Shown: one piece after another, positions 1 through 64,000 of the stretch
How positions within the stretch are numbered: the first letter of the stretch is position 1
Layout of the letters: each line of letters starts with the position of its first letter
Assembly (NCBI GenBank): GCA_025362495.1
Contig: JANYGI010000131.1
Coordinates: forward strand, 1-64,000
Length of the DNA: 64,000 nt
Reading direction: 5' to 3'
DNA from: Byssovorax sp.
GTDB lineage: Bacteria; Myxococcota_A; Polyangia; Polyangiales; Polyangiaceae
Notes under the pieces: model-generated
What the model was told of the DNA's origin: nothing
Seen by the model: only the letters and a program-made list of their open reading frames with translations
Database searches by the model: none
Program-made: the position numbers and the translations under genes

Positions 1-732
1 CTTGATCGGCGGGATGTCGCGCGCGGCGATGATCTCCGGCCGGGCGAAATAGTAGCCCTGGAAGAGGGTATAGCCGAGGCGCATGGCCTCCTCGAGGTCT
101 TCGCGGGTGTCGATCGACTCGGCCAGCAAGCGCAGGCGCGGCGATCGAAATCGCTGCAGCAGGCCGGCGCGCGCGGCGCCCTCGACCCGCGCGAAGTCCA
201 CCTTGAGGATGTCGGCCACCGCGACCAGGGCCTCGAATCCAGGCCGCAGGGCGAAGCCGCCGATGACGATCTGGTAGCCGTCGCGGGTCAGGCGCTTGCA
301 CGCGCCGAGGACCTCGGCGTCCGGCTCGATCGGGGAGAGCAGCTCCACCGCGGTGCGATCGGCGGGTAACAAGCGCACGAGATCGCGGAGCAGCACGTCG
401 CGGTTGACGTTGACGAAGAGGCGCTGTCGCGGCGAGAGGACGTCGAGCCCGAAGGCGTGGAGTCCATCGTGGACGAGGCGCGAGGCCGCGTGGGTCCCGT
501 GCGTGCTCGCGGGCTCGTTCCCGGCCGCGTTGCGGAACACCAGCTCGTAACCGTAGGTGCGCCGGCGGATGTCGAGGATCGGTCGACGCGCGACGAAGAG
601 GTCTTTCTCCCTGGAGCTCGCGGGGGCAATCTCGCCGTGATCGCTCCCGGCGGTGGGCCTCGCGGTGATCGGCGCCCCGGCTCCGATGACGCCGGTCTGG
701 CTCGTCCCCGCGACACGGACCTGCTTCAACAT
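1..732 (-). CDS. EAL/HDOD signalling protein (3' part cut by window edge)
   Basis: The reading frame is open from an ATG at 732 to the left edge, giving 244 codons with no stop, so the C-terminus lies outside. After a variable N-terminal stretch of about 40 residues comes the opening typical of YuxH-type proteins: FVARRPILD, then YGYELVFRN. This is followed by FVNVNRDVL, a VELL strand, KVDFARV, LLAESIDTREDLE and GYTLFQGYYFARP, which trace a complete EAL-type barrel. In this family a HDOD domain follows, and that part would be off the window. EAL-HDOD proteins usually have degenerate EAL sites and act in signalling rather than as active c-di-GMP phosphodiesterases; I infer the same here. It is transcribed divergently from the kinase gene at 952. 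Confidence 0.85.
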   Translation of the reverse strand, partial: MLKQVRVAGTSQTGVIGAGAPITARPTAGSDHGEIAPASSREKDLFVARRPILDIRRRTYGYELVFRNAAGNEPASTHGTHAASRLVHDGLHAFGLDVLSPRQRLFVNVNRDVLLRDLVRLLPADRTAVELLSPIEPDAEVLGACKRLTRDGYQIVIGGFALRPGFEALVAVADILKVDFARVEGAARAGLLQRFRSPRLRLLAESIDTREDLEEAMRLGYTLFQGYYFARPEIIAARDIPPIK

Positions 733-951
733 CGTGGTCGATCGGGCCGTGGTCGAGCTCGAGGGTCGCGGAGGGTCGGCTGGGTGCCACTGGCTTGCCA
801 TATCGGTCGCGCTCCGCTCTTCGCGCCGAGGCCTCATCGGAGGGTCGGTGTGGGTCGATACGGCGGTCGCGGACGGAGCTTGAGCCAAAACGGCGCCCCG
901 CCTCGTCGGCGCGGAGATCTCGGCGGCCGACCTGGAGTATCCTCCGCCGCC

Positions 952-2715
952 ATGGCGGACGAGACCTCCCGGCGCTGCTCCGCCTGCGAGGCGCCCTTGC
1001 CGGCGGGATCGCGCTTCTGCGGCGCCTGCGGGCACGACGGCGCCTCGGATCCGGCCCTCATCGCCACCGAGCGTGTGGCCGTCGCGTCGCCGTCGATCGT
1101 CGCGCCGGCGCCGCCGCCGCTCCCGCCGATGCGCCTGCTCCCGGGGACGATGCTCTCCGTCTATCGCATCGAGTCGGTGCTCGGCGAAGGGGGGATGGGC
1201 GTCGTCTATCGCGCCCACGACACCGCCCGCGGCCGCGACGTCGCTCTCAAGTGTCTCCACACCAACCTCGCCGGAGACGCCGAGATCCGCCGCCGCTTCG
1301 CCCGCGAGGCCAAGGTGCTTCGATCGCAGTCGCACCCCTGCATCGTCGCCGTCTACGATTTCGTCGAGCACGAGTATCTCCTCGCGATCGTGATGGAGCT
1401 CGTCGAGGGGCCGAGCCTCGTCCACCACGTCGCCACCTGGCGTGGCCGCGTGCCCTTCGCGGAGATCCTGGTGATCTTCCGCGGCGTGCTGGAGGCCGTC
1501 GCCGAGGGGCACCGCCATGGCGTGATTCACCGCGATCTGAAGCCCGACAACATCCTCATCAGCGGAGGCGGGGGCGAGGCCTTGCGGCCCAAGGTGGTCG
1601 ATTTCGGCATCGCCAAGATCCTCGAAGGCACCACGTACACGATGACCGGCGCGCTGCTCGGCACCTGCTCGTACATGTCGCCCGAGCAGGTGCAGCGCCC
1701 GCACTCGGCCGATCCGCGGTCCGACGTCTACTCGCTCGGGATCACGCTCTATCAGGTCGTCACGGGGCGCGTGCCCTTCGACGGCAACAACCACTTTGCG
1801 ATCATGATGGCCCACGTGAACGAGGCGCCGCGCCCGCCGTCGGAGCTCCGCGCGGACATCCCTCCTCTGCTGGAGAAGCTGATCCTCGATTGCCTGGCGA
1901 AGGATCCCGCGGCGCGCCCCGCCTCGTGCGACGCCTTCCGCGAGCGGCTCGACGAGGCGCTCGGAGGCTTCGTGTCCACGCGCCCACCGGCGGATCCACG
2001 CCTGCTCCCCGCGGTGCTGAAAGGCCAGGGAGGCGAGGAGATGGTGCTCGTCCCGGCCGGACCGTTCCTGATGGGAAAATCGCGGCGAACGGTGGAGATC
2101 GACGCGTTCTACATGGATCGAACGCCGGTGACGAACCGCGAGTATCTCGCCTTCGTCGAGGTGACGGGCTATCGCCCCACCGACGTCGGCGCGAGCCGCT
2201 TCCTCAGCCACCTGCGCCTCGGGAAAATCCCCCGCGGGCAGGAGGATCATCCGGTGGTGTACGTGTCGTGGAACGACGCGCGGGCCTACGCGATGTGGGC
2301 GGGAAAGCGGCTGCCGACCGAGGCCGAGTGGGAGAAGGCCGCGCGCGGGACCGACGGCCGGAAATACCCCTGGGGCCGCTCGGAGCCGGGGACGAAGAAG
2401 GCCAATTACGGTCGCAAGGACGGCGCCCCGGCGCGGGTGGGCGCGTTCCCGGAGGGTGCCTCTCCGTATGGCATCCTCGATCTGGCGGGCAACGTGTGGG
2501 AGTGGTGTGAAGACCACGATGCGCCTTCGTTTTACGAGGATGGCCCGTCGCACAACCCCCGCAACGAGCAGCCCGGCGACAGAGCCTTGCTGGTGATGCG
2601 CGGCGGCTCGTACATGTACGGACCGCGGTCGTTACGCACCTACGCCCGGACGAGCTTCGCGGCCGAGGTGCGGTTCGCCGGCGGGGGATTCCGCTGCGTG
2701 CAGGCCGCGGGGTGA
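952..2715 (+). CDS. Zinc-ribbon Ser/Thr protein kinase fused to a formylglycine-generating-enzyme (SUMF1) fold
   Basis: The protein has 587 residues in three parts. Residues 8-27 are a zinc ribbon (CSAC then CGAC). Residues 71-335 are a Hanks-type kinase with glycine loop GEGGMGVVYRAHD at 78-90, lysine K100, HRDLKPDN at 193-200, DFG at 218-220 and SPEQ at 243. Residues about 360-587 are a SUMF1/FGE-sulfatase fold with PVTNREYLAFV, RLPTEAEWEKAAR, GNVWEWCED and MRGGSYMYG. The two cysteines that real FGE carries after RGGS are absent (Tyr and Leu), so formylglycine formation is unlikely and a binding role is more plausible. No transmembrane segment is seen. The frame is open far upstream, but ATG 952 directly precedes the zinc ribbon and has TATCCT at 938-943 just before it. 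Confidence 0.9.
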   Translation: MADETSRRCSACEAPLPAGSRFCGACGHDGASDPALIATERVAVASPSIVAPAPPPLPPMRLLPGTMLSVYRIESVLGEGGMGVVYRAHDTARGRDVALKCLHTNLAGDAEIRRRFAREAKVLRSQSHPCIVAVYDFVEHEYLLAIVMELVEGPSLVHHVATWRGRVPFAEILVIFRGVLEAVAEGHRHGVIHRDLKPDNILISGGGGEALRPKVVDFGIAKILEGTTYTMTGALLGTCSYMSPEQVQRPHSADPRSDVYSLGITLYQVVTGRVPFDGNNHFAIMMAHVNEAPRPPSELRADIPPLLEKLILDCLAKDPAARPASCDAFRERLDEALGGFVSTRPPADPRLLPAVLKGQGGEEMVLVPAGPFLMGKSRRTVEIDAFYMDRTPVTNREYLAFVEVTGYRPTDVGASRFLSHLRLGKIPRGQEDHPVVYVSWNDARAYAMWAGKRLPTEAEWEKAARGTDGRKYPWGRSEPGTKKANYGRKDGAPARVGAFPEGASPYGILDLAGNVWEWCEDHDAPSFYEDGPSHNPRNEQPGDRALLVMRGGSYMYGPRSLRTYARTSFAAEVRFAGGGFRCVQAAG

Positions 2716-2775
2716 AGGAGCGCGCAAACGTGCGCCGGCGTCGACTCGGCTCCGGAGCGGGTGTACGCGCGCCTG

Positions 2776-3633
2776 ATGCGTACACCCCTCATCGTCGCCC
2801 TCGCCGCTCTCGGCCTCTCCGCCTGCGGCAACAGCCAGGGAGAGGCTCCCGCTCCGAGCGCCGCGCCCCCCAAGGTCACGCCCCCGCCGACCACCGTCGT
2901 GTCCGCCGCGCCGCCTCCGTCGGCCTCGGCCGCCCCCGCGGTCGCGGCGCCGGTGCGCTCCACCGACGTGATCAAGACCAAGCAATGCGATCTCAAGGTG
3001 ACGCCCCTTCACCACGCTACGCTGCTGCTCCGGTGTGACAAGCTCGCCATCTACGTCGATCCCGTCCATGACGCGAGCTACGTCGGGCTGCCGAAGGCCG
3101 ACATGATCTTCATCACCGACATCCACGGTGATCACATGGATCCCGCAGGAATCGAGGCGATCCGCCAGGACGCGACCATTTTCGTGGCGCCTCCCGCTGT
3201 CGCGGAAAAGCTGGCTCCCACCGTCAAGAGCGTCACCGTCCTCAAGAACGGCGACAAGAAGACGCTCGGCGCCGTCGGGATCGAGGCGATCCCGATGTAC
3301 AACCTGGTCCGCGGGCCGAAGCCGACCGAGCGCTTCCACGACAAGGGCCGGGGCGATGGCTACGTGCTCACGATCGGCGAGACCCGCGTTTACCTTTCGG
3401 GTGACACCGAGTGTACGCCGGAGATGAAGGCCCTCAAGAACATCGACGTGGCCTTCGTGTGCATGAATCTGCCCTACACGATGCCGCCGGCCGAGGCCGC
3501 GGTGTGTGTCAACGCGTTCCGGCCGAAGGTGGTCTATCCGTACCACGACCGCGGATCGGACCTGGTGGAGTTTCAGAAGGCCATCACCGGCAAGGATGTC
3601 GAGGTGCGGATCCGCGACTGGTACGCGCCCTGA
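2776..3633 (+). CDS. MBL-fold metallo-hydrolase lipoprotein (UlaG-like)
   Basis: The 285-residue product has a lipoprotein signal peptide ending in LSAC, a Pro/Ala/Ser linker to about residue 65, then a metallo-beta-lactamase fold. The metal motif reads TDIHGDHMDP: the first histidine of the usual HxHxDH is an aspartate. Further conserved elements are YLSGDTECTPEM and YPYHDRGSD, in the positions of the later metal ligands of UlaG-like hydrolases. A GTG at 2761 is in frame, but the ATG at 2776 starts a far better signal peptide. It lies 60 bases after the kinase-FGE gene on the same strand. The substrate is unknown; it acts outside the cytoplasm on a membrane anchor. Confidence 0.8.
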   Translation: MRTPLIVALAALGLSACGNSQGEAPAPSAAPPKVTPPPTTVVSAAPPPSASAAPAVAAPVRSTDVIKTKQCDLKVTPLHHATLLLRCDKLAIYVDPVHDASYVGLPKADMIFITDIHGDHMDPAGIEAIRQDATIFVAPPAVAEKLAPTVKSVTVLKNGDKKTLGAVGIEAIPMYNLVRGPKPTERFHDKGRGDGYVLTIGETRVYLSGDTECTPEMKALKNIDVAFVCMNLPYTMPPAEAAVCVNAFRPKVVYPYHDRGSDLVEFQKAITGKDVEVRIRDWYAP

Positions 3634-3640
3634 GCGACCG

Positions 3641-3988
3641 TCAGCGTAGGCTCCCGCCGCCGGACGAAGGGTTACCGAGGAGGCGCAGCTCGCGCACGCC
3701 TCGACCGGTCTTGGTGCGGAGGAGCGTCCGCAAGGTCACGCCATCGCTGTAGCCGACCGCCGCCGCGATCTCGTCGATGGTCGCGTCGGTGGTTTGCAGC
3801 CGATGCACGGCCTGCTCGACCCGCAGATCGCGCACGAAGGCGACGGGCGATCGGCCAAGCACCGCGTGGAGGCGGCGCTCCAGCGTGCGCTCGCTCGCGC
3901 CGACGGCGTGGGCCGCCGCGGCGAGCGAGAAATCGGCGAGGATAGCATCAATGTCGATCCCGCCACTGACGCAAACCCGGTGCGCCGG
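3641..3988 (-). pseudogene. Remnant of an AraC/GlxA-family transcription regulator (C-terminal HTH only)
   Basis: Read on the minus strand, the frame between an upstream TAG (3989-3991) and the stop at 3641-3643 encodes two helix-turn-helix units: ASERTLERRLHAVLGRSP, then IDEIAAAVGYSDGVTLRTLL and GRGVRELR. This is the DNA-binding end of GlxA-type AraC regulators, normally about 320 residues with a DJ-1/PfpI-like N-terminal domain. That domain is missing, no ATG lies in frame, and the only plausible start is a GTG at 3862 inside the first HTH. I read it as a truncated remnant. Its neighbour at 4039 is transcribed the other way. A short functional HTH protein cannot be excluded. Confidence 0.6.
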
Positions 3989-4038
3989 CTAGGTTGGGCT
4001 CTCGACGGGCCGCTCCGGTCCGCAAAGGAAGATCCCCC

Positions 4039-4341
4039 ATGGTCCAGGTTGCCTTGTTCGTTCGCCTCATCGCCCGCCCCGGAAAGGAAGAGGAGGTCGC
4101 CGCGTTCCTCGCGGGCGCGCTGCCGCTCGCGGAGCAGGAGGCGGCCACGACGGCGTGGTTCGCGCTGCGCTTCGGCCCGAGCGAGTTCGGGATCTTCGAC
4201 GCGTTCCCCGACGACACCGGCCGCAAGGCGCACCTCGCGGGGCCGATCGCGGCCGCGCTGATGGCCAGGGCCGGCGAGCTCCTCGCCGAGCCGCCGCGCA
4301 TCGAGCAGGTCGATCTGCTGGCGGCGAAGCTGTCGCGCTGA
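4039..4341 (+). CDS. Antibiotic-biosynthesis-monooxygenase (ABM) domain protein
   Basis: This 100-residue protein has the dimeric ferredoxin-like pattern of ABM proteins. It opens with a beta strand (MVQVALFVRLIARPG), followed by helix KEEEVAAFLAGALPLAEQE, strand TTAWFALRFGP, strand FGIFDAFPDD and a C-terminal helix. ABM family members include heme- or quinone-degrading oxygenases and many proteins of unknown role; nothing here fixes the substrate. The start at 4039 is preceded by GGAAG. The upstream-extended frame from 3994 has no homology-like content. A strong hairpin overlaps its stop codon. The adjacent AraC-type remnant may once have regulated it. Confidence 0.7.
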   Translation: MVQVALFVRLIARPGKEEEVAAFLAGALPLAEQEAATTAWFALRFGPSEFGIFDAFPDDTGRKAHLAGPIAAALMARAGELLAEPPRIEQVDLLAAKLSR

Positions 4342-4375
4342 GCCGCGCGCAGCCGTCCTCTGCGCGCGGCTCAGC
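4337..4375. terminator. Perfect 16-bp hairpin after the ABM gene
   Basis: GCTGAGCCGCGCGCAG at 4337-4352 pairs perfectly with 4360-4375 around a 7-base loop. It includes the stop codon of the gene ending at 4341. There is no T tract, as is common in very GC-rich genomes. It sits between convergent genes, so it probably ends or protects transcripts. Confidence 0.6.
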
Positions 4376-4424
4376 GCCCGGTGAGGGGCCGAGTCAGCCA
4401 GCGCGCAGAGGTCCGATCGAGAGT

Positions 4425-4449
4425 GGCAGAGGCGTGGTGGGCCTCTGCC
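4425..4449. terminator. 9-bp hairpin after the minus-strand heme-lipoprotein operon
   Basis: GGCAGAGGC at 4425-4433 pairs with GCCTCTGCC at 4441-4449 around a 7-base loop. It lies 8 bases beyond the stop of the last operon gene, which ends at 4457 on the minus strand. There is no T tract. Confidence 0.5.
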
Positions 4450-4456
4450 GCGAGGA

Positions 4457-5842
4457 TCAGAGCGGATTGACGTTGACGATACCGTCGATGGCAGGGCCGG
4501 TGTAGAAGTCGCGCACGCGCTTCATGTCGCCCTTGGCCACCGCGAAGGCCGCGGCGGCGCCGGCCGCGGCGCTGGTCATGTCGCTCGACTGGCCGGGCAC
4601 GTCCTTGCCGGTGCTCGGATCGAAGCCATCGACGCTGCCGTCGGCGCGCACTCCGCCGTGCCAGCCCGTCTTGAGGTAGCCATTGCCCATCACGTAGAGC
4701 CAGTTGGAGTTGGCAGGGGTGCCATCGGGCCAGCCGTTGCGGTTCCGGGGATCCTTGGGCGTGTCGCCGTGGACCGTCATCACCACGGTGTCGGCGAGCG
4801 AGCGCGAGGTGCACGCCGGATCCTGCTGCGCGCCGAGATCGGTCAGGAAGGCGTCGAGCATCTTCCCGAGGGTGCCAACGGTGCTCTTGAGAGCGTTCAT
4901 GTCGCCGAACGCGCCGTGCGGATCGTCGCGCATCGCGGGGAAGATCACGCTCTGCGTGAGGCCCATCCGGAAGGCCTTGGCCGTCGTGATCAGCGCGCGG
5001 CCGATCTCGGCGAGCTTGTTGGGCGTGCCGCCGTCGACGCCGTAGTCGGAGAGGTCTTGAGCCGAGGGCAGGAGCTGAGCGGCGAGGTTCTTCCCGAGGA
5101 AGTTCGAGGCGGCCTTGCCGGTGCGGAGCGGGCGCGCCCAGGTCGAGCGGCCAGCGGCCTTGTTGAGGCCCAGGAAGGCCTTGTAATAGGCCTCGAACAG
5201 CGCAGCGTCCTTGGGGGCAGAGAGGATGGCCTGCGAGGCCGCGCTGTTGAAGAGCTGCACCAGGCCGTCGGCGTTACCCACCTTGGCGATGTCGGGCGCG
5301 CCCGGGGCCGCCCCGAAGTTCACCGGATCGATGGCGATGACGGGCAGGAGGGAGGGAGTCGCGCGCTGGATCGAGGCCAGCACCGCCAGCATGCTTTGAC
5401 CGGCGCCGAGCGTGGCGGCGGACATCGGCGTCGGGGTGTGCGTCTGGTTCGTCCCCGCCATGAAGGCCGAGATGCGCTTGCCCTTGTCGAGGCCCTGCCA
5501 GGGCGACTCGGGGGCGTAGTAAAAGGGCTTGTCGGTGTCCTTGGCCTTGATCTGCTGGCCCTGGGCGTGGAACGCGAAGCCACCGTCGGTGGAGGTCGCG
5601 ATCTCGGTGTGCGGCCAGAGGAGCTGGAACCAGGCGAATCCGCCGTCGCCGGCGACGATGCTCACCGATCGGCAGGTGGCCGAACAGGAGGCCTCGTCGG
5701 CCATCGCGCTGCCGGCAGAGTCGGAGACGACGTCGAGCACCTTGGCCCGATCGAGGGCCAGCACCGCGCCCGCGGCCGCGGTGAAGCGGAGGAAGTTACG
5801 GCGTCCGTTGCCGTCGAGGTTCTTGAGGCGATCGTTCACCAT
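4457..5842 (-). CDS. Tat-exported protein of unknown function, last gene of heme-lipoprotein operon
   Basis: The 461-residue product begins with a twin-arginine signal, GRRNFLRF at about residues 13-20, followed by an alanine-rich hydrophobic stretch, so a folded protein is probably exported. The mature part has no TM segment and shows blocks such as FMAGTNQTHTP, MTVHGDTPKDPRNRNGWPD and WLYVMGNGYLKTGWHGG. The overall look recalls the Tat-exported DUF1501/DUF1552 proteins that accompany heme proteins of the DUF1585/DUF1592 type, but I cannot confirm the family. It starts 13 bases after the upstream lipoprotein gene, consistent with co-transcription. Its function is probably tied to the heme proteins encoded upstream. 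Confidence 0.7.
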   Translation of the reverse strand: MVNDRLKNLDGNGRRNFLRFTAAAGAVLALDRAKVLDVVSDSAGSAMADEASCSATCRSVSIVAGDGGFAWFQLLWPHTEIATSTDGGFAFHAQGQQIKAKDTDKPFYYAPESPWQGLDKGKRISAFMAGTNQTHTPTPMSAATLGAGQSMLAVLASIQRATPSLLPVIAIDPVNFGAAPGAPDIAKVGNADGLVQLFNSAASQAILSAPKDAALFEAYYKAFLGLNKAAGRSTWARPLRTGKAASNFLGKNLAAQLLPSAQDLSDYGVDGGTPNKLAEIGRALITTAKAFRMGLTQSVIFPAMRDDPHGAFGDMNALKSTVGTLGKMLDAFLTDLGAQQDPACTSRSLADTVVMTVHGDTPKDPRNRNGWPDGTPANSNWLYVMGNGYLKTGWHGGVRADGSVDGFDPSTGKDVPGQSSDMTSAAAGAAAAFAVAKGDMKRVRDFYTGPAIDGIVNVNPL

Positions 5843-5855
5843 GGGAGCTCTCCGT

Positions 5856-6593
5856 CTACTCGCAGGAGTGGGCCGCGCTGAGCATCGTTGCGACCGCGAT
5901 CTTCTTGCCCGTGTCGAGATCCGATGCCGCCTTCACCATGCTGTTGCAGATGGCGACGTGATCGGGAGTCGCCGGGCGGCCGATGAGGCAGCTGACGGCG
6001 TCGGGGTTGCAGTTGTTCTGAGCGTCGAAGACTGCAGGGCCCGTGCCATCGATCTTGCACTGATCGACGTTCGGCAAGTTGGCGATGATCTCCGGCGCGG
6101 CCTGCACGAAGATGTCGAAGAGCTTGGCCGCGCCGGCCGAGCTCCAGAGGATCGTCTCGCCGACGCGAGCGTCGTAGTTGGCGGCGCCGAGCGCGCCCGC
6201 GGCGCCCTTCCAGAGCTCGCCGGCCGAGGGCGGCTTGCTCGTCGCATCCATGTTCACGCCGAAGCTGATGAGCACGTTGCGGAGCGTGCCGTACTGGATC
6301 TTCTGGCACGAGTGGAGCCGGGTGCGGACCTCGGGCGGGCCCTCTTCCTGGCGCTGCGCGAGGATGTCGAAGGGATCGCGCGCCACGCCCGCGCCGAGAT
6401 CGGCGACGTGGTTGAAGGTGTTGGTCTCGCCGCCGGCGTAAGCGCCCGGCGTCTGGACGGGATCCTTGGTGGGATCTTCCTGGAAGGTCTTGTGGCGCGT
6501 ATCGGGCGCGAGGTCGTCGGGGGCTTGTCCCGCGCAGCTCGCCGTCCCGAGGAGGGCCGTGACCGCGAGAGAGGAAAGGATGGCTCGTTTCAT
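5856..6593 (-). CDS. Lipoprotein of unknown function, third gene of heme-lipoprotein operon
   Basis: The product has 245 residues and a clear lipoprotein signal peptide with lipobox TASC (Cys20). The mature part carries no CxxCH and few conserved-looking blocks: LHSCQKIQYGTLRNVLISFG, LWSSAGAAKLFDIFVQAAPE and a cysteine-containing C-terminus (NCNPDAVSCLIG, SAAHSCE). Six cysteines in the mature part could form disulfides. It lies between the DUF1592-like gene (20-base gap) and the Tat-exported protein gene (13-base gap), so all are probably one transcript. I do not recognise the family. Confidence 0.7.
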   Translation of the reverse strand: MKRAILSSLAVTALLGTASCAGQAPDDLAPDTRHKTFQEDPTKDPVQTPGAYAGGETNTFNHVADLGAGVARDPFDILAQRQEEGPPEVRTRLHSCQKIQYGTLRNVLISFGVNMDATSKPPSAGELWKGAAGALGAANYDARVGETILWSSAGAAKLFDIFVQAAPEIIANLPNVDQCKIDGTGPAVFDAQNNCNPDAVSCLIGRPATPDHVAICNSMVKAASDLDTGKKIAVATMLSAAHSCE

Positions 6594-6613
6594 CGCTGAT
6601 CTCCGGTTCGCGG

Positions 6614-7852
6614 CTAGAAAGAGGTGAAATCGTCGCTCGTGAGCATGGCCCGGAGCGTCTTCTTGAGGTTCTGCCCGTCGCCCTGGAACTCGGCGAGGTA
6701 GGGCTTTAGAACCGCGGCAGGCACGGTGGCGAGATCACTCACGATGTCTTCCTTCGACATGGTGAAGTTCCACAGGCGAGAGACGGCGCACTCGCTCACG
6801 TCGGGATCCTTGGCGATCGCCGCGCCGAGGGCGGGCAGATCGGGAGCGGCCGTCTTCATGCGCCACCACGTCGTCTCGCCCGGCTTGAGCCAGTGCGACA
6901 TCTCGGTCGGCACGGCGTCGGGGGCGGTGGGCGTCTTGACCGAGATCTTGCTCTGGTAGGCGCCGTTCTCGTCGAAGTTCGCGAAGAGCGGCGCGACGTG
7001 GTTGATCGTCGTGTGGCAGTTGGCGCAGATGACGCTCTTGGTGTCCTGGAAATCGATCGGGGCAGTGGCCACTGACTCGAAAGGCCAGGGAGAGGTGTAG
7101 TCGGCGCTGCCCTTGTGGATGGGGGTGCCCGAGTACTCGGCGGGGAACTTGGTGCAGACGAAGATCTCCTGCACCCAGCGCACGCGGCGGAAGGCCATGC
7201 TGCCGTAGAACTGGTACATCACGCCGGGATCGGTGAGGACGCCGGCCTCGGCGGGAGCCCCGCTCTTGCAGTCGCCGTCGACGAAGGCGTGATTGTCGGC
7301 GTCGTAGGTCGGGCAGTTGTTGCTCGAGGCCGTGAAGAGCGTGGAGAACGGGAGCCCTTCGGCCATCACCCGCGCGGCGAACGTCGGCGCGGTGTCGCGG
7401 CTCGGCGCCTTGCCGTTCGCGCCGCCGCCGAGGCGCATCACGTCTTTCCACCACTTGATCATCCGCTCCTGGAAGCGGGGATCGGCGAGCATCGCGTCGA
7501 TGGCGGCCTCGTAGGCGACCTTCTGATCCTTGGCGCTGGCGATGGCCTTGATCTGCGCGAGCGTGGGGAGCTGGCGAAGGAGCTTGAGCGAGGCCGTGCG
7601 GAGAGCCTCGTTGTACTCCTTCGGCCGCGCGTCGAGGAGCTGCGTGCCAGTCTTGTCGAGGACGGGCGCGTCGTCGACCAGCAGCGTCCCGCCGGAGGAG
7701 TCGCCCCCGCCGGAGCCGCCATTGCCGCCGTTGAGATCGTTCGGCGCCGCTTTCGTGCAGGCGGCGAGGAGTGGTATCGCCGCGACGACGAGGGCCGGGA
7801 GGATCGAGTGGAGTCGCATCGGACGCATCGGGCGCCTGCCTTTCGTTTCCAT
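6614..7852 (-). CDS. Lipoprotein with one c-type heme motif (DUF1592/DUF1588-like)
   Basis: The 412-residue product has a signal peptide with lipobox LAAC (Cys32), a Gly/Ser-rich linker, and a helical body. The element LLRQLPTLAQIKAI and the following LADPRFQERMIKWW resemble the DUF1592-type proteins of Planctomycetes and Myxococcota. One c-type heme site, CANCH, lies at 276-280. A C-terminal block ends LKKTLRAMLTSDDFTSF, also typical of that group. An ATG at 7828 or 7819 would give a shorter, more standard signal peptide; 7852 is the most upstream ATG that does not overlap the preceding gene. The gap to the upstream two-heme gene is 8 bases. It is probably anchored to a membrane and involved in electron transfer. 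Confidence 0.75.
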   Translation of the reverse strand: METKGRRPMRPMRLHSILPALVVAAIPLLAACTKAAPNDLNGGNGGSGGGDSSGGTLLVDDAPVLDKTGTQLLDARPKEYNEALRTASLKLLRQLPTLAQIKAIASAKDQKVAYEAAIDAMLADPRFQERMIKWWKDVMRLGGGANGKAPSRDTAPTFAARVMAEGLPFSTLFTASSNNCPTYDADNHAFVDGDCKSGAPAEAGVLTDPGVMYQFYGSMAFRRVRWVQEIFVCTKFPAEYSGTPIHKGSADYTSPWPFESVATAPIDFQDTKSVICANCHTTINHVAPLFANFDENGAYQSKISVKTPTAPDAVPTEMSHWLKPGETTWWRMKTAAPDLPALGAAIAKDPDVSECAVSRLWNFTMSKEDIVSDLATVPAAVLKPYLAEFQGDGQNLKKTLRAMLTSDDFTSF

Positions 7853-7860
7853 GAAGGGTC

Positions 7861-9141
7861 TCACTTCTCCGCCGAAATCCACTGGGAGACGCTCTGCTTG
7901 AAGGCGCCGAATTTCCCGCTGTCGCCGCCGAATTTGTAGGGGTGCGCGGCGTTGCCGCCCGGATCGGTGGTGATGAAGAGCTGGCTCTGATCCGCGTTCG
8001 CGGGGCTGACTCGGTTCTTGATCTGCGAGCACGCGGCCGCGGCGTCTGTGGCGAGCTGCGACATGTCGACAGCACCCTTGGCCTGAGCGTTTCCGCCGCC
8101 ATGGCACATCACGCAGTTGGACTTGAGCAGGCCGGCGGCGTTGTCGGTGAACGACTGCACGTCCTTGCAACCGCCGGTGGTGGTGCCGCCGTCGGTGCCG
8201 CCATCCATCATCGTGGTGAAGGGCTCGATCTTCTGGAAGCCGACCGTGAGCTTGGCGCCCTTCTGCCAGTTGGTGAGGATCAGCGTGCCCGGCCCGAGCG
8301 CGCCGGCCTGGCCGGAGTCGAACTCTTGATCGACGTTGGAGAGGCTGTCGACCGGATCGGGATCGCTCTCTTTACCGACGGGAAACACGCTGAAGAGCGG
8401 GTGAACGAGGTGGACGCCGAGGGCCGCTGTCGGGTGGACCTCGAGGTCGTCGAGCTCGAGCACGTGGTCGTCGAGCTGGACGGCGTTGAAGGTGAGCGCC
8501 ATGCCGGTGTACTCGTCGCCGAGCGCGGTGAAGTACACGGCGTTGAAGCCGATGATCGGCGCGAAGGGCTCGATCGATTTGCCGGCGTCGAGCACCGTCG
8601 TGGTGACGATGCTCTTCGCTTCTTCCGTGAGCCAGGCCTGGATCGCCGCGTAGAGCGTGTCCTTGTACTGGGCCGAATCGAGCTTCTTGTAGGTGTGCTG
8701 CGGGCCGGCGACAGGATAGGTGAGGAGCTTGCTCTCCTTGGCGTCCTTGACGACGATGCCAGGCCAGCTCGAGATCGTCGCGTAGACGTCGGGGCCGGCG
8801 AGGAACGGAGTGTCGGCGATGCCGCCCGCGTCGTGGCAGCTGCCGCACGCGGTGTAGAAGTCGGGCTCGAGCGCGGCGAAGAGCTCTTTGCCGTGGTTGG
8901 GCGCGGCGCCGCCGGTGCCGCCCGTGCCGGCGCTGCTGCCCCCCGAGCCGCCCGTCCCGAGATCGAGGGTGTCGGGGGCCGGCGTGCACGCGCCGGCCGC
9001 GACGGCGGCACCGAGCGCGGAAGCGCCGGCAGCGACGAGCCAGAGACTCCAGCGGGTGAGGGGGGTCAATCGGGGGTGCACGCTGCAGCGTTCAGAGCAA
9101 GCCGCGAGCCACGAACGGCCCGACGCGTAGGCGCAATTCAT
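7861..9141 (-). CDS. Two-heme-motif c-type cytochrome lipoprotein, first gene of operon
   Basis: The 426-residue product has a hydrophobic segment ending in AGAC (Cys52), which looks like a lipobox, then a Gly/Ser/Thr-rich linker. There are two c-type heme sites: CGSCH at 99-103 and CVMCH at 343-347. Between them lies a beta-rich region resembling copper-type-II-monooxygenase-like or carbohydrate-binding folds (FNAVQLDDHVLELDDLEVH, TLILTNWQKGAKLTVGF), which I cannot assign firmly. The first 20 residues contain extra cysteines and are not signal-like, so a GTG at 9080 is a credible alternative start. It leads a four-gene minus-strand operon and is divergent from the lipoprotein gene at 9301. 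Confidence 0.75.
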   Translation of the reverse strand: MNCAYASGRSWLAACSERCSVHPRLTPLTRWSLWLVAAGASALGAAVAAGACTPAPDTLDLGTGGSGGSSAGTGGTGGAAPNHGKELFAALEPDFYTACGSCHDAGGIADTPFLAGPDVYATISSWPGIVVKDAKESKLLTYPVAGPQHTYKKLDSAQYKDTLYAAIQAWLTEEAKSIVTTTVLDAGKSIEPFAPIIGFNAVYFTALGDEYTGMALTFNAVQLDDHVLELDDLEVHPTAALGVHLVHPLFSVFPVGKESDPDPVDSLSNVDQEFDSGQAGALGPGTLILTNWQKGAKLTVGFQKIEPFTTMMDGGTDGGTTTGGCKDVQSFTDNAAGLLKSNCVMCHGGGNAQAKGAVDMSQLATDAAAACSQIKNRVSPANADQSQLFITTDPGGNAAHPYKFGGDSGKFGAFKQSVSQWISAEK

Positions 9142-9207
9142 CCGAGGGAAATGATGTGTAGCAAAAGGTGAGATAATGGATCGAGCACGAGACTGGATCT
9201 TCGATGT

Positions 9208-9220
9208 TCCACCTGGTGGA
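9208..9220. promoter_or_regulatory. Inverted repeat in the divergent promoter region
   Basis: TCCACC and GGTGGA flank a single central T at 9208-9220, between the divergent starts at 9141 and 9301. The surrounding stretch is lower in GC than average, as expected for promoters. A regulator-binding site is possible; no regulator is identified. Confidence 0.3.
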
Positions 9221-9300
9221 TCCAGGCTGACCCTCGGTCGAACCGAAATTCGATGTCTCAAATTCGGCCCGCGAGATCCGTTTGGGATACCGGAGAATTC

Positions 9301-10047
9301 ATGAACCGAACCCTGCTGACCCTCGCCATGGCCTCCCTCCTCGCGACCGGCTGCGCTCGCGCGAACCTCGCCCCCGCGGCGGCGAGCCCCGCGCCTTCGA
9401 GCGTCGAGAAGGCGCCGGCCGCAGCGACGGCGGAGACGACCACCACGGCCGAGGGCGCCAGGGCGACGGACGCGACCGCGAGCGACGCCGAGACGACGGG
9501 CGCGCGCAAGGCCGGAGATTTCATCGTCTATCGCTTCACGGGGAGCTTCCGCAAGACGCCGCTGACGCTGACCGAGCGCGTGATCGCGCGGAGCGGAGCG
9601 ATGCTGACGGTGGACATCACGGCGGAAGAGGGGGAGTCGAAGCGCCAGCTCCGCGTGAAGATCAACGAGGCTTCGGCCGTGAAGAACGATGTCGTCGCGG
9701 TGAGCGTGATCGAGAACGGCGCGGAGAAGCCGGCCGGGATCGAGGCCTACGAGGCCCTCCTCGCTGCCACGTCGCTCGCGGCCGACGAGAACGAGGCCAT
9801 GCTCGGCGCCGAGGACGCGATGCTCGACGTCGGCGGCGCGCCGCTCCCGGTGCGCAAGACCAGCTACCGCGTGCGCGTGGGCAAGAAGTCGGCGACGCTG
9901 CGCACGGTGGAGAGCGAGGGCTTTGCCTGGGGCGATCTCGGCGGCGAGATCACGGCCGGCAATGGCAAGGTGCTTTACCGCGCCGAGGTGGTCGAGCTCG
10001 GCCACGCGGACGGCAAGGGCGTCGCGACTGCCCAGGTCGAGAAGTAG
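9301..10047 (+). CDS. Lipoprotein of unknown function
   Basis: The 248-residue product has a short lipoprotein signal peptide with lipobox ATGC (Cys18). A low-complexity Ala/Thr/Glu stretch runs to about residue 72, then comes a beta-rich domain beginning GDFIVYRFTGSFRKTPLTLTERV. Charged strands such as MLTVDITAEEG and ATLRTVESEGFAWGDLGGEI follow. The domain organisation suggests a periplasmic or surface-anchored fold without catalytic motifs I recognise. The ATG at 9301 has GGAGAATTC directly before it, a good ribosome binding site. It is convergent with hemD; a 16-base palindrome separates the two genes. Confidence 0.75.
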   Translation: MNRTLLTLAMASLLATGCARANLAPAAASPAPSSVEKAPAAATAETTTTAEGARATDATASDAETTGARKAGDFIVYRFTGSFRKTPLTLTERVIARSGAMLTVDITAEEGESKRQLRVKINEASAVKNDVVAVSVIENGAEKPAGIEAYEALLAATSLAADENEAMLGAEDAMLDVGGAPLPVRKTSYRVRVGKKSATLRTVESEGFAWGDLGGEITAGNGKVLYRAEVVELGHADGKGVATAQVEK

Positions 10048-10051
10048 AGAG

Positions 10052-10067
10052 GCCGGCGGCCGCCGGC
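10052..10067. terminator. 16-bp perfect GC palindrome between convergent genes
   Basis: GCCGGCGGCCGCCGGC is its own reverse complement and lies in the 21-base gap between the convergent genes ending at 10047 and 10069. It may act as a bidirectional termination or stability element; a true hairpin would need a few unpaired central bases. Confidence 0.35.
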
Positions 10068-10068
10068 T

Positions 10069-10926
10069 TCAACCGTCCTTGGAAGCGAGGATGGAAGGAG
10101 CCTTTGCGGCGGACTCCTTGACGAGGTGGCCCATCTTCGCGTGGGTGGGCTCGAGATCGGGAGTCAGGCCCTCGGCGAGGAGGGCCTCGGTGCAGACGGG
10201 GCCAATCGAGGCGACGACGCCCCGGCGGAGGGTGCCTTTGACGGCGTCGGCGATCTGCTCTTCGGCGGCGATCGCGAAGGCGTGCTCGACTTGCGAGCGG
10301 CTGGTGAAGAGGGCGATGCGCGCGCGGCCTTTGGCGAGGTCGTGGAGCGCGCGTCGGAGCGGGCCGGTGTCCTCGGGCAGAGCCCACTTGTAAGCGGCCA
10401 CGGGCGTGACGAGGGCGCCCGCGTGCGTCAGTGCCTGGTAGAGCTCGAGGCTCGGCGCGCCGTGCTCTTGCACCGCGACGCGGAGCCCGGTGAGCGCGCG
10501 GCGAGCCTGGAGCGTCGCGGCGACCTCGCGCCAGGTGTTGGGCTCGGGCACGGTGATGAAGCCGGCGACGCCGAGCTCGCGGAGGACCTGCGCGGGCTTC
10601 GGTCCGCGGACGATCGTCGTCGTGCGGGCGAGCGCGGCGGCGAACGCGGCGCGATCGAGCTCGGGGGCGATCTCGTCAAGCAGGGCGCGCGTCCCGACGC
10701 CGGTCAAGAGCACCACGACGTCCCATTCGTCGGCGGCGAGCGCTCGGGCGAAGGCGCGAGCGGACGGATTGTCGTCGATCTTCAGCTCGCGCAACGCCGG
10801 CGCGCTGACGGCGACGCCGCCGTGACGCTCGATGAGCGACGCCATTTCCATGCTCCGGCGGCTCTCGAAGGTGACGACGGCGCGGCCGCCGAAGCCGCGA
10901 GTGTCGGTGGTTCCGTCGTTCTCCAT
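10069..10926 (-). CDS. hemD: Uroporphyrinogen-III synthase
   Basis: The 285-residue product matches the HemD fold, two alternating alpha/beta lobes joined by a flexible link. Recognisable blocks are AVVTFESRRSMEMASLIERHG at the start, WDVVVLLTGVGTRALLDE in lobe one, TTIVRGPKPAQVLRELG, LRVAVQEHGAPSLELYQAL, and IALFTSRSQVEHAFAIA then VASIGPVCTEALLAEGLTPD near the end. HemD closes hydroxymethylbilane to uroporphyrinogen III in cytoplasmic tetrapyrrole synthesis, which supplies heme. It stands alone here, convergent with the lipoprotein gene and divergent from a small membrane protein gene. The length is normal for the family. Confidence 0.88.
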   Translation of the reverse strand: MENDGTTDTRGFGGRAVVTFESRRSMEMASLIERHGGVAVSAPALRELKIDDNPSARAFARALAADEWDVVVLLTGVGTRALLDEIAPELDRAAFAAALARTTTIVRGPKPAQVLRELGVAGFITVPEPNTWREVAATLQARRALTGLRVAVQEHGAPSLELYQALTHAGALVTPVAAYKWALPEDTGPLRRALHDLAKGRARIALFTSRSQVEHAFAIAAEEQIADAVKGTLRRGVVASIGPVCTEALLAEGLTPDLEPTHAKMGHLVKESAAKAPSILASKDG

Positions 10927-10993
10927 GCCTATTTGCAGCCTTCCGTGTGCGGCGCCGCTTCCGGGCGCCGCGCGAGTTTGCTACTCTCACGGC

Positions 10994-11305
10994 GTGGCGC
11001 CTTCAATCGGTGATCAGGGTGTCGGCGGCGAGCCGACGTACGCAGGTGACGAGAGCGCGGCCGAAGGGCCGGATCCGGTCATCGGCGCGGGGATCACGCT
11101 CCTCGGCATCTTCTTGATGGGCACGGGCGGCGCGCGCGACGCGCACTACGTGTTCGACTTCGGCGTGCTCACGGCGGGCCTCGGCGCGATCACCTTCGTG
11201 CTGTTCGTCGCGCTGTCGGCGATGAAGCAGCGCCGCGCGCGCCAGGTCGAGGACGACGACGAAGCGCCGCCGCCGGCAGAGCTGCACGAGCCGCCGACGG
11301 CCTGA
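10994..11305 (+). CDS. Small two-TM membrane protein of unknown function
   Basis: The frame encodes 103 residues from a GTG start: an acidic N-terminal tail, hydrophobic segment VIGAGITLLGIFLMGTGG, a short loop, a second segment FDFGVLTAGLGAITFVLFVAL, and a charged C-terminal tail rich in Asp/Glu/Pro. This is a typical two-helix inner-membrane protein. The GTG at 10994 is chosen because TACTCT lies at 10982-10987, just upstream, and because residues before it are not hydrophobic or conserved-looking. I do not recognise a family. Confidence 0.6.
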   Translation: MAPSIGDQGVGGEPTYAGDESAAEGPDPVIGAGITLLGIFLMGTGGARDAHYVFDFGVLTAGLGAITFVLFVALSAMKQRRARQVEDDDEAPPPAELHEPPTA

Positions 11306-11351
11306 GCGTCGCGGCGATCGGCCCTGGATTTACCGGGCGATCGTCGTCGAT

Positions 11352-11882
11352 TCAGCTCGTCGTACGGGGATCGTTCTCGCTCTCGCGGGCGATCTCTTCC
11401 TCGACGGTCTCGAGCTCGCCGAGCGGGATGCCGAGCTCGGCCGCGATGGTCTCGAGCGCGGCGTGCTCGGCCTCGCTCGTCTCGCCGTCGGCCGCGGCGA
11501 GGCGCGTGAGCAGGCGGATCACCTCGCGGCGCTCCTGCAGATCACAGAGGGCCTTGAGCTCGCGGTAGCAGAGCGAGAGCTCGTGGTCGGAGACGCGCGG
11601 GACCTGGCCGCGGAGCGAGTCGCACACGGCCTCGACGCCGCTCGGCGCGATGCGATCGATGTGCGTCAGCAGCGAGCGCAGCGTCTCTTCTTCGCCTTCG
11701 TTGAAGCGACCGTCGGCCCAGGCCACCTTGCCCAGCAGGATGATGACGATGGCGATGTAGCGGAGGACGACGCTCTCGTCGTCCGGCAGCGCTTTGCGAA
11801 GCTCTTTGAGCAGCGCGTCGAGGTTGGGGTAGCCGTCCCCTTGTCGTAGCCCGAGCCAGGAGAGAAGACCCACGTCGGCCAC
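11352..11882 (-). CDS. TerB-family protein
   Basis: The product, 176 residues from a GTG at 11882, is all-helical and carries two acidic TerB-type signatures. The first is KVAWADGRFNEGEEETLRSL in the first half; the second is AADGETSEAEHAALETIAAE near the C-terminus. TerB domains occur in tellurite-resistance operons and in DjlA-like chaperones, and bind metal through such acidic clusters. A GTG at 11951, 12 bases after the stop of the protease gene, would add 23 residues of no clear character. Spacing suggests co-transcription with the upstream long Ctp protease. The role is unknown. Confidence 0.7.
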   Translation of the reverse strand: MADVGLLSWLGLRQGDGYPNLDALLKELRKALPDDESVVLRYIAIVIILLGKVAWADGRFNEGEEETLRSLLTHIDRIAPSGVEAVCDSLRGQVPRVSDHELSLCYRELKALCDLQERREVIRLLTRLAAADGETSEAEHAALETIAAELGIPLGELETVEEEIARESENDPRTTS

Positions 11883-11962
11883 CGTACCACGTTCTCGCCG
11901 CCGCTGCGGCGCGCCGACGATCCCCGACGAGACGACCTCATCGGGGAGCACGCCGAGCGCGA

Positions 11963-14900
11963 TCAGTCGTCGCCGTCGTCGGCCACGCCGTCGCTGATCG
12001 GATCGTCGGTCTTCGGCGTCTTCAGGATGGCGCCGTCGGCCGCGTCTTTGCGCACGACGATGGTGCGACGCGACGTCGTGTCGCTGTTCTCGCGCGCGAC
12101 GACGGTGATGAGGTTGACGCCGGGGCGGAGGGGCGCGTCGAACTCGAACGAGGCCTTCTTCGGGTCGGCGCCGTCACGATTCGACTTGTAGTAGAGCTTG
12201 CGCGAGCCGACGAAGACGTAGATGTCGAGCAGCTTCTCGGTGTCGCTGGCGTCGCCGGTGATCTTCACCTTGTCGCCCTTGGTGGCCATCGCCGCGGCCT
12301 TCACGTCGAGCGTCGGCGGCGCGTGCAGGTATACGTCGTCGAACGCGGGCGCGGCGCCCACGGAGCCGCCTGCGGCGACCTCTTTCGCGGCGACGAAGGC
12401 GAAGCGGCCCTGGCCGAGATCGATCTTGTCGAGGTCGCCAACGGTGCCGAGCAGCGAGGCCGTTGCGCCCGCCGCGAGGCGGCCGAAGCCCCGTGCGCCT
12501 GGACTCGGTGAGCCGAGGAGCGTGGCGCCCTGAGCGCCGACCTTCACGGCGCCGCTGCCGCGCTGCACGGTGAGCGGCGCCTCGATCGGGATCTTCACCT
12601 TCTCGCTCGCGACCTCGCGCAGATCGCTGTCGGCGACCGAGAGCGAGAACGTGACCTCGGGCTCGGTGAGCTGCTGCTGCACGTCGAACCAGAAGGCCAC
12701 CTTGCGCACGTCGCCGGGCATCATGTTCGACACGTCGAAGCGGCCGGCGTGGAGCAGGAGCCCCTCGCCCGAGAGGTTGACGATGTTGGCCTGCGTCTCG
12801 AACGAGCGGCCCTTGCCGACGTTCTTGATCGTCAGGTACATCGTGACTTGCTCGCCCTTCTGCAGGCGACCATCGCCGTTGCCCGTGCGGTCGTCGGCGA
12901 TCTGGTAGCTGTACTCGAAGACCGGGCGATCGATCGCGGTGACGGTCGGTCGGATCTCGACGACCGCGGGCTCGGGGCCGCTGCCCGGGCCGCCGGTGCC
13001 CGGCGCGCCGAAGGCCTCGAACTTCACCTTCAGGCCGTCGCTGCGCGTGAGCGCGTCCTTCGGGATCTTGCAGGCGCGCTTCGCGTTCTTGTCGCGCGGC
13101 TTGCTCGATCCGATCTTGCGACCCTCGTAGTCGCACCAGCCGAGCGGAGCCTTCTCCGTCTTCGACTGGCCAGGAGCGATCTTGCCGAAGACGAGCTCTT
13201 TCCCTTCAAAATAAGGGTTATCGCTCTCGGTCATGCCGCGCAGGCGGTACACCGGCGCCTTGCCGTTGTTCTTCACCGTCACGCGGAGCTCCATCGGCTC
13301 GCCGGCGGTGACCTCGGGCGTTGCCTTGTCGGTCTCGACCTTGACCTCGAGATCCTTGCCGACGGCGAGCGTCTCGTTCGCGGCGGGCTCCGACCAGTCG
13401 ACGCCGATCTTCGTCAGCTCCGCGGAGACCTTGCCGATCTCTTCCTTGCGCGCCTGCTCGATGAAGTCGTGCGCGGCGTGGAGCTGGTCGAGGCGCTTGG
13501 TGTTGCTCGGCAGGTGCATCGCGAGATCGCGCGCGAACTTGATCGGGAAATCGAGCTGGAACTCGTCGTCCGCGACGTCGCTGCCGCGCTCGCGCATGGC
13601 CTCGCGCTCGGCGAGCGGGAAGTCGTAACGGACGACCTCGCCGGGCTTGCCGGCGGGGACCGCGCGGGCGTTGTGCAGGCTCGCGGCCAGATCGCGCTCG
13701 CGCACGCCGTCCTTGCGCACGGTGATGTCCATCTCGACCTCGTCGACCGTCATAGGATCGAGCTCGATGTCCGGCGTGACGCCGACGCCCTGGATCGAGA
13801 TGTCGCCGGGCGTGAGGTACTGCGCGATGGTGAGCTTGAGGGCGGCCTTCTCGGGCGTGATGTCCGGGAAGACGAGCTGCACGCTGCCCTTGCCGAACGT
13901 CTGCTGCCCGACGATGAGCGCGCGATCGTTGTTCTTGAGCGCGCCGGCGACGATCTCGCTCGCGCTCGCGCTGTTGCCGCTGACGAGCACCACGAGCGGG
14001 TAGGGAGGCTCGGTGCCAGGCGCCTTCGCGCGCTTCTCGTCGCGACCTTCCGAGTAGCCGACCGTCGAGACGAGCGTGCCCTCGACGAGGAACTTGTCGG
14101 CGATGCGCGCCGCCTGATCGAGCAGGCCGCCGGGGTTGCCGCGGAGATCGAGCACGACGCCCTTGATCGGACCCTTCTGCCCGATGTCGATCAGCGCCTT
14201 GTCGATCTCGGCCGACGACGTCGCCTGGAACTGCTTGAGCCGGATGTACGCGATGCCCTGATCGAGCGCGCGCGACTCGACCGACTTCACCTTGATCACC
14301 TCGCGGTTGAGCTTGATCTCCCTGGATCCGGCCCAGCCGCCGTCGCCCTCGCGCTGCACCCAGACGGTGACCGGCGTGCCGGGCTCGCCGCGCAGGCGGC
14401 GCACAGCGTCGTCGAGCGGCATGTTCATCGTCGCCTCGTTGTTGATCTTGACGATGCGATCCATGCGCTTGAGCCCGGCGCGACCGGCGGGCGTCTCGGG
14501 CATCGGGTTCATCACCGTGAGCATCTGATCGCGGATCGAGATCACGATCCCGAGGCCGCCGAAGGCGCCCGACGTGGAGAGGTTCATCTCCTTGTAGGCG
14601 TCGGGGCTCATGAACGTGCTGTGCGGATCGAGCGTGTGCAGCATGCCGTTGCAGGCCGCGTACTCGACCTCGCGGAGATCGACCTCGGTGCCGCGCAGGT
14701 TCTTCTGCAGGAACGAAAACACCTCGCGTAGCCGGGCAGAGACGTCCCAGGGGCCCTGCACGTTGTCGACGCGGAACTTCTTCTCCGCCGTCTCGACGCG
14801 GACGGTGACCTCGTTCGGATCGTCGGTCAGGACGATGACCTGGGCGACGTCGCGCTGAACGTAGTTGAGCGCCGAAAGGAGCATGTCCTTCGGCTTGACG

Positions 14901-15124
14901 CGGTCCGGGTCGACGTATTTGTCCCGGATCATCTTCAGCGTCTCGTTCACCGCCTCGAGGCGCGTGAGGTCGTATGGCGTCTTTTGCGGCGTGCCGGTGA
15001 CGGCGAGCGCCGGTTCGAATCCTCGCCAGAGGCCGCCCGATCCGAACTGGAGGGCGAAATAGGCGGCGAGGGCGAAGGCGCCGAAGACGACCATCACCTT
15101 GCCCAGACGCTCGATAATCCGCAT
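11963..15124 (-). CDS. Long-form C-terminal processing protease (S41 family, delta-proteobacterial type)
   Basis: The product has 1053 residues. An N-terminal membrane anchor spans about 8-28. A PDZ domain follows around 185-265 (GGLGIVISI, PAGRAGLKRMDRIVKIN). The S41 peptidase core contains GNSASASE at 383-390 with the catalytic serine and FGKGSVQ at 410-416 with the catalytic lysine K412, giving the Ser/Lys dyad. After about residue 560 come several beta-sandwich repeats, including an APHP-like domain (TVKNNGKAPVYRLRG, TIKNVGKGRSFETQAN). This long architecture is the prc_long_Delta group, restricted to this lineage. It is probably periplasmic, trimming C-termini of envelope proteins. TATACT lies 9 bases before the ATG. 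Confidence 0.92.
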   Translation of the reverse strand: MRIIERLGKVMVVFGAFALAAYFALQFGSGGLWRGFEPALAVTGTPQKTPYDLTRLEAVNETLKMIRDKYVDPDRVKPKDMLLSALNYVQRDVAQVIVLTDDPNEVTVRVETAEKKFRVDNVQGPWDVSARLREVFSFLQKNLRGTEVDLREVEYAACNGMLHTLDPHSTFMSPDAYKEMNLSTSGAFGGLGIVISIRDQMLTVMNPMPETPAGRAGLKRMDRIVKINNEATMNMPLDDAVRRLRGEPGTPVTVWVQREGDGGWAGSREIKLNREVIKVKSVESRALDQGIAYIRLKQFQATSSAEIDKALIDIGQKGPIKGVVLDLRGNPGGLLDQAARIADKFLVEGTLVSTVGYSEGRDEKRAKAPGTEPPYPLVVLVSGNSASASEIVAGALKNNDRALIVGQQTFGKGSVQLVFPDITPEKAALKLTIAQYLTPGDISIQGVGVTPDIELDPMTVDEVEMDITVRKDGVRERDLAASLHNARAVPAGKPGEVVRYDFPLAEREAMRERGSDVADDEFQLDFPIKFARDLAMHLPSNTKRLDQLHAAHDFIEQARKEEIGKVSAELTKIGVDWSEPAANETLAVGKDLEVKVETDKATPEVTAGEPMELRVTVKNNGKAPVYRLRGMTESDNPYFEGKELVFGKIAPGQSKTEKAPLGWCDYEGRKIGSSKPRDKNAKRACKIPKDALTRSDGLKVKFEAFGAPGTGGPGSGPEPAVVEIRPTVTAIDRPVFEYSYQIADDRTGNGDGRLQKGEQVTMYLTIKNVGKGRSFETQANIVNLSGEGLLLHAGRFDVSNMMPGDVRKVAFWFDVQQQLTEPEVTFSLSVADSDLREVASEKVKIPIEAPLTVQRGSGAVKVGAQGATLLGSPSPGARGFGRLAAGATASLLGTVGDLDKIDLGQGRFAFVAAKEVAAGGSVGAAPAFDDVYLHAPPTLDVKAAAMATKGDKVKITGDASDTEKLLDIYVFVGSRKLYYKSNRDGADPKKASFEFDAPLRPGVNLITVVARENSDTTSRRTIVVRKDAADGAILKTPKTDDPISDGVADDGDD

Positions 15125-15133
15125 AGGCGGTCG

Positions 15134-15139
15134 AGTATA
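15134..15139 (-). promoter_or_regulatory. TATACT -10-like element before the Ctp protease
   Basis: On the minus strand TATACT ends 9 bases before the ATG at 15124. It is the closest match to a sigma-70 -10 hexamer among a recurrent set in this window and predicts a transcript starting at or next to the start codon. Confidence 0.45.
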
Positions 15140-15267
15140 GACGCGGTCAGGCTCGCGTCGACCATCGCCCGCGTCGATTCGGGCCGGTAGTGTCGATCGT
15201 GAAATCGTTGGCGCCGGGCCGGTGAAAAGCGTCGTCGGTCGAGAGGGACACGACGCGCGAGGGGGCC

Positions 15268-15289
15268 GCTCTCACCGCAGGGTGAGAGC
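15268..15289. terminator. 9-bp hairpin downstream of tatA
   Basis: GCTCTCACC at 15268-15276 pairs with GGTGAGAGC at 15281-15289 around a 4-base loop. It lies about 30 bases past the tatA stop on the minus strand, with no T tract. Confidence 0.45.
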
Positions 15290-15317
15290 TCGCACTGGCC
15301 GGCCTTTTGCGGCGCGC

Positions 15318-15548
15318 TTACGCCGTCTTCTTGTCGTCGCCCGAGGTCGGCTTCGCTTCGAGCGCGGCGGCCTCTTCCTTCTTGACGGCGGGCAGCTTGG
15401 CCGGCTCGTCGTCGTCCTTCAGGCCCTTCTTGAAGTTCTTGATGCCTTCGCCGAGGCCTTTTCCGATGTCGGCGATGCGGCCGGCACCGAACAGGAGCAG
15501 CGCGACGACGAGGATGACAAGTATCTCGCTAAACCCTAATCGGCCCAT
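15318..15548 (-). CDS. tatA: Sec-independent protein translocase subunit TatA
   Basis: The 76-residue protein is a classic TatA: a short N-terminus, one TM helix (SEILVILVVALLLFGAGRI), the FGAGRI hinge, an amphipathic helix (IGKGLGEGIKNFKKGLKDDD) and an acidic/lysine-rich tail. TatA oligomers form the pore of the twin-arginine pathway in the inner membrane, which exports folded proteins such as the RR-signal protein encoded at 4457-5842. The ATG at 15548 has GGGAG before it; an in-frame extension to 15635 adds non-homologous sequence. No tatB or tatC is adjacent. Confidence 0.93.
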   Translation of the reverse strand: MGRLGFSEILVILVVALLLFGAGRIADIGKGLGEGIKNFKKGLKDDDEPAKLPAVKKEEAAALEAKPTSGDDKKTA

Positions 15549-15682
15549 GACAACGCTCCCGCAACGGACACTTGCGATCACCGGGACGCCCGGCGGCTGA
15601 ACAGGACGAGTACCACCCCCGCGCCGACGGGGCAACGAGCGCGGTTCGTCGTCGTCGAAGCGGCCGGCTGCCCGGCGCGCAT

Positions 15683-16684
15683 TCAGCGTCGCGTCCGCGC
15701 GAAGGCCGCAGCGAGAGCCGCCACCGCGAGGAGCCCGGCGAGCGGCGCTGCCGCGTAATGAAGCGGCGTCGTCGGCGCGCGCTCGAGGCTCGAGAACACG
15801 AGCAGCGCGGCGGCAGGGCCGGCCGTCCCGATCGCGAGGGCGCGCACGCGGCTCGCGATCGCCAGCCGCAGCACCGCCGCCGCAGCCAGCGCGGCCATCA
15901 TCACGGCGGACGCACCCAGCAGCAGCGCGCGCCCCGCGACGCCGAGGTTCGACGCGCGCCCGATCGGCGTGACGCCGCGGATCGTGGCCTCCGCGACGTG
16001 AATTCGCGGGCCGTCGTGGCGATCCGATCCGCTGTCGGGGAGCGCGAGCGTCAGGCCGCGCGCCGCGAGCCCGCGCAGATCATCCGAAACGACGAGCTCC
16101 GTCGCGGCGAATACGGGCGCCGCTGCGCCGGGCGACGCGACGAACGGCGCGGCTCCGACGAGGCGCGGCTCCTCCCCGGCGAGGCACACCCACGCGAGGC
16201 CGACGAGCGGCACGTCGACCGCAGCGGGCGCCGGCGCCGCCGCGCACGCCGCGCGCGCCTCGCCGAGCAGATCGCGCACGAGCCGCCCGGGCGCCGACGC
16301 CTCGCGACCCCACGACGCCGCCGCGAGCGCCGACGCCAGGGCCACCACCAGCGCCGCCGGCCAGGTGCTCGCGACGATCCTCGCCGGCCCGGCGCCGCTC
16401 GCGAGCAGCGCCCGCGCCTCGCCACGCTCGACGAGCCGCGCCGTCGCGAGCGCCCACGCGATCGGCGGCGCGACGAACAGCGCCGTCTCGAGCGACACCC
16501 CGAGCACCCCGCGCGCGAGCACGGGCACGAGGGCGAGCGGCACCCCAGACGCGAGCAGCAACGGCAGCACGCGGATCGCCCCGGCGAGCAGGGAAACCGC
16601 GAGCACGCCGGCCGCGATCAGCCCCCCGGATCGCGCCGCGGGCAGGGCCAAGATCGCCGCAGGAAGCCGGGGGTAGCCGCGCAC
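15683..16684 (-). CDS. Integral membrane protein, LptF/LptG-permease-like
   Basis: The 333-residue product has about six TM segments: three in the first 120 residues and two or three in the last 90, with a large soluble region between (about 125-245). The block ETALFVAPPIAWALATARLVERGEARALLASGAG strongly resembles the coupling region of LptF/LptG permeases, which pull lipopolysaccharide from the inner membrane with the LptB ATPase. Here I quote only its core, ERGEARALLASGAG. The length is slightly short for LptF/G. The GTG start at 16684 follows TAGGCT by 6 bases. Assignment to the family is moderate; specific identity as LptF or LptG cannot be set. Confidence 0.5.
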   Translation of the reverse strand: MRGYPRLPAAILALPAARSGGLIAAGVLAVSLLAGAIRVLPLLLASGVPLALVPVLARGVLGVSLETALFVAPPIAWALATARLVERGEARALLASGAGPARIVASTWPAALVVALASALAAASWGREASAPGRLVRDLLGEARAACAAAPAPAAVDVPLVGLAWVCLAGEEPRLVGAAPFVASPGAAAPVFAATELVVSDDLRGLAARGLTLALPDSGSDRHDGPRIHVAEATIRGVTPIGRASNLGVAGRALLLGASAVMMAALAAAAVLRLAIASRVRALAIGTAGPAAALLVFSSLERAPTTPLHYAAAPLAGLLAVAALAAAFARTRR

Positions 16685-16848
16685 GGGCCGAGCCTATCGT
16701 GCCCCTCGTCGCGTCGCGGATGAATCCCGTGCTAGTGTCGCGCACCTCTTGGGCGGAAGGTCCCCCCTTCCGCCGCTCCGGGGCGGGCAGCGCGCATCAC
16801 GCTCGCCGCCGCGCCTTTTTTCGCCGCACGAACTTCGGGGAAACGCTC

Positions 16849-17532
16849 ATGCCCTTGGGACGCCACGAGAAGAATCTGGGTGCCGTTGCCGCCGCCGTCG
16901 CCTTTGCGATCGCTCTGGCGGGCAGTCCGACCGACGCGCGAGCCGATGGGCCCGTCACCGCGACCGGCAAAGGCACCGTGGGCGGCGCGCTGCTCGGCGG
17001 CGAGGTCGTGTGCATCACGATGGGCGCCGTCGGCGTCGAGCGCGGCTGGCCGTACTTCGTCTTCGGCGGCCTCGGCGCCGTCGGCGGCGGCATCGGCGGC
17101 TTCTTCGTCGAGAAGGCCAGCTCGCCGGAGCCCTCGCTTTACATGCTCGCCGGCGGCATGGCGCTGATCATCCCGACGCTCGTCGTCTCGCTCAACGCCA
17201 CGGCGTACAAGCCGCCGGACACCGACCAGATCGAGAAGGAGCCGGCCAACAACAAGCCGATCCTCGACGCCCCCGCTCCCGGCGCGCCCGCCGGCGCTCC
17301 GGCCAACACGTTGCCGACCACAGGGCGCGCCGCGGGGAAGCGCGCGCACGTCGCGTCGCGGGCCGTGATGCCGCACATCCCGCTCTCGGTCCTCGACGTC
17401 TACAAGGGCCACCTCGGCCTCGGCATCCCCGCGCTCGAGCTTCGCCCCCTCTACTCGTCGGCCGAGCTCTGGAAGTACGGCGTGAGCCAGGGCAGCGAGG
17501 TGCGCCTCCCGCTCTTCCAGGCCATGTTCTGA
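16849..17532 (+). CDS. Secreted or membrane protein of unknown function
   Basis: The 227-residue product starts at ATG 16849 with GGGGAAA before it. It has a signal peptide ending near ARAD, then glycine-rich hydrophobic stretches (GTVGGALLGGEVVCITMGAVG, VFGGLGAVGGGIGGFFVEK) and a further hydrophobic segment MLAGGMALIIPTLVVSL. A Pro/Ala linker follows, then a C-terminal region ending HLGLGIPALELRPLYSSAELW. The glycine-rich hairpins look like membrane-spanning or glycine-zipper elements. The next gene, 88 bases downstream, encodes a beta-barrel-type protein, and the two may be partners. I do not recognise the family. Confidence 0.65.
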   Translation: MPLGRHEKNLGAVAAAVAFAIALAGSPTDARADGPVTATGKGTVGGALLGGEVVCITMGAVGVERGWPYFVFGGLGAVGGGIGGFFVEKASSPEPSLYMLAGGMALIIPTLVVSLNATAYKPPDTDQIEKEPANNKPILDAPAPGAPAGAPANTLPTTGRAAGKRAHVASRAVMPHIPLSVLDVYKGHLGLGIPALELRPLYSSAELWKYGVSQGSEVRLPLFQAMF

Positions 17533-17620
17533 TCTCGCGAGGCCGCCGCGCCCGGACGCTCCGGGCCGCGGCCGTGATGACCACGCGGCATCGCATTCTC
17601 GGCCCTCGCGGGGAGTCAAC

Positions 17621-18667
17621 TTGAAGCGTTCGACCTCGCTCTCGATCGCCGCAATCGCTGCGATTCTAGGCTTTTCTTCGTTCGCTGCGGCCCAGTACCC
17701 GCCCCCGGTGTTCCCGCAACAGCCGGGCTACGGCCCGCCGCCGACGTACCCGCAGCAGCCTGCGTACCCGCAGCAGCCCGCGTACCCGCAGCAGCCCGGC
17801 TTCGGCATCCCGCCGGCGTTTGGATTTCCCATCCCCGGCTTCGGTTACGGGGCTCCGGCACCGGCGTACAGCCCGCCTCCGATGGCAGGGCCGCCGCCGG
17901 CGCCCACGTTCCGATCCGAGGCGATGCAGAGCCGCGTCGCGCTCCAGTTCGACTGGTTCAACTCGGCGCCGAGCGGCTCGCTGGCGACCAACGTCATGAC
18001 GTGGGATCTCGTCGCGCAGATCGGCCTGACCGACAACATCTTCCTCGATGCCGACGTCCCCTGGTCGTACACGGCCGTCGCCGACCACGACTTCAAGAAG
18101 CCGGTCTTCGGCCTGCCGATCGTCGGCGCGCATTTCGCGGCGCGCTTCGCGCCCTCCGCGGCCTTCTTCTTCGGCGTGGGCCTCGGCATTCCGGTGCAGG
18201 GGACGATGAACGCAGAGGGGCAGACCGCCGCCACGCTCGCGAGCTCGATTCGCGGCTACCAGGAGCTCTACCGCTTCTATCCGAACCAGCTCCCGCTCCG
18301 CTTTCGCGGTGGGATCGAGCTCGAATCGAAGCCTTTTTTTCTCCAGCTCGATCTCGCGCCGTCGTTCCTGATCTCGATCGATCACAACCAGACGACGATC
18401 GTCACGCTCGATCAGAGCACCAGCGTCGGCGTGCGCTCGAGCTTCGGTCTGCTCGCCGGGCTGCGCTTGCAGGAGAGCTTCTTCCTCACGCGCGCCAACG
18501 ACCACGTGCAGACGGCGATCGAGCCCTTCATCGGCTACGAGAGCCCCGGGAAATCTGGCCTCGTCGCGCGTTACGGGCTGCTCATGCCGCTCGACAGCGT
18601 CGAGGGGTTCGCGTTCGACAAGACCAAGCTCCTCACGAACCGCTTCACCATCGGTGCCAGGTTCTGA
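17621..18667 (+). CDS. Outer-membrane barrel-type protein with proline-rich repeats
   Basis: The 348-residue product starts with TTG at 17621 (GGGAG five bases upstream) and has a signal peptide ending AAAQ. Residues about 25-90 are low-complexity and carry three tandem YPQQPA/G units plus Gly/Pro/Tyr-rich sequence. The rest alternates polar and hydrophobic residues in amphipathic strands (VALQFDWFNS, LVAQIGLTDNIFLDADVPWS, FFLQLDLAPSFLISI) and ends with phenylalanine (NRFTIGARF), the usual sign of an outer-membrane barrel. It is followed after 2 bases by the gene at 18670. Confidence 0.7.
   Translation: MKRSTSLSIAAIAAILGFSSFAAAQYPPPVFPQQPGYGPPPTYPQQPAYPQQPAYPQQPGFGIPPAFGFPIPGFGYGAPAPAYSPPPMAGPPPAPTFRSEAMQSRVALQFDWFNSAPSGSLATNVMTWDLVAQIGLTDNIFLDADVPWSYTAVADHDFKKPVFGLPIVGAHFAARFAPSAAFFFGVGLGIPVQGTMNAEGQTAATLASSIRGYQELYRFYPNQLPLRFRGGIELESKPFFLQLDLAPSFLISIDHNQTTIVTLDQSTSVGVRSSFGLLAGLRLQESFFLTRANDHVQTAIEPFIGYESPGKSGLVARYGLLMPLDSVEGFAFDKTKLLTNRFTIGARF
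17747..17800 (+). repeat. Three tandem 18-bp units encoding YPQQPA/G
   Basis: Three near-identical 18-base units beginning TACCCGCAGCAGCC lie within the barrel-protein gene and encode a proline/glutamine linker. Differences are confined to one or two bases per unit. Confidence 0.85.
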
Positions 18668-18669
18668 GC

Positions 18670-18972
18670 ATGGACGCTGACGCGCGCGCGCTGCTCGATC
18701 GGATCCTCGCCCTCGTCGCGACGATGGAAGAGCAGCAGAAGACCAAGGTGATCGACCTCGCCCGCCGCCTCAAGCCCGGGCTCACGGCCGAGGACATCCG
18801 CAACCCGCACGACTTCCCCGACCTCGACGATCCCGACTGGCACTTCGTCGACGGACAATTGACAGGGATCCAGTCGGTTGGGTTTGCGATCCGGAGCATG
18901 TCGAGGGACCTTCTTCTCGATGGCGGCCAAGCGCGCGACGAAGACGGCGAAGAAGACCCCGAAGGCGCCTGA
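18670..18972 (+). CDS. Small conserved-looking protein of unknown function
   Basis: The 100-residue protein begins 2 bases after the preceding stop. The first half is a charged helix (ARALLDRILALVATMEEQQ, then KVIDLARRLKPGLTAEDI), and the second holds NPHDFPDLDDPDWHFVDGQL, an acidic, aromatic block that looks conserved. The protein is cytoplasmic with no signal or TM segment. Its 3' end overlaps the start of the Smr gene by 53 bases in another frame, so one of the two starts could be misplaced. I do not recognise the family. Confidence 0.6.
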   Translation: MDADARALLDRILALVATMEEQQKTKVIDLARRLKPGLTAEDIRNPHDFPDLDDPDWHFVDGQLTGIQSVGFAIRSMSRDLLLDGGQARDEDGEEDPEGA

Positions 18973-19687
18973 GCCCTTCTTTCGCCCGTTCGCGCGCCTC
19001 GCCGCCGGCGAGACGAAGAAGAACAAATCCGCGCCGGCCGCCGCGCCGACGAGCCCGAAGCCCGCCGCGAAGCAGACGAGCAAGAGCGTGCCCGCGCCGC
19101 GCGTCGACGTCGCGATCGCGGACGACGTCGAGGCGCCGCTCATTGATCCGCGCACCTTCGCGATCTACATGTCCGGCGTGCGCGCGCTGCCGGGGCGCGC
19201 CTCGCGGATCCCGCTCACCGCGAGCCAGCTCGAGCGCGCGCCGGCCTCGGCGGCGCCTCTGCCCGATCTCGATCACGGCGCCCGCGCCCGGCTGCGATCG
19301 CTGATCACCGAGGGCGTCCGCTTCGAGACCACCGACGACGGCGAGCGCATCGAGGGGCGACGCGTCGACGTCGATCCGCGCGAGCTGCGGCGCCTCCGCC
19401 GCACGCAGTACGCGATCGACGGCAAGCTCGATCTGCACGGTCACGGCGTCGACGACGCGCGGCGCGCGCTCGAGACCTTCGTGAAAAAACACGCCGAGCT
19501 CGGCGACAAAGTCGTGGCCATCGTCCACGGCAAAGGCACGCACTCACCGCGTCAAAATGGCGTCTTGCGTGGCGAAATCGGCGCGTGGTTGAGTCAGGGT
19601 CGCGCAGCGCGTCATGTGCTCGCGTTCGCCACGCCGCCTGAAGACGAAGGGGGCACCGGCGCGGTGCTCGTGCTCTTGGCACGGTGA
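18920..19687 (+). CDS. Smr-domain protein
   Basis: The 255-residue product has a lysine/alanine-rich basic N-terminus (to about residue 55), an intermediate region, and a C-terminal Smr domain. The Smr hallmarks are LDLHGHGVDDARRALETF, VVAIVHGKGTHS and VLAFATPPEDEGGTGAVLVL. Smr domains bind and cleave nucleic acid and occur in MutS2 and in stand-alone proteins; the stand-alone SmrA/B type acts on ribosomes or DNA. The exact substrate is not evident here. The ATG at 18920 lies within the 3' end of the previous gene, and a GTG upstream at 18878 is also in frame. Confidence 0.82.
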   Translation: MAAKRATKTAKKTPKAPEPFFRPFARLAAGETKKNKSAPAAAPTSPKPAAKQTSKSVPAPRVDVAIADDVEAPLIDPRTFAIYMSGVRALPGRASRIPLTASQLERAPASAAPLPDLDHGARARLRSLITEGVRFETTDDGERIEGRRVDVDPRELRRLRRTQYAIDGKLDLHGHGVDDARRALETFVKKHAELGDKVVAIVHGKGTHSPRQNGVLRGEIGAWLSQGRAARHVLAFATPPEDEGGTGAVLVLLAR

Positions 19688-19751
19688 GCGGGACGCGGTA
19701 TCTCGGCGTCCGCGTGTCCGCATCCTGCACGCGCCGCGAAGGAGTCCCGAG

Positions 19752-20672
19752 ATGGTCGACAAAGTGAAGAGGATCTGGCTCGAAGGTGAGTTCATCGACT
19801 GGGACGACGCGAAGGTCCACATCCTCACGCACACGATGCACTACGGCGTGGGCGCCTTCGAGGGCATCCGCGCGTACAAGCGCGTCGACGGATCGACCAC
19901 GATTTTCCGGCTCGCCGAGCACATCGGTCGCCTCTACGACTCGTGCAAGCTGGTGATGATCGAGCCGCGCTTCACCCCCGCGCAGATCTCGCAGGCGTGC
20001 GTCGAGCTGCTCCGCGAAAACAAGATGGACGAGGCGTACCTCCGCCCGCTCATCTACGTGGGCGACGGCGCGATGGGCATCTACGCGCCCGACAACCCGA
20101 TCCGCTCGACCGTCGTCGCCTGGAAGTGGGGCGCGTACCTCGGCGCGAGCGCTGTCGATCTCGGCATCCGCGTCAAGATCTCCTCGTGGGCACGGCACCA
20201 CATCCACGTGAGCCTCGCCAAGGCGAAGATGATGGGGCAATACACGAACTCGGTCCTTGCGAAGCGCGAGGCCAAGCTCGGCGGGTACGATGAAGCGCTG
20301 ATGATGGATACCAACGGGTACGTCAGCGAAGGGTCGGGGGAGAATTTCTTCATCGTCAAGAAGGGGAAGCTCATCACTCCTCCTCTGTCCGCTTCCATCC
20401 TGGAAGGGGTCACTCGGGATACGATCTTGACTCTGGCGCGGGAAGAGGGGATCCCCGTGGCGGAGGAGATGCTGACGCGGGATCAGGTTTACCTGGCGGA
20501 TGAGGCGTTCTTCACCGGGACTGCCGCCGAGGTGACTCCGATCCGGGAGATTGATAATCGCAAGATTGGTGAGGGTGGGGTCGGGCCGGTGACGAAGCGG
20601 CTGCAGACTCGGTTTTTTGATGTTGTGAAGGGTGGGGATTCTTCTCATCCTGAGTGGCTCACGCGCGTTTAG
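19752..20672 (+). CDS. ilvE: Branched-chain amino acid aminotransferase
   Basis: The 306-residue class IV PLP aminotransferase is complete. Motifs are HTMHYGVGAFEGIRAY at 27-42, the lysine of LAKAKMMGQYTNS (K159) expected to bind PLP, YDEALMMDTNGYVSEGSGEN, and FFTGTAAEVTPIREID near the C-terminus. It catalyses the last step of Ile, Leu and Val synthesis with 2-oxoglutarate/glutamate in the cytoplasm. ATG 19752 begins the conserved N-terminus. The codon use changes sharply after about 20280: GGC/GAC/CGC give way to GGG/GAT/CGG/ACT, yet the protein stays well conserved across the change. Confidence 0.95.
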   Translation: MVDKVKRIWLEGEFIDWDDAKVHILTHTMHYGVGAFEGIRAYKRVDGSTTIFRLAEHIGRLYDSCKLVMIEPRFTPAQISQACVELLRENKMDEAYLRPLIYVGDGAMGIYAPDNPIRSTVVAWKWGAYLGASAVDLGIRVKISSWARHHIHVSLAKAKMMGQYTNSVLAKREAKLGGYDEALMMDTNGYVSEGSGENFFIVKKGKLITPPLSASILEGVTRDTILTLAREEGIPVAEEMLTRDQVYLADEAFFTGTAAEVTPIREIDNRKIGEGGVGPVTKRLQTRFFDVVKGGDSSHPEWLTRV

Positions 20673-20788
20673 TTGCTCGATTTTGCGGGGGGCCGCGGGC
20701 CTTTCGGGATTTCGCGGGAGCGCGGGCCTTTGGAGAGTTGATTTGAAACTGCCGGTTCGGGGCGTTTTCGACCCCACCTCCCCCACCC

Positions 20789-20861
20789 CTCCTACCCCTG
20801 GTCTCCAGAGGTAGGAGGAGCTTCTCCTCACGCCCCACCCCCTCTCGTCGAGGAGAGGGGG
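20789..20861. terminator. Stacked hairpins downstream of ilvE
   Basis: CCTACCCCTGG at 20791-20801 pairs with 20805-20815 with one mismatch around a 3-base loop. A short GAGGAG/CTCCTC pair follows. CCCCCTCTC at 20838-20846 then pairs with GAGAGGGGG at 20853-20861 around a 6-base loop. The group separates ilvE from the lipoprotein gene and may act as terminator or RNA-stability structure. Confidence 0.5.
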
Positions 20862-20910
20862 CTTGACGACCTACCTTCCGGCCCCCTCCTTCCACGAGGG
20901 GGAGTGCCTC

Positions 20911-21615
20911 ATGGTTGTGAATGATCTGGGTCGGCGGATGGTGACTATGGGGCGAGTGGGAATTGGGATCTGCTGGATCCTTGCGCTCGGGATTCTGGGG
21001 TGTGAGACCACTCCCGTGGTTGCGCCTGTGGTGCCCTTGAAGCCTGTGGCGGTGGTGGAGCCGGTGAAGGGGTTGGGGGATGGGGTGGTCGGAGAGTTTG
21101 TTTCTTTGCGGTTCGGGTTGAAGCTGCCTTTGCCTGATGGGAAGGCGTGGAAGATTGATGATCATGATGGGGGGTGGCTCGTCGCGAAGCATGCGGGGAG
21201 CGCTTCGGAGCTCGTCGTACGGGGGTGGCGGGAAGAAGCGGTGATGAACCGGGGGCGGTGCGAGGAGCGGGCGCGGTTCTGGCGGAAGATCCCCGAGCGG
21301 GAGAGCGCTGATATCGTAGAGAAGCATGCTGTCGACGTGCCCGGGGGGTTCGATACCGTGGTCGAGGTCGGGGTGATTGCGCCGGCCCTCGCCGGGAAGA
21401 AGGCCAGGGCGGGGGACGAACTGCGGGGGATCGCCATGGCCTTCGGGGGGAAGGGGAGGCGGTGTTTTGCCTGGATTTACACCACCAGCGCCGGTGGGCC
21501 CGGGGCTGAGGCGGTGCTGGGGGAGCGCCTGGCGACCATGGTGCAAGGATCGCTGTCCGCGACGACGACCGTGAACGAGCTCGATCCGCAGATCGATCGG
21601 GCGCCCACGCCCTGA
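20911..21615 (+). CDS. Lipoprotein of unknown function with atypical codon use
   Basis: The 234-residue product has a long signal peptide ending in lipobox ILGC (Cys31), a Val/Pro linker, and a domain from about residue 60: FVSLRFGLKLPLPDGKAWKI, then GWLVAKHAGSASELVVRGW. Two cysteines (RGRCEERARFW and RRCFAWIYTT) could form a disulfide. The ATG has GGGGGAG before it. The gene uses GGG, GTG, TTG and GAT far more than its neighbours, continuing the shift that begins inside ilvE and fading toward the 3' end. I do not recognise the family. Confidence 0.65.
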   Translation: MVVNDLGRRMVTMGRVGIGICWILALGILGCETTPVVAPVVPLKPVAVVEPVKGLGDGVVGEFVSLRFGLKLPLPDGKAWKIDDHDGGWLVAKHAGSASELVVRGWREEAVMNRGRCEERARFWRKIPERESADIVEKHAVDVPGGFDTVVEVGVIAPALAGKKARAGDELRGIAMAFGGKGRRCFAWIYTTSAGGPGAEAVLGERLATMVQGSLSATTTVNELDPQIDRAPTP

Positions 21616-21644
21616 GCCTCGCGCGACGGCAGCGCGCGCGACCT

Positions 21645-22229
21645 TCACTCGATCGTTCGCTCCCACGTGTCGTCGGAGTCGGCGGTCGCCGGCGAGACCG
21701 GCGCGCTCAGGAACGGGAGAGTTTGCTGGTCGATCCCCTTCCGCGCGCGCTTGCGGGTCGCGCGGGGCGGCGCTGTCACCGGCGCTTCCCCGGCGCGCTC
21801 GGCGCAGTGCGGACACGGTACCTCGGCGCTGCTCTCGCTGGCTGCCGCGGCCGGGGCCTCGACTGGCTTCTTCGTCGTCAGGTCGGCGCGATCGCGCGAG
21901 AGCTCGGACGTCACCAGCGCTCGCAGCGCGCGCGAGGCCGCCCGGTGCTCGGCGGCCGCCCGCTGCAGACGCGCCACCATCTCGCTCGCGGCGCGCGACG
22001 GCGCGTGGAGGCGGGCCACCTCGGCGTGATCGCAGCCGTCGTGGCGCGAGCCGTCGCCCCCGCACGCGAGGCAAATCGGCTCGTTTGCCCGGGATTTTTC
22101 GTCGTTCTCGGCGACGTCCACGCCCTCGCGGATCTCGATCACCACGGCGTCGTCCGACGGAAACGCGTCGGCCATCTCGTCACGGGCCAGGGCTTCGGCA
22201 GCGGAGAGCTTGCGGGATCGAGCGGACAT
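21645..22229 (-). CDS. Small cysteine-motif protein of unknown function
   Basis: The 194-residue product is hydrophilic. It carries two possible metal-binding clusters: CLACGGDGSRHDGCDHAE at about 53-70 and CPHCAERAG near 138. Between them lies a helical Ala/Arg-rich stretch (EMVARLQRAAAEHRAASRAL). The C-terminal tail is basic then acidic. It is not a known zinc-finger family that I can name. It is convergent with the preceding lipoprotein gene and divergent from the chaperone cluster. Confidence 0.55.
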   Translation of the reverse strand: MSARSRKLSAAEALARDEMADAFPSDDAVVIEIREGVDVAENDEKSRANEPICLACGGDGSRHDGCDHAEVARLHAPSRAASEMVARLQRAAAEHRAASRALRALVTSELSRDRADLTTKKPVEAPAAAASESSAEVPCPHCAERAGEAPVTAPPRATRKRARKGIDQQTLPFLSAPVSPATADSDDTWERTIE

Positions 22230-22333
22230 TCCACGGAGCTAGCGCATGACTGCGCAAATGTACAGCCCGTGAGCGATCGCTCGCCTCCTGTGGGAAACGA
22301 GCCCCCCGCCGCGGGACGGGTTACCATCGCCAC

Positions 22334-22951
22334 GTGTCCGAGCCAGATCCCACCCTCCCGTTCTCGACGCGCCTCTGGTTTGCCTGGGTTTGCTTCTTTC
22401 GCGTCCTCTTCGACGCGACGTTCGCCGCGCGCGCCTTCGCCGCTCGCACGGCGCCGGAGCTGCTCGCCGGCCCTGCCTCTGCGCCGCCGACCTCGACGCC
22501 GCTCCTCGAGAGCGACGCTCCGAAATCGATCCGCTCGGTCTCGAAGGCCAGCGACAAGGTGCCCACGCCGCCGCCCGCCGATCCGGCGCTCCAGCTCCTC
22601 GCCTTGCTCCAGCGCGACGGGCGCTTCATCGACTTCCTCGAGCAGGAGATCGGGACCTTCCCCGACGTCGAGATCGGCGCCGTCGCCCGCGTCGTCCACG
22701 AGGGGTGTCGCAAGGCGCTCCACGCCCACGCGACGATCAAGCCCATTCGCAGCGAGGAAGAGGGCGCGACTGTCACTCTTCCCGAGGGCTACAGCCCCTC
22801 TCTCGTCAAGCTCAGCGGCAAGGTCCAGGGCGCGGCGCCGTACAAGGGTATCCTCCGCCACCGCGGGTGGCGCGCCACCGAGCTCGTGTTGCCGGTGCCG
22901 GTCAAGGGCCATGACAGCACCGTGATCGCCGCCGCGGAGGTGGAGCTGTGA
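22334..22951 (+). CDS. DUF2760-domain protein, first gene of Hsp70 cluster
   Basis: The 205-residue protein has a hydrophobic N-terminal helix (LWFAWVCFFRVLFDATFAARAF), a Pro/Ser linker, and a C-terminal domain from about residue 83: ALQLLALLQRDGRFIDFLEQ, VARVVHEGCRKAL and LRHRGWRATELVLP. This pattern is DUF2760, a family found next to Hsp70-like genes in Gammaproteobacteria and others. The DUF2760 gene overlaps the first Hsp70 gene by 4 bases (GTGA), indicating coupled translation. The GTG start at 22334 follows TACCAT by 6 bases. The function is unknown, but it is very probably a partner of the Hsp70s. Confidence 0.8.
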   Translation: MSEPDPTLPFSTRLWFAWVCFFRVLFDATFAARAFAARTAPELLAGPASAPPTSTPLLESDAPKSIRSVSKASDKVPTPPPADPALQLLALLQRDGRFIDFLEQEIGTFPDVEIGAVARVVHEGCRKALHAHATIKPIRSEEEGATVTLPEGYSPSLVKLSGKVQGAAPYKGILRHRGWRATELVLPVPVKGHDSTVIAAAEVEL

Positions 22952-24813
22952 GCGCTCGTTACGTCGTCGGGATCGATCTCGGCACCACCCACTCTGCCCT
23001 GGCCTACGCGCCGATCGAAGAGGGCGAATCGACGGCCGCGGTCGAGGTCCTCAGCGCGCCTCAGCTCGTCGCGCAAGGCACCCTCGAAGCGCGGTCGCTG
23101 CTGCCCTCGTTCCTCTACCTCGCCCACGCGAGCGAGGGCCCGCAGGCGCTGCCCTGGGACGCCGAGCGCACCTTCGTCGTCGGCGAGTACGCCCGCTCCC
23201 GCGGCGTCGACGCGCCCGCCCGCCTCGTCTCCAGCGCCAAGAGCTGGCTCAGCCATTCAGGCGTGGATCGACGCGGAGCGATACTGCCCCTCGGCGCCCC
23301 GGAAGACGTCGAGAAGATCTCCCCCGTCGAGGCCTCCTGGCGCCTGCTCGAGCACCTCGCCGAGGCCTGGGATGCGCGCTTTGCCGCGGCCGATCCCGCG
23401 CTCGCCCTCGCCCATCAAGAGGTCATCCTCACCGTCCCTGCCTCGTTCGACGCCGCCGCGCGCGATCTCACCGTCGAGGCCGCGACCGCCGCCGGGATCG
23501 AGAACCTCACCCTCCTCGAAGAGCCCCAGGCCGCCCTCTATGCGTGGACGCTCGCGCGCGGCGATCGCTGGCGCAAGGAGGTCAAGGTCGGCGATGTCCT
23601 CCTCGTCATCGACGTCGGCGGCGGCACCACCGACTTCTCCGCCATCGCGGCTCTGGAGCAGGACGGAGCCCTCGAGCTGGTCCGCGTCGCCGTCGGCGAT
23701 CACATCCTCCTCGGCGGCGACAACATGGATCTCGCGCTGGCCCACGTCGTGCGCCAAAAGCTCGTCGCCGAGGGCAAGGAGATCGATCGCTGGCAGATGA
23801 GCGCGCTCACCCACGCTTGCCGCGCCGCCAAGGAGAGCCTCTTGAACGACGCCTCGCTCGCGTCGGCGCCGATCGTCGTCGCCGGCCGCGGATCGAAGCT
23901 CTTCGGCGGCGGTCTGCGCTCGGAGCTCACCCGTGAAGAGGTGAATGCCACGCTCGTCGACGGCTTCTTCCCAGAGGTGCCCGCGTCGGCGCGGCCGTCG
24001 GTGCGGGCCCGCGTCGGCCTCACCCAGCTCGGCCTCCCGTACGCGGCTGACGCGGCGATCACGCGTCATCTCGCCTCGTTCCTGGCTCGCCAGGTCGGCG
24101 CGGTGGAGAAGATCCCCGGGTTCACCAGGCCCGCGCGTCAGGGCGACGCCGGCGATCGCGCCCCGAAGCTGCTCCACCCGACAGCGGTGCTCTTCAACGG
24201 AGGGGTGATGAAGGGCTCGGCCCTGGCCGCGCGCCTGATTGCCACTCTCAATGCCTGGCTCGAGGCCGATGGCGCCCCGCCGGCGCGGGTCCTCGCGGGC
24301 GCCGATCTCGATCTCGCCGTGGCCCGCGGCGCGGCCTCGTACGGCCTCGCTCGACACGGTCGTGGCCTGCGGATCCGCGGCGGAACGGCCCGCGCCTACT
24401 ACGTCGGTATCGAGTCCTCGGTGCCCGCGGTCCCCGGCGTCGAGCCCCCGATAACGGCCCTCTGCCTCGCCCCCTTCGGCATGGAAGAGGGGACCGAGGC
24501 CAGGCTCCCTCCGCACGAGCTCGGCCTCGTCGTGGGCGAGCCGGTCCGATTCCGCTTCTTCGGCTCCTCGGTCCGCCGCGAGGACCAGGCCGGGACCGAG
24601 CTCGACGCCTGGAAAGACGGTGAGCTGTCCGAGCTCTCGCCGATCGAGATCACCTTGCCCGCCGAGGGGCGGCGCGAGGGCGACGTCGTCCCCGTCAAGC
24701 TCCACGCCGCGGTCACCGAGATTGGCACTCTCCTGCTGGAGGCCGTCCCCGTGGCCCCGCTGAAGCCCGACGAGCGCTGGAAGATCGAGCTCGGCGTCCG
24801 CTCCGACAGCTGA
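22948..24813 (+). CDS. Divergent Hsp70-family chaperone 1
   Basis: The 621-residue protein begins VVGIDLGTTHS, the Hsp70 phosphate-1 motif (His where DnaK has Asn). Further ATPase motifs are VILTVPASFDAAARDLT, LLEEPQAALYAW, VIDVGGGTTDFS (phosphate 2) and LLGGDNMDLALA. The ATPase part runs to about residue 480. The C-terminal part is a beta-rich region of about 140 residues, shorter than DnaK's substrate-binding domain plus lid, and no helical lid is visible. It is translationally coupled to the DUF2760 gene upstream. Such short Hsp70s act with dedicated partners rather than as general chaperones; this is inference. Confidence 0.85.
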   Translation: MSARYVVGIDLGTTHSALAYAPIEEGESTAAVEVLSAPQLVAQGTLEARSLLPSFLYLAHASEGPQALPWDAERTFVVGEYARSRGVDAPARLVSSAKSWLSHSGVDRRGAILPLGAPEDVEKISPVEASWRLLEHLAEAWDARFAAADPALALAHQEVILTVPASFDAAARDLTVEAATAAGIENLTLLEEPQAALYAWTLARGDRWRKEVKVGDVLLVIDVGGGTTDFSAIAALEQDGALELVRVAVGDHILLGGDNMDLALAHVVRQKLVAEGKEIDRWQMSALTHACRAAKESLLNDASLASAPIVVAGRGSKLFGGGLRSELTREEVNATLVDGFFPEVPASARPSVRARVGLTQLGLPYAADAAITRHLASFLARQVGAVEKIPGFTRPARQGDAGDRAPKLLHPTAVLFNGGVMKGSALAARLIATLNAWLEADGAPPARVLAGADLDLAVARGAASYGLARHGRGLRIRGGTARAYYVGIESSVPAVPGVEPPITALCLAPFGMEEGTEARLPPHELGLVVGEPVRFRFFGSSVRREDQAGTELDAWKDGELSELSPIEITLPAEGRREGDVVPVKLHAAVTEIGTLLLEAVPVAPLKPDERWKIELGVRSDS

Positions 24814-24854
24814 ATCACAGAGCGTGATCGTCGAACAACTCGTCGCTCCGTTCA

Positions 24855-24915
24855 GCCCGTTCCCGTTCCCGTTCCCGTTCCCGGATCGGGCCGCGGGAAC
24901 GGGAACGGGAACGGG
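24855..24915. repeat. Hexamer-repeat hairpin between chaperone genes
   Basis: Four copies of GTTCCC (in CCCGTTCCC...) at about 24856-24883 are followed, after a short spacer, by the complementary GGGAAC hexamers at about 24894-24915. The two arms could form a stem of about 22 base pairs. It lies in the 205-base gap between the first Hsp70 gene and the LuxR-type regulator gene. Confidence 0.7.
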
Positions 24916-25018
24916 TCGGACCCGGAGACATCCTGTTGTTCGAGAATCGTGAACGGTGATGTAGGCCCACCTCACCGCTCTCCGGGGCGGCACCGTCCTT
25001 GCGATTGCTCGGAGCACC

Positions 25019-25597
25019 ATGCTCCAATTCAGCTCCGCGCAATCGCAGGTGTCGCCTCGAGTGGACACCGCACAACCGACGTCGGAGATCGAAGAGCCGG
25101 AGGAGCTCTCTCGCGCCGTCGAGATTGGCCTCCTGCGCGGCGCGCTCCTGGCGGCGCTGGAGACGATCCCCGTGCCCGCCGCGATCCTCACCGCGAGCGG
25201 GGCCGTGCGCTACGCGAACCAGGCCGCGCGCGAGCTGCTGAAGTGGGATCGTCGCGCTTTCGTGGGCGCCGCGGGTGGGCGCGGCTCGCCCGACGATCCG
25301 GCGGCCGCGTTCTTCGTGCAGCCGCTCGGCGTCGCTCACGCCGATCACGCGCTCGTCGTGCACCGCGCCGCCCCCGATCCCGGCCCCGCGGCGCTGCGCT
25401 GGCGCCGTCGCTTTCACCTCACGGGTCGCCAGACGGTCATCCTCGAGCACCTCGCCCGCGGGCTCGCGAGCAAGAGCATCGCCGAGATGCTCGCCTGCTC
25501 GGAGAAGACCGTGGCGTTCCACGTGTCATCGATCTTCGACAAGACCGGCGTCGACTCCCGCGCCGCCCTCGTCGCGCGCTTCTGGACCGAGCGATAG
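25019..25597 (+). CDS. LuxR-family transcription regulator with PAS-like sensor
   Basis: The 192-residue protein has a PAS-like sensor region in its middle (LETIPVPAAILTASGAVRYANQAARELL, quoted here only as AILTASGAVRYANQAARELL). A C-terminal LuxR/GerE helix-turn-helix follows at about 132-189: LTGRQTVILEHLARGLASKSIAEM, with ACSEKTVAFHVSSIFDKTG as the recognition part. It sits between the two Hsp70 genes on the same strand, with spacing that suggests its own promoter. It may control the chaperone cluster in response to a ligand or stress signal; that is inference from position. The ATG at 25019 starts a plausible N-terminus. Confidence 0.75.
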   Translation: MLQFSSAQSQVSPRVDTAQPTSEIEEPEELSRAVEIGLLRGALLAALETIPVPAAILTASGAVRYANQAARELLKWDRRAFVGAAGGRGSPDDPAAAFFVQPLGVAHADHALVVHRAAPDPGPAALRWRRRFHLTGRQTVILEHLARGLASKSIAEMLACSEKTVAFHVSSIFDKTGVDSRAALVARFWTER

Positions 25598-25692
25598 GCC
25601 GTCCACCCGGCTGGACGCGCGGTCCACGACGCTGGACGCCGCCCGCCGCTCGCTCGCCCGTTCGTGGACATCGCTGCTACCCTCCGCGCACC

Positions 25693-28458
25693 ATGCCGGC
25701 CCTCCCCTCGCGCGCGCGCCTCGCCGTCGGGATCGATCTCGGGACCACCCACACCGTCGTCGCGTGGGCCCCGCGAGACGGCAGCGCCGCGCCGCAGATC
25801 TTCCCGATCCCGCAGCTCGTCACCACCACCGAGGTCGCGGCGCGACCGCTGCTCGCGTCGTTCCTGTACGCGCCGATCGAAGGAGAGATCGCCGCCGATC
25901 CCTGGGGCGACGCGCCCTGGATCGTCGGCGAGCTCGCGCGTCGTCGCGGCGGCGAGGTCCCCGGTCGGCTGGTCGCTTCGTCGAAGAGCTGGCTCTGCCA
26001 TCGCGGGATCGATCCCACCGCGGCGATCCTCCCGTGGGGCGCCTCCGAAGAGGACACCGAGCTGCCGCGCGTCTCGCCGGTCGACGCCGCGGCGCGCCTC
26101 CTCGGTCACGTCGTTCAGTCGTGGAATCAAGCGTTTCCCGAGCACCCGCTCGCCGAGCAAGAGGTGGTGCTCACGGTGCCGGCGTCGTTCGACGAGGTCG
26201 CGCGCGAGCTCACGCTCGAGGCCGCGTCGCGCGCGGGGTTGCCGGTGCGCCTGCTCGAAGAGCCGCAGGCCGCGTTCTACGATTTCATGAACCGCGCGGG
26301 CCTCGCGGGGATCGAGGCCCTCCTCGCGCCGGGCGACGACGAGGCGCTGGTGCTGGTGTGCGACGTCGGCGGCGGCACCACCGATCTCTCCCTCATCCGC
26401 GTCGCGCGCGGCGCCGATCCCGCCGCGCCGTTCGAGGTCGCCCGCGTCGCCGTCGGCCACCATCTCTTGCTCGGCGGCGACAACATGGATCTCGCCCTCG
26501 CGCACGCCGTCGAGGCGCGAATGGTTGCAGCTCAAACGAAGCTCGACGCCGCGCGCTTCGGCCAGCTCGTGCTCGCGTGCCGCGCTGCGAAGGAGACGCT
26601 CCTCGGCGATGACGCGCCCGACGACGTCGCCGTCACGGTGCTCGCGCGGGGCGCCAGCCTGTTCGGCGGCTCGCTCACGGCGCGGCTCACGCGCGACGAG
26701 GCCTCACGCTTGGTGCTCGACGGGTTCTTCCCCGAGGCGCCGCGCGACGCGAAGCCGGCGCGCGCTCGTGGTGGCCTCGTCGCCGCGGGGTTGCCCTACG
26801 AGCGCGACGTCGCCGTGACCCGCCACGTCGCGCACTTCTTCGCGCGCCACGCGCCCGAGAGCCGCGGCCCGCGCGCCATCTTGCTCAACGGTGGCGTCTT
26901 CCGCGCGGCGCGCATCGCCGAGCGCCTCACCGCGGCGATCCAGGCCTGGGGCGGCCCGCCGATCGCCACGCTGCCGCTCGCCGATCCCGATCTCGCCGTC
27001 GCGCGCGGTGCCGTCGCCTACGCGCTCGCGCTCGCGGGGCGCGGCGTACGCATCGAGGGCGGCGCGGCCCTCGGCTACTACGTCGGCCTCGACGCGCCGA
27101 AGGGCGGCGGCCCGCGCTCCGCGGTGTGCGTCGTCCCGCGCGGCGCGAAGGAGGGCGTCGCGCAGAGCGCCGAGGGCCGCTCGTTCGCGCTGGTGCTCGG
27201 CACGAGGGTCCGCTTCGATCTCTTCGCCTCCGACGAGGCCAACCACCGCTCCGGCGAGGTGGTCACGCTCGACGACGACACCTTCGAACCGCTGCCGCCC
27301 GTCGCCGTGGCGTTCGAGGCTTCGGCGCGCAAAGCCGAGACGGTGAAGGTCGCCCTCGAAGGCGAGCTCTCGGCGATTGGCACCCTCGATCTCGCCTGCG
27401 TCGAGGTCGGCGCCCAAGCCGCGACCCCGCGACGATTTCGCCTTGTTTTCCAGCTCCGCGAGGCGCCCAGCGAGGCGCCTCCGCCGCCGGCCGCGGGACC
27501 TTCGCAGGCGCCGCGCGATCGCTCGCGCGAGGACGCGCGCGAGGCCATCCTCGTCGTCTTCGGCCGCGGCCGCTTCGACGTCACGCCGCGCCAGGTGAAG
27601 GATCTCGTCCGCGATCTCGAGCGCCTCCTCGGCGAGCGCGCGGCGTGGACGACGGCGCTCTCGCGCGATCTCTTCGACACCCTCGCGGCGGAGTCGAAGG
27701 CGCGACGCCGATCGCCCGAGCACGAGCGGGTGTTCTGGCAGCTCGCGGGCTACTGCGGCCGGCCCGGCTTCGGCGCGCCGGGCGACGACGAGCGGGTCGC
27801 ACGCCTCGCGCCGCTCTTCGCGGAACGCCTTGTCTTCCCGAATGAACCGCGGATCTGGCAGCAGTTCTGGATCGCCTGGCGACGCCTCGCCGGAGGCCTC
27901 GACGAGGCCGCGCAGACCACGATGCGCGACGTGCTCGATCCGCTCCTCGCCCCGGCCGCGTCGCGCCTCAAGAAGCCGAAGGGCTGGAAGCTCGAGGCCG
28001 AGACCGATCTCCTCGACCTCGTCTCGTCGCTCGAGCGCGTCCCGCCCCTCCGCAAGAGCGAGCTCGGCGGCTGGATCCTCGAGCGCACGTGGACCTCGCG
28101 TGATCCTCGCCTGTGGGCCGTCCTCGGGCGCCTCGGCGCGCGCGTGCCCACGTACGCGGGGCTCCACCACGTCGTCTCGGCGATGGTGGCCGAGCGCTGG
28201 CTCGACCACCTGCTGCGCGAGAAATGGGAGACGCTCCCCACCGCGCCCGAGGCCGCCGTGCGCCTCGCCCGCGTCACCGACGATCGCGCGCGCGACGTCT
28301 CCGAGCGCGCCCGCCGCGAGGTCGATCGCCGCCTCGTCACGATCGGCGCGAAAGAAAGCTGGATCCGCGCGGTGCGCGAGCTCGTCCCCGTCGAGGAGGC
28401 CGAGCGCGCGGCGTTCTTCGGCGAGGGCCTCCCCGTGGGTCTGCGGCTGATCGAATGA
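25693..28458 (+). CDS. Divergent Hsp70-family chaperone 2 with DUF3731-type C-terminal region
   Basis: The 921-residue protein starts AVGIDLGTTHTVVAW, with the other Hsp70 ATPase motifs VVLTVPASFDEVARELT, LLEEPQAAFYDF, VCDVGGGTTDLS and LLGGDNMDLALA. After a beta-rich middle and a Pro-rich linker at about 595-615, a helical C-terminal region of about 300 residues follows (RFDVTPRQVKDLVRDLERLL, WQLAGYCGRPGFG, WQQFWIAWRRLAGG, LGRLGARVPTYAGLHHV). This matches DUF3731, seen only on such Hsp70s. The frame is open to 24949, but the ATG at 25693 precedes the conserved motif and TACCCT lies 9 bases before it. It pairs with Hsp70-1 and the DUF2760 protein. Confidence 0.85.
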   Translation: MPALPSRARLAVGIDLGTTHTVVAWAPRDGSAAPQIFPIPQLVTTTEVAARPLLASFLYAPIEGEIAADPWGDAPWIVGELARRRGGEVPGRLVASSKSWLCHRGIDPTAAILPWGASEEDTELPRVSPVDAAARLLGHVVQSWNQAFPEHPLAEQEVVLTVPASFDEVARELTLEAASRAGLPVRLLEEPQAAFYDFMNRAGLAGIEALLAPGDDEALVLVCDVGGGTTDLSLIRVARGADPAAPFEVARVAVGHHLLLGGDNMDLALAHAVEARMVAAQTKLDAARFGQLVLACRAAKETLLGDDAPDDVAVTVLARGASLFGGSLTARLTRDEASRLVLDGFFPEAPRDAKPARARGGLVAAGLPYERDVAVTRHVAHFFARHAPESRGPRAILLNGGVFRAARIAERLTAAIQAWGGPPIATLPLADPDLAVARGAVAYALALAGRGVRIEGGAALGYYVGLDAPKGGGPRSAVCVVPRGAKEGVAQSAEGRSFALVLGTRVRFDLFASDEANHRSGEVVTLDDDTFEPLPPVAVAFEASARKAETVKVALEGELSAIGTLDLACVEVGAQAATPRRFRLVFQLREAPSEAPPPPAAGPSQAPRDRSREDAREAILVVFGRGRFDVTPRQVKDLVRDLERLLGERAAWTTALSRDLFDTLAAESKARRRSPEHERVFWQLAGYCGRPGFGAPGDDERVARLAPLFAERLVFPNEPRIWQQFWIAWRRLAGGLDEAAQTTMRDVLDPLLAPAASRLKKPKGWKLEAETDLLDLVSSLERVPPLRKSELGGWILERTWTSRDPRLWAVLGRLGARVPTYAGLHHVVSAMVAERWLDHLLREKWETLPTAPEAAVRLARVTDDRARDVSERARREVDRRLVTIGAKESWIRAVRELVPVEEAERAAFFGEGLPVGLRLIE

Positions 28459-28496
28459 AAGCGCCCCCGCCCTCGCCGTGTAAGCTCCAGCCGACG

Positions 28497-28979
28497 ATGG
28501 CTGACGGGACCCTCGGCCGGCTCCTCGATCCGCGCGCCCTCGACGAGGGCGCGGGCCCGCGCGGCCGCGTCCAGATCACGGTGCCCGCCGCGTGGCTCGA
28601 AGGCGGGTGTCGCATCGAAATCCTCACGCCGCGCCGCCTCCCCTGCGCGCGCTGCGACGGCGGCGGCTGCGACGCGTGCGGCAAGAGCGGCGTCCTCCGC
28701 GCGCCCGACGACGAGGCCGCGCGCCGCCTCGAGATCACGCTCCCGGGCACGCAAAATGAAGCCGTCGCGCTCCGCCTCGCCGATCCCTTCGGCCCCGGCG
28801 TCGTCGACCAGCTCATCGTCGAGGTCCGCGTCGGCGCGCCCTCCGCGGGGGTGACGCTCCTCGTCGACGACCTGCCGGCGGACGAGCCCGAGCCGCTCCC
28901 GCTCATCCCGTGGCGCGGGGTGATCATGGCCGCGATTGCGACCGCCGCCGCGATCCTCGTCGCCGTCCTCGCGCGCTGA
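28497..28979 (+). CDS. J-domain-less, DnaJ-like zinc-cluster protein with C-terminal membrane anchor
   Basis: The 160-residue protein has no J domain (no HPD). Residues 22-45 and 76-113 look like DnaJ C-terminal substrate-binding strands (GRVQITVPAAWLEGGCRIEI; RRLEITLPGTQNEA; LADPFGPGVVDQLIVEVRV). Between them is a compact four-cysteine cluster, C50, C53, C58 and C61, reading PCARCDGGGCDACGKSG, like a shortened DnaJ zinc finger. Residues about 141-159 are hydrophobic, a tail anchor. An ATG at 28455 overlaps the Hsp70-2 stop (ATGA) and would add 14 residues; 28497 is preferred because TAAGCT lies 10 bases before it. I infer a role as substrate-binding partner of the Hsp70s at the membrane. Confidence 0.65.
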   Translation: MADGTLGRLLDPRALDEGAGPRGRVQITVPAAWLEGGCRIEILTPRRLPCARCDGGGCDACGKSGVLRAPDDEAARRLEITLPGTQNEAVALRLADPFGPGVVDQLIVEVRVGAPSAGVTLLVDDLPADEPEPLPLIPWRGVIMAAIATAAAILVAVLAR

Positions 28980-28997
28980 TGCGTTAACCTCCCGAGC

Positions 28998-31694
28998 ATG
29001 GTCCGAAGCCGCTCGGCGTTTCCGCTCCTCGTCGTCCTCTGCGCACCGTTCGTCGCCGCCTGCAGCGAACGCTTCTTCCCGCCGCCGCTGCCCGTCGTGC
29101 CCGATCCTCCCGTCGTCACGGTCGACGACGTGATGGACGATCTCCCGCAGTCGTGCGCCTTCGAGTGCGGAGGCTGCGCCGAGCCCGCCACGGCCTTTGA
29201 TTGCCCCACGATCAAGGCCTGGGACAAGGTCCCTCACGCCGCCGCCTGCGGCTCGTGGGACGGCACCTATCCCGCCCCCACACCGGGCCAGTGCACCGCC
29301 GCCGAGCCCACGGGCGAGGCGGCGCGCAAGGCCGGTCCGTTCGCGGGCGGCGTCGTGCTGCCGGACGGGCATCGCATCCAGCCCGCCGGGCGCAACGTGG
29401 TCTTCGCCGAGAAAGACCTCGTCGGCGGCTTCCCGATGAGCGTGATGCCGCTCTCGGGCACCCACTTCGCGCTCGTCTCCGACGGCGGCATCAAGGACAA
29501 CGCCCTTCGCCTCGTCGACATCGACGCTCTCGCCGGCACCGGCGCTCCGGTCGCCGCCTACGTGCCTTTCCCACGGCCGACCTCGCTCTTCTACGGCATG
29601 TCGTTCCTCCCGCCGGGCAAGGTCCTGGCCTCGGGCGGCGGCGATGGAAAGGTCTACGCGTTCGACGTCGACACCGCCAAAGGCTCTCTCGCCCGCGCCG
29701 CGTCGCGCGACGTCGATCTGGGCAAGGGCACCGACGATTCGCCTTATTTCGTCGGCGCGATCGCCACAACGGCCGACGGCACGCGGCTCCTCGTCGGCCC
29801 CTCGGATCACGCCGCCTCGGTGCTGGTGATCTCGCTCGCCGACGCCGACTACGGCAAGACGATCGCCACCCTCGCGCTGCCCGGCACCCGCGCGGTCTTC
29901 GACATTCGCCTCGATCCCTTCGACCCGACTGGCACCCTCTTCTATGCCACCGATCAGTCGCAGTCGCGGCTGCTCGAGATCGACGGCGCGAAGGGCACGT
30001 TGAAGCGCTCCTTCCCGCTCGACAAGAACCCTTCGCAGATCCTCTTCCTCGACGCCACGTACCTCGTCGTCGCCGAGACTGACAGCGACGTGCTCGCCGT
30101 CGTCAACCGTGTCACGGGCATGGTCGAGGCCCGTGTTCCTGTCTTCGAGAAGGACGCGCCTCACGGCTTCTCCCCGAGCGGGATGAGCTACGATCCCGCG
30201 ACCAAGCGCCTCTATGCCGTGCTCGCCGGCGTCAACGCGGTCGAGGCGTACGACGTGGGCCCGGGCGCGCCGCCGACGATAACCCCGGTCGGCCGCCTCC
30301 CCACGGCCTGGTGGCCCACGGGCGTCATGACCCACACCGATGGATCCCTGGTGGTCATCACCGGCAAGGGCGTCGGGACTGGCACCGACAACAAGCAGTA
30401 CACCTGGGGCGAGGGCTCGATCACCGATCATCTTCACGGCAGCGTCCAGCACATCCCCGCGGCGCTCCTCGGCGATCTCACGGCGTCGACCAAGGTCGTC
30501 GAGGCCACGCGCCGCCTCGACGAGCTCGACGGCGGCCCGCAGATCACCTGCCCCAAAGGCACGTTCGACTTCCCGATTCCCAAGGACAACCAGAGCGGCC
30601 CCTCGGCCCAGATCAAGCACGTGATCCTCGTGGTGCGGGAAAACAAGACCTACGACGCCGTCTTCGGCGATCGCGCCGACCTCGGCGACGGTGATCCCAA
30701 GCTTACCATGGCCAGCGACGTCGCGACGCAAGAGGCCATCTGGAAGAACGCCCGCGGCATCGCCAGGGGGTTCACCAATTTCGACAACTTCTACACCGAC
30801 GCCGAGCAGTCGATCCAGGGCCACACCTGGACGGTCTACGGCCGCACCACCGATTTCATGGAGCGCACCTGGCTCGATATCTGGGGGCGCTCCACCCGCA
30901 CCATCACCACCCCGACCAACGTGGTCGACGGCCCGGAAGAGGGCGGCGTCTTCACCTGGTTTGCCGACGCCGGCATTCCCATGGATAACATGGGAGAGAT
31001 CGTCGGCGGCGGTACGCCCGACGGCGACTACCCCGGCCTGCTCTACGCGCAGAATCGGCCCGACATCGACAAGTCCTGTTACATGGGCGGTCGCGTCCGC
31101 CTCCGCTGCGATCTCAAGCCCTTCACCTACGCCTTGCAGACCAACGATCACACCTACGGCGGCCAGGGCGGGGCCGCCGCGCCCGAGGTGATGATCGCCG
31201 TCAACGACGAGGCGATTGGCATCCTCCTCGACGCCCTCTCCCACAGCCCGACCTGGAAAGACTCGCTCCTGATCGTGACCGAGGACGATCCTCAGGATGG
31301 CGGCGATCACGTCGATCTCCACCGATCGCTCCTCTTCATGGCCTCTCCGTGGATCAAGCGCGGCTACGTGAGCCACGGGCACTACGACATGGCGAGCGTG
31401 TACCGCCTCGTCGCGCAGATCTTCGGCATGCCCTACCACAACGAGATGATGCGCCATGCACAGGCGCCCCTCGACGCCTTCACCAGCACGCCGGACTACA
31501 CGCCGTACACCTACGCCCCGCGGACGATCAACGCGCCTTGCAACGCGCAGGAGTCGCCGTACTCGCGCCAGGCCGCGTCGTGGGATTTCGAGGATCTCGA
31601 CGATCAGCCCGGCCTCAGCGCCCAGATCATGGAGATGATGAAGAAGTCCCCGGCCGATCGCGGGGTGAAGGTGCTGCCCCCCCGAACGCGCTGA
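28998..31694 (+). CDS. Lipoprotein with beta-propeller and phosphoesterase domains
   Basis: The 898-residue protein has a lipoprotein signal peptide (Cys22, AAC). A cysteine-rich stretch (CAFECGGCAEP) precedes a propeller-like region at about 130-480 made of repeated strands such as FALVSDGGIKDNALRLVDI and GRLPTAWWPTGVMTHTDGSL. From about 535 comes a phosphoesterase/phospholipase-C-like domain: IKHVILVVRENKTYDAVFGD, FTNFDNFYTDAEQSIQGHTW, and later SLLIVTEDDPQDGGDHVDLH then SHGHYDMASVYRLVAQIFG, with the acidic and histidine residues expected to bind metals. It is anchored outside the cytoplasm. TAACCT lies 7 bases before the start. The substrate may be a phosphodiester. Confidence 0.8.
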   Translation: MVRSRSAFPLLVVLCAPFVAACSERFFPPPLPVVPDPPVVTVDDVMDDLPQSCAFECGGCAEPATAFDCPTIKAWDKVPHAAACGSWDGTYPAPTPGQCTAAEPTGEAARKAGPFAGGVVLPDGHRIQPAGRNVVFAEKDLVGGFPMSVMPLSGTHFALVSDGGIKDNALRLVDIDALAGTGAPVAAYVPFPRPTSLFYGMSFLPPGKVLASGGGDGKVYAFDVDTAKGSLARAASRDVDLGKGTDDSPYFVGAIATTADGTRLLVGPSDHAASVLVISLADADYGKTIATLALPGTRAVFDIRLDPFDPTGTLFYATDQSQSRLLEIDGAKGTLKRSFPLDKNPSQILFLDATYLVVAETDSDVLAVVNRVTGMVEARVPVFEKDAPHGFSPSGMSYDPATKRLYAVLAGVNAVEAYDVGPGAPPTITPVGRLPTAWWPTGVMTHTDGSLVVITGKGVGTGTDNKQYTWGEGSITDHLHGSVQHIPAALLGDLTASTKVVEATRRLDELDGGPQITCPKGTFDFPIPKDNQSGPSAQIKHVILVVRENKTYDAVFGDRADLGDGDPKLTMASDVATQEAIWKNARGIARGFTNFDNFYTDAEQSIQGHTWTVYGRTTDFMERTWLDIWGRSTRTITTPTNVVDGPEEGGVFTWFADAGIPMDNMGEIVGGGTPDGDYPGLLYAQNRPDIDKSCYMGGRVRLRCDLKPFTYALQTNDHTYGGQGGAAAPEVMIAVNDEAIGILLDALSHSPTWKDSLLIVTEDDPQDGGDHVDLHRSLLFMASPWIKRGYVSHGHYDMASVYRLVAQIFGMPYHNEMMRHAQAPLDAFTSTPDYTPYTYAPRTINAPCNAQESPYSRQAASWDFEDLDDQPGLSAQIMEMMKKSPADRGVKVLPPRTR

Positions 31695-31724
31695 TACCAG
31701 GTCAACGCAGGAGTCCATCCGGCC

Positions 31725-33356
31725 ATGTCTCAACCCATCGATCCTGGCGCCCCCGGCGCGCCCCCGCGCGACGACGACTACGACGTGCTCCTCGCGGCCG
31801 TCCGCGCGCGCTTCGCGCTCGTCACCACCGAGAAGCAGGGCAAAGCACACCTGTTCTCCACGGAAGCTCCGGCCCTGTACGACGCCTATCTCGAAGGCCT
31901 CGCGCCGGCCCACCGCCAGCTCAGCACCTGCTCCACGTGCCGGAAATTCGTGACCACCTACGGCGGAGTCTTGGTCGTGACGCCCGAGGGCAAGGCGGTC
32001 CCGGCGCTGTGGGACGTCGCGTCGGCCCCCGCGCGCTACGCCGGCGCGATCCGCGCCCTGGAAGAGGCCGTATCGCGCGCGCCGGTCACCGGGGTGTTCC
32101 TCTCCACCGCGCCGAGCTGGGGAGTCCCCGCCACCGGCGCGTGGGCCCACCTCGCCGTCACCCCGCGGGACGGCCTCGTCTACAAGCCCTCTCTTCTCAA
32201 GACCGCGTCGCAGATCGTCGCCGAGAAGACCCAGGACTACCAGACGCTCTCGCGCGGGCTCGACGAGTTCCCGCTCGACGTGGTCCGCAACGCCCTCTCG
32301 CTCCTGAAATCAGGCGCGCTGGCGCAGCCCGAGAAGACCATCGGTGTCGCGCAGTGGCTCGCCGACCTTCACGAGGCGAGAGCGGCCGCGCGAAGCCCGC
32401 GCGTGAAGGAGAACCTCACCTGGCTGGCCGTGGCCGGGGCGCCCGCCGGCTTCTGCCATGTCCGCAGCACCATGATTGGCACTCTCCTGGAAGACCTCAG
32501 GGCGGGCCTCCCGTTCCCCGAGATCAAGGCCCGGCTCGCCGCCAAGCTCGATCCTCTCCAGTACCAGCGCCCGCAGGCGGCGCCGACGGCGGGCAACATC
32601 GCCCAGGCCGAGAAGATCATCGCCAGGCTGAAGGCCGAGGGCGCGCTCGAGCGGCGCTTCGCCAGGCTCGCCGACCTCCAGACGCTCTGGCGCCCAACCA
32701 CCGCCAAGGCCGAGCCGAAGAAGACGAAGGGAGTCTTCGCTCACCTCCTCTCCGAGCCGAAGCCCGGGGCCGCGCCGATCGAGGCGCCGGCCGTCACGAT
32801 GACCTGGGACAAGTTCTCGAAGACCGTCTTGCCGTCGGCGCACGGCATCGAGTTCTTCGTCCCGGCCTCGGCGCAATCGTACGTGGCCATGGTCACGGCG
32901 AAGAACCCGGACGCGCCGCCGATCGTGCAGTGGGACTTCGCCGACGAGCGGAACCCCGTCACCTGGTACGTTTACCACAAGGGCTCTGCCCCGGCGCGCT
33001 GGAACCTCACCCCGGGCGGCTTCCACCCGGTGACGGCCGTCGCGCTGTCACCCTCGATGTGGAGCGCCAGGCGGACCTTCGCCAATCAAGGCAACGCCGT
33101 GGCCTTCCTCCTCGAGGACTGCAAAGACACCGAGTACAGCGGCGGAGCGGGCTTCTTTCCGACGTTCCTCAAGAGCGAATTCCACGAGATCCGCGCCACG
33201 ATGGAGGCTTACGCCAAGGACGCCAAGATCGAGGGCAAGGACGAGGCGGAGGCCTGCGGTATCGTCCTCACGAAGGGTGGTACGTGGAATCTCACCTTCC
33301 GCGTGACGGCGAAGGACGGCTCGCGGTCGAAGTATACCCTCGACCGCTGGGACTGA
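31725..33356 (+). CDS. Protein of unknown function, resembling phage-associated CxxCR proteins
   Basis: The 543-residue cytoplasmic protein has no signal or TM segment. Early on it shows HRQLSTCSTCRKFVTTYGGV (about 64-83), a cysteine pair followed by an aromatic/basic motif that I recall from large hypothetical proteins encoded by tailed phages and by bacterial islands. Later blocks are GVAQWLADLHEARAA, NLTWLAVAGAPAGFCHVRST, and a C-terminal half rich in TWYVYHKGSAP-like strands, including VTMTWDKFSKTVLPSAHGIE. Codon use matches the neighbours and no phage genes are near. The resemblance is from memory and not verified; the function is unknown. Confidence 0.6.
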   Translation: MSQPIDPGAPGAPPRDDDYDVLLAAVRARFALVTTEKQGKAHLFSTEAPALYDAYLEGLAPAHRQLSTCSTCRKFVTTYGGVLVVTPEGKAVPALWDVASAPARYAGAIRALEEAVSRAPVTGVFLSTAPSWGVPATGAWAHLAVTPRDGLVYKPSLLKTASQIVAEKTQDYQTLSRGLDEFPLDVVRNALSLLKSGALAQPEKTIGVAQWLADLHEARAAARSPRVKENLTWLAVAGAPAGFCHVRSTMIGTLLEDLRAGLPFPEIKARLAAKLDPLQYQRPQAAPTAGNIAQAEKIIARLKAEGALERRFARLADLQTLWRPTTAKAEPKKTKGVFAHLLSEPKPGAAPIEAPAVTMTWDKFSKTVLPSAHGIEFFVPASAQSYVAMVTAKNPDAPPIVQWDFADERNPVTWYVYHKGSAPARWNLTPGGFHPVTAVALSPSMWSARRTFANQGNAVAFLLEDCKDTEYSGGAGFFPTFLKSEFHEIRATMEAYAKDAKIEGKDEAEACGIVLTKGGTWNLTFRVTAKDGSRSKYTLDRWD

Positions 33357-33368
33357 GACGGGAGCGCG

Positions 33369-34271
33369 TCAGTCGAACAGGGCCGGCGCTCCGCGATCGA
33401 GCGCCGAGCTCATCTTCGCGAGGATGCCGGCCACGACTCCGCGGCTCGTCTTGGCGCCGGCGCCGCGCCGCTCCAGCTCGCCGAGAGCCGCGCGCGCCAG
33501 GAGGACGGGGAAGGCCGTGAAGGCCACGATGCCGCGCGGGGCGCCGGCGTTCTGGAGCAGCTCCACGTACTCGCCGGCCGCGACGAGGTCTTCGCGCGCC
33601 ATCACCATGGCGCGGGCGCGACCGACCGCGGTGCCCAGGTAAACGCGGCCGTCGCGCGCGTCGCACTCGGAGTCCTTGAGGATGTTGACGAGCTGGAGTC
33701 CCTCGCCAAACGCGGTATCGCGGGCGCGGAGCTCGGTCTCCACCTTCGCGAGGCCGGGGTCGGTGTCGAGGAACAGATCGGTGAGCAGCTCGCCCACGAT
33801 GCCGGCGACGACGTAGCAATACCGCTTCAGATCCTGCTCGGTCGCGAGCGCGAGGCTCCCGTCCTCGGCGCCTCCGGCGACGAAGCTGGCCATTCCTTCG
33901 ACGGTGCGCAGCGTGTGGCGAACGACGATCTCGCGGCGAGCCGGGGTGAAGCTCATCAGCTCGGCGATCACGGCCGGGGTCTCGCCCAGCAGCTCGAGGT
34001 AGCCCTCTTCGTCGCACGGGCGCGCCGTCACCCACGCTCGCGCGAGCCGGGTGGCCTCGTCTTCCGAGGGCTTCTCGAGGAGACGAGCGAAGTCCGCCAG
34101 CGCCGCGAGGCGCGCTGCTCGCGGCCAGCGCGTCGCGTCCTCGAAGGTGTCGGCGATCCGGAAGAGCAGATACGCCGCCTGCACCTCGCGGCGCGGCGAC
34201 GTCGGGAGGAGCGGAATCGCCAGGGCGAAGGTCCGGCTGGTACGGGCGAGGAGCCGTTCGAGTAAAAGCAT
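33369..34271 (-). CDS. Squalene synthase (squalene/phytoene synthase family)
   Basis: The 300-residue protein has both aspartate-rich motifs: DTFED at 41-45 and DSECD at 200-204 within LQLVNILKDSECDARDGRVY. It also shows the family opening SRTFALAIPLLP. It joins two farnesyl diphosphates to squalene using NADPH, the first committed step to sterols. Divergent transcription from the squalene monooxygenase-like gene, and the cyclase nearby, support squalene rather than phytoene. A GTG at 34334 is in frame, but ATG 34271 has GGAG at a good distance and a TTGACA promoter element lies about 96 bases upstream (34367-34372), so I choose it. Confidence 0.9.
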   Translation of the reverse strand: MLLLERLLARTSRTFALAIPLLPTSPRREVQAAYLLFRIADTFEDATRWPRAARLAALADFARLLEKPSEDEATRLARAWVTARPCDEEGYLELLGETPAVIAELMSFTPARREIVVRHTLRTVEGMASFVAGGAEDGSLALATEQDLKRYCYVVAGIVGELLTDLFLDTDPGLAKVETELRARDTAFGEGLQLVNILKDSECDARDGRVYLGTAVGRARAMVMAREDLVAAGEYVELLQNAGAPRGIVAFTAFPVLLARAALGELERRGAGAKTSRGVVAGILAKMSSALDRGAPALFD

Positions 34272-34345
34272 GGTTCCGCTCCGACGGGCGATGTCGTGCA
34301 AAAGGGGAGTGCGCACTGTTTGCGTCTTCCCCACGCGTCTCGCTG

Positions 34346-34372
34346 ATAATTGGTTGGCGCCGGTGCTGTCAA
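34346..34372 (-). promoter_or_regulatory. Candidate promoter of squalene synthase
   Basis: On the minus strand a perfect TTGACA (34372 to 34367) is followed 15 bases later by AATTAT (34351 to 34346), four of six matches to a -10 box. The spacer is shorter than ideal. A transcript from here would carry a leader of about 68 bases before ATG 34271. Confidence 0.45.
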
Positions 34373-34507
34373 GTCGTGTGCTGTCCAGGGCGTCGATTTC
34401 ATTCGCAATTCGCCGACCAGGCTCGTTGACGGATCCCGCCGACGTCGGTCGCCGACGACGTGCGCTGACGCCCCCACACGGACCTGTCGGCGACGAGAGT
34501 CAACGAC

Positions 34508-34520
34508 ACGACATTGTCGT
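34508..34520. promoter_or_regulatory. Inverted repeat in the squalene genes' divergent region
   Basis: ACGACA and TGTCGT flank one central T at 34508-34520, about 65 bases before the monooxygenase-like gene. It is a candidate operator shared by the divergent squalene genes. Confidence 0.35.
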
Positions 34521-34585
34521 CAATATCCTCCATGGATCGCAACAAGGGTGTTTGTATCCGGAGGTCTCTGGGCTACCAAGGCGCC

Positions 34586-35956
34586 ATGTCGGATCCCGAC
34601 GTCGTCATCGTCGGCGGCGGCTTCGTGGGCTGTGCGGCGGCGGCCGCCCTCGCGGATGGTCGTCGTCGCATCCTCGTGCTCGAGGCCCGCGCGGGCGCCG
34701 ATCCGCGCTTTCGCGGCGAGCTCATCCATCCTCACGGCGTCGCCGTCCTCCAGGGGCTGGGCCTCCACGCGCCCCTCGCGCGCGCGGGCGGCATCGACGT
34801 GCGCGGCTTCGCGGTCGTGCCCGGCGAGGACGCCGAGCCCGTGCTGCTCCCTTACGACGACGTCGCGGGTCGCCCGCGGCGCGGCCTGTCGATGGATCAT
34901 CACGCGATGGTGGCCAGTCTCCGCGCCGAGGTCAGCGCGCGGCCAGGCGTCGAGCTTCGCAGCGGCGCGCGCGTGACTGGCGTCGTCCGCGAGGGGGAGC
35001 GCGTCGTCGGGATCGAGACGGCCGACGGCGAGCGCATCCGCGCCGATCTCACCATCGTCGCCGAAGGGCGCCACTCGAAGCTGCGCGGCCTGCTCGGCAT
35101 CGCCCAAGAGGTCCGCCTCCTCTCCTTCACAGCGGCCCTGTTGCTCGACGACGTCGACGTCCCGCACGCGCGCCATGGCCACGTGTTCCTCGGCGCGCCC
35201 GGCCCCGTCCTCGCCTACTCCATCGGCGAGGGCCGGGTGCGGATGTGCGTCGATATCCCCGCTTCGGCCGAGAAGGGGAGAGACGCCATCCTCGCTCTCC
35301 TGCGCACGGCCTATGCGCCCTTCGTCCCCGAGCCCCTGCGCGCGGCGATGCTCCGGGCCGCGCGCGCCGACTCGCTCGAGGTCTGCGCCAACCACGCCAT
35401 CCACACGCGGCGCTGCGCGCTGCCGGGCGTGGCGCTGGTGGGCGACTCGGGTGGTTGCTGTCACCCGCTCACCGCCACGGGCCTGACGACAGGCCTCAAC
35501 GACGTCCGCGTCCTCGCCGAAGAGCTGGGCTTCGGCGCGACGGGCGCGCCGGGCGAGAGCTGGGCCACGGTGGACGCGGCGCTCCTCCGCTATCAGCGCC
35601 GTCGCTATCGCTTCGTCCGCGCCCGCGAGATCCTCGCCGACGCGCTCTACGAGGTGTTTCGCGGCGCCGGCACCGGCCCGCTCGCGGTCCGCAATGGCAT
35701 CATCCGCTACTGGCAGGGCAGCTCGCGCGCCCGCATGGCGTCGATGGCGCTCCTCTCTGGCCAGGAGTCGCGGCTCTCGGCCTTCCTCGCCGAGTACGCT
35801 CGCGTCGTCGGCCGGTCGGCCTACAGCGTCATCAACGGCGACGGCGAAGAGCCCTCGATGTCGGCGCGAGCCGCGTCGCTGTCGGGCCTCCTCCGCCTCT
35901 CGTACGAGAAGTTCGAACGCAGCCTCGTGACTGTCTATCAGGACGCGGTCGGATGA
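34586..35956 (+). CDS. FAD-dependent squalene monooxygenase (squalene epoxidase)-like enzyme
   Basis: The 456-residue protein opens VVIVGGGFVGCAAAAALADG, the FAD-binding GxGxxG site, then GELIHPHGVAVLQGLGL, a block close to that of squalene epoxidases (GELLQPGG). Later motifs are IVAEGRHSKLR (DG-type motif) and VALVGDSGGCCHPLTATGLT (GD motif, matching GDAFNMRHPLTGGGMT of squalene epoxidases). A helical C-terminal part of about 130 residues follows. It would oxidise squalene to 2,3-oxidosqualene with O2 at the membrane. Its place between squalene synthase and the C-4 demethylation genes and cyclase supports this. No start other than ATG 34586 precedes the FAD motif so closely. Confidence 0.85.
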   Translation: MSDPDVVIVGGGFVGCAAAAALADGRRRILVLEARAGADPRFRGELIHPHGVAVLQGLGLHAPLARAGGIDVRGFAVVPGEDAEPVLLPYDDVAGRPRRGLSMDHHAMVASLRAEVSARPGVELRSGARVTGVVREGERVVGIETADGERIRADLTIVAEGRHSKLRGLLGIAQEVRLLSFTAALLLDDVDVPHARHGHVFLGAPGPVLAYSIGEGRVRMCVDIPASAEKGRDAILALLRTAYAPFVPEPLRAAMLRAARADSLEVCANHAIHTRRCALPGVALVGDSGGCCHPLTATGLTTGLNDVRVLAEELGFGATGAPGESWATVDAALLRYQRRRYRFVRAREILADALYEVFRGAGTGPLAVRNGIIRYWQGSSRARMASMALLSGQESRLSAFLAEYARVVGRSAYSVINGDGEEPSMSARAASLSGLLRLSYEKFERSLVTVYQDAVG

Positions 35957-36008
35957 GATTCATCACGTCCGGGTTCGCCCATCATCCATCCTCGGGAGCA
36001 CTACGCGC

Positions 36009-37088
36009 ATGACTATCCTCGTCACCGGTGGCAGCGGTCACCTCGGCGCCAACCTGATCCGCCGCCTCGTCGCCGATGGCGAGAACGTCGTCGCGCTCGA
36101 GCGCCCCGGCAGCAACAACAGCGCTCTCGACGGGCTGCCGATCGAGCGCGTCTCGGGCGATCTCCGCAACGCCGACGACATGGTCCGGGCGATGAAGGGG
36201 ATAACGCGTGTCTATCACTGCGCCGCCAAGGTCTCGACGACCGAGGGCGGAGAGCGCGAGATCTACGACTGCAACGTGGTCGGCACGCGGAACCTCCTCG
36301 CCGCCGCGCTCGCCGCCAGGGTGGAGCGGGTCGTCGTCACCAGCTCGTTCAGCGCCGTCGGCCACACCGAGGGTCGTCCCGCCGACGAGAGCGACATGTT
36401 CTATCCCTTCGAGGATCACATGCCCTACGAGCGCTCCAAGGCCTGGGTCGAGCACGAGTGCCTCAAGGCCATCATCCAGGGGCTCGACGTGGTGATCGCG
36501 ACCTCGTGTGCCATCCTCGGGCCGGCCGATTTCAAGCCCTCGCGCATGGGCCGCCTCGTCCAGGACTTCGCCAACGGCAAGCTCCGCGCGTACATCCCGG
36601 GAGGCTTCGAGTTCGTCGCGGCCGCCGACATCGTGCAAGGCCACCTCCTGGCGATGGAGAAGGGCAAGACGGGCGAGAAGTACATCATCAGCACGCGCTT
36701 CGTCACCGTCGACGAGCTGGTGGGGATCCTCGAGGGCATCACCGGCAAGAAGCGCCCGACTCTGCGGTTGCCGCCGAGCGTGATGGCCAAGATCGCCATC
36801 GTTTCGAGCTTCGTCCTCACCAATTTCTTCCCCGACGTCCCCCAGCGGTTCACGCCGGGCGCGGTGCGGATCCTCGGCATGGCCCGGCGCGCCGACACCG
36901 GCAAGGCCCAGCGCGAGCTCGGGTATCGGCCCGGCTCGATCGAAGAGGCCTTGAAGCAAGCCTACGACTTCCACGTGGCGCAGGGCTCGATCGTCGGCGT
37001 CGTGCCCCGCAAGCCCGCGCCCGCGCCCGCGCCCGCGCCGAAGCCCGTCGTGCAGGCGGCCCAGATCAACGGAGCAGCCCTGTCGTGA
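36009..37088 (+). CDS. NAD-dependent sterol C-4 decarboxylase/dehydrogenase-like protein (SdmB-like)
   Basis: The 359-residue short-chain dehydrogenase has the Rossmann motif TGGSGHLG at 6-13, VYHCAAKVS, a serine pair (TSSFSAVGH) and the catalytic pair YERSK at 140-144. This is the 3-beta-hydroxysteroid dehydrogenase/epimerase type. A hydrophobic stretch, VMAKIAIVSSFVLTNFF, may attach it to membrane, and an (Ala-Pro)n tail ends the protein. In Methylococcus capsulatus SdmB acts with the Rieske enzyme SdmA to remove a C-4 methyl of sterols. Here the gene directly precedes the Rieske gene, overlapping it by 4 bases (GTGA), so the same role is likely. Confidence 0.8.
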   Translation: MTILVTGGSGHLGANLIRRLVADGENVVALERPGSNNSALDGLPIERVSGDLRNADDMVRAMKGITRVYHCAAKVSTTEGGEREIYDCNVVGTRNLLAAALAARVERVVVTSSFSAVGHTEGRPADESDMFYPFEDHMPYERSKAWVEHECLKAIIQGLDVVIATSCAILGPADFKPSRMGRLVQDFANGKLRAYIPGGFEFVAAADIVQGHLLAMEKGKTGEKYIISTRFVTVDELVGILEGITGKKRPTLRLPPSVMAKIAIVSSFVLTNFFPDVPQRFTPGAVRILGMARRADTGKAQRELGYRPGSIEEALKQAYDFHVAQGSIVGVVPRKPAPAPAPAPKPVVQAAQINGAALS

Positions 37089-38230
37089 GCAACGAGGCCG
37101 TGATGAACCCCGAACCCGAACGCCTGATCCCGCTCCGCAACCCGAAGGCCGAGCGCCCGCGCCCGCCCACGTTCGAGGAGGCGAAGAACCGCCGCCAGAA
37201 GGTGCGCTCCGCGGGGATGCACCCGGACTACTGGTATCCTGTCGGCTGGACGTCCGACGTCCCGCGGGGCAAGGCCGTGGGCGTCACGTTCTGGAAGCGC
37301 TCGATCGCCCTGTTTCGCGGCGATGACGGCGTGATCCGCGCGCTCGAAGATCGCTGTGCCCACCGCCAGCTCAAGCTCTCCATCGGCCAGGTGAAGGGCT
37401 GTAACCTCACCTGCACGTACCATGGCTGGCAGTACGACGGCGAGGGCAAGGTCGCGCACATTCCTCACGATCTCTTCGGCAACAAGATGCCGGACATCAA
37501 GGTCGGGACCTTCCCGGTAAAGGAGCGTTACGGCATCATCTGGGTCTTCCCGGGCGATCCCGAGGTGGCGAAGACGCGCGATGTCCCGGTGATCCCCGAG
37601 CTGGAAGGCTCGGCGCCGTGGGCCAGCATTCCCGTGGATTTCACCTGGAATGCCCACCACTCGATGATCATGGACAACGTGAGCGACTTCTCGCACGCGT
37701 ACCTGCACCGTGCCAGCAAGCCGTTCGTGGGCGCCAAGCTCACGAGCCTGGAGACGGTGGGCGACAGGGTGCTCCTGTCCTACGATACGAAGGTTGGCGC
37801 CGGGCCGATCTCGGGCCTGTTCGTCAACCGCAAGACGGCCGACACCAACTCGATGAAGCTCGGGTACGAGTATCCGTATCAGTGGTCGAACACCGACGAC
37901 AAGATCAAGCACTGGTGCTTCGTGCTCCCCATCGACGAACGGACGACGCGAACGTTCTTCCTGTTCTACTTCACCCCGGAGATGTTCAAGATCCCGCTCT
38001 TGCCGGTGGCGATCCCGCCCTCGTTCGCGCGCCACGTGGTGATGCCGATCGCGCGGAAGATCCTGGTGCGCCCGCTCCTGGCAGAGGACGGCGTCGCCGT
38101 CGAGGCCGAGCAGGAGGGCTGGGAGAAGCACTTCGAGCAGCCGATCGCCGAGCTCAACCCGGCCATCCACGAGTTCCAGAAGCTGACCATCCGCAAGTGG
38201 GAAGAGCACCTGGGCCGCGCGCGGGCTTAG
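37085..38230 (+). CDS. Rieske-type oxygenase (SdmA-like, sterol C-4 demethylation)
   Basis: The 381-residue protein has the Rieske [2Fe-2S] ligands CAHRQ at 91-95 and CTYHGWQYDGEGK beginning at C110, with H113. The mononuclear iron site follows in DNVSDFSHAYLHR near 200-212. It resembles the oxygenase component SdmA, which oxidises the C-4 methyl group of lanosterol-type sterols using O2 and electrons from a reductase. No reductase gene is adjacent. The GTG at 37085 overlaps the SdmB-like stop; an ATG at 37103 is also possible. The length is typical for a Rieske oxygenase alpha subunit. Confidence 0.82.
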   Translation: MSNEAVMNPEPERLIPLRNPKAERPRPPTFEEAKNRRQKVRSAGMHPDYWYPVGWTSDVPRGKAVGVTFWKRSIALFRGDDGVIRALEDRCAHRQLKLSIGQVKGCNLTCTYHGWQYDGEGKVAHIPHDLFGNKMPDIKVGTFPVKERYGIIWVFPGDPEVAKTRDVPVIPELEGSAPWASIPVDFTWNAHHSMIMDNVSDFSHAYLHRASKPFVGAKLTSLETVGDRVLLSYDTKVGAGPISGLFVNRKTADTNSMKLGYEYPYQWSNTDDKIKHWCFVLPIDERTTRTFFLFYFTPEMFKIPLLPVAIPPSFARHVVMPIARKILVRPLLAEDGVAVEAEQEGWEKHFEQPIAELNPAIHEFQKLTIRKWEEHLGRARA

Positions 38231-38263
38231 CGACGTGACAGGCTGTAGTATCAGATGAAGAGC

Positions 38264-38393
38264 AGAATTTAGCGCAAAGGCGCAGAGGCGCGGAGGCGCA
38301 AAACGACGGGAAGAGAGGAGATTTTGTTGATTCCTGCTCTGGTTCCGGCCTTTTTGCGTCTCTGCGCCTCCGCGTCTTTGCGTTGAAATCCGG
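38264..38393. repeat. Copy A of a ~130-bp inverted-repeat element
   Basis: The left arm contains GGCGCAGAGGCGCGGAGGCG and the right arm, read on the other strand, TTTCAACGCAAAGACGCGG followed by GGCGCAGAGACGC. Arms of about 40 bases flank a centre of about 45. It shares the layout and most arm sequence with the copy at 52903-53030, ends in the same TCCGG, and codes for nothing I can see. It lies between the Rieske gene and the cyclase gene. Confidence 0.75.
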
Positions 38394-38428
38394 ACTTGCA
38401 ACCAGGTCGGTGCGCCAGGGTTTTGCAG

Positions 38429-40456
38429 ATGACCGCCTCCTCCGTGATTGCCACTCTCGATCCGCCGAGCGCCGTCGCCCGCGCCCTCGATCACCTCGTC
38501 TCGGTGCAGCACGCGGACGGGGCCTTCGAGGGCGAGGTCGTCTGGAATCCGATGCTGCTCGGGCAGTACGTCTTCGTGAAGACGATCGTCGCGGGGCCAG
38601 GGGCATCGCCGTTCTCCGCGGACGAGCGGCGCCGGATGATCCGCTACTTCGAGGTCACGAAGACGCCCGAGGGCGGCTGGGGGATGCACCCCGCGTCGGG
38701 GCCGTACGTGTTCTTCACGGCGATGGCCTACGTGGCGTTACGCCTCCTCGGCGTCGGCGCGGACGAGCCGCTCGCGCGAGACGCGAGGCGCCTTCTCCGG
38801 GCCGAGCCGGGGCGCGTCCTCTCGATACCGACGTGGGGGAAGCTCTGGTTTTCCATCCTCGGCCTCTACGAGTACGAGGGCGTCAATCCCGTCCCTCCCG
38901 AGCTGTTCCTGGTGCCCGAGCAGGCGCCGTTTCACCCGGACCGCTTTTACTGCCACACACGCTACATCTACCTGGCGATAGCCTATCTCTACGGCAGGCG
39001 TTTTCGCGCGGATCTCGGCCCGATCACCGCCGATCTCCGCCGCGAGCTGTACGATGTTCCGTTCCAGAGCATCGATTTCTCGGCGCACCGCCACGATCTC
39101 GCGGCGAGCGATCTTCACGTCCGCCCCGGCCCGGGGCTCCGCCTCGCCTACGACGCGCTCGCGGTCTACGAGCGCGCGAAGGTGCCTTTCCTCCGGCAGA
39201 TCGCCCTCGATCGCTGCTTCACTCGCATCCTGTACGAGATGCGGGCCAGCCGTCATCAAGCCATCTCGCCGGTCAACGGGCTGCTCAACTGCCTGGCGAT
39301 CTTCGCCGCCGATCCTCATCACCCCGAGCTCGCGCCGAGCCTCGCGGGCGTCGAGGCCTGGCGCTGGGACGACGAGGAAGAGGGGATACGCTACGCCGGG
39401 GCGCGATCGCAGGCCTGGGATACGGCCTTTGCGATGCGGGCGGCCCTCGCGTCCCCCGCGGTGAACCGGCCGCGCGCCTCGCTCCTGCGCGCCTATGGCT
39501 ACCTCCGCGAGACGCAGATCAAGGAAGAGCTCGCCGGCCGGGAGATCGAGCGGCGCGATCCCATCCTCGGCGGATTCTGCTTCTCCGACGGGCAGCACCG
39601 CTGGCCGGTGAGCGACTGTACCGCCGAGGCCCTCTCGGCGATCCTCGATCTGCACGCCGATCCGGCGATTGCTCCGTCGAAGAGCGAGCGAATCGAGGAC
39701 GCTCGCCTCCTCGACGCGGCCCGGTTCCTCCTCTCGCGGCAGAACGACGACGGCGGCTTTGGCACCTACGAGCGCCGCCGCGGCGGCCCGCTCCTCGAAG
39801 CGTTGAACCCCTCGGAGATGTTCGGCAGCTGCATGACGGAGCGCTCCTACATCGAGTGCACGGCCTCGGCCGTCTCGGCCCTTGCGCGGGTGCGCGAGGC
39901 CCCGGGCGAGGATGGCAATCCGCTCGTCCGCGGCCTGTTTCGCGGCGAAATCGTCGCGGCCATGGATCGCGGCGTACGCTTCCTCCGCGGCGCCCAGAGG
40001 CCCGATGGAGCCTTCTCCGGCTTCTGGGGCGTGTGCTTCACCTACGCCACCTTCCACGCGGTCGAGGCCTTTCACGCTGCCGGAGTGAGCCGCTCCGATC
40101 CGGCGTTGACGGGCGCTGTGCAGTATCTCCTCTCGATCCAGAAGCCCGACGGCGGCTGGGGCGAGCACTACACGAGCTGCCTGGAAGATCGCTATGTCGA
40201 GCACCCCGAGAGCCAGGCGACGATGACGGCTTGGGCCCTCCTCGCGCTGCTCGCGGCCGGCGAAGCGCTGCAATCCGCGCCGGTCACGAAGGCAGTCGGC
40301 TGGCTCGAATCCCATCAGCTCGTGGACGGCTCGTGGCCGCGCCAGGCGCCCGCCGGCGTGTTCTTCGGCGCGGCGATGCTCGATTATCGCCTCTACAAGG
40401 ACTACTTCCCGGCCTGGGCGCTCGGGCGCCACGCGGCGCTCTCGAAGCGAAGCTGA
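38429..40456 (+). CDS. Oxidosqualene cyclase, predicted lanosterol-type
   Basis: The 675-residue protein has the cyclase catalytic motif DCTAE at 396-400 (squalene-hopene cyclases have DDTA instead), plus QW repeats: PEGGWGMH at 80-87, QNDDGGFGTYE, QRPDGAFSGFWG, QKPDGGWGEHY and DGSWP. AWDTAF at 329-334 is the conserved WDTAFA block, and YCHTRY is the family's WCHxR region. Val394, two residues before the catalytic Asp, matches the Val of lanosterol synthases rather than the Ile of cycloartenol synthases. H390 resembles cycloartenol synthase, so the product call is tentative. It cyclises 2,3-oxidosqualene at the membrane. The inverted-repeat element separates it from the Rieske gene. Confidence 0.93.
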   Translation: MTASSVIATLDPPSAVARALDHLVSVQHADGAFEGEVVWNPMLLGQYVFVKTIVAGPGASPFSADERRRMIRYFEVTKTPEGGWGMHPASGPYVFFTAMAYVALRLLGVGADEPLARDARRLLRAEPGRVLSIPTWGKLWFSILGLYEYEGVNPVPPELFLVPEQAPFHPDRFYCHTRYIYLAIAYLYGRRFRADLGPITADLRRELYDVPFQSIDFSAHRHDLAASDLHVRPGPGLRLAYDALAVYERAKVPFLRQIALDRCFTRILYEMRASRHQAISPVNGLLNCLAIFAADPHHPELAPSLAGVEAWRWDDEEEGIRYAGARSQAWDTAFAMRAALASPAVNRPRASLLRAYGYLRETQIKEELAGREIERRDPILGGFCFSDGQHRWPVSDCTAEALSAILDLHADPAIAPSKSERIEDARLLDAARFLLSRQNDDGGFGTYERRRGGPLLEALNPSEMFGSCMTERSYIECTASAVSALARVREAPGEDGNPLVRGLFRGEIVAAMDRGVRFLRGAQRPDGAFSGFWGVCFTYATFHAVEAFHAAGVSRSDPALTGAVQYLLSIQKPDGGWGEHYTSCLEDRYVEHPESQATMTAWALLALLAAGEALQSAPVTKAVGWLESHQLVDGSWPRQAPAGVFFGAAMLDYRLYKDYFPAWALGRHAALSKRS

Positions 40457-40458
40457 CC

Positions 40459-42681
40459 TCAGCCCTTCGGCTTGTCGTCGGCCTTCGGCTCCTCGGCCTT
40501 CTTCTCTTCGCTCTTCTCCAGCGAGAGATCTGCCACGCCGTCCTGGAACTTGATCCGCGCCACCATCAGCTGCTCTTGCAGGGCCACGAGATCGATCGTC
40601 GCCTTCGAGAGCTTGTCGCTGACCTCCTGGAGCTTCTTCTCCAGGCTCGTCATCAGCGGCCCGGCCGATTTGACCAGCTTGAGAGTGACAATCTGGGCGT
40701 GGAGCTCGTCCATGCGGGTGCGGTACTCACCCATCTGATCGCGGGTGGTCGCGATGCGCTGATCGGTGTTGGCCATCTCCTTGTGGAGCTTGAGCAGCTC
40801 GCTCACGGCGCTCTTCAAGCGGCCCTCGGCGGCCGACGAGAGGTACGCGGTGACCATGTCCATCCCGCCGGGAGAGCGGATGTCGGTGGATTTGAAGAGC
40901 GGGGTCGCCTCCTCGATCACCACATCCATCTTCGAGTTGGGCTCAAGATCGACGCGGAAGAGGTACGCCGCGCCGAGGCGCTCGCGGCCGCTGGGGGCTT
41001 TGGTGAGCTTGTAGCCCTGAGCGACGGTGTGGCGAATGTAGACGGTGGCCTTCTCGCCGAGCCGGTTGTTGAGGACCAGCGTCGAGCGCCGGGTGTGCTG
41101 GACCTCGGTCGAGAAGACACCGCGCTGGACCGTGAGGATCCGCGAGATGGCGTCGACGTCGTCCTCCTTGCGCTCGACCATGATCTGCCGATCGAGGGCG
41201 AAGGGCACGAAGGCCATCGAGTGAGCGGGGATCGGCTCCGACAGGCCCTCTCCGACGAACTTGTTCTCGCCGAACACGGTGACGGGGCCGCTCTCCAGGG
41301 CCGAGTCGGTCGGGTTCTTGATCCGCACTGCGCGGAAGGGAAAGCTGCCATTGCCACGCGGGCTCTCGGCGTCGTAGAAATAGACCACCTCACCCTCGGT
41401 GTCTTCCTTGAGGATCGACACCATCGCCGACGTCCCGCGGGGGACGCTCATCCGGGCCTTGGACTCGAAGTGCGAGGTGCCAATCGGCTCGGTGCCCTGG
41501 GCCGCGGCCTCTCCGGCCTTGTCGGGCGTCCCGTCGGCGCCGAGGGCCGGCGGGGTCGGCGGCGCCTCGACGATGCGTACGCCACCGGCGCGGCCGTTCT
41601 GCTCGCCGTTGCCGACGGCGACGACGCGGGCCGGATCGACACCGTTGCGAATGAGCTGCTCGCGGGTGCGATTGGCACGCTCCAGAGAGGCTGCGTACTT
41701 GTCGCCGTCGGCGTGATCGGCGTACCCCTCGACGACGATCGGGCTCGGGCTGTTCTTGAGCTGCCGCGCCATGATCTCCATCTGCGCTTCCTGACGCTGC
41801 GCCTTGCCGTCGTCGGGCTTCGGCTCGCTGCGGTAGCGCGCGCCGCCGGCCACGCCGGGCGTCGACGAGGCGTGACCGCCGCCGGCGCCGAGGCCACCAT
41901 ACACAAGACCCTTCGATCGGGCGAGCTGCGGTGTCGGCTGCCCTCCGGTCACCTTCTTGGTGGCCTCCTCGTCCTTGCCGCCGACCACGTTCCGCCGCTC
42001 GTTCTCGGTGTTGGCGGCGATCGCGTCGTCGCTGAGCTCGGCCATCACGCGGCGCTGCTGGCCGGGCTGCTGATTCATCAGCTGCGCATAGGCCGCTCCG
42101 CCCATCGGCGGGGCCTGCGCGAAGAGATCGTCGGAGTGGAGCGTCTCGCGCTGCACGAGGCGAACCGACTGCAGATCGAAGCGAAACGACAGCGCCGAGC
42201 TCGATCCCACGCCGAGCTGCACGTTCTGCCAGTCCTCGCCCGAGGTGTTGTCGACGATGGCCCACCCCTGCAAGCTCACCTTGCCATTCTTGCCGAGGAC
42301 GATTCGATAGCTCGGCTTCCACGAGGGCGACTCGGTCACGTACGAGACGCGGAGATCGTGCGGCCCTGCGCCCTGCAAGCTGATCTTCATGTTGATGAGG
42401 CCGCCGTCCGGCGTCGGCGCCTGCGTGGGATAGGCGATCGGCGCGGGCTCGCCAGTGTGAGCGTCGACGACGGTGAGCGATTTCAAAAAATCATCGACCT
42501 TGTCGGCCGGGACCTTGAGCTCGAGGGCGTCGCGATCGACGCGCGCCGTCCGCTCGAAGTAGGCGATGCCGTTGCGGTACACGACCACGCGGCCGAGCGT
42601 GGTGTCGGAGTGGACGAAGGTCGTGGCCGTGCCACAGCCGGTGAGCGCGGCGAGGCACGGGAGGAGCAAGAGCGTTCGCAT
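40459..42681 (-). CDS. DUF4139 lipoprotein with an embedded OmpA-like domain
   Basis: The 740-residue protein has a lipoprotein signal peptide (lipobox LTGC, Cys16). The first 170 residues match the N-terminal part of DUF4139/DUF4140 proteins (VVVYRNGIAYFERTARVD, SYVTESPSWKPSYRIVLG). The C-terminal 330 continue the same fold (VEEATPLFKSTDIRSPGG and others). The middle, about 180-400, is an insertion with an OmpA-type peptidoglycan-binding block at 296-362, including PIVVEGYADHADGDKY and ANRTREQLIRNGVDPARVVA. A coiled-coil-like C-terminus ends in lysine/glutamate. It could link the outer membrane to peptidoglycan. ATG 42681 has GAAGGA before it. It is convergent with the cyclase gene, 2 bases away. 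Confidence 0.75.
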   Translation of the reverse strand: MRTLLLLPCLAALTGCGTATTFVHSDTTLGRVVVYRNGIAYFERTARVDRDALELKVPADKVDDFLKSLTVVDAHTGEPAPIAYPTQAPTPDGGLINMKISLQGAGPHDLRVSYVTESPSWKPSYRIVLGKNGKVSLQGWAIVDNTSGEDWQNVQLGVGSSSALSFRFDLQSVRLVQRETLHSDDLFAQAPPMGGAAYAQLMNQQPGQQRRVMAELSDDAIAANTENERRNVVGGKDEEATKKVTGGQPTPQLARSKGLVYGGLGAGGGHASSTPGVAGGARYRSEPKPDDGKAQRQEAQMEIMARQLKNSPSPIVVEGYADHADGDKYAASLERANRTREQLIRNGVDPARVVAVGNGEQNGRAGGVRIVEAPPTPPALGADGTPDKAGEAAAQGTEPIGTSHFESKARMSVPRGTSAMVSILKEDTEGEVVYFYDAESPRGNGSFPFRAVRIKNPTDSALESGPVTVFGENKFVGEGLSEPIPAHSMAFVPFALDRQIMVERKEDDVDAISRILTVQRGVFSTEVQHTRRSTLVLNNRLGEKATVYIRHTVAQGYKLTKAPSGRERLGAAYLFRVDLEPNSKMDVVIEEATPLFKSTDIRSPGGMDMVTAYLSSAAEGRLKSAVSELLKLHKEMANTDQRIATTRDQMGEYRTRMDELHAQIVTLKLVKSAGPLMTSLEKKLQEVSDKLSKATIDLVALQEQLMVARIKFQDGVADLSLEKSEEKKAEEPKADDKPKG

Positions 42682-42805
42682 GGCAGTCCTTCGGAGGGGG
42701 AGGTGAGAGCCGGCCTTTGACGATCGCCGCGCGCGGGGGATCTGGCGGGCGAGGACCGCCGGCAACGATTCGCGGCCGGCGGCCCTTACAGGCGGCGCCG
42801 AGATC

Positions 42806-44293
42806 TCAGGCGGACGGGATCTCGAGGATGCCTTCGCGCAGGGCGCGCGCGACGGCCTCGATCGATCGCGGCGTCGCCTCGTCGAGCGGGATCTCGAGCT
42901 CGGCGGCGAAGCGCTCGATGGCCGCGCGCACGTTCGGGGACTCGTGGATGAAGGTCAGGAGCGCGAGCAGCTCGATCGTGAGCTGGAGCGGCGGGATCAG
43001 CGCGGCAGGGGCGAAGCGCGCGTGGAGCGTCGACGGCACCTCGGCCCCGGGACCGACCTGCTCCTCGCTGAGCACCGTGCCCGCGGGCATGCGCAGCCGC
43101 GACGCGAGCAGGCGCTCCGGCGACGCCGCGACGGCCTGCGCGAGCATCAGCTTGTCGATTCGTTCGCTCGTGAACGAGACGCGGGACAGCGCCTCGATGG
43201 CCACCGTCATCGTCCAGCCCGGCGTCGGATCGGCGCGCTCGATCACCAGCAGCGTCGGCAGGAGGGCGCGGATGCCCATTTGCTCGAGGTGCTCGCGCCG
43301 CACGCGGGCCTCTTGTTCGAAGGGGCGTCCGAGCGTCGGATGCAGCCCCGCGGCGTAGCTGACGGCGTGCCCGTCGAGCTCGGTGTGCGGCGTGCGCAGC
43401 AGCAGCAGGCTGACGTCGCCGCTGTCGATCGCCTTGCGCAGCCGCACGTCGAGCGCCTCGGTCCCGTGGTCGGGCCACTCGACGACGAGCAGCGCGCGCC
43501 CGTTCGGCGCCAGGTGCGGCGCGAGCTTGCCGAGCAGCGTGAGCGAGAGCTCGTCGCCGCGCGGGCCGCCGTAGAGGAACGCCGACGCGCCCATGCCCTG
43601 AGGTCGCGGCACGAACGGCGGCTGCGAGACGATGAGATCGAACGTCTCGCCGGCGACCGGCGCGAAGAGATCGCCGACGCGGAACTCGACGTTGGTGACG
43701 CCGTTGATCGCCGCGTTGATCTTCGAGAGCGCGACGGCGCGCGGGTTGATGTCGGCGCCGACCACGGCGCGCGCGCGCTTCGCGAGGAGGAGCGCCGCGG
43801 TGCCCGAGCCGCACCCGAGATCGAGCACGCGCTGCACGTTCCGCCGCGGAAACGCCGCGCCGCAGAGCTCGACCGTCGTCTCGCCGAAGCCCATCACGGC
43901 GTCCTGCCCGTGGGCGAGATCGTCGGAGAGGATCAGCAGATCGTCGATGATGCTCAGCACGAACGGCGAGGCGAAGCCGCCGCCCGCGCACCGCTCGAGG
44001 AGCCCGAGATCGATGAGCACGTCGGTGAGCTCGCCGAGGGCGCTGCGGGCCTCGTCGATCGTCACCGGATCGGAGAACAGGAACATCCGCATCGCGTGGC
44101 CGACGGGCGTCTCGAGGCGGCGGAGATGAAAGGCGCGGATCGGCTGGCGCAGGCCGGGCGCGACCGCGAGCGCGGCCTCGACGATCGGCGCCGCGGCGGC
44201 GAGCGAGACGCCGATCGAGGCGAGCTTGCGGCCGAAGGCGCGCAGCGTGGCGGCGGGCGCCGAGGAGACGCGGGCGAGGGAAGGGAGGCTCAT
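42806..44293 (-). CDS. Class I SAM-dependent methyltransferase
   Basis: The 495-residue protein has a helical N-terminal domain of about 150 residues, then a methyltransferase core: VLDLGCGSGTAALLLAKRA (SAM site), VVGADINPRAVALSKINAAI, and SQPPFVPRPQGMG, the NPPF/Y-type motif of N-methyltransferases of the PrmC, RlmG and RsmC group. A C-terminal domain of about 190 residues follows and is not a family I recognise. The target could be a protein glutamine or an rRNA base. ATG 44293 is followed by the Pro/Ser start MSLPSLAR. It follows the aldehyde dehydrogenase gene by 23 bases. Confidence 0.75.
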   Translation of the reverse strand: MSLPSLARVSSAPAATLRAFGRKLASIGVSLAAAAPIVEAALAVAPGLRQPIRAFHLRRLETPVGHAMRMFLFSDPVTIDEARSALGELTDVLIDLGLLERCAGGGFASPFVLSIIDDLLILSDDLAHGQDAVMGFGETTVELCGAAFPRRNVQRVLDLGCGSGTAALLLAKRARAVVGADINPRAVALSKINAAINGVTNVEFRVGDLFAPVAGETFDLIVSQPPFVPRPQGMGASAFLYGGPRGDELSLTLLGKLAPHLAPNGRALLVVEWPDHGTEALDVRLRKAIDSGDVSLLLLRTPHTELDGHAVSYAAGLHPTLGRPFEQEARVRREHLEQMGIRALLPTLLVIERADPTPGWTMTVAIEALSRVSFTSERIDKLMLAQAVAASPERLLASRLRMPAGTVLSEEQVGPGAEVPSTLHARFAPAALIPPLQLTIELLALLTFIHESPNVRAAIERFAAELEIPLDEATPRSIEAVARALREGILEIPSA

Positions 44294-44316
44294 GGGGCTG
44301 GTCTCGTTGCTCTCTC

Positions 44317-46059
44317 TCAGCCGCGGAGGGCGGCCATGGCGACGCTCGCGACGCCGCCCAGCGAGGGCGCGGCGGCGAAGCGGGTGAGGCGCTCGCCGAT
44401 GTCGCGCATCTTCTTGTTGTCGAGGAAATAGGCGGGCTTGGGGCTGGCGTCGAGCGGGGCGCGGAGCACGGCCTTGTCGATGCGCCCGAGCATCGGCGTG
44501 TTGTGCACGAAGCCGAGACCGCTCTGCACGTTGGCGAGCGTGGCGCTCGCGTGCCCACCCCAGGGCGGCGACGCCAGCGCGTACACCAGCGCGGGCCACT
44601 GGTTCAGCGCGACGGCGCCGTAGCGCAGCTCGACGATGGCCTTCTCCAGCGCGAGCGCGATCGTCGGATCCTCTTCCTGCGCCTCGTGGATCGTGATCGC
44701 GCAGCTGAGGGTGCCCCAGAGCCGGTCGTTGCAGAAGCGCGTCGCCTCGGCGAGGAACGCCACCGGATCGTCGCTGCCGATCGAGACGACGGAGAGGATG
44801 CTGCAGAACGGCTCGGTGGTGAACAGCGCCTCCTCCGCGTTCGCCGGATCGAGATCGCGGATGATCGTCCACGGGAGCTTGCCGTCCGCGGGGCGCGGCG
44901 CGCCGAGGGTGATCACGCCGTCGCGCTCGTCGGTGAGGTGCTCCCAGCGCTGCTGCGCGCCGGGGTAGTACGCCTTGCGCGGCGGCACGGCGGCGAGCGC
45001 CTTCTGGATCATCGCGAGGAACGCCTCCTTCTGCGTCCAGCCGCGCGGCAGCACCAGCATCTTGCCCGCGTTGCAGTTGAACGAGGCGTTGTTGGCGACC
45101 TGCGAAGCGACGTTGCGCGCCTGCGCCCAGAGCTCGCCCGTCGAGTAGAGGTACGGCATCACCACGATCGGGCTGACGTTGCCGAGCTCGGAGGTGATCG
45201 GCTTCTTCAGCACCGGATCGTTCGCCCCGATCCGCCGATCGCGCTCGGCCCCGGGCGGCCCCCACACCAGCAGATCATGCGTGAGCGCCGAGCCCGTGAG
45301 GTGCACATCGCTCACGCCCGGATGGTCGACGAGGTACGCGCCCTCCTCCCCGCCGCCTTGCACGATCCTCAGGAAACCAAGGCTTATCAGCGGCGCGAAG
45401 GCCTGCTCCAGCGCCGGGGTGAGGTAGGCGTTCACGGGGCTCATCTTCACGATGGCGACGCGCCCCTCGACGAAGAGTTTGTAGAGCGCATCCATGGGCG
45501 CGATGCTCGCGACGTTGCCCGCGCCGAGGATCAGCGACACGCCTCCTTCGGGCTCGCCCTGCCGGTAGAACGCGGCCTGCGCGCCGGGGACCTCCTTCGG
45601 GTGGAGGCCGGCCTCGAAGATCACCTTGCACTCGATCCCGCTGTAGAGCGCCTTCTCGTGGAGGCCGCGCGGCGCGATCAGCACCTCGGCGCGATCGTCG
45701 TCGCGGAGCGTGGCCTTCGGCAGATCCGGCCTCCCACGCGCGGCGATCGCCTCGAGCGACTCGGCCAGGAGGCGCGTGTTCGCGAGCACCGCCGCGGGCC
45801 CCGCGAGCCACTCTTCGCCGGCCTGCGGGCTCGCGGGATCGAGGCCCTTCGCGCGGCACGCGACGTTGACCTGCTCTTCCGCCGCCGCGGCGATCCTCGG
45901 CAAGAGCGAGCGCAGCAGCGCCGCCTTTTCGAGCGGCGGCATCCGCGCGAACGCCCGGGCCTTGTCGCCGAGCTCGGCCACGGCCCGATCGAGATCGGAC
46001 GCAGGCGAGGTGCGCGCGGGCTCCGAGGGCAACGGCTCGATCGGGGGGGAGGCATCCAT
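44317..46059 (-). CDS. Atypical aldehyde dehydrogenase family protein
   Basis: The 580-residue protein is longer than usual (about 480-500). The catalytic apparatus is present: the lysine of VAIVKMSPVNA at K205, LTGSALTHD at 254-262, the acidic residue in ITSELGNVSPIVV (E291) and the nucleophile in NASFNCNAGKM (C329). The N-terminal 120 residues form a helical region not typical of standard ALDHs. The substrate is unknown. TAGGCT lies 8 bases before the ATG. Together with the downstream methyltransferase it forms a two-gene unit, so the two may act on one pathway, but this is inference. Confidence 0.75.
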   Translation of the reverse strand: MDASPPIEPLPSEPARTSPASDLDRAVAELGDKARAFARMPPLEKAALLRSLLPRIAAAAEEQVNVACRAKGLDPASPQAGEEWLAGPAAVLANTRLLAESLEAIAARGRPDLPKATLRDDDRAEVLIAPRGLHEKALYSGIECKVIFEAGLHPKEVPGAQAAFYRQGEPEGGVSLILGAGNVASIAPMDALYKLFVEGRVAIVKMSPVNAYLTPALEQAFAPLISLGFLRIVQGGGEEGAYLVDHPGVSDVHLTGSALTHDLLVWGPPGAERDRRIGANDPVLKKPITSELGNVSPIVVMPYLYSTGELWAQARNVASQVANNASFNCNAGKMLVLPRGWTQKEAFLAMIQKALAAVPPRKAYYPGAQQRWEHLTDERDGVITLGAPRPADGKLPWTIIRDLDPANAEEALFTTEPFCSILSVVSIGSDDPVAFLAEATRFCNDRLWGTLSCAITIHEAQEEDPTIALALEKAIVELRYGAVALNQWPALVYALASPPWGGHASATLANVQSGLGFVHNTPMLGRIDKAVLRAPLDASPKPAYFLDNKKMRDIGERLTRFAAAPSLGGVASVAMAALRG

Positions 46060-46160
46060 GATGCGGGAGCCTACTCCATGGGCCGCCGCGTCCGCGACGT
46101 CCGCGCCGAGCGGATGCCGTGCTGTTGGCGCCCGCGGCGGCGATTCGGTAGATTGGCGCC

Positions 46161-47207
46161 ATGCCTCGTCCCCGGTTGCTCTCGTCGGTCGCCGCCGCGA
46201 CCGCGCTTTGCTTGTCGACAGGTCTCGCCTCGGCGCAGCAACCAGCTCCGCCGCCGCCCCCCGATCAGGCCACGCCGAAGCCGCCGGGCCAGCCCGCGCC
46301 GCCCCCTCCCGCGAGCTGGGGCCAGCCGATGCCGGCCGCGCCGCAGCCGGGCGCACCGCAGCAGCAGCCGGGCGCACCGCAGCAGCAGCCGGCGTTTCCG
46401 CAGCAGCCGGGCTACTGGCAGCAACCCACGCCGCAGCCCGGCGCCGCGCCGCAGCCGGGCGCCGCGCCGCAGCCCGTCCCGCAGCAGGGCTATCCGCAGC
46501 AAGGGTATCCGCAGCAGGGCTATCCGCAGCAAGGGTATCCGCAGCAAGGGTATCCGCAGCAAGGGTATCCGCAGCAAGGGTTTCCGCAGGGCTATGGCCA
46601 GCCGGGCGGGTTCGCTCCGCCGGCGGGGCCCCCGCCGCCGCCCGCGCCCAAGCCCGCCACCTGCTGCCGCTGGTCGGCGCGCGTCGATCCCTTCGATCTG
46701 CTGTTTCGCCGTCTCACGGCGCAGGTCGAGGTCGCGGTCGTCGGGCCGCTGGCGCTCGAGCTCACGCCCTCGTGGATCTTCGACTCTCCGACCGAGTTCC
46801 TCACCGAGAAGGGCTTCTCGTTCGGCGGCAACGTGGCCTTTTACCTGAGCGGCAAGGCGTTCCAGGGCATGTGGCTCAAGGCGCACATGGCCTACGAGAG
46901 CTACGACGCGACGCTGACGCACCCCAACGCCCCGGCGACGTCGGACGGATCGGTGTCACCCTTCAGTGCCACCAAATCGGTCTCGACCGGCGTCTTCGGC
47001 GCGATGATCGGGAGCACGTCGGTGTTCGGGCGCGACGGTGGATTCGTGATCTCCGGTGGCATTGGCATCGGCGCGGCCACGGCGGGGACGGTCACGCTCA
47101 CGGCGCCCGGGCCCAGCCCGCTCGATCCCGCCGCGCAGGTGACGCTCTTCGACAAGCTCGATCGGATCAAGCTGCTCGGCAGCCTCGGGCTTGGCGTCGC
47201 GTTCTGA
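46161..47207 (+). CDS. Secreted or outer-membrane protein with long PQQGY repeat region
   Basis: The 348-residue protein has a signal peptide ending ASAQ. Residues about 26-170 are Pro/Gln/Gly-rich: Pro/Ala/Gln blocks, then seven PQQG(Y/F) units in tandem, then Gly/Pro stretches. A folded domain follows ([40 protein letters not shown]), ending in amphipathic strands with a terminal phenylalanine (SLGLGVAF), so an outer-membrane barrel is likely. It resembles the protein encoded at 17621 in layout. TAGATT lies 6 bases before the start. Confidence 0.7.
46479..46583 (+). repeat. Seven tandem 15-bp units encoding PQQG(Y/F)
   Basis: Seven consecutive CCGCAGCAAGGGTAT-type units (positions 46479, 46494, 46509, 46524, 46539, 46554, 46569) differ only at wobble positions, apart from the final TTT. 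This length and regularity favour copy-number variation between strains. Confidence 0.9.
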
Positions 47208-47289
47208 TTCGCGGGAGCTCCTTGGGGGCGGCGGGGGCAGGGCTCCCCGATTCTTGGCCCGCCGCGGCTCCGCGTGGGACCTGTCGGCC

Positions 47290-49134
47290 ATGTCCCTACG
47301 GGCCCGTCGTGGGCCGGCACCGGCCCTGGTTGCGCTCGTCCTCGCGTGCGTCGTCCTGCTCTGCGCGCCGCGCTCCGCGCGGGCCTGGGTCGACGTCAAC
47401 GTCGAGGGCGATGACGTCCGCCTGACCCTCGCGCCGTCGGGTCAGGTCCGGGTCGAGCACCGGATCACCCTCAAGATCGCGGGTGGTCCGCTCCGCGCGA
47501 TCGATCTCCGCGGCGTCGATCGCGACGCGGTGCCGGAGGCGGACGGCTACGTCGTCCCGCAGCGCGAGGCTCAAGTGAACTCGCTCGCGTCGGCCATCCC
47601 GATCGCCACCGAGCTGATGCCCCCGGGAAACAAGCCCGAAGAAGACGGATCGCCCGCGCTCCCGGTGCTGAAGATCCGCTTCCAGAACGATCGAGGCCTC
47701 GGCCGCGGCGTCTACGTGATCCTGGTTCGCTACACGTCGAGCCTCGCGAATCGGATCACGCTCGACGGCGCGATGGCGCGGGTCTCGTGGCGCGGGCCGG
47801 TGTGGGACGACGGCCTCGATTCAGCGCGCGTCACCTTCGATTTCCCGGCCGCGCCGAACGAGCCGCGCCTCGACGACGGGCCGGCCGCAGCCGGTGACGT
47901 CGCGCCCACCGCGGCGGGCAACGCGGCCGCGCCGGTGACGCTGTCGACTTTGCATCGCAGCGTCACGCGCGACGCGATCGAGCTGATGCGGCCTTACGCG
48001 CCGAAGGGTGAGCGCATCACCTGGTCGGTGCGCGCCGACGCCCGCGCGCTCCGCGGAGCGCTCCCCGATCCGTCGCGCAACGCGCCCGTCGCCGTCGACG
48101 AAGACGGCCTCGCCGCGCCGGCGCAGCGCGCCCTCGTGCTGGCGTGCGCGTTCGCGATCTTCCTGATCTACGCGCTGCTCGTGGGGCGAAAGTCGGTCGA
48201 CGTCGCGCTCGCCGCCGAGGCCGCCGTCGCGTCGGCGAGGCCGCTCGTGCCGATCCCGATGATCCTCCGCGCGCTGCTCGCGGGCGCGTCGCTCGTCGTG
48301 GGCCTCGCGATCGAGCTGGTGCTCCACCGCGCCACGGTGGGCGCGCTCTTCGTCCTCGCCGCGACGCTCTTCGCATCGCATCTCCCCGCGCGCTGGAAGG
48401 CCGGCGCGCGCCTGCGCGGCCCCGGTCGCTGGCTCCCCGTCGCCGAGGCCGAGGCGTTCCGCGATCCTCCGCGCGCGCCCGGTGGCCACCTCGATGCGTC
48501 GACGCGCAACGGGCGGATCGTGGCTGTACTGGTGCTCGCCGCGTTCGTGGGAGGCGTCTACCTGCTCTCGGACATCTCGCCGTACCAGGCGCAGATCGTG
48601 GCCTTCGACTTCACCGCGATCCTCGCGATCTTCGGCACCGGCCTGCGCTCGTCGCTGCCGCCGGATCCCGGATCGGCGCCCGCCTCATTCCTGCGCAAGG
48701 TCGCGAAGCTCGTGCGGCGCGAGCAGCGCAAGGATCTGCCGCGAATCGTCGGTCGGATCCGCATCCCCGAGGGATCGACCGCGCCCGACGAGCTGCGCCT
48801 CGCCGTCCTCCCGCGCGGCGCTCGCGCCGGCTTCGTCACCATCGAGATCGGCGTCGTCCACGTCGCGGGCGCGGGCGGATCGATCGCGCTCCCCGAGGTG
48901 CTGCTGCGCGTCGCCGATGGATCGGAGTGCGATCGCGCGCTCCAGCCGCTCTCGCGCCACGGCCGCTCGATGCGCGGTCGCAAGGCCGGCGAGCGCGTCT
49001 ATGCCTTCTGCCCGCGGCTCCCCACGGCGCGGATGACTGCCGGCCTCGTCACGCGGCTCGCGCGCGCGGTGGCGAGCGCCGCGGCCCAGGACAAGGGCCC
49101 TCGCTCGACTGCCGCGCCCCGTCGCGCCGCGTGA
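47290..49134 (+). CDS. Signal-peptide membrane protein of unknown function
   Basis: The 614-residue protein has a signal peptide (LVLACVVLLCAPRSARAW), then an extracytoplasmic beta-rich domain (VDVNVEGDDVRLTLAPSGQV, VEHRITLKIAGGPLRAIDL, LPVLKIRFQNDRGLGRGVY) and a central membrane part with about five TM helices between 280 and 470. A soluble C-terminal domain of about 140 residues follows (PRIVGRIRIPEG, LAVLPRGARAGFVTIEIGV). The architecture, an extracytoplasmic sandwich followed by TM segments, resembles DUF2207-type proteins, but I cannot assign it. A 16-base hairpin region lies just after its end. Confidence 0.65.
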   Translation: MSLRARRGPAPALVALVLACVVLLCAPRSARAWVDVNVEGDDVRLTLAPSGQVRVEHRITLKIAGGPLRAIDLRGVDRDAVPEADGYVVPQREAQVNSLASAIPIATELMPPGNKPEEDGSPALPVLKIRFQNDRGLGRGVYVILVRYTSSLANRITLDGAMARVSWRGPVWDDGLDSARVTFDFPAAPNEPRLDDGPAAAGDVAPTAAGNAAAPVTLSTLHRSVTRDAIELMRPYAPKGERITWSVRADARALRGALPDPSRNAPVAVDEDGLAAPAQRALVLACAFAIFLIYALLVGRKSVDVALAAEAAVASARPLVPIPMILRALLAGASLVVGLAIELVLHRATVGALFVLAATLFASHLPARWKAGARLRGPGRWLPVAEAEAFRDPPRAPGGHLDASTRNGRIVAVLVLAAFVGGVYLLSDISPYQAQIVAFDFTAILAIFGTGLRSSLPPDPGSAPASFLRKVAKLVRREQRKDLPRIVGRIRIPEGSTAPDELRLAVLPRGARAGFVTIEIGVVHVAGAGGSIALPEVLLRVADGSECDRALQPLSRHGRSMRGRKAGERVYAFCPRLPTARMTAGLVTRLARAVASAAAQDKGPRSTAAPRRAA

Positions 49135-49146
49135 GAGGCCGAGTCG

Positions 49147-49168
49147 CGAGGGGCCGAGTCGCCCCTCG
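49147..49168. terminator. 8-bp hairpin between convergent genes
   Basis: CGAGGGGC at 49147-49154 pairs with GCCCCTCG at 49161-49168 around a 6-base loop. It lies between the convergent genes ending at 49134 and 49192. Confidence 0.5.
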
Positions 49169-49191
49169 TCAACCCTTCTCCACTGGCTCCC

Positions 49192-49767
49192 TCAGTGGCC
49201 CACGAAGAACGAAATGCCGACGCTGACGAACGGATAACCCACCCGCATCGTCAAGGCGACCTTGTCGCTGAAGTGGAAGCGCCCGCCGGCCGCGAACGTG
49301 AAGTCGCCGTAGATGTCCTGGAGGAAACCGTACGAGCGCAGCATGAAGCCGCCCTCGCCGAACACGCTCCACTTGTCGGTCAGGAAGAAGTTCCACTGCA
49401 GGGCGACCGGCGACCAGAACGAGAAGCCGTGGCCGCAGTTGAACCCGCAGTTGTTGTTGGTGAAGTCGACCCCGAAGGTGATGGCGACAGTGTTGTTGAT
49501 CTTCGGGATGAAGGCCGGATCGGCGATCTCGATCGAGGCGCGGAAGCCGCCGCCAAACTCGAAGTTGCCGAGCCCACCGTTACCATAGTAGTGACCGCCG
49601 TACTCGCGGTGCCAGGGCAGGATGTCGACGTGAGGCTCCAGCTCCGCGCGGTACACGGGGTGCCGGTTCGGCTGCTTGATCACCGATTCGGCGCGGGCCT
49701 CCGGCGAGAAGAGCGTGGCGAAAACGCCTGCGGTGAGCCCCGCGGCGAGGAACATGCGCGTGTTCAT
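49192..49767 (-). CDS. Outer-membrane beta-barrel-like protein
   Basis: The 191-residue protein has a signal peptide ending ARAE. The mature part is made of short amphipathic strands separated by turns: PHVDILPWHREYGGHYYG, FGGGFRASIEIADPAF, VAITFGVDFTNNN, FWSPVALQWNFFLTDKWSVF and ALTMRVGYPFVSVGISFFVG. Two cysteines (CGFNCGHG) could pair. The strand pattern fits an 8-stranded barrel, and the aromatic-rich C-terminus fits outer-membrane sorting. Function unknown. Confidence 0.65.
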   Translation of the reverse strand: MNTRMFLAAGLTAGVFATLFSPEARAESVIKQPNRHPVYRAELEPHVDILPWHREYGGHYYGNGGLGNFEFGGGFRASIEIADPAFIPKINNTVAITFGVDFTNNNCGFNCGHGFSFWSPVALQWNFFLTDKWSVFGEGGFMLRSYGFLQDIYGDFTFAAGGRFHFSDKVALTMRVGYPFVSVGISFFVGH

Positions 49768-49925
49768 GCCGCGACGATATCAGGATTATTCCCCGAATGA
49801 AGAGGGATAGCGCGGGAAACCGTGCTTTGCCCGGGGCACAGCGACGCACCACCTCGCGTGGCGGACACTGGGCCCCTCGGGAACCGCGGCTGAAGCTTTC
49901 GACGCTGGTTGCGTGCTTTCGTGAG

Positions 49926-50879
49926 CTATTCCAGGAAGCGCGCGAGATCCGGCGGTAACGGCGACTCTGCTGTGAACGCGGGCATCGTCTTGTCACCCTT
50001 CCACACGATCATGTTCGCGTGGAGCGCGTGCCGGGGCCACTCTTCACCTTCGGGCGTGCCGGGCAGCGGTGCACCGCCGTACAGGGTATCGCCGAGCAGC
50101 GGGTGCTCGATGGCGGCGAAGTGCGCGCGGATCTGGTGCCGAGCGGCCTTGGGGGCGCGCACCTCGACCAGGGCGAGGCCGTTGTGCTCGCTGAGCTTCT
50201 GGTAGGTCGTCGTCGCCGGGCGCGGCGCGTAGCGCACCACGTCGCGCGGGTGAATGCAGGGATACACGCGGCGGCGATCCTTGGGGTGGGGCGCGAGCGG
50301 AAAGTCGATCGTGCCCGACTCGGGCAGATCCTTCGCGCTGCAGATCACCAGGTAGCGCTTGTCGAGGCGCGCGTCCTTGAGGGCGGCGGAGAGCGTCTCG
50401 AAGGCCTGCTTGTTGCGCGCCGCGAGGACGAGGCCGCTCGTCCCGGTATCGAGGCGGTGGACGAGGCCAGGCTCGCGCGGCGAGAAGCCGACGCCCGCCA
50501 TCTCGGGGTAGCGGGCGACGAGCGCGTTGGCGAGGCTGCCCCGCTCGCCCGGATCGAGGGGCGCCGTCGGCTGGCCGGCGGGCTTGTTCGCGACGACGGC
50601 GTCGGCCGTTTCGAAGACGATTTCGAGCGGCAGATCCGGATCGGCGACCGCGCCGCTGGCGGCGTCGGCGGGCTCGAGGTCGAGCTCGATCACGTCGTTC
50701 AGCGCGGCGACGTCGCCCTTGGCTGCCCGGTGTCCGTAGCCTTCACCGCCGGGCACGACGCGCACGCGGCCCTCGGAAAACAGGCGTTTGGCGGCGGCGC
50801 GGCCGAGGCCGGGGACCTTCTGAACGATGAGCTTGTCGAGGCGGGCGCCGGCCTCGGCGTCTTCGATGGGGATACGCAC
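49926..50879 (-). CDS. RluA-family pseudouridine synthase
   Basis: The 317-residue protein has an N-terminal S4-like RNA-binding part ([39 protein letters not shown]). The catalytic domain holds the RluA signature [16 protein letters not shown] with its aspartate, plus [36 protein letters not shown], and [20 protein letters not shown] near the end. It isomerises uridine to pseudouridine in rRNA or tRNA. The GTG start at 50879 follows TAGGGT by 6 bases. It is divergent from the fructose bisphosphatase gene, 62 bases away. The precise target base is not shown by sequence. Confidence 0.88.
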
Positions 50880-50941
50880 CGGCGCACCCTACACCAGACG
50901 CGTCGCGCGGACCGCTCTCGCGTAGCATCCTCCGCGAAGCC

Positions 50942-52870
50942 ATGACCTCCCCGCTGCCCCTCCCGCTCCTCCGCGCGCTCGCCCGCCGCTACCCGAACCG
51001 TGAGGCCGTCCTCGCCGAGATCGGCCACCAGAACGCGGTGCTGACGCTGCCCAAGGGCACGGTCCACGTCGTCAGCGACGTCCACGGCGAGGACAAGAAG
51101 CTCAAGCACATCATCAACAACGCGTCGGGCACGCTCCGCCCGCTGGTGGAGCGCCTGTTCGAGGGGCGCATCGACGCCTCCGAGCTGCGCGAGCTGCTGG
51201 CGATCATCTACTATCCTCGCGAGACCTACGCGCGCTTCAAGCCTCTCTCCCGCGAAGATCGCCAGGCGTTCGTGCTCCGCACCATCGGCCGCGAGGTGGA
51301 GATCATCCGCGCCCTCTCGCGCCGCCATGCGCGTCGTCACGTCGAGAAGATCTACCCGCCGGCGCTCGCGGGCCTGCTCCGCGAGCTCGTCGCGAACCGC
51401 GAGCCCGAGGATGGCCGCGAGGCCTTCCACGGCGCGCTGATCGAGCCTTTCGTCCGGCAAAATCGCGAGATCGAGGTGCTGCGCGCCGTGGCCCACGTGA
51501 TCCGCAACCTCTCGGTGGAAGAGATCGTCGTCGCCGGCGATCTCGGCGATCGCGGGCCGCGCGTCGACAAGGTGATCGACTTCTTGATGCGGCAGCCGAA
51601 CGTGACGATCGTCTGGGGCAACCACGACGCGAGCTGGATGGGCGCCTGCCTCGGGCAAGAGGCCTTGATCGCCACGGTGGTCCGCCTCTCGCTGCGCTAC
51701 CGCCGGCTGGCGCAGCTCGAAGAGGGCTATGGAATCCCTCTGACGCCCGTCGAGCGGCTGGCGCGCACCGCCTATGGCGACGATCCCGCCGAGCGCTTCG
51801 GCGTCAAGGGCGACGGCGTCGAGGAGCCTTTGCTCCTCGCGCGGATGCAGAAGGCCGCGGCGATCTTGCAGTTCAAGCTCGAGGGGCAGCTCCTGCGGCG
51901 GCACCCCGAGTGGGAGCTCGAGCACCGGTGTCTGCTCCACCGCATCGATCCGGCGGCGGGCACCGTGACCATCGACGGGGTGACTCACCCGCTCCTCGAC
52001 ACCCGCTTTCCCACCATCGACTGGAGGGATCCCTACGCCCTCTCGGCCGACGAGCAGGCCTGCCTCGACGCGCTCCGCCACTCGTTCCTGGAGAGCCCGG
52101 TGCTCTGGAACCAGATGACGTGGGTCGAGCGCCGCGGGCAGATGGTGATCCGCCGCGATCTGGCGGTGATCTTCCACGGCTGCGTCGCCGTGGACGACAG
52201 GGGAGACTTCGAGTCGTTCCCCGTCGACGGCGTGCCGCTCCGCGGCAAAGCGCTCTTCGAGGCCCTCGCGCGCAACGTGCGCGGCGCCTTCCGCGAGCGC
52301 ACGCCGTACCAGCTCGATCTGCTGTGGTATCTGTGGTCAGGCCCGCGCTCACCCCTCTTCGGCAAGGACCGCATGGCGACGTTCGAGGTGTACTTCGTCG
52401 CCGACGAGCACACCCACGAGGAGACGAAGAACCCCTATTTCAACCTGATCCACGACGCCGGGTTCTGCGCCAAGATCTGCGGCGAGCTCGGCGCCGATCC
52501 CCTGCGTGGGCTGATCGTCAACGGCCACGTCCCGGTGAAGATCGAGAAGGGCGAGTCCCCCGTGAAGCGCTCGGGGCGCGCCGTGACGATCGATGGAGCC
52601 TTCTCCGAGGCCTACGGCGACAAGGGATACACCCTGGTGCTGGACGCCGCGCGGACGAGCCTGGCGCAGCACCATCACTTCGAGTCGGTGGAAGAGGCGG
52701 TGATCGCCGGGGCCGACATCCTGCCGATCGTCACCGAGATCGAGCGCTACGATCCTCCGCGCACCCTCGGAGACACCGAGATCGGCGAGGACCTGCGGCG
52801 CGAAACCGAGGTGCTGTGGGAGCTGTTGATGGCCTACGAGAGCAACGCGGTCCACGAGCTGGTGGGGTGA
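50942..52870 (+). CDS. fbp: Fructose-1,6-bisphosphatase, class III
   Basis: The 642-residue protein matches the class III (Firmicutes-type) enzyme in length and motifs: [16 protein letters not shown] (metallophosphatase motif), [27 protein letters not shown], and late blocks [18 protein letters not shown] and [18 protein letters not shown]. It hydrolyses fructose 1,6-bisphosphate to fructose 6-phosphate in gluconeogenesis. The class III type is uncommon outside Firmicutes but known in Myxococcota and relatives. TAGCAT lies 13 bases before ATG 50942. The next gene is convergent, with copy B of the inverted-repeat element between. Confidence 0.93.
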
Positions 52871-52902
52871 CGCGCGGCCGCGCGTGGACCCCGAGGAGAG
52901 GA

Positions 52903-53030
52903 GAATTCAACGCGGTGGCGCAGAGGCGCAGAGGCGCAAAAAGACGGAGAAGTGAGGATGGTTTCGAGCCACAAATCTCTTCTCTTCCGGCTGCGTCTCC
53001 GCGTCTCCGCGTCTTTGCGTTGAATTCCGG
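52903..53030. repeat. Copy B of the ~130-bp inverted-repeat element
   Basis: The left end GAATTCAACGCGGTGGCGCA and, read on the other strand, the right end CCGGAATTCAACGCAAAGAC form arms of about 40 bases rich in GGCGCAGAG/GACGCGGAG steps. Centre and arms resemble copy A (38264-38393). It lies between the convergent fbp gene and the gene ending at 53050. Confidence 0.75.
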
Positions 53031-53049
53031 TCTGCCTCCGGCGTCCGGA

Positions 53050-54483
53050 TCATCGCAGCGTTCCGCGCAGGCTGAGGCCCACGATCGGCGCGCGGAGAGT
53101 GCCAATCGCGCTCTCGCCGAGCACCTCGATCGCGGGCAGCACCGGGGGCAGCGCCGCGCGCTTCTTGCCGGGATCTTCGGCCTTTTTCCCGCTGCGCGTG
53201 GCGATCAGCGCGATCGTCGCGCCGAGGAGGGCGCCTCCGCCGGTGGCGGCGATGAAGCCGCGCTGATGGCCCGCGTCGGGCTCGTGGAGCAGGAGCGGAC
53301 TGCCGAGCGCGGCGCCGCCGAGGCCACCAATCAGCGCGCCGATATCGACGGTGAGCACCTGTGAGGGGGTGACGCGGAGCTGCGTCGCGAGCGCGGCGGC
53401 CGCGAGCCAGCCAAAGCCTGTTCCGTAGCCCATGCCCGAGAAGGGCGTGCGCTGGAGATCCCCGCGGACCATCGCCTCGGTCAGGCCGCCGAGGACGAGG
53501 CCAAACGTACCGCCGGAGTGGGCCACGAGCGCGCCGCCGTCGCTCATCCCGTGCAGCGTCAGGCCGAGGATCGAGAACGTCACTCCGGCGGTGCCGCCCA
53601 CGAGGCCGAACACCCAGCGATCGCTCTCCACGCGCGGGCTGAAGCGGCCTTGATAGAGCAGGTGCCCCGCGAGCGTCGGCCAGACGGATCCTGCGGTGAC
53701 GTACCAGGCCTCGCCCGCGGTGACCTCCCACTCGTCCGAGGCGATGATCGACGCGCCGAGGCCGATGCCCGCGCCGACGGCGAGCAGCGGATAGAGCACG
53801 CGCGGATCGCTGGACCCGCTGGCGCGCTGGATCGAGTAGCCCGCGAAGCCGCCGAAGAGCGTCGACGAGACGAGCAGCACCGGGCGCCCGCTGCCGCGCG
53901 GCGGCGTGGTGATCACGTTCCCCTTCGTTGCCGGATCGATCGCGAGCGGGCGCGCGCGGGCGACGCCGCCGAGGTCTGCCACCAGATCGCGGAGAAGCAC
54001 CACCGCGCGCACCGGGACGTCGTCGCGCGCGATGCGCTCGGAGCGCACGAGGAGCGAGCGCGCCGCGGGATCGGCGATCACGAGGCGCAGCTCGACGTCG
54101 CGCGACGCGGCCGTCGTGGCGCGCAGGCTGGGGAGGAGCAGCACGCCGCCGCTCGACCGCGCCAGATCGAGGAGCTCGGCGTCGCCGAGGTGCGCCGGAT
54201 CCGGCGCGAGGCGCGGCCCACGATCGAGCACGAGCCCGAGATCTTGCGCGGTGTCGGCGAGCAGCGCGTCGAGGCTCGCGGCGAGCGGCGCGAGCTCCGC
54301 CTCGGCCGGCGTCGGCGCGTGGAGCACGCCGCCCTCGGCGATCATCGTCGGCAGCAGCGTCGTGGCGCGCGCCTTCGTCTCGGCCGCGGGCGCTGGAGGA
54401 GCCGCCGCGGCCGACGCGGGATCGCTGAGGATCGCCGCGCCGAGCAGCGCGATCGCCAGTGATAGCCTGCGGGTATCAGCCAC
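53050..54483 (-). CDS. Secreted or membrane protein of unknown function, multi-strand C-terminal part
   Basis: The 477-residue protein has a signal peptide ending in SAAAAP. The N-terminal 190 residues form an alpha/beta domain (LDALLADTAQDLGLVLDRGP, SGGVLLLPSLRATTAASRDV, ELRLVIADPAARSLLV). From about 200 on there are glycine-rich hydrophobic segments such as PVLLVSSTLFGGFAGYSIQ and YPLLAVGAGIGLGASIIAS, and FGLVGGTAGVTFSILGLTL, spaced like membrane hairpins or barrel strands, up to RAPIVGLSLRGTLR at the C-terminus. This fits an outer-membrane or periplasmic protein. The gene ending at 54505 lies 22 bases upstream. I do not recognise a family. Confidence 0.6.
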   Translation of the reverse strand: MADTRRLSLAIALLGAAILSDPASAAAAPPAPAAETKARATTLLPTMIAEGGVLHAPTPAEAELAPLAASLDALLADTAQDLGLVLDRGPRLAPDPAHLGDAELLDLARSSGGVLLLPSLRATTAASRDVELRLVIADPAARSLLVRSERIARDDVPVRAVVLLRDLVADLGGVARARPLAIDPATKGNVITTPPRGSGRPVLLVSSTLFGGFAGYSIQRASGSSDPRVLYPLLAVGAGIGLGASIIASDEWEVTAGEAWYVTAGSVWPTLAGHLLYQGRFSPRVESDRWVFGLVGGTAGVTFSILGLTLHGMSDGGALVAHSGGTFGLVLGGLTEAMVRGDLQRTPFSGMGYGTGFGWLAAAALATQLRVTPSQVLTVDIGALIGGLGGAALGSPLLLHEPDAGHQRGFIAATGGGALLGATIALIATRSGKKAEDPGKKRAALPPVLPAIEVLGESAIGTLRAPIVGLSLRGTLR

Positions 54484-54504
54484 GAAGACCGCCCCGTAGC
54501 GCGG

Positions 54505-56046
54505 TCAGAACATCACGACGCCGGAGGCCATGACGTCGAACGTGTTGCTGTCGTCGACGAAGAACCGGCGCCCGACGGCGTTGATCGGCTGGCGGTAGTT
54601 GGGGTTGGCGATGCCGGTGGCGGTGATCGCGCCGCTGCCGCCGGAGTGGCAAGGGCCGCCCGTCGCCAGGTCTTTCTTGGCCGGGTTGCAGGGCGGATCG
54701 CCGGAGATGTCGTGCCCCTGATCGTGGCGGTAGCCGAGGCCGAAGTTGAACTTCACGTACTCGTTCGCCTGCCAGGTGACGGAGCCCGAGGCGCGGTACG
54801 AGGTGTACGCCGACACGTCCGACAGCCCCGTGAAGTACGTCTTTTGCGAGCCGGTATCGACCACGGAGGGCGGGCACGCGGCCTTCGACGTCGGATCGCA
54901 GACCGCGGCTTTGTACGCGGCCCACTGCGGCTGGCGCAGCGACGACACGCCCGACGAGCCGAGCGCGTCGAAGAGCTCCGAGTAGTCGCGGCCCTCCGAG
55001 TGGTACTGCCCGGAGAAGCGCATGTCGAAGGTGAGGCGACCGAACTTTTCCCGGTTTTCCCAGGGGATCACCATCATCCCGACCGTCATCGTGCCGACGA
55101 GGGGCGGGTGGTTCACGAGGGTCGCGTCGACGTCGGTGATGCCGTAGTCGCTCGACGACTGCTGGAACTCGAAGAGGGCGCTGAAGCCGCCGTAGGGCTC
55201 GATGTACTTGATGCGCTTCGAGATCATCGTGTGGACCTCGAGGCCTGTCACGCCGCGGCTGACGCCCGGGGTGCGCTCGCCGACGGAGGTGCCCTCGAGC
55301 TCGATCTGCCCGGCGGGGTTGTCGGCCTTCCCGTTGCGGTTCACGTCGGCGGGATCGGCGCACTGCACCTGGCCGGTGGCGGGCTTGGTGTTGCACGCGT
55401 GCATCGGCGTGCCGACCGAGAAGCGCCCCTCGAAGCCGAACTGCCAGGTGGGCTTGGTGCGGTCGCGCGCCTGGCTCAGCAGATCGACGTCGAGGCCGGC
55501 GGCGATGTACTCGAGGCCGCTGCGGTTGGGCGCCTTGAACGGGAGCGAGAACAGCGTCTCGCCCGGGGCACCTGCGAGCGGCGCGCCGGCGTTGGCGCCG
55601 TCGCTGCCCCCGAGGGCCGCGAGGTCGCGCGCGTTGCTGAGGATGAGCGGCAGCGCGATGTGCGCCGCGAAGTCCTTGTAGATGCCGACATCGATCCGCG
55701 GCACCAGCTTCGTCGTCGTCTCGGAGTACGAGGCGACGTTGAGCGTGTGGGCCGTGAAGCCGCCCGTGGTGAGGCCGGGCTGCGCGATGCTGTTCTCGCG
55801 CAGGATCTTGGCGCTCTTCGAGGAGTACTCGAAGCCCAGGCTGATGTTGATGTCGAACGCGTCGCCTTCGTCGAAGGCGTCGATCACGTTCGTGACTTCG
55901 CCGGACTCCATCATCACGCGCGGCTCGGTCGCGTTGCGTGGCTCCTCGGCGCGGGCGAGGCCCGATCCCAGGAGGATCGCGGCGAGCGCCGCCGCCGCGG
56001 AAGCCCGACCCCCGACGTTTTCAGCTGCGAGAAAGCGCATGATCAC
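54505..56046 (-). CDS. Outer-membrane beta-barrel protein
   Basis: The 513-residue protein has a signal peptide ending LARAE. It is dominated by amphipathic strands (DAFDINISLGFEYSSKSAKI, LVPRIDVGIYKDFAAHIALP, FGFEGRFSVGTPMHACNTKP, YVKFNFGLGYRHDQGHDISG) and ends with VMASGVVMF, with C-terminal Phe. Cysteine-containing loops (CADPADVNRNGKADN; CDPTSKAACPP; CNPAKKDLATGGPC) suggest disulfide-stabilised extracellular loops. The start is a GTG at 56046; an ATG 6 bases on is also possible. TAGCGT lies 11 bases before the start. It is likely an outer-membrane channel or porin-like protein. Confidence 0.75.
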   Translation of the reverse strand: MIMRFLAAENVGGRASAAAALAAILLGSGLARAEEPRNATEPRVMMESGEVTNVIDAFDEGDAFDINISLGFEYSSKSAKILRENSIAQPGLTTGGFTAHTLNVASYSETTTKLVPRIDVGIYKDFAAHIALPLILSNARDLAALGGSDGANAGAPLAGAPGETLFSLPFKAPNRSGLEYIAAGLDVDLLSQARDRTKPTWQFGFEGRFSVGTPMHACNTKPATGQVQCADPADVNRNGKADNPAGQIELEGTSVGERTPGVSRGVTGLEVHTMISKRIKYIEPYGGFSALFEFQQSSSDYGITDVDATLVNHPPLVGTMTVGMMVIPWENREKFGRLTFDMRFSGQYHSEGRDYSELFDALGSSGVSSLRQPQWAAYKAAVCDPTSKAACPPSVVDTGSQKTYFTGLSDVSAYTSYRASGSVTWQANEYVKFNFGLGYRHDQGHDISGDPPCNPAKKDLATGGPCHSGGSGAITATGIANPNYRQPINAVGRRFFVDDSNTFDVMASGVVMF

Positions 56047-56083
56047 CCGTTGTTCGGACGCTACCGGCGGGCCCCCCGGAGTG

Positions 56084-57433
56084 TCAACTGTCGCGGCCCT
56101 CGGGCGGCGGATCCGGGGTGAGCTCGGCCTCGCGAAAAGACGGCGGTTCCACTTCGTTTTCCGGGAAGATGGCGTCGGTGATGTCTTCCGCGGCCAGCTC
56201 TTCGCGGGCGCCGGCGAGATCTTTCGACGTCTGGTCGAGCCGGTCGGCGAGGACGCCGAGGAACTGCCAGAGGAGCTTGACAGCCATCTCGTGCTCCTTG
56301 CGGAGGATCTCGAAGAAGTCGCTCCGGCGGAGGGCGATGAGCTCCGAGGCCTCGACCGCCGTCACCGTGGCCGAGCGCGGCATGCTGCGGATCAGGGCCA
56401 TTTCGCCGATGTGATCGCCGGGCCCGGCCTCGCTCAGGACCGAGCTCATGCGCGAGATCTCGACCCGGCCCGAGAGCACGATGAAGAGCTCGTCGCCGCG
56501 ATCGCCCTCGGTGAAGACCGTCTGGCCCGCCTCGAACGCGAGCACCTCGGCCACCTGCATGATCCGCAGCAGCTCTCGCTCTTGCAGCCGCGAGAACAGC
56601 GGCATCTTCACGAGGACGTCGCGCTTGAGCGCGAGCCGCCGGGCGCGGACGCTGTCCTTCGCGTCGCCCTCGCCGAGGCGCACGAGGACGGCCGTGATGT
56701 TGTCCTTGCCGCCCTTCTTGTTGGCGAGCTCGATCAGCCCATCGGCCGCGGTTTGCCCGTTCTCCTCGTCGAAGTACGGCTCGAGCTCGGCGGTGTGGTT
56801 GATGTATCCATGCAGCCCGTCCGAGGCGAGGAGGAACTGGTCGCCGGGGAGGACCTCGATGAACAGGGTGTCGACCTCGACCCGCTCGTAAACGCCGACG
56901 GCGCGGGTGATCGCGTTCTTCTGCGCGACCTTCTCGATCTGGTCCTTGGTCAGCTTCCCGCGCTTGACGAGCTCGTTGTAGACGGTGTGATCCTCGGTGA
57001 CCTGCTGGATCCGGCCGTCGCGCAGGAGGTAAATCCGGCTGTCGCCGACGTGGGCGATGAAGCCGTGCGAGCCCGCGATCAGCAGCGCCGAGAGCGTGGT
57101 GCCCATGCCGCGCTTGTTCACGTCGGCCTTGGCCTCCTCGTGGATGCGGGCGCAGGCCTTCTGCACGGCCTGCTCGAGGAGCACGAGGATCTGCTTCGTT
57201 CCGCGGGTGAGCGGCGCGGCCTCGTCGATGGCGGCGGCCTCTTTCTTCAGCTCCTCGTGGATGATCCGCACCGCGAGCGCGCTGGCGACCTCCCCCGCGG
57301 CGTGACCGCCCATCCCGTCGGCCACGACGAAGAGCGAGAGCTTCTTGTCGACGAGGTAGTTGTCCTCGTTGTGGTCGCGGAGGCGGCCAACGTCGGTCGC
57401 CGCGTAAAAGCGGATGTTGTCGGTCAAGCCCAT
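56084..57433 (-). CDS. PP2C-type Ser/Thr phosphatase fused to a cyclic-nucleotide-binding domain
   Basis: The 449-residue protein has a PP2C domain at about 1-250: DVGRLRDHNEDNYL, VADGMGGHAAGEVA, IAHVGDSRIYLLRDG, LASDGLHGYI and GGKDNITAVLVRLGEG, all metal or active-site blocks. From about 275 a cyclic-nucleotide-binding fold follows: LFSRLQERELLRIMQ, EAGQTVFTEGDRGDELFIVL, DHIGEMALIRSMPRSATV. The C-terminal tail is Pro/Glu-rich. Dephosphorylation may thus be gated by cAMP or cGMP, and the substrates may be targets of Hanks-type kinases like the one at 952. TACCCT lies 10 bases before the ATG. Confidence 0.9.
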   Translation of the reverse strand: MGLTDNIRFYAATDVGRLRDHNEDNYLVDKKLSLFVVADGMGGHAAGEVASALAVRIIHEELKKEAAAIDEAAPLTRGTKQILVLLEQAVQKACARIHEEAKADVNKRGMGTTLSALLIAGSHGFIAHVGDSRIYLLRDGRIQQVTEDHTVYNELVKRGKLTKDQIEKVAQKNAITRAVGVYERVEVDTLFIEVLPGDQFLLASDGLHGYINHTAELEPYFDEENGQTAADGLIELANKKGGKDNITAVLVRLGEGDAKDSVRARRLALKRDVLVKMPLFSRLQERELLRIMQVAEVLAFEAGQTVFTEGDRGDELFIVLSGRVEISRMSSVLSEAGPGDHIGEMALIRSMPRSATVTAVEASELIALRRSDFFEILRKEHEMAVKLLWQFLGVLADRLDQTSKDLAGAREELAAEDITDAIFPENEVEPPSFREAELTPDPPPEGRDS

Positions 57434-57527
57434 CGCGGCTGCGAGGGTAGACGACCGGGCGCGGGAGATCGATAGCGAACACCGGGAGTGGTGCGGACGG
57501 GCCGGTCAGGACTACGCTCGTCGCGCC

Positions 57528-58685
57528 ATGCCCTCCCCCGCAGAGCTCCATGCTCAGGCCAAAGATCTTCTGCTCGCGGGCGACACCGCCGGCGGCATCA
57601 GCGATCTCAAAGCGTACCTCGACGCCGAGCCCGACGACGAGAGCGCGTGGCTCGAGCTCGGCGCGGCGTACGCGTCGCTCGGAGGCCACTGGATCCAGGC
57701 CTGCGACGCGCTGCGCGCCGCGGTGGATCTCGACGGGACGCTGGTCGACGCGCGGCTCGCGTACGCGCGCGCGCTCCTCGAAATCAAGCGCCCCGACGAC
57801 GCCGCGTTCCAGCTCCTCCAGGCCGCGAAGGTCGCCCCCGACGACGCGCGCGTGCTCAAGGAGCTCGGCATCGTGTTCTACGGCAAGCGCCTCCACGACA
57901 AGGCCGTGGTCTGGCTCTCGAAGGCCATCGAGATCGCGCCCGACGACGCGCGCGCCCACTTCGCGCTCGGCCTCGCGTACGAGGCGCGGCGCGACATGGG
58001 CGGCGCCGTCGCCGCGTACCGCGAGGCCGTGCGGCGCGATCCAGCCTTCGGTTCGGCTCGATCCACGCTCGCCGACGCGCTCGCGTCGATGGGCGAGCAC
58101 GAGGGCGCGGTAGCCGAGCTCGAGGCGCTGCTGACGATCGATCGCTCGAACGAGCAGGCCGCGCACAACCGCGACGTGCTCCTCCACGCGCTCGACGAAA
58201 TGAAGAAGCACCGCCTGATCGGGCGCGGCCAGCAGGAGCTCGAGGCCTCGGCGCTGATCACCGAGGGCGGGTTCCGCAAGAAGGGCCCCGTGCCCGGCGA
58301 AGGCCCGGGGCTCACGGTCCGCTACGCCGCGCCGCTCGTGGAGATCTACGCTTCGTTCGCCGTCGATCACGCGATCGACACGCTGCTCCTGGTGCTCACC
58401 GATCCCGATCGCGCGGCGAAGTCCGAGGACGACACGTTCAAGGTCACGGTGATCGCCGAGGACGGCCACCGCGAGCCCGTGAGCTTCGCCACGGCCGTCT
58501 CGCTCACGTTCCTGCGCGAGGCGCTCGGCTGCCCGATGACGCAGGCGAGCGCGATCTACGCGCGCCTGCTCGGCGGCGAGGCGACGCTGACCTGGGGCTC
58601 GGCGACGCTGGCGTGGGACTCCGTGCCTCGACCGGACAAACCCGGCGAGCCGCGTCACGGCATCCGCGTCAGCCGCGGAGCCTGA
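57528..58685 (+). CDS. TPR-repeat protein
   Basis: The 385-residue protein is mostly helical with at least four TPR-type repeats in the first 220 residues: AELHAQAKDLLLAGDTAGGI, AWLELGAAYASLGGHWIQA, LKELGIVFYGKRLHDKAV, and AHFALGLAYEARRDMGGAVA. The C-terminal 150 residues form an alpha/beta domain (LLVLTDPDRAAKSEDDTFKV, RLLGGEATLTWGSATLAWDS) not seen in standard TPR proteins. No signal peptide; it is likely cytoplasmic and mediates protein binding. TACGCT lies 9 bases before ATG 57528. The phospholipase D-like gene follows after 2 bases. Confidence 0.8.
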   Translation: MPSPAELHAQAKDLLLAGDTAGGISDLKAYLDAEPDDESAWLELGAAYASLGGHWIQACDALRAAVDLDGTLVDARLAYARALLEIKRPDDAAFQLLQAAKVAPDDARVLKELGIVFYGKRLHDKAVVWLSKAIEIAPDDARAHFALGLAYEARRDMGGAVAAYREAVRRDPAFGSARSTLADALASMGEHEGAVAELEALLTIDRSNEQAAHNRDVLLHALDEMKKHRLIGRGQQELEASALITEGGFRKKGPVPGEGPGLTVRYAAPLVEIYASFAVDHAIDTLLLVLTDPDRAAKSEDDTFKVTVIAEDGHREPVSFATAVSLTFLREALGCPMTQASAIYARLLGGEATLTWGSATLAWDSVPRPDKPGEPRHGIRVSRGA

Positions 58686-58687
58686 GC

Positions 58688-59884
58688 ATGGCGGGGGGAA
58701 CCACACGCTCGCTCTTCGACGAGCTGCACTCGAGCTTCCGCGATCGCTGGAACGAGCTGCTCGGCAGCGCGCGCGAGGGTGACGACGACGGCGCGTTTCG
58801 CCTGCGCCACCCCGTCCAGTCGGACTCCTCGCACCTCGCGTCGGCGCTGTTCCAGAGCGTCGGCGCGCGTATGACGCCGGGCCACCGCGTCGAGCTCGTC
58901 GACAACGGCCGCGTGTTCGACGTGCTCGTCGCCGAGATCGCCAGGGCCCGCACCAGCGTCAACATCGTCCTCTACATCTGGGAAGAGGGCGTCGCCTCGG
59001 ATCGCGTCGTCGCCGCGCTCGAGGATCGCGCGCGGAGCGGCGTCCGCTGCCGGGTCCTCGTCGACGCGGTGGGCAGCCCCGATTTCGGCGGGTCGCTCGG
59101 CCCGAGGCTCGCGCAGATCGGCTGTGAAACGCGGATATTTCGCCCCTCGGTCCGGAGCGCGGGCCTCGCGCGCAACCACCGCAAGATCGTGATCCTCGAC
59201 GGCGCCGTCGCGCTCACCGGGGGCTTCGGGATCCGCGACAGCTGGCTCGGTGACGGGTGCAGCGAAGGCGCGTGGCGCGACACCAGCGTGTGCTTCGCGG
59301 GGCCCGCCGTCGCCGACGCGCAGCAGGCCTTCGCCGAGAACTGGCAGGAGGCCGGCGGCCCGCTCCTGCCGCTCGAAGACTTCCCGGCGCTGGCGTCGTT
59401 CGGCGGCGCCGGCGTGGCCTTCGTCGGCAGCACCGCGCACCCGATCGTCACGCGAGCCGAGCGCCTCACGCAGCTCCTGATCGCCGCGGCGACGAAGCGC
59501 CTCTGGATCGCCAACGCGTACTTCGTCCCGTCGCGCGCCATCCTCGACAAGCTCGGCGCGAAGGCCAGCGAGGGCGTCGACGTGCGGGTGCTGGTCGCCG
59601 GCCAGAAGAGCGACTCGAAGAGCTCGTTCGGCGTCCAGCAGTTCCATTACGGAGAGCTGATCGAGCGCGGCGTCCGCGTCTGGGAGTACCGGCCGTCGAT
59701 GCTCCACGCGAAGACGATGATGATCGACGATCACCTGGTGCTCGTGGGCTCGGTCAACCTCGACCCGCTCTCGCTCAACACGCTCGACGAGGGGGCGCTC
59801 GTCGTCGAGAACCCGCGCCTTGCCGCCGCGCTCGCGGGCACCTACCTCGATGACTGCGCTCGAGCCGAGCTGCTGACCGAATAG
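58688..59884 (+). CDS. Phospholipase D-family protein, cardiolipin-synthase-like
   Basis: The 398-residue protein has both HKD motifs of the phospholipase D family: NHRKIVILDG (HxK, then D four residues later) and LHAKTMMIDDHLVLVGSVN. Each lies in a typical block with PSRAILDK-like and FVLIYIWEEG-like strands (VNIVLYIWEEGVASDRV; WIANAYFVPSRAILDKLG). Cardiolipin synthases of this type usually have two N-terminal TM helices; none is seen here, so it could be soluble or peripheral. Likely activities are cardiolipin synthesis or phosphodiester hydrolysis. ATG 58688 overlaps closely with the TPR gene end. Confidence 0.85.
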   Translation: MAGGTTRSLFDELHSSFRDRWNELLGSAREGDDDGAFRLRHPVQSDSSHLASALFQSVGARMTPGHRVELVDNGRVFDVLVAEIARARTSVNIVLYIWEEGVASDRVVAALEDRARSGVRCRVLVDAVGSPDFGGSLGPRLAQIGCETRIFRPSVRSAGLARNHRKIVILDGAVALTGGFGIRDSWLGDGCSEGAWRDTSVCFAGPAVADAQQAFAENWQEAGGPLLPLEDFPALASFGGAGVAFVGSTAHPIVTRAERLTQLLIAAATKRLWIANAYFVPSRAILDKLGAKASEGVDVRVLVAGQKSDSKSSFGVQQFHYGELIERGVRVWEYRPSMLHAKTMMIDDHLVLVGSVNLDPLSLNTLDEGALVVENPRLAAALAGTYLDDCARAELLTE

Positions 59885-59897
59885 CCGAGGGGGCTCG

Positions 59898-61235
59898 ATG
59901 GATCATCTCACCTATGCGCGCGCCCAGATGGGCTTCTCGCTCGCGTTTCACATGCTCTTCGCCGCCGTCGGCGTCGCGCTGCCGCTCTTCATGGTCATCG
60001 CCGACGTGCTCTTCCGGCGCACGGGCGATCGCGACTGGCTCGAGTTCTCGAAGCGGATGGCCAAGGGCACGGCGATCCTCTTCGCCGTCGGCGCCGTCTC
60101 GGGCACGGCGCTGTCGTTCGAGCTCGGCCTCCTGTGGCCGAACTTCATGGGCACCTTCGGCGACATCATCGGCCTCCCCTTCGCGATGGAGGGCTTCGCC
60201 TTCTTCACCGAGGCCATTTTTCTCGGCATTTATCTCTACGGGCGCGGCCGCATCCCGGGCGGGCTCCACCTCGCAGCCGGCGTCGGCGTCGCCCTGAGCG
60301 GCGCCGTCTCGGCCTTCTTCGTCACGCTCGTGAACGCGACGATGAATCTGCCTCGCGGCTTCGACATGGTGAACGGGCACCCGACCAACATCGATCCGCT
60401 CGCGGCGATGTTCAGCGTCCCGTGGAAGCACGAGACGCTGCACGCGCTGCTGGCCTGCTACCAGGCGACGGCCTTCGCGCTGGCCGGCATCCACGCGGCC
60501 GTGCTGCTCCGTCACCCGAAGAGCTCGCTCTTCCGCAAGGCGTTCGCCGTCTCGCTCGCGGTCGCCTCGGTGACGGCGCTGCTCCAGCCGATCTCCGGCG
60601 ATCACTCCGCGCACTCCATCGCCGAGAGCGAGCCGCTCAAGCTCGCCGCGGCCGAGGCGCACTTCAAGACGCAGACCCACGCGCCGCTCCACATCGGCGG
60701 GATCCCCGACGTGAACGCGGGCGAGGTGCACTATGGAATCGAGATCCCGAGCGGCCTCTCGCTCCTCGCGACGCACGATCCCGCGGCCGAAGTGAAGGGC
60801 CTGAACGACTTCCCGCGCGAGGACTGGCCGCCTGTCGCGAAGACGCACTACGCGTTCGAGGTCATGGTCGGCGCCGGCTCGGCGATGGCGCTGCTCGCCG
60901 TCGTCGCGGGCTTCCTCGCGTGGCGAAAGAAGGGGCTCCCGGACTCGCGGCTCTTCCTCTGGGCGGTGGTCGCGTCAGGCCCGCTCGGCTTCATCGCGCT
61001 CGAGGCCGGGTGGCTCGTGACCGAGCTCGGACGGCAGCCGTGGATCATGCACGGGGTGATGCGCACGCGCGACGCGGTGACGCCGTTTCCCCAGCTCTTG
61101 CCGCCTTTCTGGACGTTCACGTTCCTGTATCTCTTCCTCGGGGTGACGGTGGTTTACCTGCTCTTCCGGCAGCTCCGCGCCGCGCCGATCGAGGCCGCGC
61201 CTCCCAGCGTCGGAGGCTCCGATGCCCACCACTGA
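59898..61235 (+). CDS. cydA: Cytochrome bd ubiquinol oxidase subunit I
   Basis: The 445-residue protein has the CydA pattern of nine TM helices. Recognisable blocks are RAQMGFSLAFHMLFAAVGV with the heme ligand H18, the GLPFAMEGFAFFTEAIFLG helix, FHETLHALLACYQ-type heme-ligand region (here KHETLHALLACYQATAF), and GRQPWIMHGVMRTRDAVT near the end. The Q-loop is short, as in the cyanide-insensitive subtype. It oxidises quinol and reduces O2 at the inner membrane. The gene overlaps cydB by 14 bases. GAGGGGG precedes the ATG. Confidence 0.93.
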   Translation: MDHLTYARAQMGFSLAFHMLFAAVGVALPLFMVIADVLFRRTGDRDWLEFSKRMAKGTAILFAVGAVSGTALSFELGLLWPNFMGTFGDIIGLPFAMEGFAFFTEAIFLGIYLYGRGRIPGGLHLAAGVGVALSGAVSAFFVTLVNATMNLPRGFDMVNGHPTNIDPLAAMFSVPWKHETLHALLACYQATAFALAGIHAAVLLRHPKSSLFRKAFAVSLAVASVTALLQPISGDHSAHSIAESEPLKLAAAEAHFKTQTHAPLHIGGIPDVNAGEVHYGIEIPSGLSLLATHDPAAEVKGLNDFPREDWPPVAKTHYAFEVMVGAGSAMALLAVVAGFLAWRKKGLPDSRLFLWAVVASGPLGFIALEAGWLVTELGRQPWIMHGVMRTRDAVTPFPQLLPPFWTFTFLYLFLGVTVVYLLFRQLRAAPIEAAPPSVGGSDAHH

Positions 61236-62259
61236 GCTCCTCCTCGGTGGCGTGATGATGGCCGCGCTCTGCCTCTACGCCGTCTTCGGCGGGGCCGATT
61301 TCGGCGGCGGCGTCTGGGATCTCTTCGCCTCGGGCCCGCGCAAGGCCGAGCAGCGCGCGCTGATCGAGAAGGCCATCGGCCCGATCTGGGAGGCCAACCA
61401 CGTCTGGCTCATCCTGGCGATCGTGATCCTGTTCGCGGCCTTTCCCACGGCGTATTCGGCGATCTCGATCGCGCTCCACATCCCGCTCACGCTCTTCGTG
61501 GTCGGGGTGGTCTTCCGCGGCTCCGCGTTCACGTTTCGCGCCTACGACGATCGCAACGATCGGCGTCAGCAGCGCTGGGGGCTGCTCTTCTCGCTCGCGA
61601 GCGTGGTCGCGCCGATCCTCCTCGGCGTCCTCGCCGGGACCGTCGCCTCGGGGGAAATCCACGTCGTCGCGGGCGTGGTCACGAGCGGGTACGTCGCGCC
61701 GTGGCTCGCGCCGTTCCCGATCTTCGTCGGCCTCTTCGCGCTGGCGCTCTTCGCGTACCAGGCGGCCGTGTTCCTCACCGCCGAGGCCGACGCGGCGGGC
61801 GCCGCCGAGCTCACGTCGGACTTCCGGCAGCGCGCGCTCATCGCCGGCGCTCTCGTCGGCGCGGTCGCCCTCGTGACGTTCGGGCTCTCGTTCGGCGCCG
61901 CCCCGCGCATCAGCGCCGGCCTCACCGAGCGGCCGTGGACGTGGCCGCTCCACCTCGCGACGGCCGCGGCCGCGACGACGGCGTTCTCGGCGCTGTGGAA
62001 GCGCAGGTTCGCCGTCGCGCGCTTCGCGGTCGTCGCGCAGACGGTCCTGATCCTCCTCGGCTGGGCGGCGTCGCAGTACCCGTACCTGCTCGTGCCGTCG
62101 CACACGCTGAGCAGCGCCGCCGCGAACCCGCGCACCCAGGGCCTCTTGCTCATCGCGATCGCCGCGGGCTCGGTGCTGCTGTTCCCCTCGCTCTACGTGC
62201 TCTATCGCGTCTTCAAGGGCGAGCGGCCGTTTCGCGTGCTCGACCGCAGCAAGGAGTGA
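61222..62259 (+). CDS. cydB: Cytochrome bd ubiquinol oxidase subunit II
   Basis: The 345-residue protein shows CydB features: nine TM helices, the opening GADFGGGVWDLFA, EANHVWLILAIVILFAAFPT, PLTLFVVGVVFRGSAFTFRA and AASQYPYLLVPSHTL. It pairs with CydA in the bd oxidase complex. It starts inside the last 14 bases of cydA, so translation is coupled. No cydC/D or cydX is visible in the window. Confidence 0.92.
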   Translation: MPTTELLLGGVMMAALCLYAVFGGADFGGGVWDLFASGPRKAEQRALIEKAIGPIWEANHVWLILAIVILFAAFPTAYSAISIALHIPLTLFVVGVVFRGSAFTFRAYDDRNDRRQQRWGLLFSLASVVAPILLGVLAGTVASGEIHVVAGVVTSGYVAPWLAPFPIFVGLFALALFAYQAAVFLTAEADAAGAAELTSDFRQRALIAGALVGAVALVTFGLSFGAAPRISAGLTERPWTWPLHLATAAAATTAFSALWKRRFAVARFAVVAQTVLILLGWAASQYPYLLVPSHTLSSAAANPRTQGLLLIAIAAGSVLLFPSLYVLYRVFKGERPFRVLDRSKE

Positions 62260-62316
62260 GCATGCCGCGATGGGACGCGGCGATCGCAGAGTGGTCAAGC
62301 GAAAGGGCGCGCCCTC

Positions 62317-64000
62317 TCACTCCCCGAGGTGGCGGGCCTTCGGATCGCTCATGCGATAACGATCGAGCATCGTCAGCGTGGCATTGAGCGAAGCGTCGTA
62401 GTTGAGCACGTTGCCCTTCGGCGTCGCGTACTCGAGGTAGAGGTTGTCGTCGGTGGAGATGGGCTGAGGCCCGTCGCCCTCGGCCGACTCGGCGACGAAG
62501 CGATCGAGCTCGGGGCCCGAGGCGACGAGCTCGGCGAAGAGATCTTCGAAGTGCTTGCCGTCGAGGGTCGCGCGCAGCGCGGGGCGATCCTCGAGCGCGT
62601 GGAGCCGGGCCTTCGAGGCCACGAGCGGCGACGAGCCGGCGACGAGGATCCCCTGCGCGCCGCCGACGAAGAGCGCCACGTGCGGGAACACGCCGCGCAG
62701 CGTGCGCACGATCGACGCGAGCTCGCGCCGGCGGATGTGGTGGAGCTGCACCCACTGCTGGAGGATCCCGGTCGGCGCGAGGCGGGCGCGCACCAGCTCG
62801 TAGAACTCGTGGCTGTAGAGGCTCGCCGCGCCGGCGAACCACACCGAGGTGAGCTCGATCGTCACCAGATCGTAGGGCGCGCTGGCGACGAGGAGCACGT
62901 TGCGGCCGTCGTTGAGATCGAGGTGCACGCGAGGGTCGTCGAGCGCGTGGAAGCTCTGGTCGGCGAAGTAGCGGCGCGACGCCTCGACGATCGCCGGCGA
63001 GATCTCGGCGACGTCGATCCGCTGCCACGGGTACGCGGCGATGGTCCCGACGGTGGTGCCGGTGCCGAGGCCGATGACGAGGGCGCGATCGAAGTGGTCG
63101 ACGAACAGGGAAGGGAAGTGGGCGAAGCGCCGCTGCGCGTTCATCTCCAGGCCGTTGTCGCCCTGGAATTTCCCGTTGGTGTACATCGTCGTCACCGGCC
63201 CACGATGGACCACGGTGGTGACGCCGCCGTGCACGTCTTCGCGGACGAAGTCGATGCTGTCGGGCGGCGGGCCCACCGTGAAGTACACGTTCGCGCCGCT
63301 CGTGAGGCGCGCCACGTCCCACTTCGGCAGGAGCAGCGCCAGCGCGAAGGCCACGCCGGCCGTCATCCACGATCGCGCCCGCTCGCTCGCCGCGACGCCG
63401 GTGCCGCGCGCCGCCGCGAGCGAGGCGACCGCTAGCGCCGCGGCCACGAAGCCGAGGGCGCGCTGCGAGCCGAGCGCGGGCAGGAGCACGTAGCCGGTGA
63501 GGATCGATCCGGCGATGGTGCCGAGCGTGTTGGCGACGGTGAGGCGACCGACGCGCGAGGCCACGTCGGCGCGGCCGGCGATGCGCTCGAGCAGCAGCGG
63601 GAACGTCGAGCCCATCCACAGCGTCGGCAGGACCAGGATCACCAGCGCCGCGAGGGCGCGGCAGACCTCGCGGCCGCCCCACGACGAGACGTATTTCCCC
63701 GCGAAGAGGAAGAGCCGCGGGAGCTGATCCCAGAGCGGCAGCGTGGCCGCGAGGGCGATCGCCGCGAACGCGAGGCCGCGCGAGAGGGCCGCGGGCCCGT
63801 GGCGCCGCGCGAAGGCCGGCGTGCGCGCCGCGCCGATCGAGAGGCACACCAGGAACACCGCGAGCATCAGGCCGAAGGCGTAGGCGCTGTTGCCGATCAG
63901 GAGCGCGAGGAGGTGGGTCTGCACGACCTCGGCGGCGAAGACGAGGAACCCCGAGGCGGCCGCGAGCGTGAGCAGCAAACCCTCGTCTTCGAGGGGTTTC
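62317..64000 (-). CDS. Spermidine-synthase-like membrane protein (5' end cut by window edge)
   Basis: From the window edge the minus-strand frame is open to a stop at 62317, giving about 560 residues. The N-terminal half has about eight TM helices (LTLAAASGFLVFAAEVVQTH, AYAFGLMLAVFLVCLSIGA, VCRALAALVILVLPTLWMG). The second half holds a spermidine-synthase fold with SAM/aminopropyl binding motif ALVIGLGTGTTVGTIAAYPW, DVAEISPAIVEASRRYF and LDLNDGRNVLLVASAPYDLV. Such fused proteins occur widely in Myxococcota; catalysis is uncertain, since some lack polyamine-binding residues. A TTG at 63978 could start it, but the frame continues to the edge, so the true start may lie outside. Confidence 0.8.
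   Translation of the reverse strand, partial: KPLEDEGLLLTLAAASGFLVFAAEVVQTHLLALLIGNSAYAFGLMLAVFLVCLSIGAARTPAFARRHGPAALSRGLAFAAIALAATLPLWDQLPRLFLFAGKYVSSWGGREVCRALAALVILVLPTLWMGSTFPLLLERIAGRADVASRVGRLTVANTLGTIAGSILTGYVLLPALGSQRALGFVAAALAVASLAAARGTGVAASERARSWMTAGVAFALALLLPKWDVARLTSGANVYFTVGPPPDSIDFVREDVHGGVTTVVHRGPVTTMYTNGKFQGDNGLEMNAQRRFAHFPSLFVDHFDRALVIGLGTGTTVGTIAAYPWQRIDVAEISPAIVEASRRYFADQSFHALDDPRVHLDLNDGRNVLLVASAPYDLVTIELTSVWFAGAASLYSHEFYELVRARLAPTGILQQWVQLHHIRRRELASIVRTLRGVFPHVALFVGGAQGILVAGSSPLVASKARLHALEDRPALRATLDGKHFEDLFAELVASGPELDRFVAESAEGDGPQPISTDDNLYLEYATPKGNVLNYDASLNATLTMLDRYRMSDPKARHLGE

What the first reader, a model, noticed from the sequence alone, without database searches (positions are those of the whole stretch)
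4457..9141. Operon for three lipoproteins with c-type heme sites and a Tat-exported protein
The first gene has two CxxCH motifs, the second one, and both have lipoprotein signals; a third lipoprotein and an RR-signal protein complete a tightly spaced four-gene unit. Heme proteins plus an exported cofactor-type enzyme suggest a surface or periplasmic redox machine of unknown substrate.
Basis: partly seen in the sequence, partly recalled or inferred. Interest (0 to 1): 0.6.

Follow-up and report, generated by a model that had tools for sequence, protein, structure and literature searches.

The report
Four-gene heme and phosphatase-fold envelope operon
This is a real, tightly packed four-gene unit that recurs across a group of bacteria (Polyangia); it makes two heme-site lipoproteins, a third lipoprotein of unknown kind, and an exported protein with a phosphatase-type fold, and appears to be a far-diverged relative of poorly understood 'planctomycete cytochrome' gene pairs.

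Summary
Four minus-strand genes (9141..4457) are spaced 8, 20 and 13 bases apart, with a divergent and a convergent neighbour. Gene 1 has two CxxCH sites, gene 2 one, genes 1-3 have lipoprotein cysteines, gene 4 an RR signal. The unit is conserved: 38 of 42 named loci carry all four genes in this order; it is confined to class Polyangia as far as searched, and an ancient whole-operon duplicate survives in the same genome. Gene 4 has no Pfam family hit, but profile comparison (97.5%, E 7.6e-12) and a predicted alkaline-phosphatase-superfamily fold (Z up to 11.6) make it a diverged DUF1501 relative, with part of the usual motif set replaced. Gene 3 is an orphan, cysteine-rich family. So this is a Polyangia-specific four-gene variant of the PSCyt-DUF1501 gene pairs, whose function is unknown. 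A heme-coupled envelope enzyme is the likeliest mechanism, but redox activity, substrate and even heme attachment are inferred. New variant of a known kind; moderate interest.

The parts
7861..9141 (-). g1: predicted lipoprotein (lipobox Cys52), two c-type heme domains (CGSCH, CVMCH) around a beta-sandwich domain (about residues 187-310)
   Evidence: Pfam Cytochrom_C 24.9 bits (cut-off 21.3) and Cytochrome_CBB3 26.4 (cut-off 27); invariant H149 and H400 in 32 of 32 as likely second heme ligands; AF2 model pLDDT 77.3, sandwich best Z 8.7
6614..7852 (-). g2: predicted lipoprotein (Cys32), PSCyt2 + PSCyt3/DUF1588 + PSD2/DUF1585 type, one heme site (CANCH)
   Evidence: PSCyt2 37.1 bits over cut-off; PSCyt2 and PSCyt3 in 33 of 33, PSD2 in 27 of 33 aligned proteins; profile match to PSD2-set proteins 99.4%, E 5.5e-21, 291 columns
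5856..6593 (-). g3: predicted lipoprotein (Cys20) of an undescribed family; six conserved cysteines beside the lipobox one, no heme motif
   Evidence: no Pfam, NCBIfam or PHROGs match; C96, C179, C202, C244 36/36, C195 and C216 32/36; no profile link to PSD1, PSD2 or DUF1800 sets
4457..5842 (-). g4: predicted Tat-exported protein, alkaline-phosphatase-superfamily fold, diverged DUF1501 relative
   Evidence: R14-R15 38/38; AF2 pLDDT 84.7; VIA-align rows all of the alkaline phosphatase superfamily, Z 10.2-11.6; hhalign to DUF1501 97.5%

Best explanation
The four genes are one operon that builds an envelope protein assembly, a Polyangia-specific, four-gene branch of the widespread PSCyt/PSD-DUF1501 gene pairs. 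Shown: gene order, conservation, homology of g2 and g4, predicted fold of g4, joint duplication. Inferred: g4 is folded in the cytoplasm with a metal, exported by Tat, and sits in the periplasm or at the cell surface with the lipid-anchored g2 (one heme) as its direct partner; g1 (two hemes, each with an invariant second histidine, so probably bis-His and electron-transferring rather than oxygen-binding) passes electrons to or from g2; g3 is a disulfide-braced lipoprotein scaffold. g4 binds, and may open or modify, a phosphate- or sulfate-bearing or otherwise acidic polymer or ester, while the hemes take up or supply electrons. I put about 0.9 on the identity part and about 0.35 on the redox-coupled mechanism; the confidence below is for the whole statement.
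For: Same four genes, order and strand in 38 of 42 named loci and 31 of 40 others (overlapping genomes); no further gene is shared beyond close relatives. All four gene trees recover the duplicate-operon clade (support 0.994-1.0) and pairwise distances correlate 0.77-0.93 against at most 0.25 in 1000 permutations. g2: PSCyt2/PSCyt3 33 of 33, profile 99.4%. g4: DUF1501 97.5%, E 7.6e-12; six control comparisons with unrelated profiles 0.0-0.4%; alkaline phosphatase fold. In the same genome 10 of 11 DUF1501 loci have a neighbouring gene with a PSCyt/PSD/DUF1800-type match (nine, one), so g2 near g4 repeats a known pairing. Heme-site and second-ligand conservation. g4 keeps H135, D307, H309 and D360 in 38 of 38, just after strands of the model.
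Against: No substrate gene, transporter, glycosidase or oxidoreductase is linked. The usual DUF1501 motifs are mostly missing in g4: pattern [DENS][FL][GACS]R[TSPK] in 8 of 38 against 27 of 33, [RKST][DSQ]H in 3 of 38 against 32 of 33, and position 66, near the first metal ligand, varies as N 19, D 12, T 5, S 1, I 1, so g4 could be inactive. g1 is not detected in four loci that hold g2-g4 (L053, L058, L059, L065), and lone g4 relatives exist (L054-L056), so the heme relay is not always needed. Foldseek alone gave no g4 match better than E 0.043.
Confidence: 0.42

Rival explanations
1. g4 is a plain hydrolase (phosphatase, phosphodiesterase or sulfatase type) and the heme lipoproteins are partners for anchoring or sensing, with no electron transfer in the reaction.
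For: The fold rows are NPP, PafA, SPAP and sulfatases; D307, H309, D360, H135 invariant; sulfatase genes were reported near PSCyt genes in Verrucomicrobia (PMC5615132, section 13 read).
Against: The motif around the usual last ligand (RDH) is replaced by a WPDGT-type motif in 36 of 38 and the first-ligand position varies; strict conservation of three heme sites is unexplained.
Confidence: 0.25
2. The assembly is a binding or structural envelope complex, g4 being a catalytically dead alkaline-phosphatase scaffold that holds a polymer, with hemes tuned for structure or sensing.
For: Loss of several usual motifs in g4; lipoprotein-rich make-up; beta-sandwich in g1.
Against: Invariant His/Asp just after strands of the model suggest a kept metal site; Tat export usually serves proteins folded with a cofactor (established knowledge).
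Confidence: 0.2
3. An electron conduit to outside acceptors, of the porin-cytochrome type.
For: Two heme lipoproteins with three hemes; 15 of 32 g1 proteins show weak MtrC/MtrF-domain matches (best E 0.0014).
Against: No porin or protein with more than two heme motifs in the unit, and no further widely conserved neighbour; it does not explain g4.
Confidence: 0.07

Closest known systems
DUF1501 (PF07394) proteins next to PSCyt2/PSD1 or DUF1800 proteins (PVC bacteria and others)
   Same: Tat-type signal, alkaline-phosphatase-type fold, nearby gene with PSCyt/PSD domains; homologous by profile
   Different: g4 escapes the Pfam model (0 of 38) and lacks most of the FGR- and RDH-type motifs; four separate genes including g3
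PSCyt3 (DUF1588) / DUF1592 / DUF1585 proteins paired with DUF1552 (HXXSHH)
   Same: g2 shares PSCyt3 and PSD2 and aligns over 291 columns by profile; such genes are abundant in Polyangiales, up to 26 HXXSHH matches per genome
   Different: g2 starts with a PSCyt2-type region and its partner g4 is nearer DUF1501 (97.5%) than DUF1552 (23.1%)
Alkaline phosphatase superfamily enzymes (NPP, PafA, SPAP, sulfatases)
   Same: Predicted fold over residues 52-460, Z 10.2-11.6
   Different: 6-14% identity; nucleophile and full ligand set not established in g4

Membership tests
DUF1501 (PF07394) | Match to the Pfam model | tested here: not met
   0 of 38 g4 proteins match at E up to 10
DUF1501 (PF07394) | Homology to DUF1501 proteins | tested here: met
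   hhalign 97.5%, E 7.6e-12, 237 columns, motif-unfiltered set of 33; controls 0.0-0.4%
DUF1501 (PF07394) | Typical motifs [DN][ST]H, FGR-type, RDH-type | tested here: not met
   g4 has DPH instead of [DN][ST]H (38/38), the FGR-type pattern in 8/38 and the RDH-type pattern in 3/38
DUF1501 (PF07394) | Near a PSCyt/PSD or DUF1800 gene | tested here: met
   g2 is two genes upstream in every complete locus
Alkaline phosphatase superfamily | Fold | tested here: met
   All 50 listed rows belong to it, Z 10.2-11.6, 222-280 residues aligned
Alkaline phosphatase superfamily | Two-metal ligand set and nucleophile | tested here: inconclusive
   D307, H309, D360 and H135 invariant, but position 66 varies and the RDH-type His is mostly absent; no coordinates to measure
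PSCyt2 (PF07583) | Match over the Pfam cut-off | tested here: met
   g2 37.1 bits, cut-off 29.8, part of the model only (19-88 of 209)
PSCyt3 / DUF1588 (PF07627) | Match over the Pfam cut-off | tested here: inconclusive
   25.5 bits against 27 for the window protein; 33 of 33 aligned proteins match at E up to 1
PSCyt3 / DUF1588 (PF07627) | Covalent heme at CxxCH | not testable with these tools
   CANCH conserved 33/33
Porin-cytochrome electron conduit | Porin gene beside the cytochromes | tested here: not met
   None among the four genes; no other gene is widely shared in the flanks of 42 loci plus the window

The most novel reading that the evidence does not exclude
An alkaline-phosphatase-type fold that has been rebuilt into the substrate-binding or catalytic part of a heme-coupled envelope oxidoreductase, with g3 as a new kind of subunit: a minimal, experimentally approachable example of what the 'planctomycete cytochrome' plus DUF1501 systems do.
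Probability: 0.25. Interest if true: 0.65.

Novelty: new variant of a known kind. Interest (0 to 1): 0.42.

Why it matters
PSCyt/PSD genes with DUF1501 or DUF1552 partners occur in dozens of copies in some genomes (PMC2754498, passage: PSD1 and PSC2 domains 41 times each in R. baltica; here up to 26 HXXSHH matches in one genome), yet their function is unknown (PMC5615132, section 13). This operon spreads over four small genes what is often fused, gives a clear predicted fold for the Tat partner, and occurs in named strains (Minicystis rosea, Polyangium), so the partner question could be tested by pull-down and knock-out.

Tried and rejected
g3 as a split-off PSD1, PSD2 or DUF1800 piece: rejected, profile probabilities 0.2-0.3%; g3 against g2 matched only in the signal peptide. 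g3 and PDB: one weak, probably chance hit, E 0.019; g2 and g4 profiles none at E up to 0.1. g1 middle domain as a known enzyme domain: only generic beta-sandwiches, best Z 8.7 to SadB; the heme domains were not covered by those rows. g4 as closer to DUF1552: 7.0% with 7 sequences, 23.1% with 31, against 97.5% for DUF1501 with 33.

A first g4-DUF1501 comparison with few sequences was weak (6.9% with five, 1.5% with three, 13.0% with eight sequences); a second (97.7%) used sequences picked in part by the motif itself, so I replaced it by a set not filtered by motif (33 of 37 kept, 4 dropped for length). The larger DUF1552 set kept 24 of 28 new loci by length and 7 of 10 earlier ones. The g2-PSD2 comparison used 20 of 28 loci, picked by having a C..CH motif, so it leans towards a match; the Pfam scans do not. 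Alignments A3-A6 left out near-duplicates and incomplete or frame-broken copies: they hold 37, 35, 32 and 31 of the 42 named loci, plus the window. The tree test used 29 loci plus the window, L033 and L062 being dropped for a broken or cut g1. Two hits outside class Polyangia at E about 2e-4 were not followed; they may be ordinary DUF1501 proteins. Papers: searches found none that describes this four-gene unit; one search listed 10 of 64 papers and those listed held no DUF term.

Full report
The unit. Four genes run leftwards on the minus strand, 9141..7861, 7852..6614, 6593..5856 and 5842..4457. Gaps are 8, 20 and 13 bases. The open frame upstream (9253..10047, +) is divergent and the next one downstream (3994..4341, +) is convergent, so the four stand alone. 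That they are co-transcribed is inferred from spacing.

Gene 1 is a predicted lipoprotein with two cytochrome c domains (Pfam Cytochrom_C over its cut-off). In 32 aligned proteins the heme sites, and one further histidine behind each (H149, H400), are kept, which suggests bis-histidine hemes. Between them lies a beta-sandwich in the predicted model (pLDDT 77.3) with only generic structural neighbours (best Z 8.7). The start codon is uncertain.

Gene 2 carries PSCyt2 (37.1 bits, over the cut-off) and PSCyt3/DUF1588 (25.5, just under it); 33 of 33 aligned proteins match both and 27 of 33 match PSD2/DUF1585. A profile comparison with Polyangiales PSD2 proteins gives 99.4% over 291 columns (that set was picked for a heme motif).

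Gene 3 has no family in Pfam, NCBIfam or PHROGs, one lipobox cysteine and six further conserved cysteines, plus invariant H62, H94, R143, E146, D160, E168. It is not a split PSD1, PSD2 or DUF1800 piece as far as profiles tell.

Gene 4 has an RR signal and no consistent Pfam family apart from the signal. Its model (pLDDT 84.7) aligns with alkaline-phosphatase-superfamily structures in all 50 listed rows, Z 10.2-11.6, 222-280 residues; Foldseek by itself was weak (E 0.043 at best). Against 33 DUF1501 proteins not filtered by motif, hhalign gives 97.5%, E 7.6e-12; the DUF1501 set against g1, g2 and g3 profiles, and g4 against PSD1, PSD2 and DUF1800 sets, give 0.0-0.4%. Against DUF1552 g4 gives 23.1%. 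DUF1501 and DUF1552 match each other at 99.1%. So g4 is a sister branch of DUF1501 that the Pfam model does not recognise. Its site looks rebuilt: H135, D307, H309 and D360 are in 38 of 38, but the FGR-type and RDH-type motifs are mostly gone and position 66 varies. The mapping onto the catalytic ligands is my inference, as I had no coordinates.

Spread. 42 of 183 genomes of the order have a g4 relative. In a draw of 377 genomes of the phylum, 27 match, 25 in the same class and two outside it only at E about 2e-4. Named carriers include Minicystis rosea DSM 24000, Polyangium fumosum DSM 14668 and three other Polyangium strains, and MAGs labelled Sandaracinus and Kofleriaceae. All four genes are present in order in 38 of 42 named loci, the other four being cut by contig ends, and in 31 of 40 loci of the second set. 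Of those nine exceptions, four hold g2-g3-g4 without a detectable g1 (L053, L058, L059, L065), two hold g3-g4 (L052, cut by the contig end, and L057), and three hold a lone g4 relative (L054-L056). Beyond the four genes, shared neighbours occur only among close relatives.

Duplication. The own genome has a second full operon (G000:C178; 52, 54, 47 and 41% for g4, g3, g2 and g1). Its clade with the copies of Minicystis, Polyangium and one MAG is recovered in all four gene trees with support 0.994-1.0, and the distance matrices correlate 0.77-0.93. The four genes have been duplicated and inherited together. This supports a joint function; vertical descent alone also raises such correlations.

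Setting. The same genome has 12 DUF1501 and 14 HXXSHH matches. Of the 11 DUF1501 loci that I fetched, nine have a neighbouring gene with a PSCyt, PSD or DUF1800 match (several are under the Pfam cut-offs) and a tenth, on contig C179, has a DUF1800 gene beside it. The operon thus repeats, in a diverged and split form, a known pairing.

Literature. He et al. 2017 (PMC5615132; section 13 read in full) report that PSCyt2 and PSCyt3 genes sit beside two families of unknown genes, that nothing is known of their function, and suggest a role in carbohydrate use. PMC5122149 (passages) notes DUF1501-DUF1800 pairs and a Tat signal. PMC4452313 (passages) calls DUF1501 uncharacterised. PMC2754498 (passages) counts PSD1 and PSC2 domains 41 times each in R. 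baltica. That DUF1501 is placed in the alkaline phosphatase clan of Pfam is from memory.

Mechanism. Most likely an envelope assembly in which g4 meets the substrate, g2 brings a heme to it, g1 relays electrons and g3 braces the whole. Identity and fold are shown or strongly supported; localisation, heme loading, metal, partner contacts, redox chemistry and substrate are inferred. A plain hydrolase or a binding scaffold remain open.

Verdict. A real, conserved four-gene variant, not described in the papers searched, of a known but unexplained kind of system. It is not a new category, but it gives a clean handle on an open question.

Noticed in passing
window 15318..15635 (-): A TatA/B/E gene (59.9 bits) lies about 6 kb from the operon that makes the Tat-signal protein; probably chance.
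   Followed up: partly
window 457..2715 (+): Protein kinase domain fused to an FGE-sulfatase (sulfatase-modifying-factor-like) domain.
   Followed up: no
window 11963..15124 (-): Large S41 peptidase with PDZ and CARDB domains; it stays near the operon, with the HemD and TerB-type genes, in Minicystis and Polyangium.
   Followed up: partly
window 2761..3633 (+): Predicted lipoprotein with a metallo-beta-lactamase domain (66.9 bits).
   Followed up: no
L033 10422..11677 and L092: g1 of the first Minicystis rosea operon is split between two reading frames: a frameshift or a sequencing error.
   Followed up: partly
L054 7102..8352, L055 6637..7899, L056 6674..7942 (all -): Lone g4 relatives with a lipoprotein-like start instead of a Tat signal and no g1-g3 nearby.
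   Followed up: partly
L053, L058, L059, L065: A long-form branch with g2-g3-g4 but no detectable g1.
   Followed up: partly
genomes G180, G181, G060 and others: Up to 24 PSD2 and 26 HXXSHH matches per genome in Polyangiales, many as adjacent pairs.
   Followed up: no

Follow-up and report, generated by a model that had tools for sequence, protein, structure and literature searches.

A conserved unit of DUF2760 and two divergent Hsp70 proteins, possibly a J-protein-independent chaperone pair at the membrane

Gene organization of the locus

The window, by which we mean the whole stretch of 64,000 nucleotides that was analysed, is part of a 10.8-Mb draft genome of Byssovorax sp., whose relatives include Sorangium and other Polyangiaceae. 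At positions 22334-28979 five genes lie in one orientation, on the plus strand, and encode in this order a DUF2760 protein, a first Hsp70 (Hsp70A), a PAS-LuxR protein, a second Hsp70 carrying DUF3731 (Hsp70B) and a small protein with a cysteine motif. The DUF2760 gene (22334..22951, 205 aa) overlaps by four bases, GTGA, with hsp70A (22948..24813, 621 aa), whose product matches PF00012 and consists of an ATPase domain and an SBD-beta-like domain, with no lid. On the same strand and 3' of the hsp70A stop, a strong hairpin, (CCCGTT)n/(AACGGG)n, is recognized at 24856..24915 by its dG and z-score. It is followed by a gene for a protein of 192 aa with PAS and LuxR-type HTH domains (25019..25597; PF13188 and PF00196, GerE/LuxR), for which GTG at 25061 is an alternative start, and by two tandem dyads, GTCCAN6TGGAC, between this gene and hsp70B (25601..25637, assigned to no strand). 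The gene hsp70B (25693..28458) encodes 921 aa, and 38 nt after it comes the gene for a zinc-motif protein of 160 aa (28497..28979), characterized by alignments, hhalign and a C-terminal transmembrane segment and here called the zinc protein. Its start at 28497 is consistent with the alignment of its relatives, and the alternative ATG at 28455 would overlap the stop of hsp70B. No Rfam family was found in the 19-32 kb region.

An initial annotation of this DNA had described the same five genes, with the LuxR gene between the two Hsp70 genes and the zinc protein after them, and all its statements about the sequence hold. The transmembrane segment of the zinc protein, the hairpin and the tandem dyads were not part of it.

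Two Hsp70 proteins distant from DnaK

The two Hsp70s score 65.7 and 47.2 bits against the DnaK profile TIGR02350, which has a cut-off of 822.55. For both, HscA is the best NCBIfam match, yet the scores of 94 and 90 bits stay far below its cut-off of 620, and since the neighbourhood also holds neither isc genes nor HscB we reject membership in HscA; what the locus has in common with HscA-HscB is this best match and an operon that includes a small gene for a dedicated partner. YegD membership is ruled out by the scores against profile PRK11678 (18.8 and 24.3 bits, cut-off 331), and the position of YegD in our tree is unreliable (branch 7.5). That tree, made from the ATPase domains, places Hsp70A and Hsp70B apart from DnaK, HscA and HscC, with 4.4 changes per site on the branch between them and a support of 100/100. 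HscC groups with DnaK and not with Hsp70A and Hsp70B, though on a long branch, and membership in HscC is thereby ruled out as well.

Judged from the alignment, both Hsp70s are shown to retain the residues for ATP binding and hydrolysis, with the equivalents of D8, K70, E171, D194 and T199 being invariant or conservatively replaced. DnaK N170, which adjoins the catalytic E171, is E in 41 of 41 sequences of both Hsp70A and Hsp70B. The hydrophobic interdomain linker VLLLD, which in its DnaK form takes part in the action of the J-domain (reviewed in PMC6843406), is absent from both proteins and is in Hsp70A replaced by RIRGGTARAYYVGIE. DnaK DLVLLDVTP aligns without gaps to a conserved glycine-rich motif, which in the Hsp70A of this genome reads LRIRGGTARAYYVGIE; the replacement has the form RIxGGTA in Hsp70A and a similar R-I-x-G-G in Hsp70B.

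Hsp70A aligns to residues 3-598 of Hsp70B only, with 43% identity, and ends there, so that it has no lid; the fold of the beta substrate domain appears to be kept. The AF2 model of Hsp70B (pLDDT 86, pTM 0.83) has an ATPase domain (1-450), a beta domain (455-587), a disordered link (587-608) and an all-helical part (609-917) that includes DUF3731, the latter matching PF12531 with 252.7 bits against a gathering cut-off of 25.

A pair of distinct Hsp70-fold proteins whose C-termini are unequal calls to mind the Hsp110/Hsp70 pairs, and by analogy Hsp70B might be an exchange factor or holdase for Hsp70A, with DUF2760 as merely a targeting subunit. The two are indeed paired paralogues that differ in their C-termini, Hsp110 linkers are likewise less hydrophobic (PMC6843406), and Hsp110 Sse1 was matched when the model of Hsp70B was searched with Foldseek. 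However, the best match in that search was DnaK (E 1e-21), with Sse1 scoring below it, all catalytic residues are retained in Hsp70B, and DUF3731 as modelled is not a lid-type helix bundle and does not resemble the Hsp110 lid. We thus find it unlikely that Hsp70B acts as an Hsp110.

The DUF2760 protein

The DUF2760 protein (PF10816, 158.2 bits against a gathering cut-off of 25) has a hydrophobic N-terminal helix, a variable linker and a conserved domain at residues 83-205 that closes with AEVEL. Its AF2 model has a pLDDT of 84, and sequence and fold searches of the PDB gave no match, nor any likeness to a known co-chaperone. In gammaproteobacteria the N-terminal helix is by hydropathy clearly transmembrane, and elsewhere it is hydrophobic with one or more charges. 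In this genome it contains an arginine, and could be amphipathic rather than transmembrane. The protein is probably membrane-associated. AEVEL, or a motif very similar to it, forms the C-terminus of nearly every sequence, including the copies that do not overlap hsp70A.

Conservation of the three-gene unit

Since DUF3731 by itself proved too variable to serve as a search profile, full-length Hsp70B was used as the query in the search of contigs, which returned 80 named loci, mostly from Burkholderiales, Methylococcales, other gammaproteobacteria including Vibrio, and Myxococcota, and one from a Verrucomicrobiia MAG. Among the 74 that had sufficient upstream sequence, DUF2760, Hsp70A and Hsp70B were intact together in 65, mostly in beta- and gammaproteobacteria and Myxococcota. 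Between hsp70A and hsp70B the gap measures less than 100 bases in 58 of 68 loci. In 53 of 67 loci the gap between the DUF2760 gene and hsp70A is -4. The overlap is thus deeply conserved, but a fixed stoichiometry of the two proteins, which the initial annotation had read from it, does not follow. Physical linkage is not obligatory, as Hsp70B was found with neither Hsp70A nor DUF2760 nearby in 8 of the 74 loci. We found no other neighbour family that is widely common to the Hsp70B loci of this survey. Genes for cold-shock proteins, phasins and small secreted proteins adjoin some copies, each recurring in just 3-5 loci.

Within the order the same picture emerges at the level of whole genomes. 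DUF3731 and DUF2760 are both present in the same 34 of 57 genomes and both absent from the other 23 (Fisher 2e-16, a value that counts genomes and not independent gains or losses, and has no phylogenetic correction). This holds also where the two genes are apart, by 34 kb in one genome (G012) and on different contigs in two others (G038 and G051), and co-inheritance is therefore not explained by linkage alone. The three genes are conserved as a unit and occur together across phyla, and the earlier view that DUF2760 and two divergent Hsp70s recur together is borne out. No paper naming DUF2760 or DUF3731 was found in our literature search.

The neighbouring LuxR and zinc-protein genes

Among 60 genomes of the family the LuxR protein has two weak relatives (36% identity), and no relative was found beside a DUF3731 gene at any other locus examined. 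The PAS-LuxR gene is a local insertion seen at this locus only, outside the conserved module, and the insertion is derived, because hsp70A and hsp70B abut in most organisms. The hairpin after hsp70A has a perfect stem of 22 bp, with a dG of -85.7 kcal/mol and a z of -8.4 for the 137 nt at 24814-24950, and occurs only once in the genome. It is probably a transcript end or barrier, and the LuxR gene, hsp70B and the zinc gene would then probably form a second transcript. The dyads upstream of hsp70B are spaced 21 bp apart and are a possible operator.

The zinc protein has the motif CxxC[DES]GGGCxxCxxxG (in its relatives C-A-x-C-[DES]-GGGC-x2-C-x3-G) with flanking strands, and its C-terminal transmembrane segment is predicted by hydropathy. 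It had been described as a DnaJ-like protein without a J-domain. A J-domain or HPD is indeed absent from its 160 aa, its profile aligns to the C-terminal and zinc domains of the DnaJ proteins of this genome with an hhalign probability of 95%, and its weak PDB matches are mainly DnaJ chains. No match was obtained in Pfam, and as the hhalign probability is only 5.5% when one zinc-free domain of the CbpA type is the target, the likeness to DnaJ is probable but not proven. The protein is probably a tail-anchored J-less derivative of DnaJ CTD-I.

The zinc family is present in 33 of the 60 family genomes, including this one. In the 30 other genomes that have it together with DUF3731 the two are close in G070 only (6.2 kb); in Sorangium So ceGT47 the zinc gene lies 3.2 kb from the DUF3731 gene. 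In both of these, the only linked cases besides the present locus, unrelated genes intervene. Separate contigs in draft genomes are not strict proof of distance, but in three genomes of single-chromosome scale (G081, G087 and G102) the distance between the two ranges from 0.6 to several Mb. DUF3731 occurs without the zinc protein in twenty family genomes, and the zinc protein is found in only 1 of the 80 named Hsp70B loci. Linkage is thus almost absent in the neighbourhood survey that the initial annotation had put forward as a check, which is largely the outcome that it had named as speaking against the zinc protein. Membership of the zinc protein in the machine is not supported, and we reject it as an obligatory Hsp70 partner.

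These results bear on the five genes as one machine, in which the LuxR protein would control, and the zinc protein assist, both Hsp70s. Here the genes are adjacent and co-oriented, with the short gap between hsp70B and the zinc gene, the zinc protein has its DnaJ-like match, and DUF3731 is slightly more common in genomes with the zinc protein (31 of 33 against 20 of 27 others, p 0.06). Such a machine is nevertheless very improbable, given a zinc gene that is unlinked or missing nearly everywhere else, a LuxR gene unique to this locus, without close relatives beside other copies, and a strong hairpin between hsp70A and the LuxR gene. We reject an operon of all five genes on account of this hairpin and the absent conservation. 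The idea of a specialised machine, which the initial annotation had extended to all five genes, survives for three of them, on the grounds of operon conservation, co-occurrence and divergence from DnaK, and finds no support for the LuxR and zinc proteins. What the evidence supports is a unit of DUF2760, Hsp70A and Hsp70B; a machine of five parts is not supported.

As for the zinc protein, it could quite conceivably, if with somewhat less than an even chance, be an independent membrane-anchored holdase or redox chaperone for Fe-S or respiratory proteins. In 8 genomes its gene adjoins one for a 4Fe-4S/CCG membrane protein, and in 3 a glutaredoxin-rhodanese protein is encoded nearby. Chloroplast ZnJ6 is likewise J-less and membrane-associated with CxxC motifs (PMC7865324), and both ZnJ6 and ZnJ2 resemble the zinc protein in being J-less and having the DnaJ-type cysteine motif. 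Neither of the two neighbours is, however, present in this window, and ZnJ6 has four CxxC motifs against two here, the bacterial protein being one compact two-CxxC unit with CTD-I-like flanking strands and a C-terminal anchor. In G079 the zinc gene adjoins the phosphoesterase gene that it also adjoins at the present locus, and the Hsp70s are not there. By setting the zinc protein apart from the machine a wrong annotation is avoided.

A possible chaperone unit at the membrane

We think that DUF2760, Hsp70A and Hsp70B may well form a membrane chaperone unit, in which DUF2760 has the role of a J-protein and the Hsp70s are an asymmetric pair, a proposal with about equal chances of being right or wrong. 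The N-terminal helix of DUF2760 would sit on the inner membrane, and the domain in the cytosol, together with the conserved tail at the C-terminus, would recruit Hsp70A and Hsp70B, as a J-protein does for DnaK. The lidless Hsp70A, and Hsp70B with DUF3731 as a clamp, would work as an asymmetric pair driven by ATP, holding or remodelling client proteins at the membrane in oxidative stress and in dormancy or development. At the present locus the orphan PAS-LuxR that interrupts the unit may control hsp70B from the dyads, and the tail-anchored zinc protein would be a separate membrane chaperone whose gene is now located downstream.

A review from 2021 lists three types of bacterial Hsp70, DnaK, HscA and HscC, all with J-proteins (PMC8215388). 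The unit shares with DnaK-DnaJ-GrpE the ATPase fold, the catalytic residues and the beta substrate domain, but is without the VLLLD linker, the canonical lid, a J-protein and GrpE, and a long branch separates it. E. coli HscC with the tail-anchored DjlB and DjlC is also a specialised Hsp70, thought to act at the membrane via anchored partners (PMC8215388), whereas the partner here is DUF2760 without a J-domain, and there are two Hsp70s, outside the HscC branch. The unit is a widespread variant of the Hsp70 kind, possibly a J-independent pair at the membrane. A more speculative extension, which we put forward tentatively and regard as rather doubtful, is that the unit represents a fourth class of Hsp70 machine in bacteria, in which an obligate asymmetric pair works with no J-protein or GrpE and is recruited and controlled by DUF2760 at the membrane via the AEVEL tail. 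A widespread three-gene unit whose two Hsp70s lack the J-dependent linker, and in which DUF2760 is a constant partner, would be a directly testable case of how an Hsp70 cycle might proceed with no J-protein.

Noncanonical Hsp70s of myxobacteria are known for regulatory phenotypes, SglK in motility and StkA in EPS (PMC8265645, PMC4319316), and by analogy with StkA the Hsp70-fold pair might be a regulatory scaffold that switches a membrane or envelope process. MXAN_5323 (WP_011555288.1) of M. xanthus, a noncanonical Hsp70 of 925 aa with a domain match in the NBD only, fails to complement a dnaK mutant of E. coli (PMC8265645), which would fit such a scaffold as well as the chaperone unit proposed above. 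It is probably the orthologue of Hsp70B, an assignment based on length and class and not on sequence, the Myxococcus Hsp70B proteins in our survey being 924-925 aa. Its deletion leaves motility unaltered (PMC8265645), however, the beta substrate domain is kept, and the module is present in many bacteria without social motility, so we hold a purely regulatory role to be improbable. For the chaperone unit at the membrane, MXAN_5323 is the strongest evidence from outside this analysis. Through the three-gene unit DUF2760 and DUF3731 gain a shared functional context and a link to one probable existing mutant of M. xanthus. The main text of PMC8265645 makes no mention of operon partners or DUF3731 for MXAN_5323. 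The deletion lowers sporulation and survival of H2O2, and the gene is induced by H2O2, goes up in development and is among the few whose transcription is not unchanged or decreased by heat (PMC8265645).

Sequence elements between the two Hsp70 genes

The stretch that separates hsp70A from hsp70B in the window holds several repeats besides the gene for the PAS/LuxR-type protein. A perfect hairpin, (CCCGTT)n/(AACGGG)n, is located 3' of hsp70A (24856-24915) and is found once in the genome. The LuxR gene is separated from hsp70B by tandem GTCCAN6TGGAC dyads (25601-25637), which account for two of the eight such sites in the whole genome. At its other end, the ATG (25019) is flanked by 16-nt arms that are 94% complementary (25000-25047), and these could possibly form a second operator or an RNA hairpin.

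Neighbouring genes and domain variants

The genes that adjoin the module of DUF2760 and the two Hsp70s in other bacteria vary between the compared loci (L numbers). Immediately 5' of DUF2760 there is a phasin-like gene in three betaproteobacteria (L133:6606-7124, L161:1857-2372 and L163), and in Methylococcales (L128, L131, L141, L154 and L162) a small conserved signal-peptide-like protein of about 126 aa, for which a Pfam search gave no match. A cold-shock-protein-like gene, named by eye like the phasin-like one, adjoins the module in three unrelated genomes (L138:6401-6604, L184:5985-6185 and L187:13133-13342). The DUF2760 protein of Vibrio (L185, L187) has a repetitive VEKPVEKIVEVEK coiled-coil-like spacer that joins the transmembrane helix to the domain, and two genomes carry, at a distance of some 3 kb from the complete DUF3731 gene, a partial second DUF3731 fragment (genome G002, contig C128:1494-1667; genome G040, contig C250:8660-8830).

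The gene for the small zinc protein is followed in the window by that of a phosphoesterase-family protein (28998-31694), and the same pair occurs at L096 without the Hsp70s. Directly downstream of the zinc protein in eight Polyangiaceae loci (L106, L108-L111 and L113-L115) is a membrane 4Fe-4S/CCG protein of about 770 aa, with HEAT-repeat and other conserved genes in the surroundings, and at L099 (9651-11248), L101 and L116 a fusion of glutaredoxin and rhodanese is encoded after the zinc protein.
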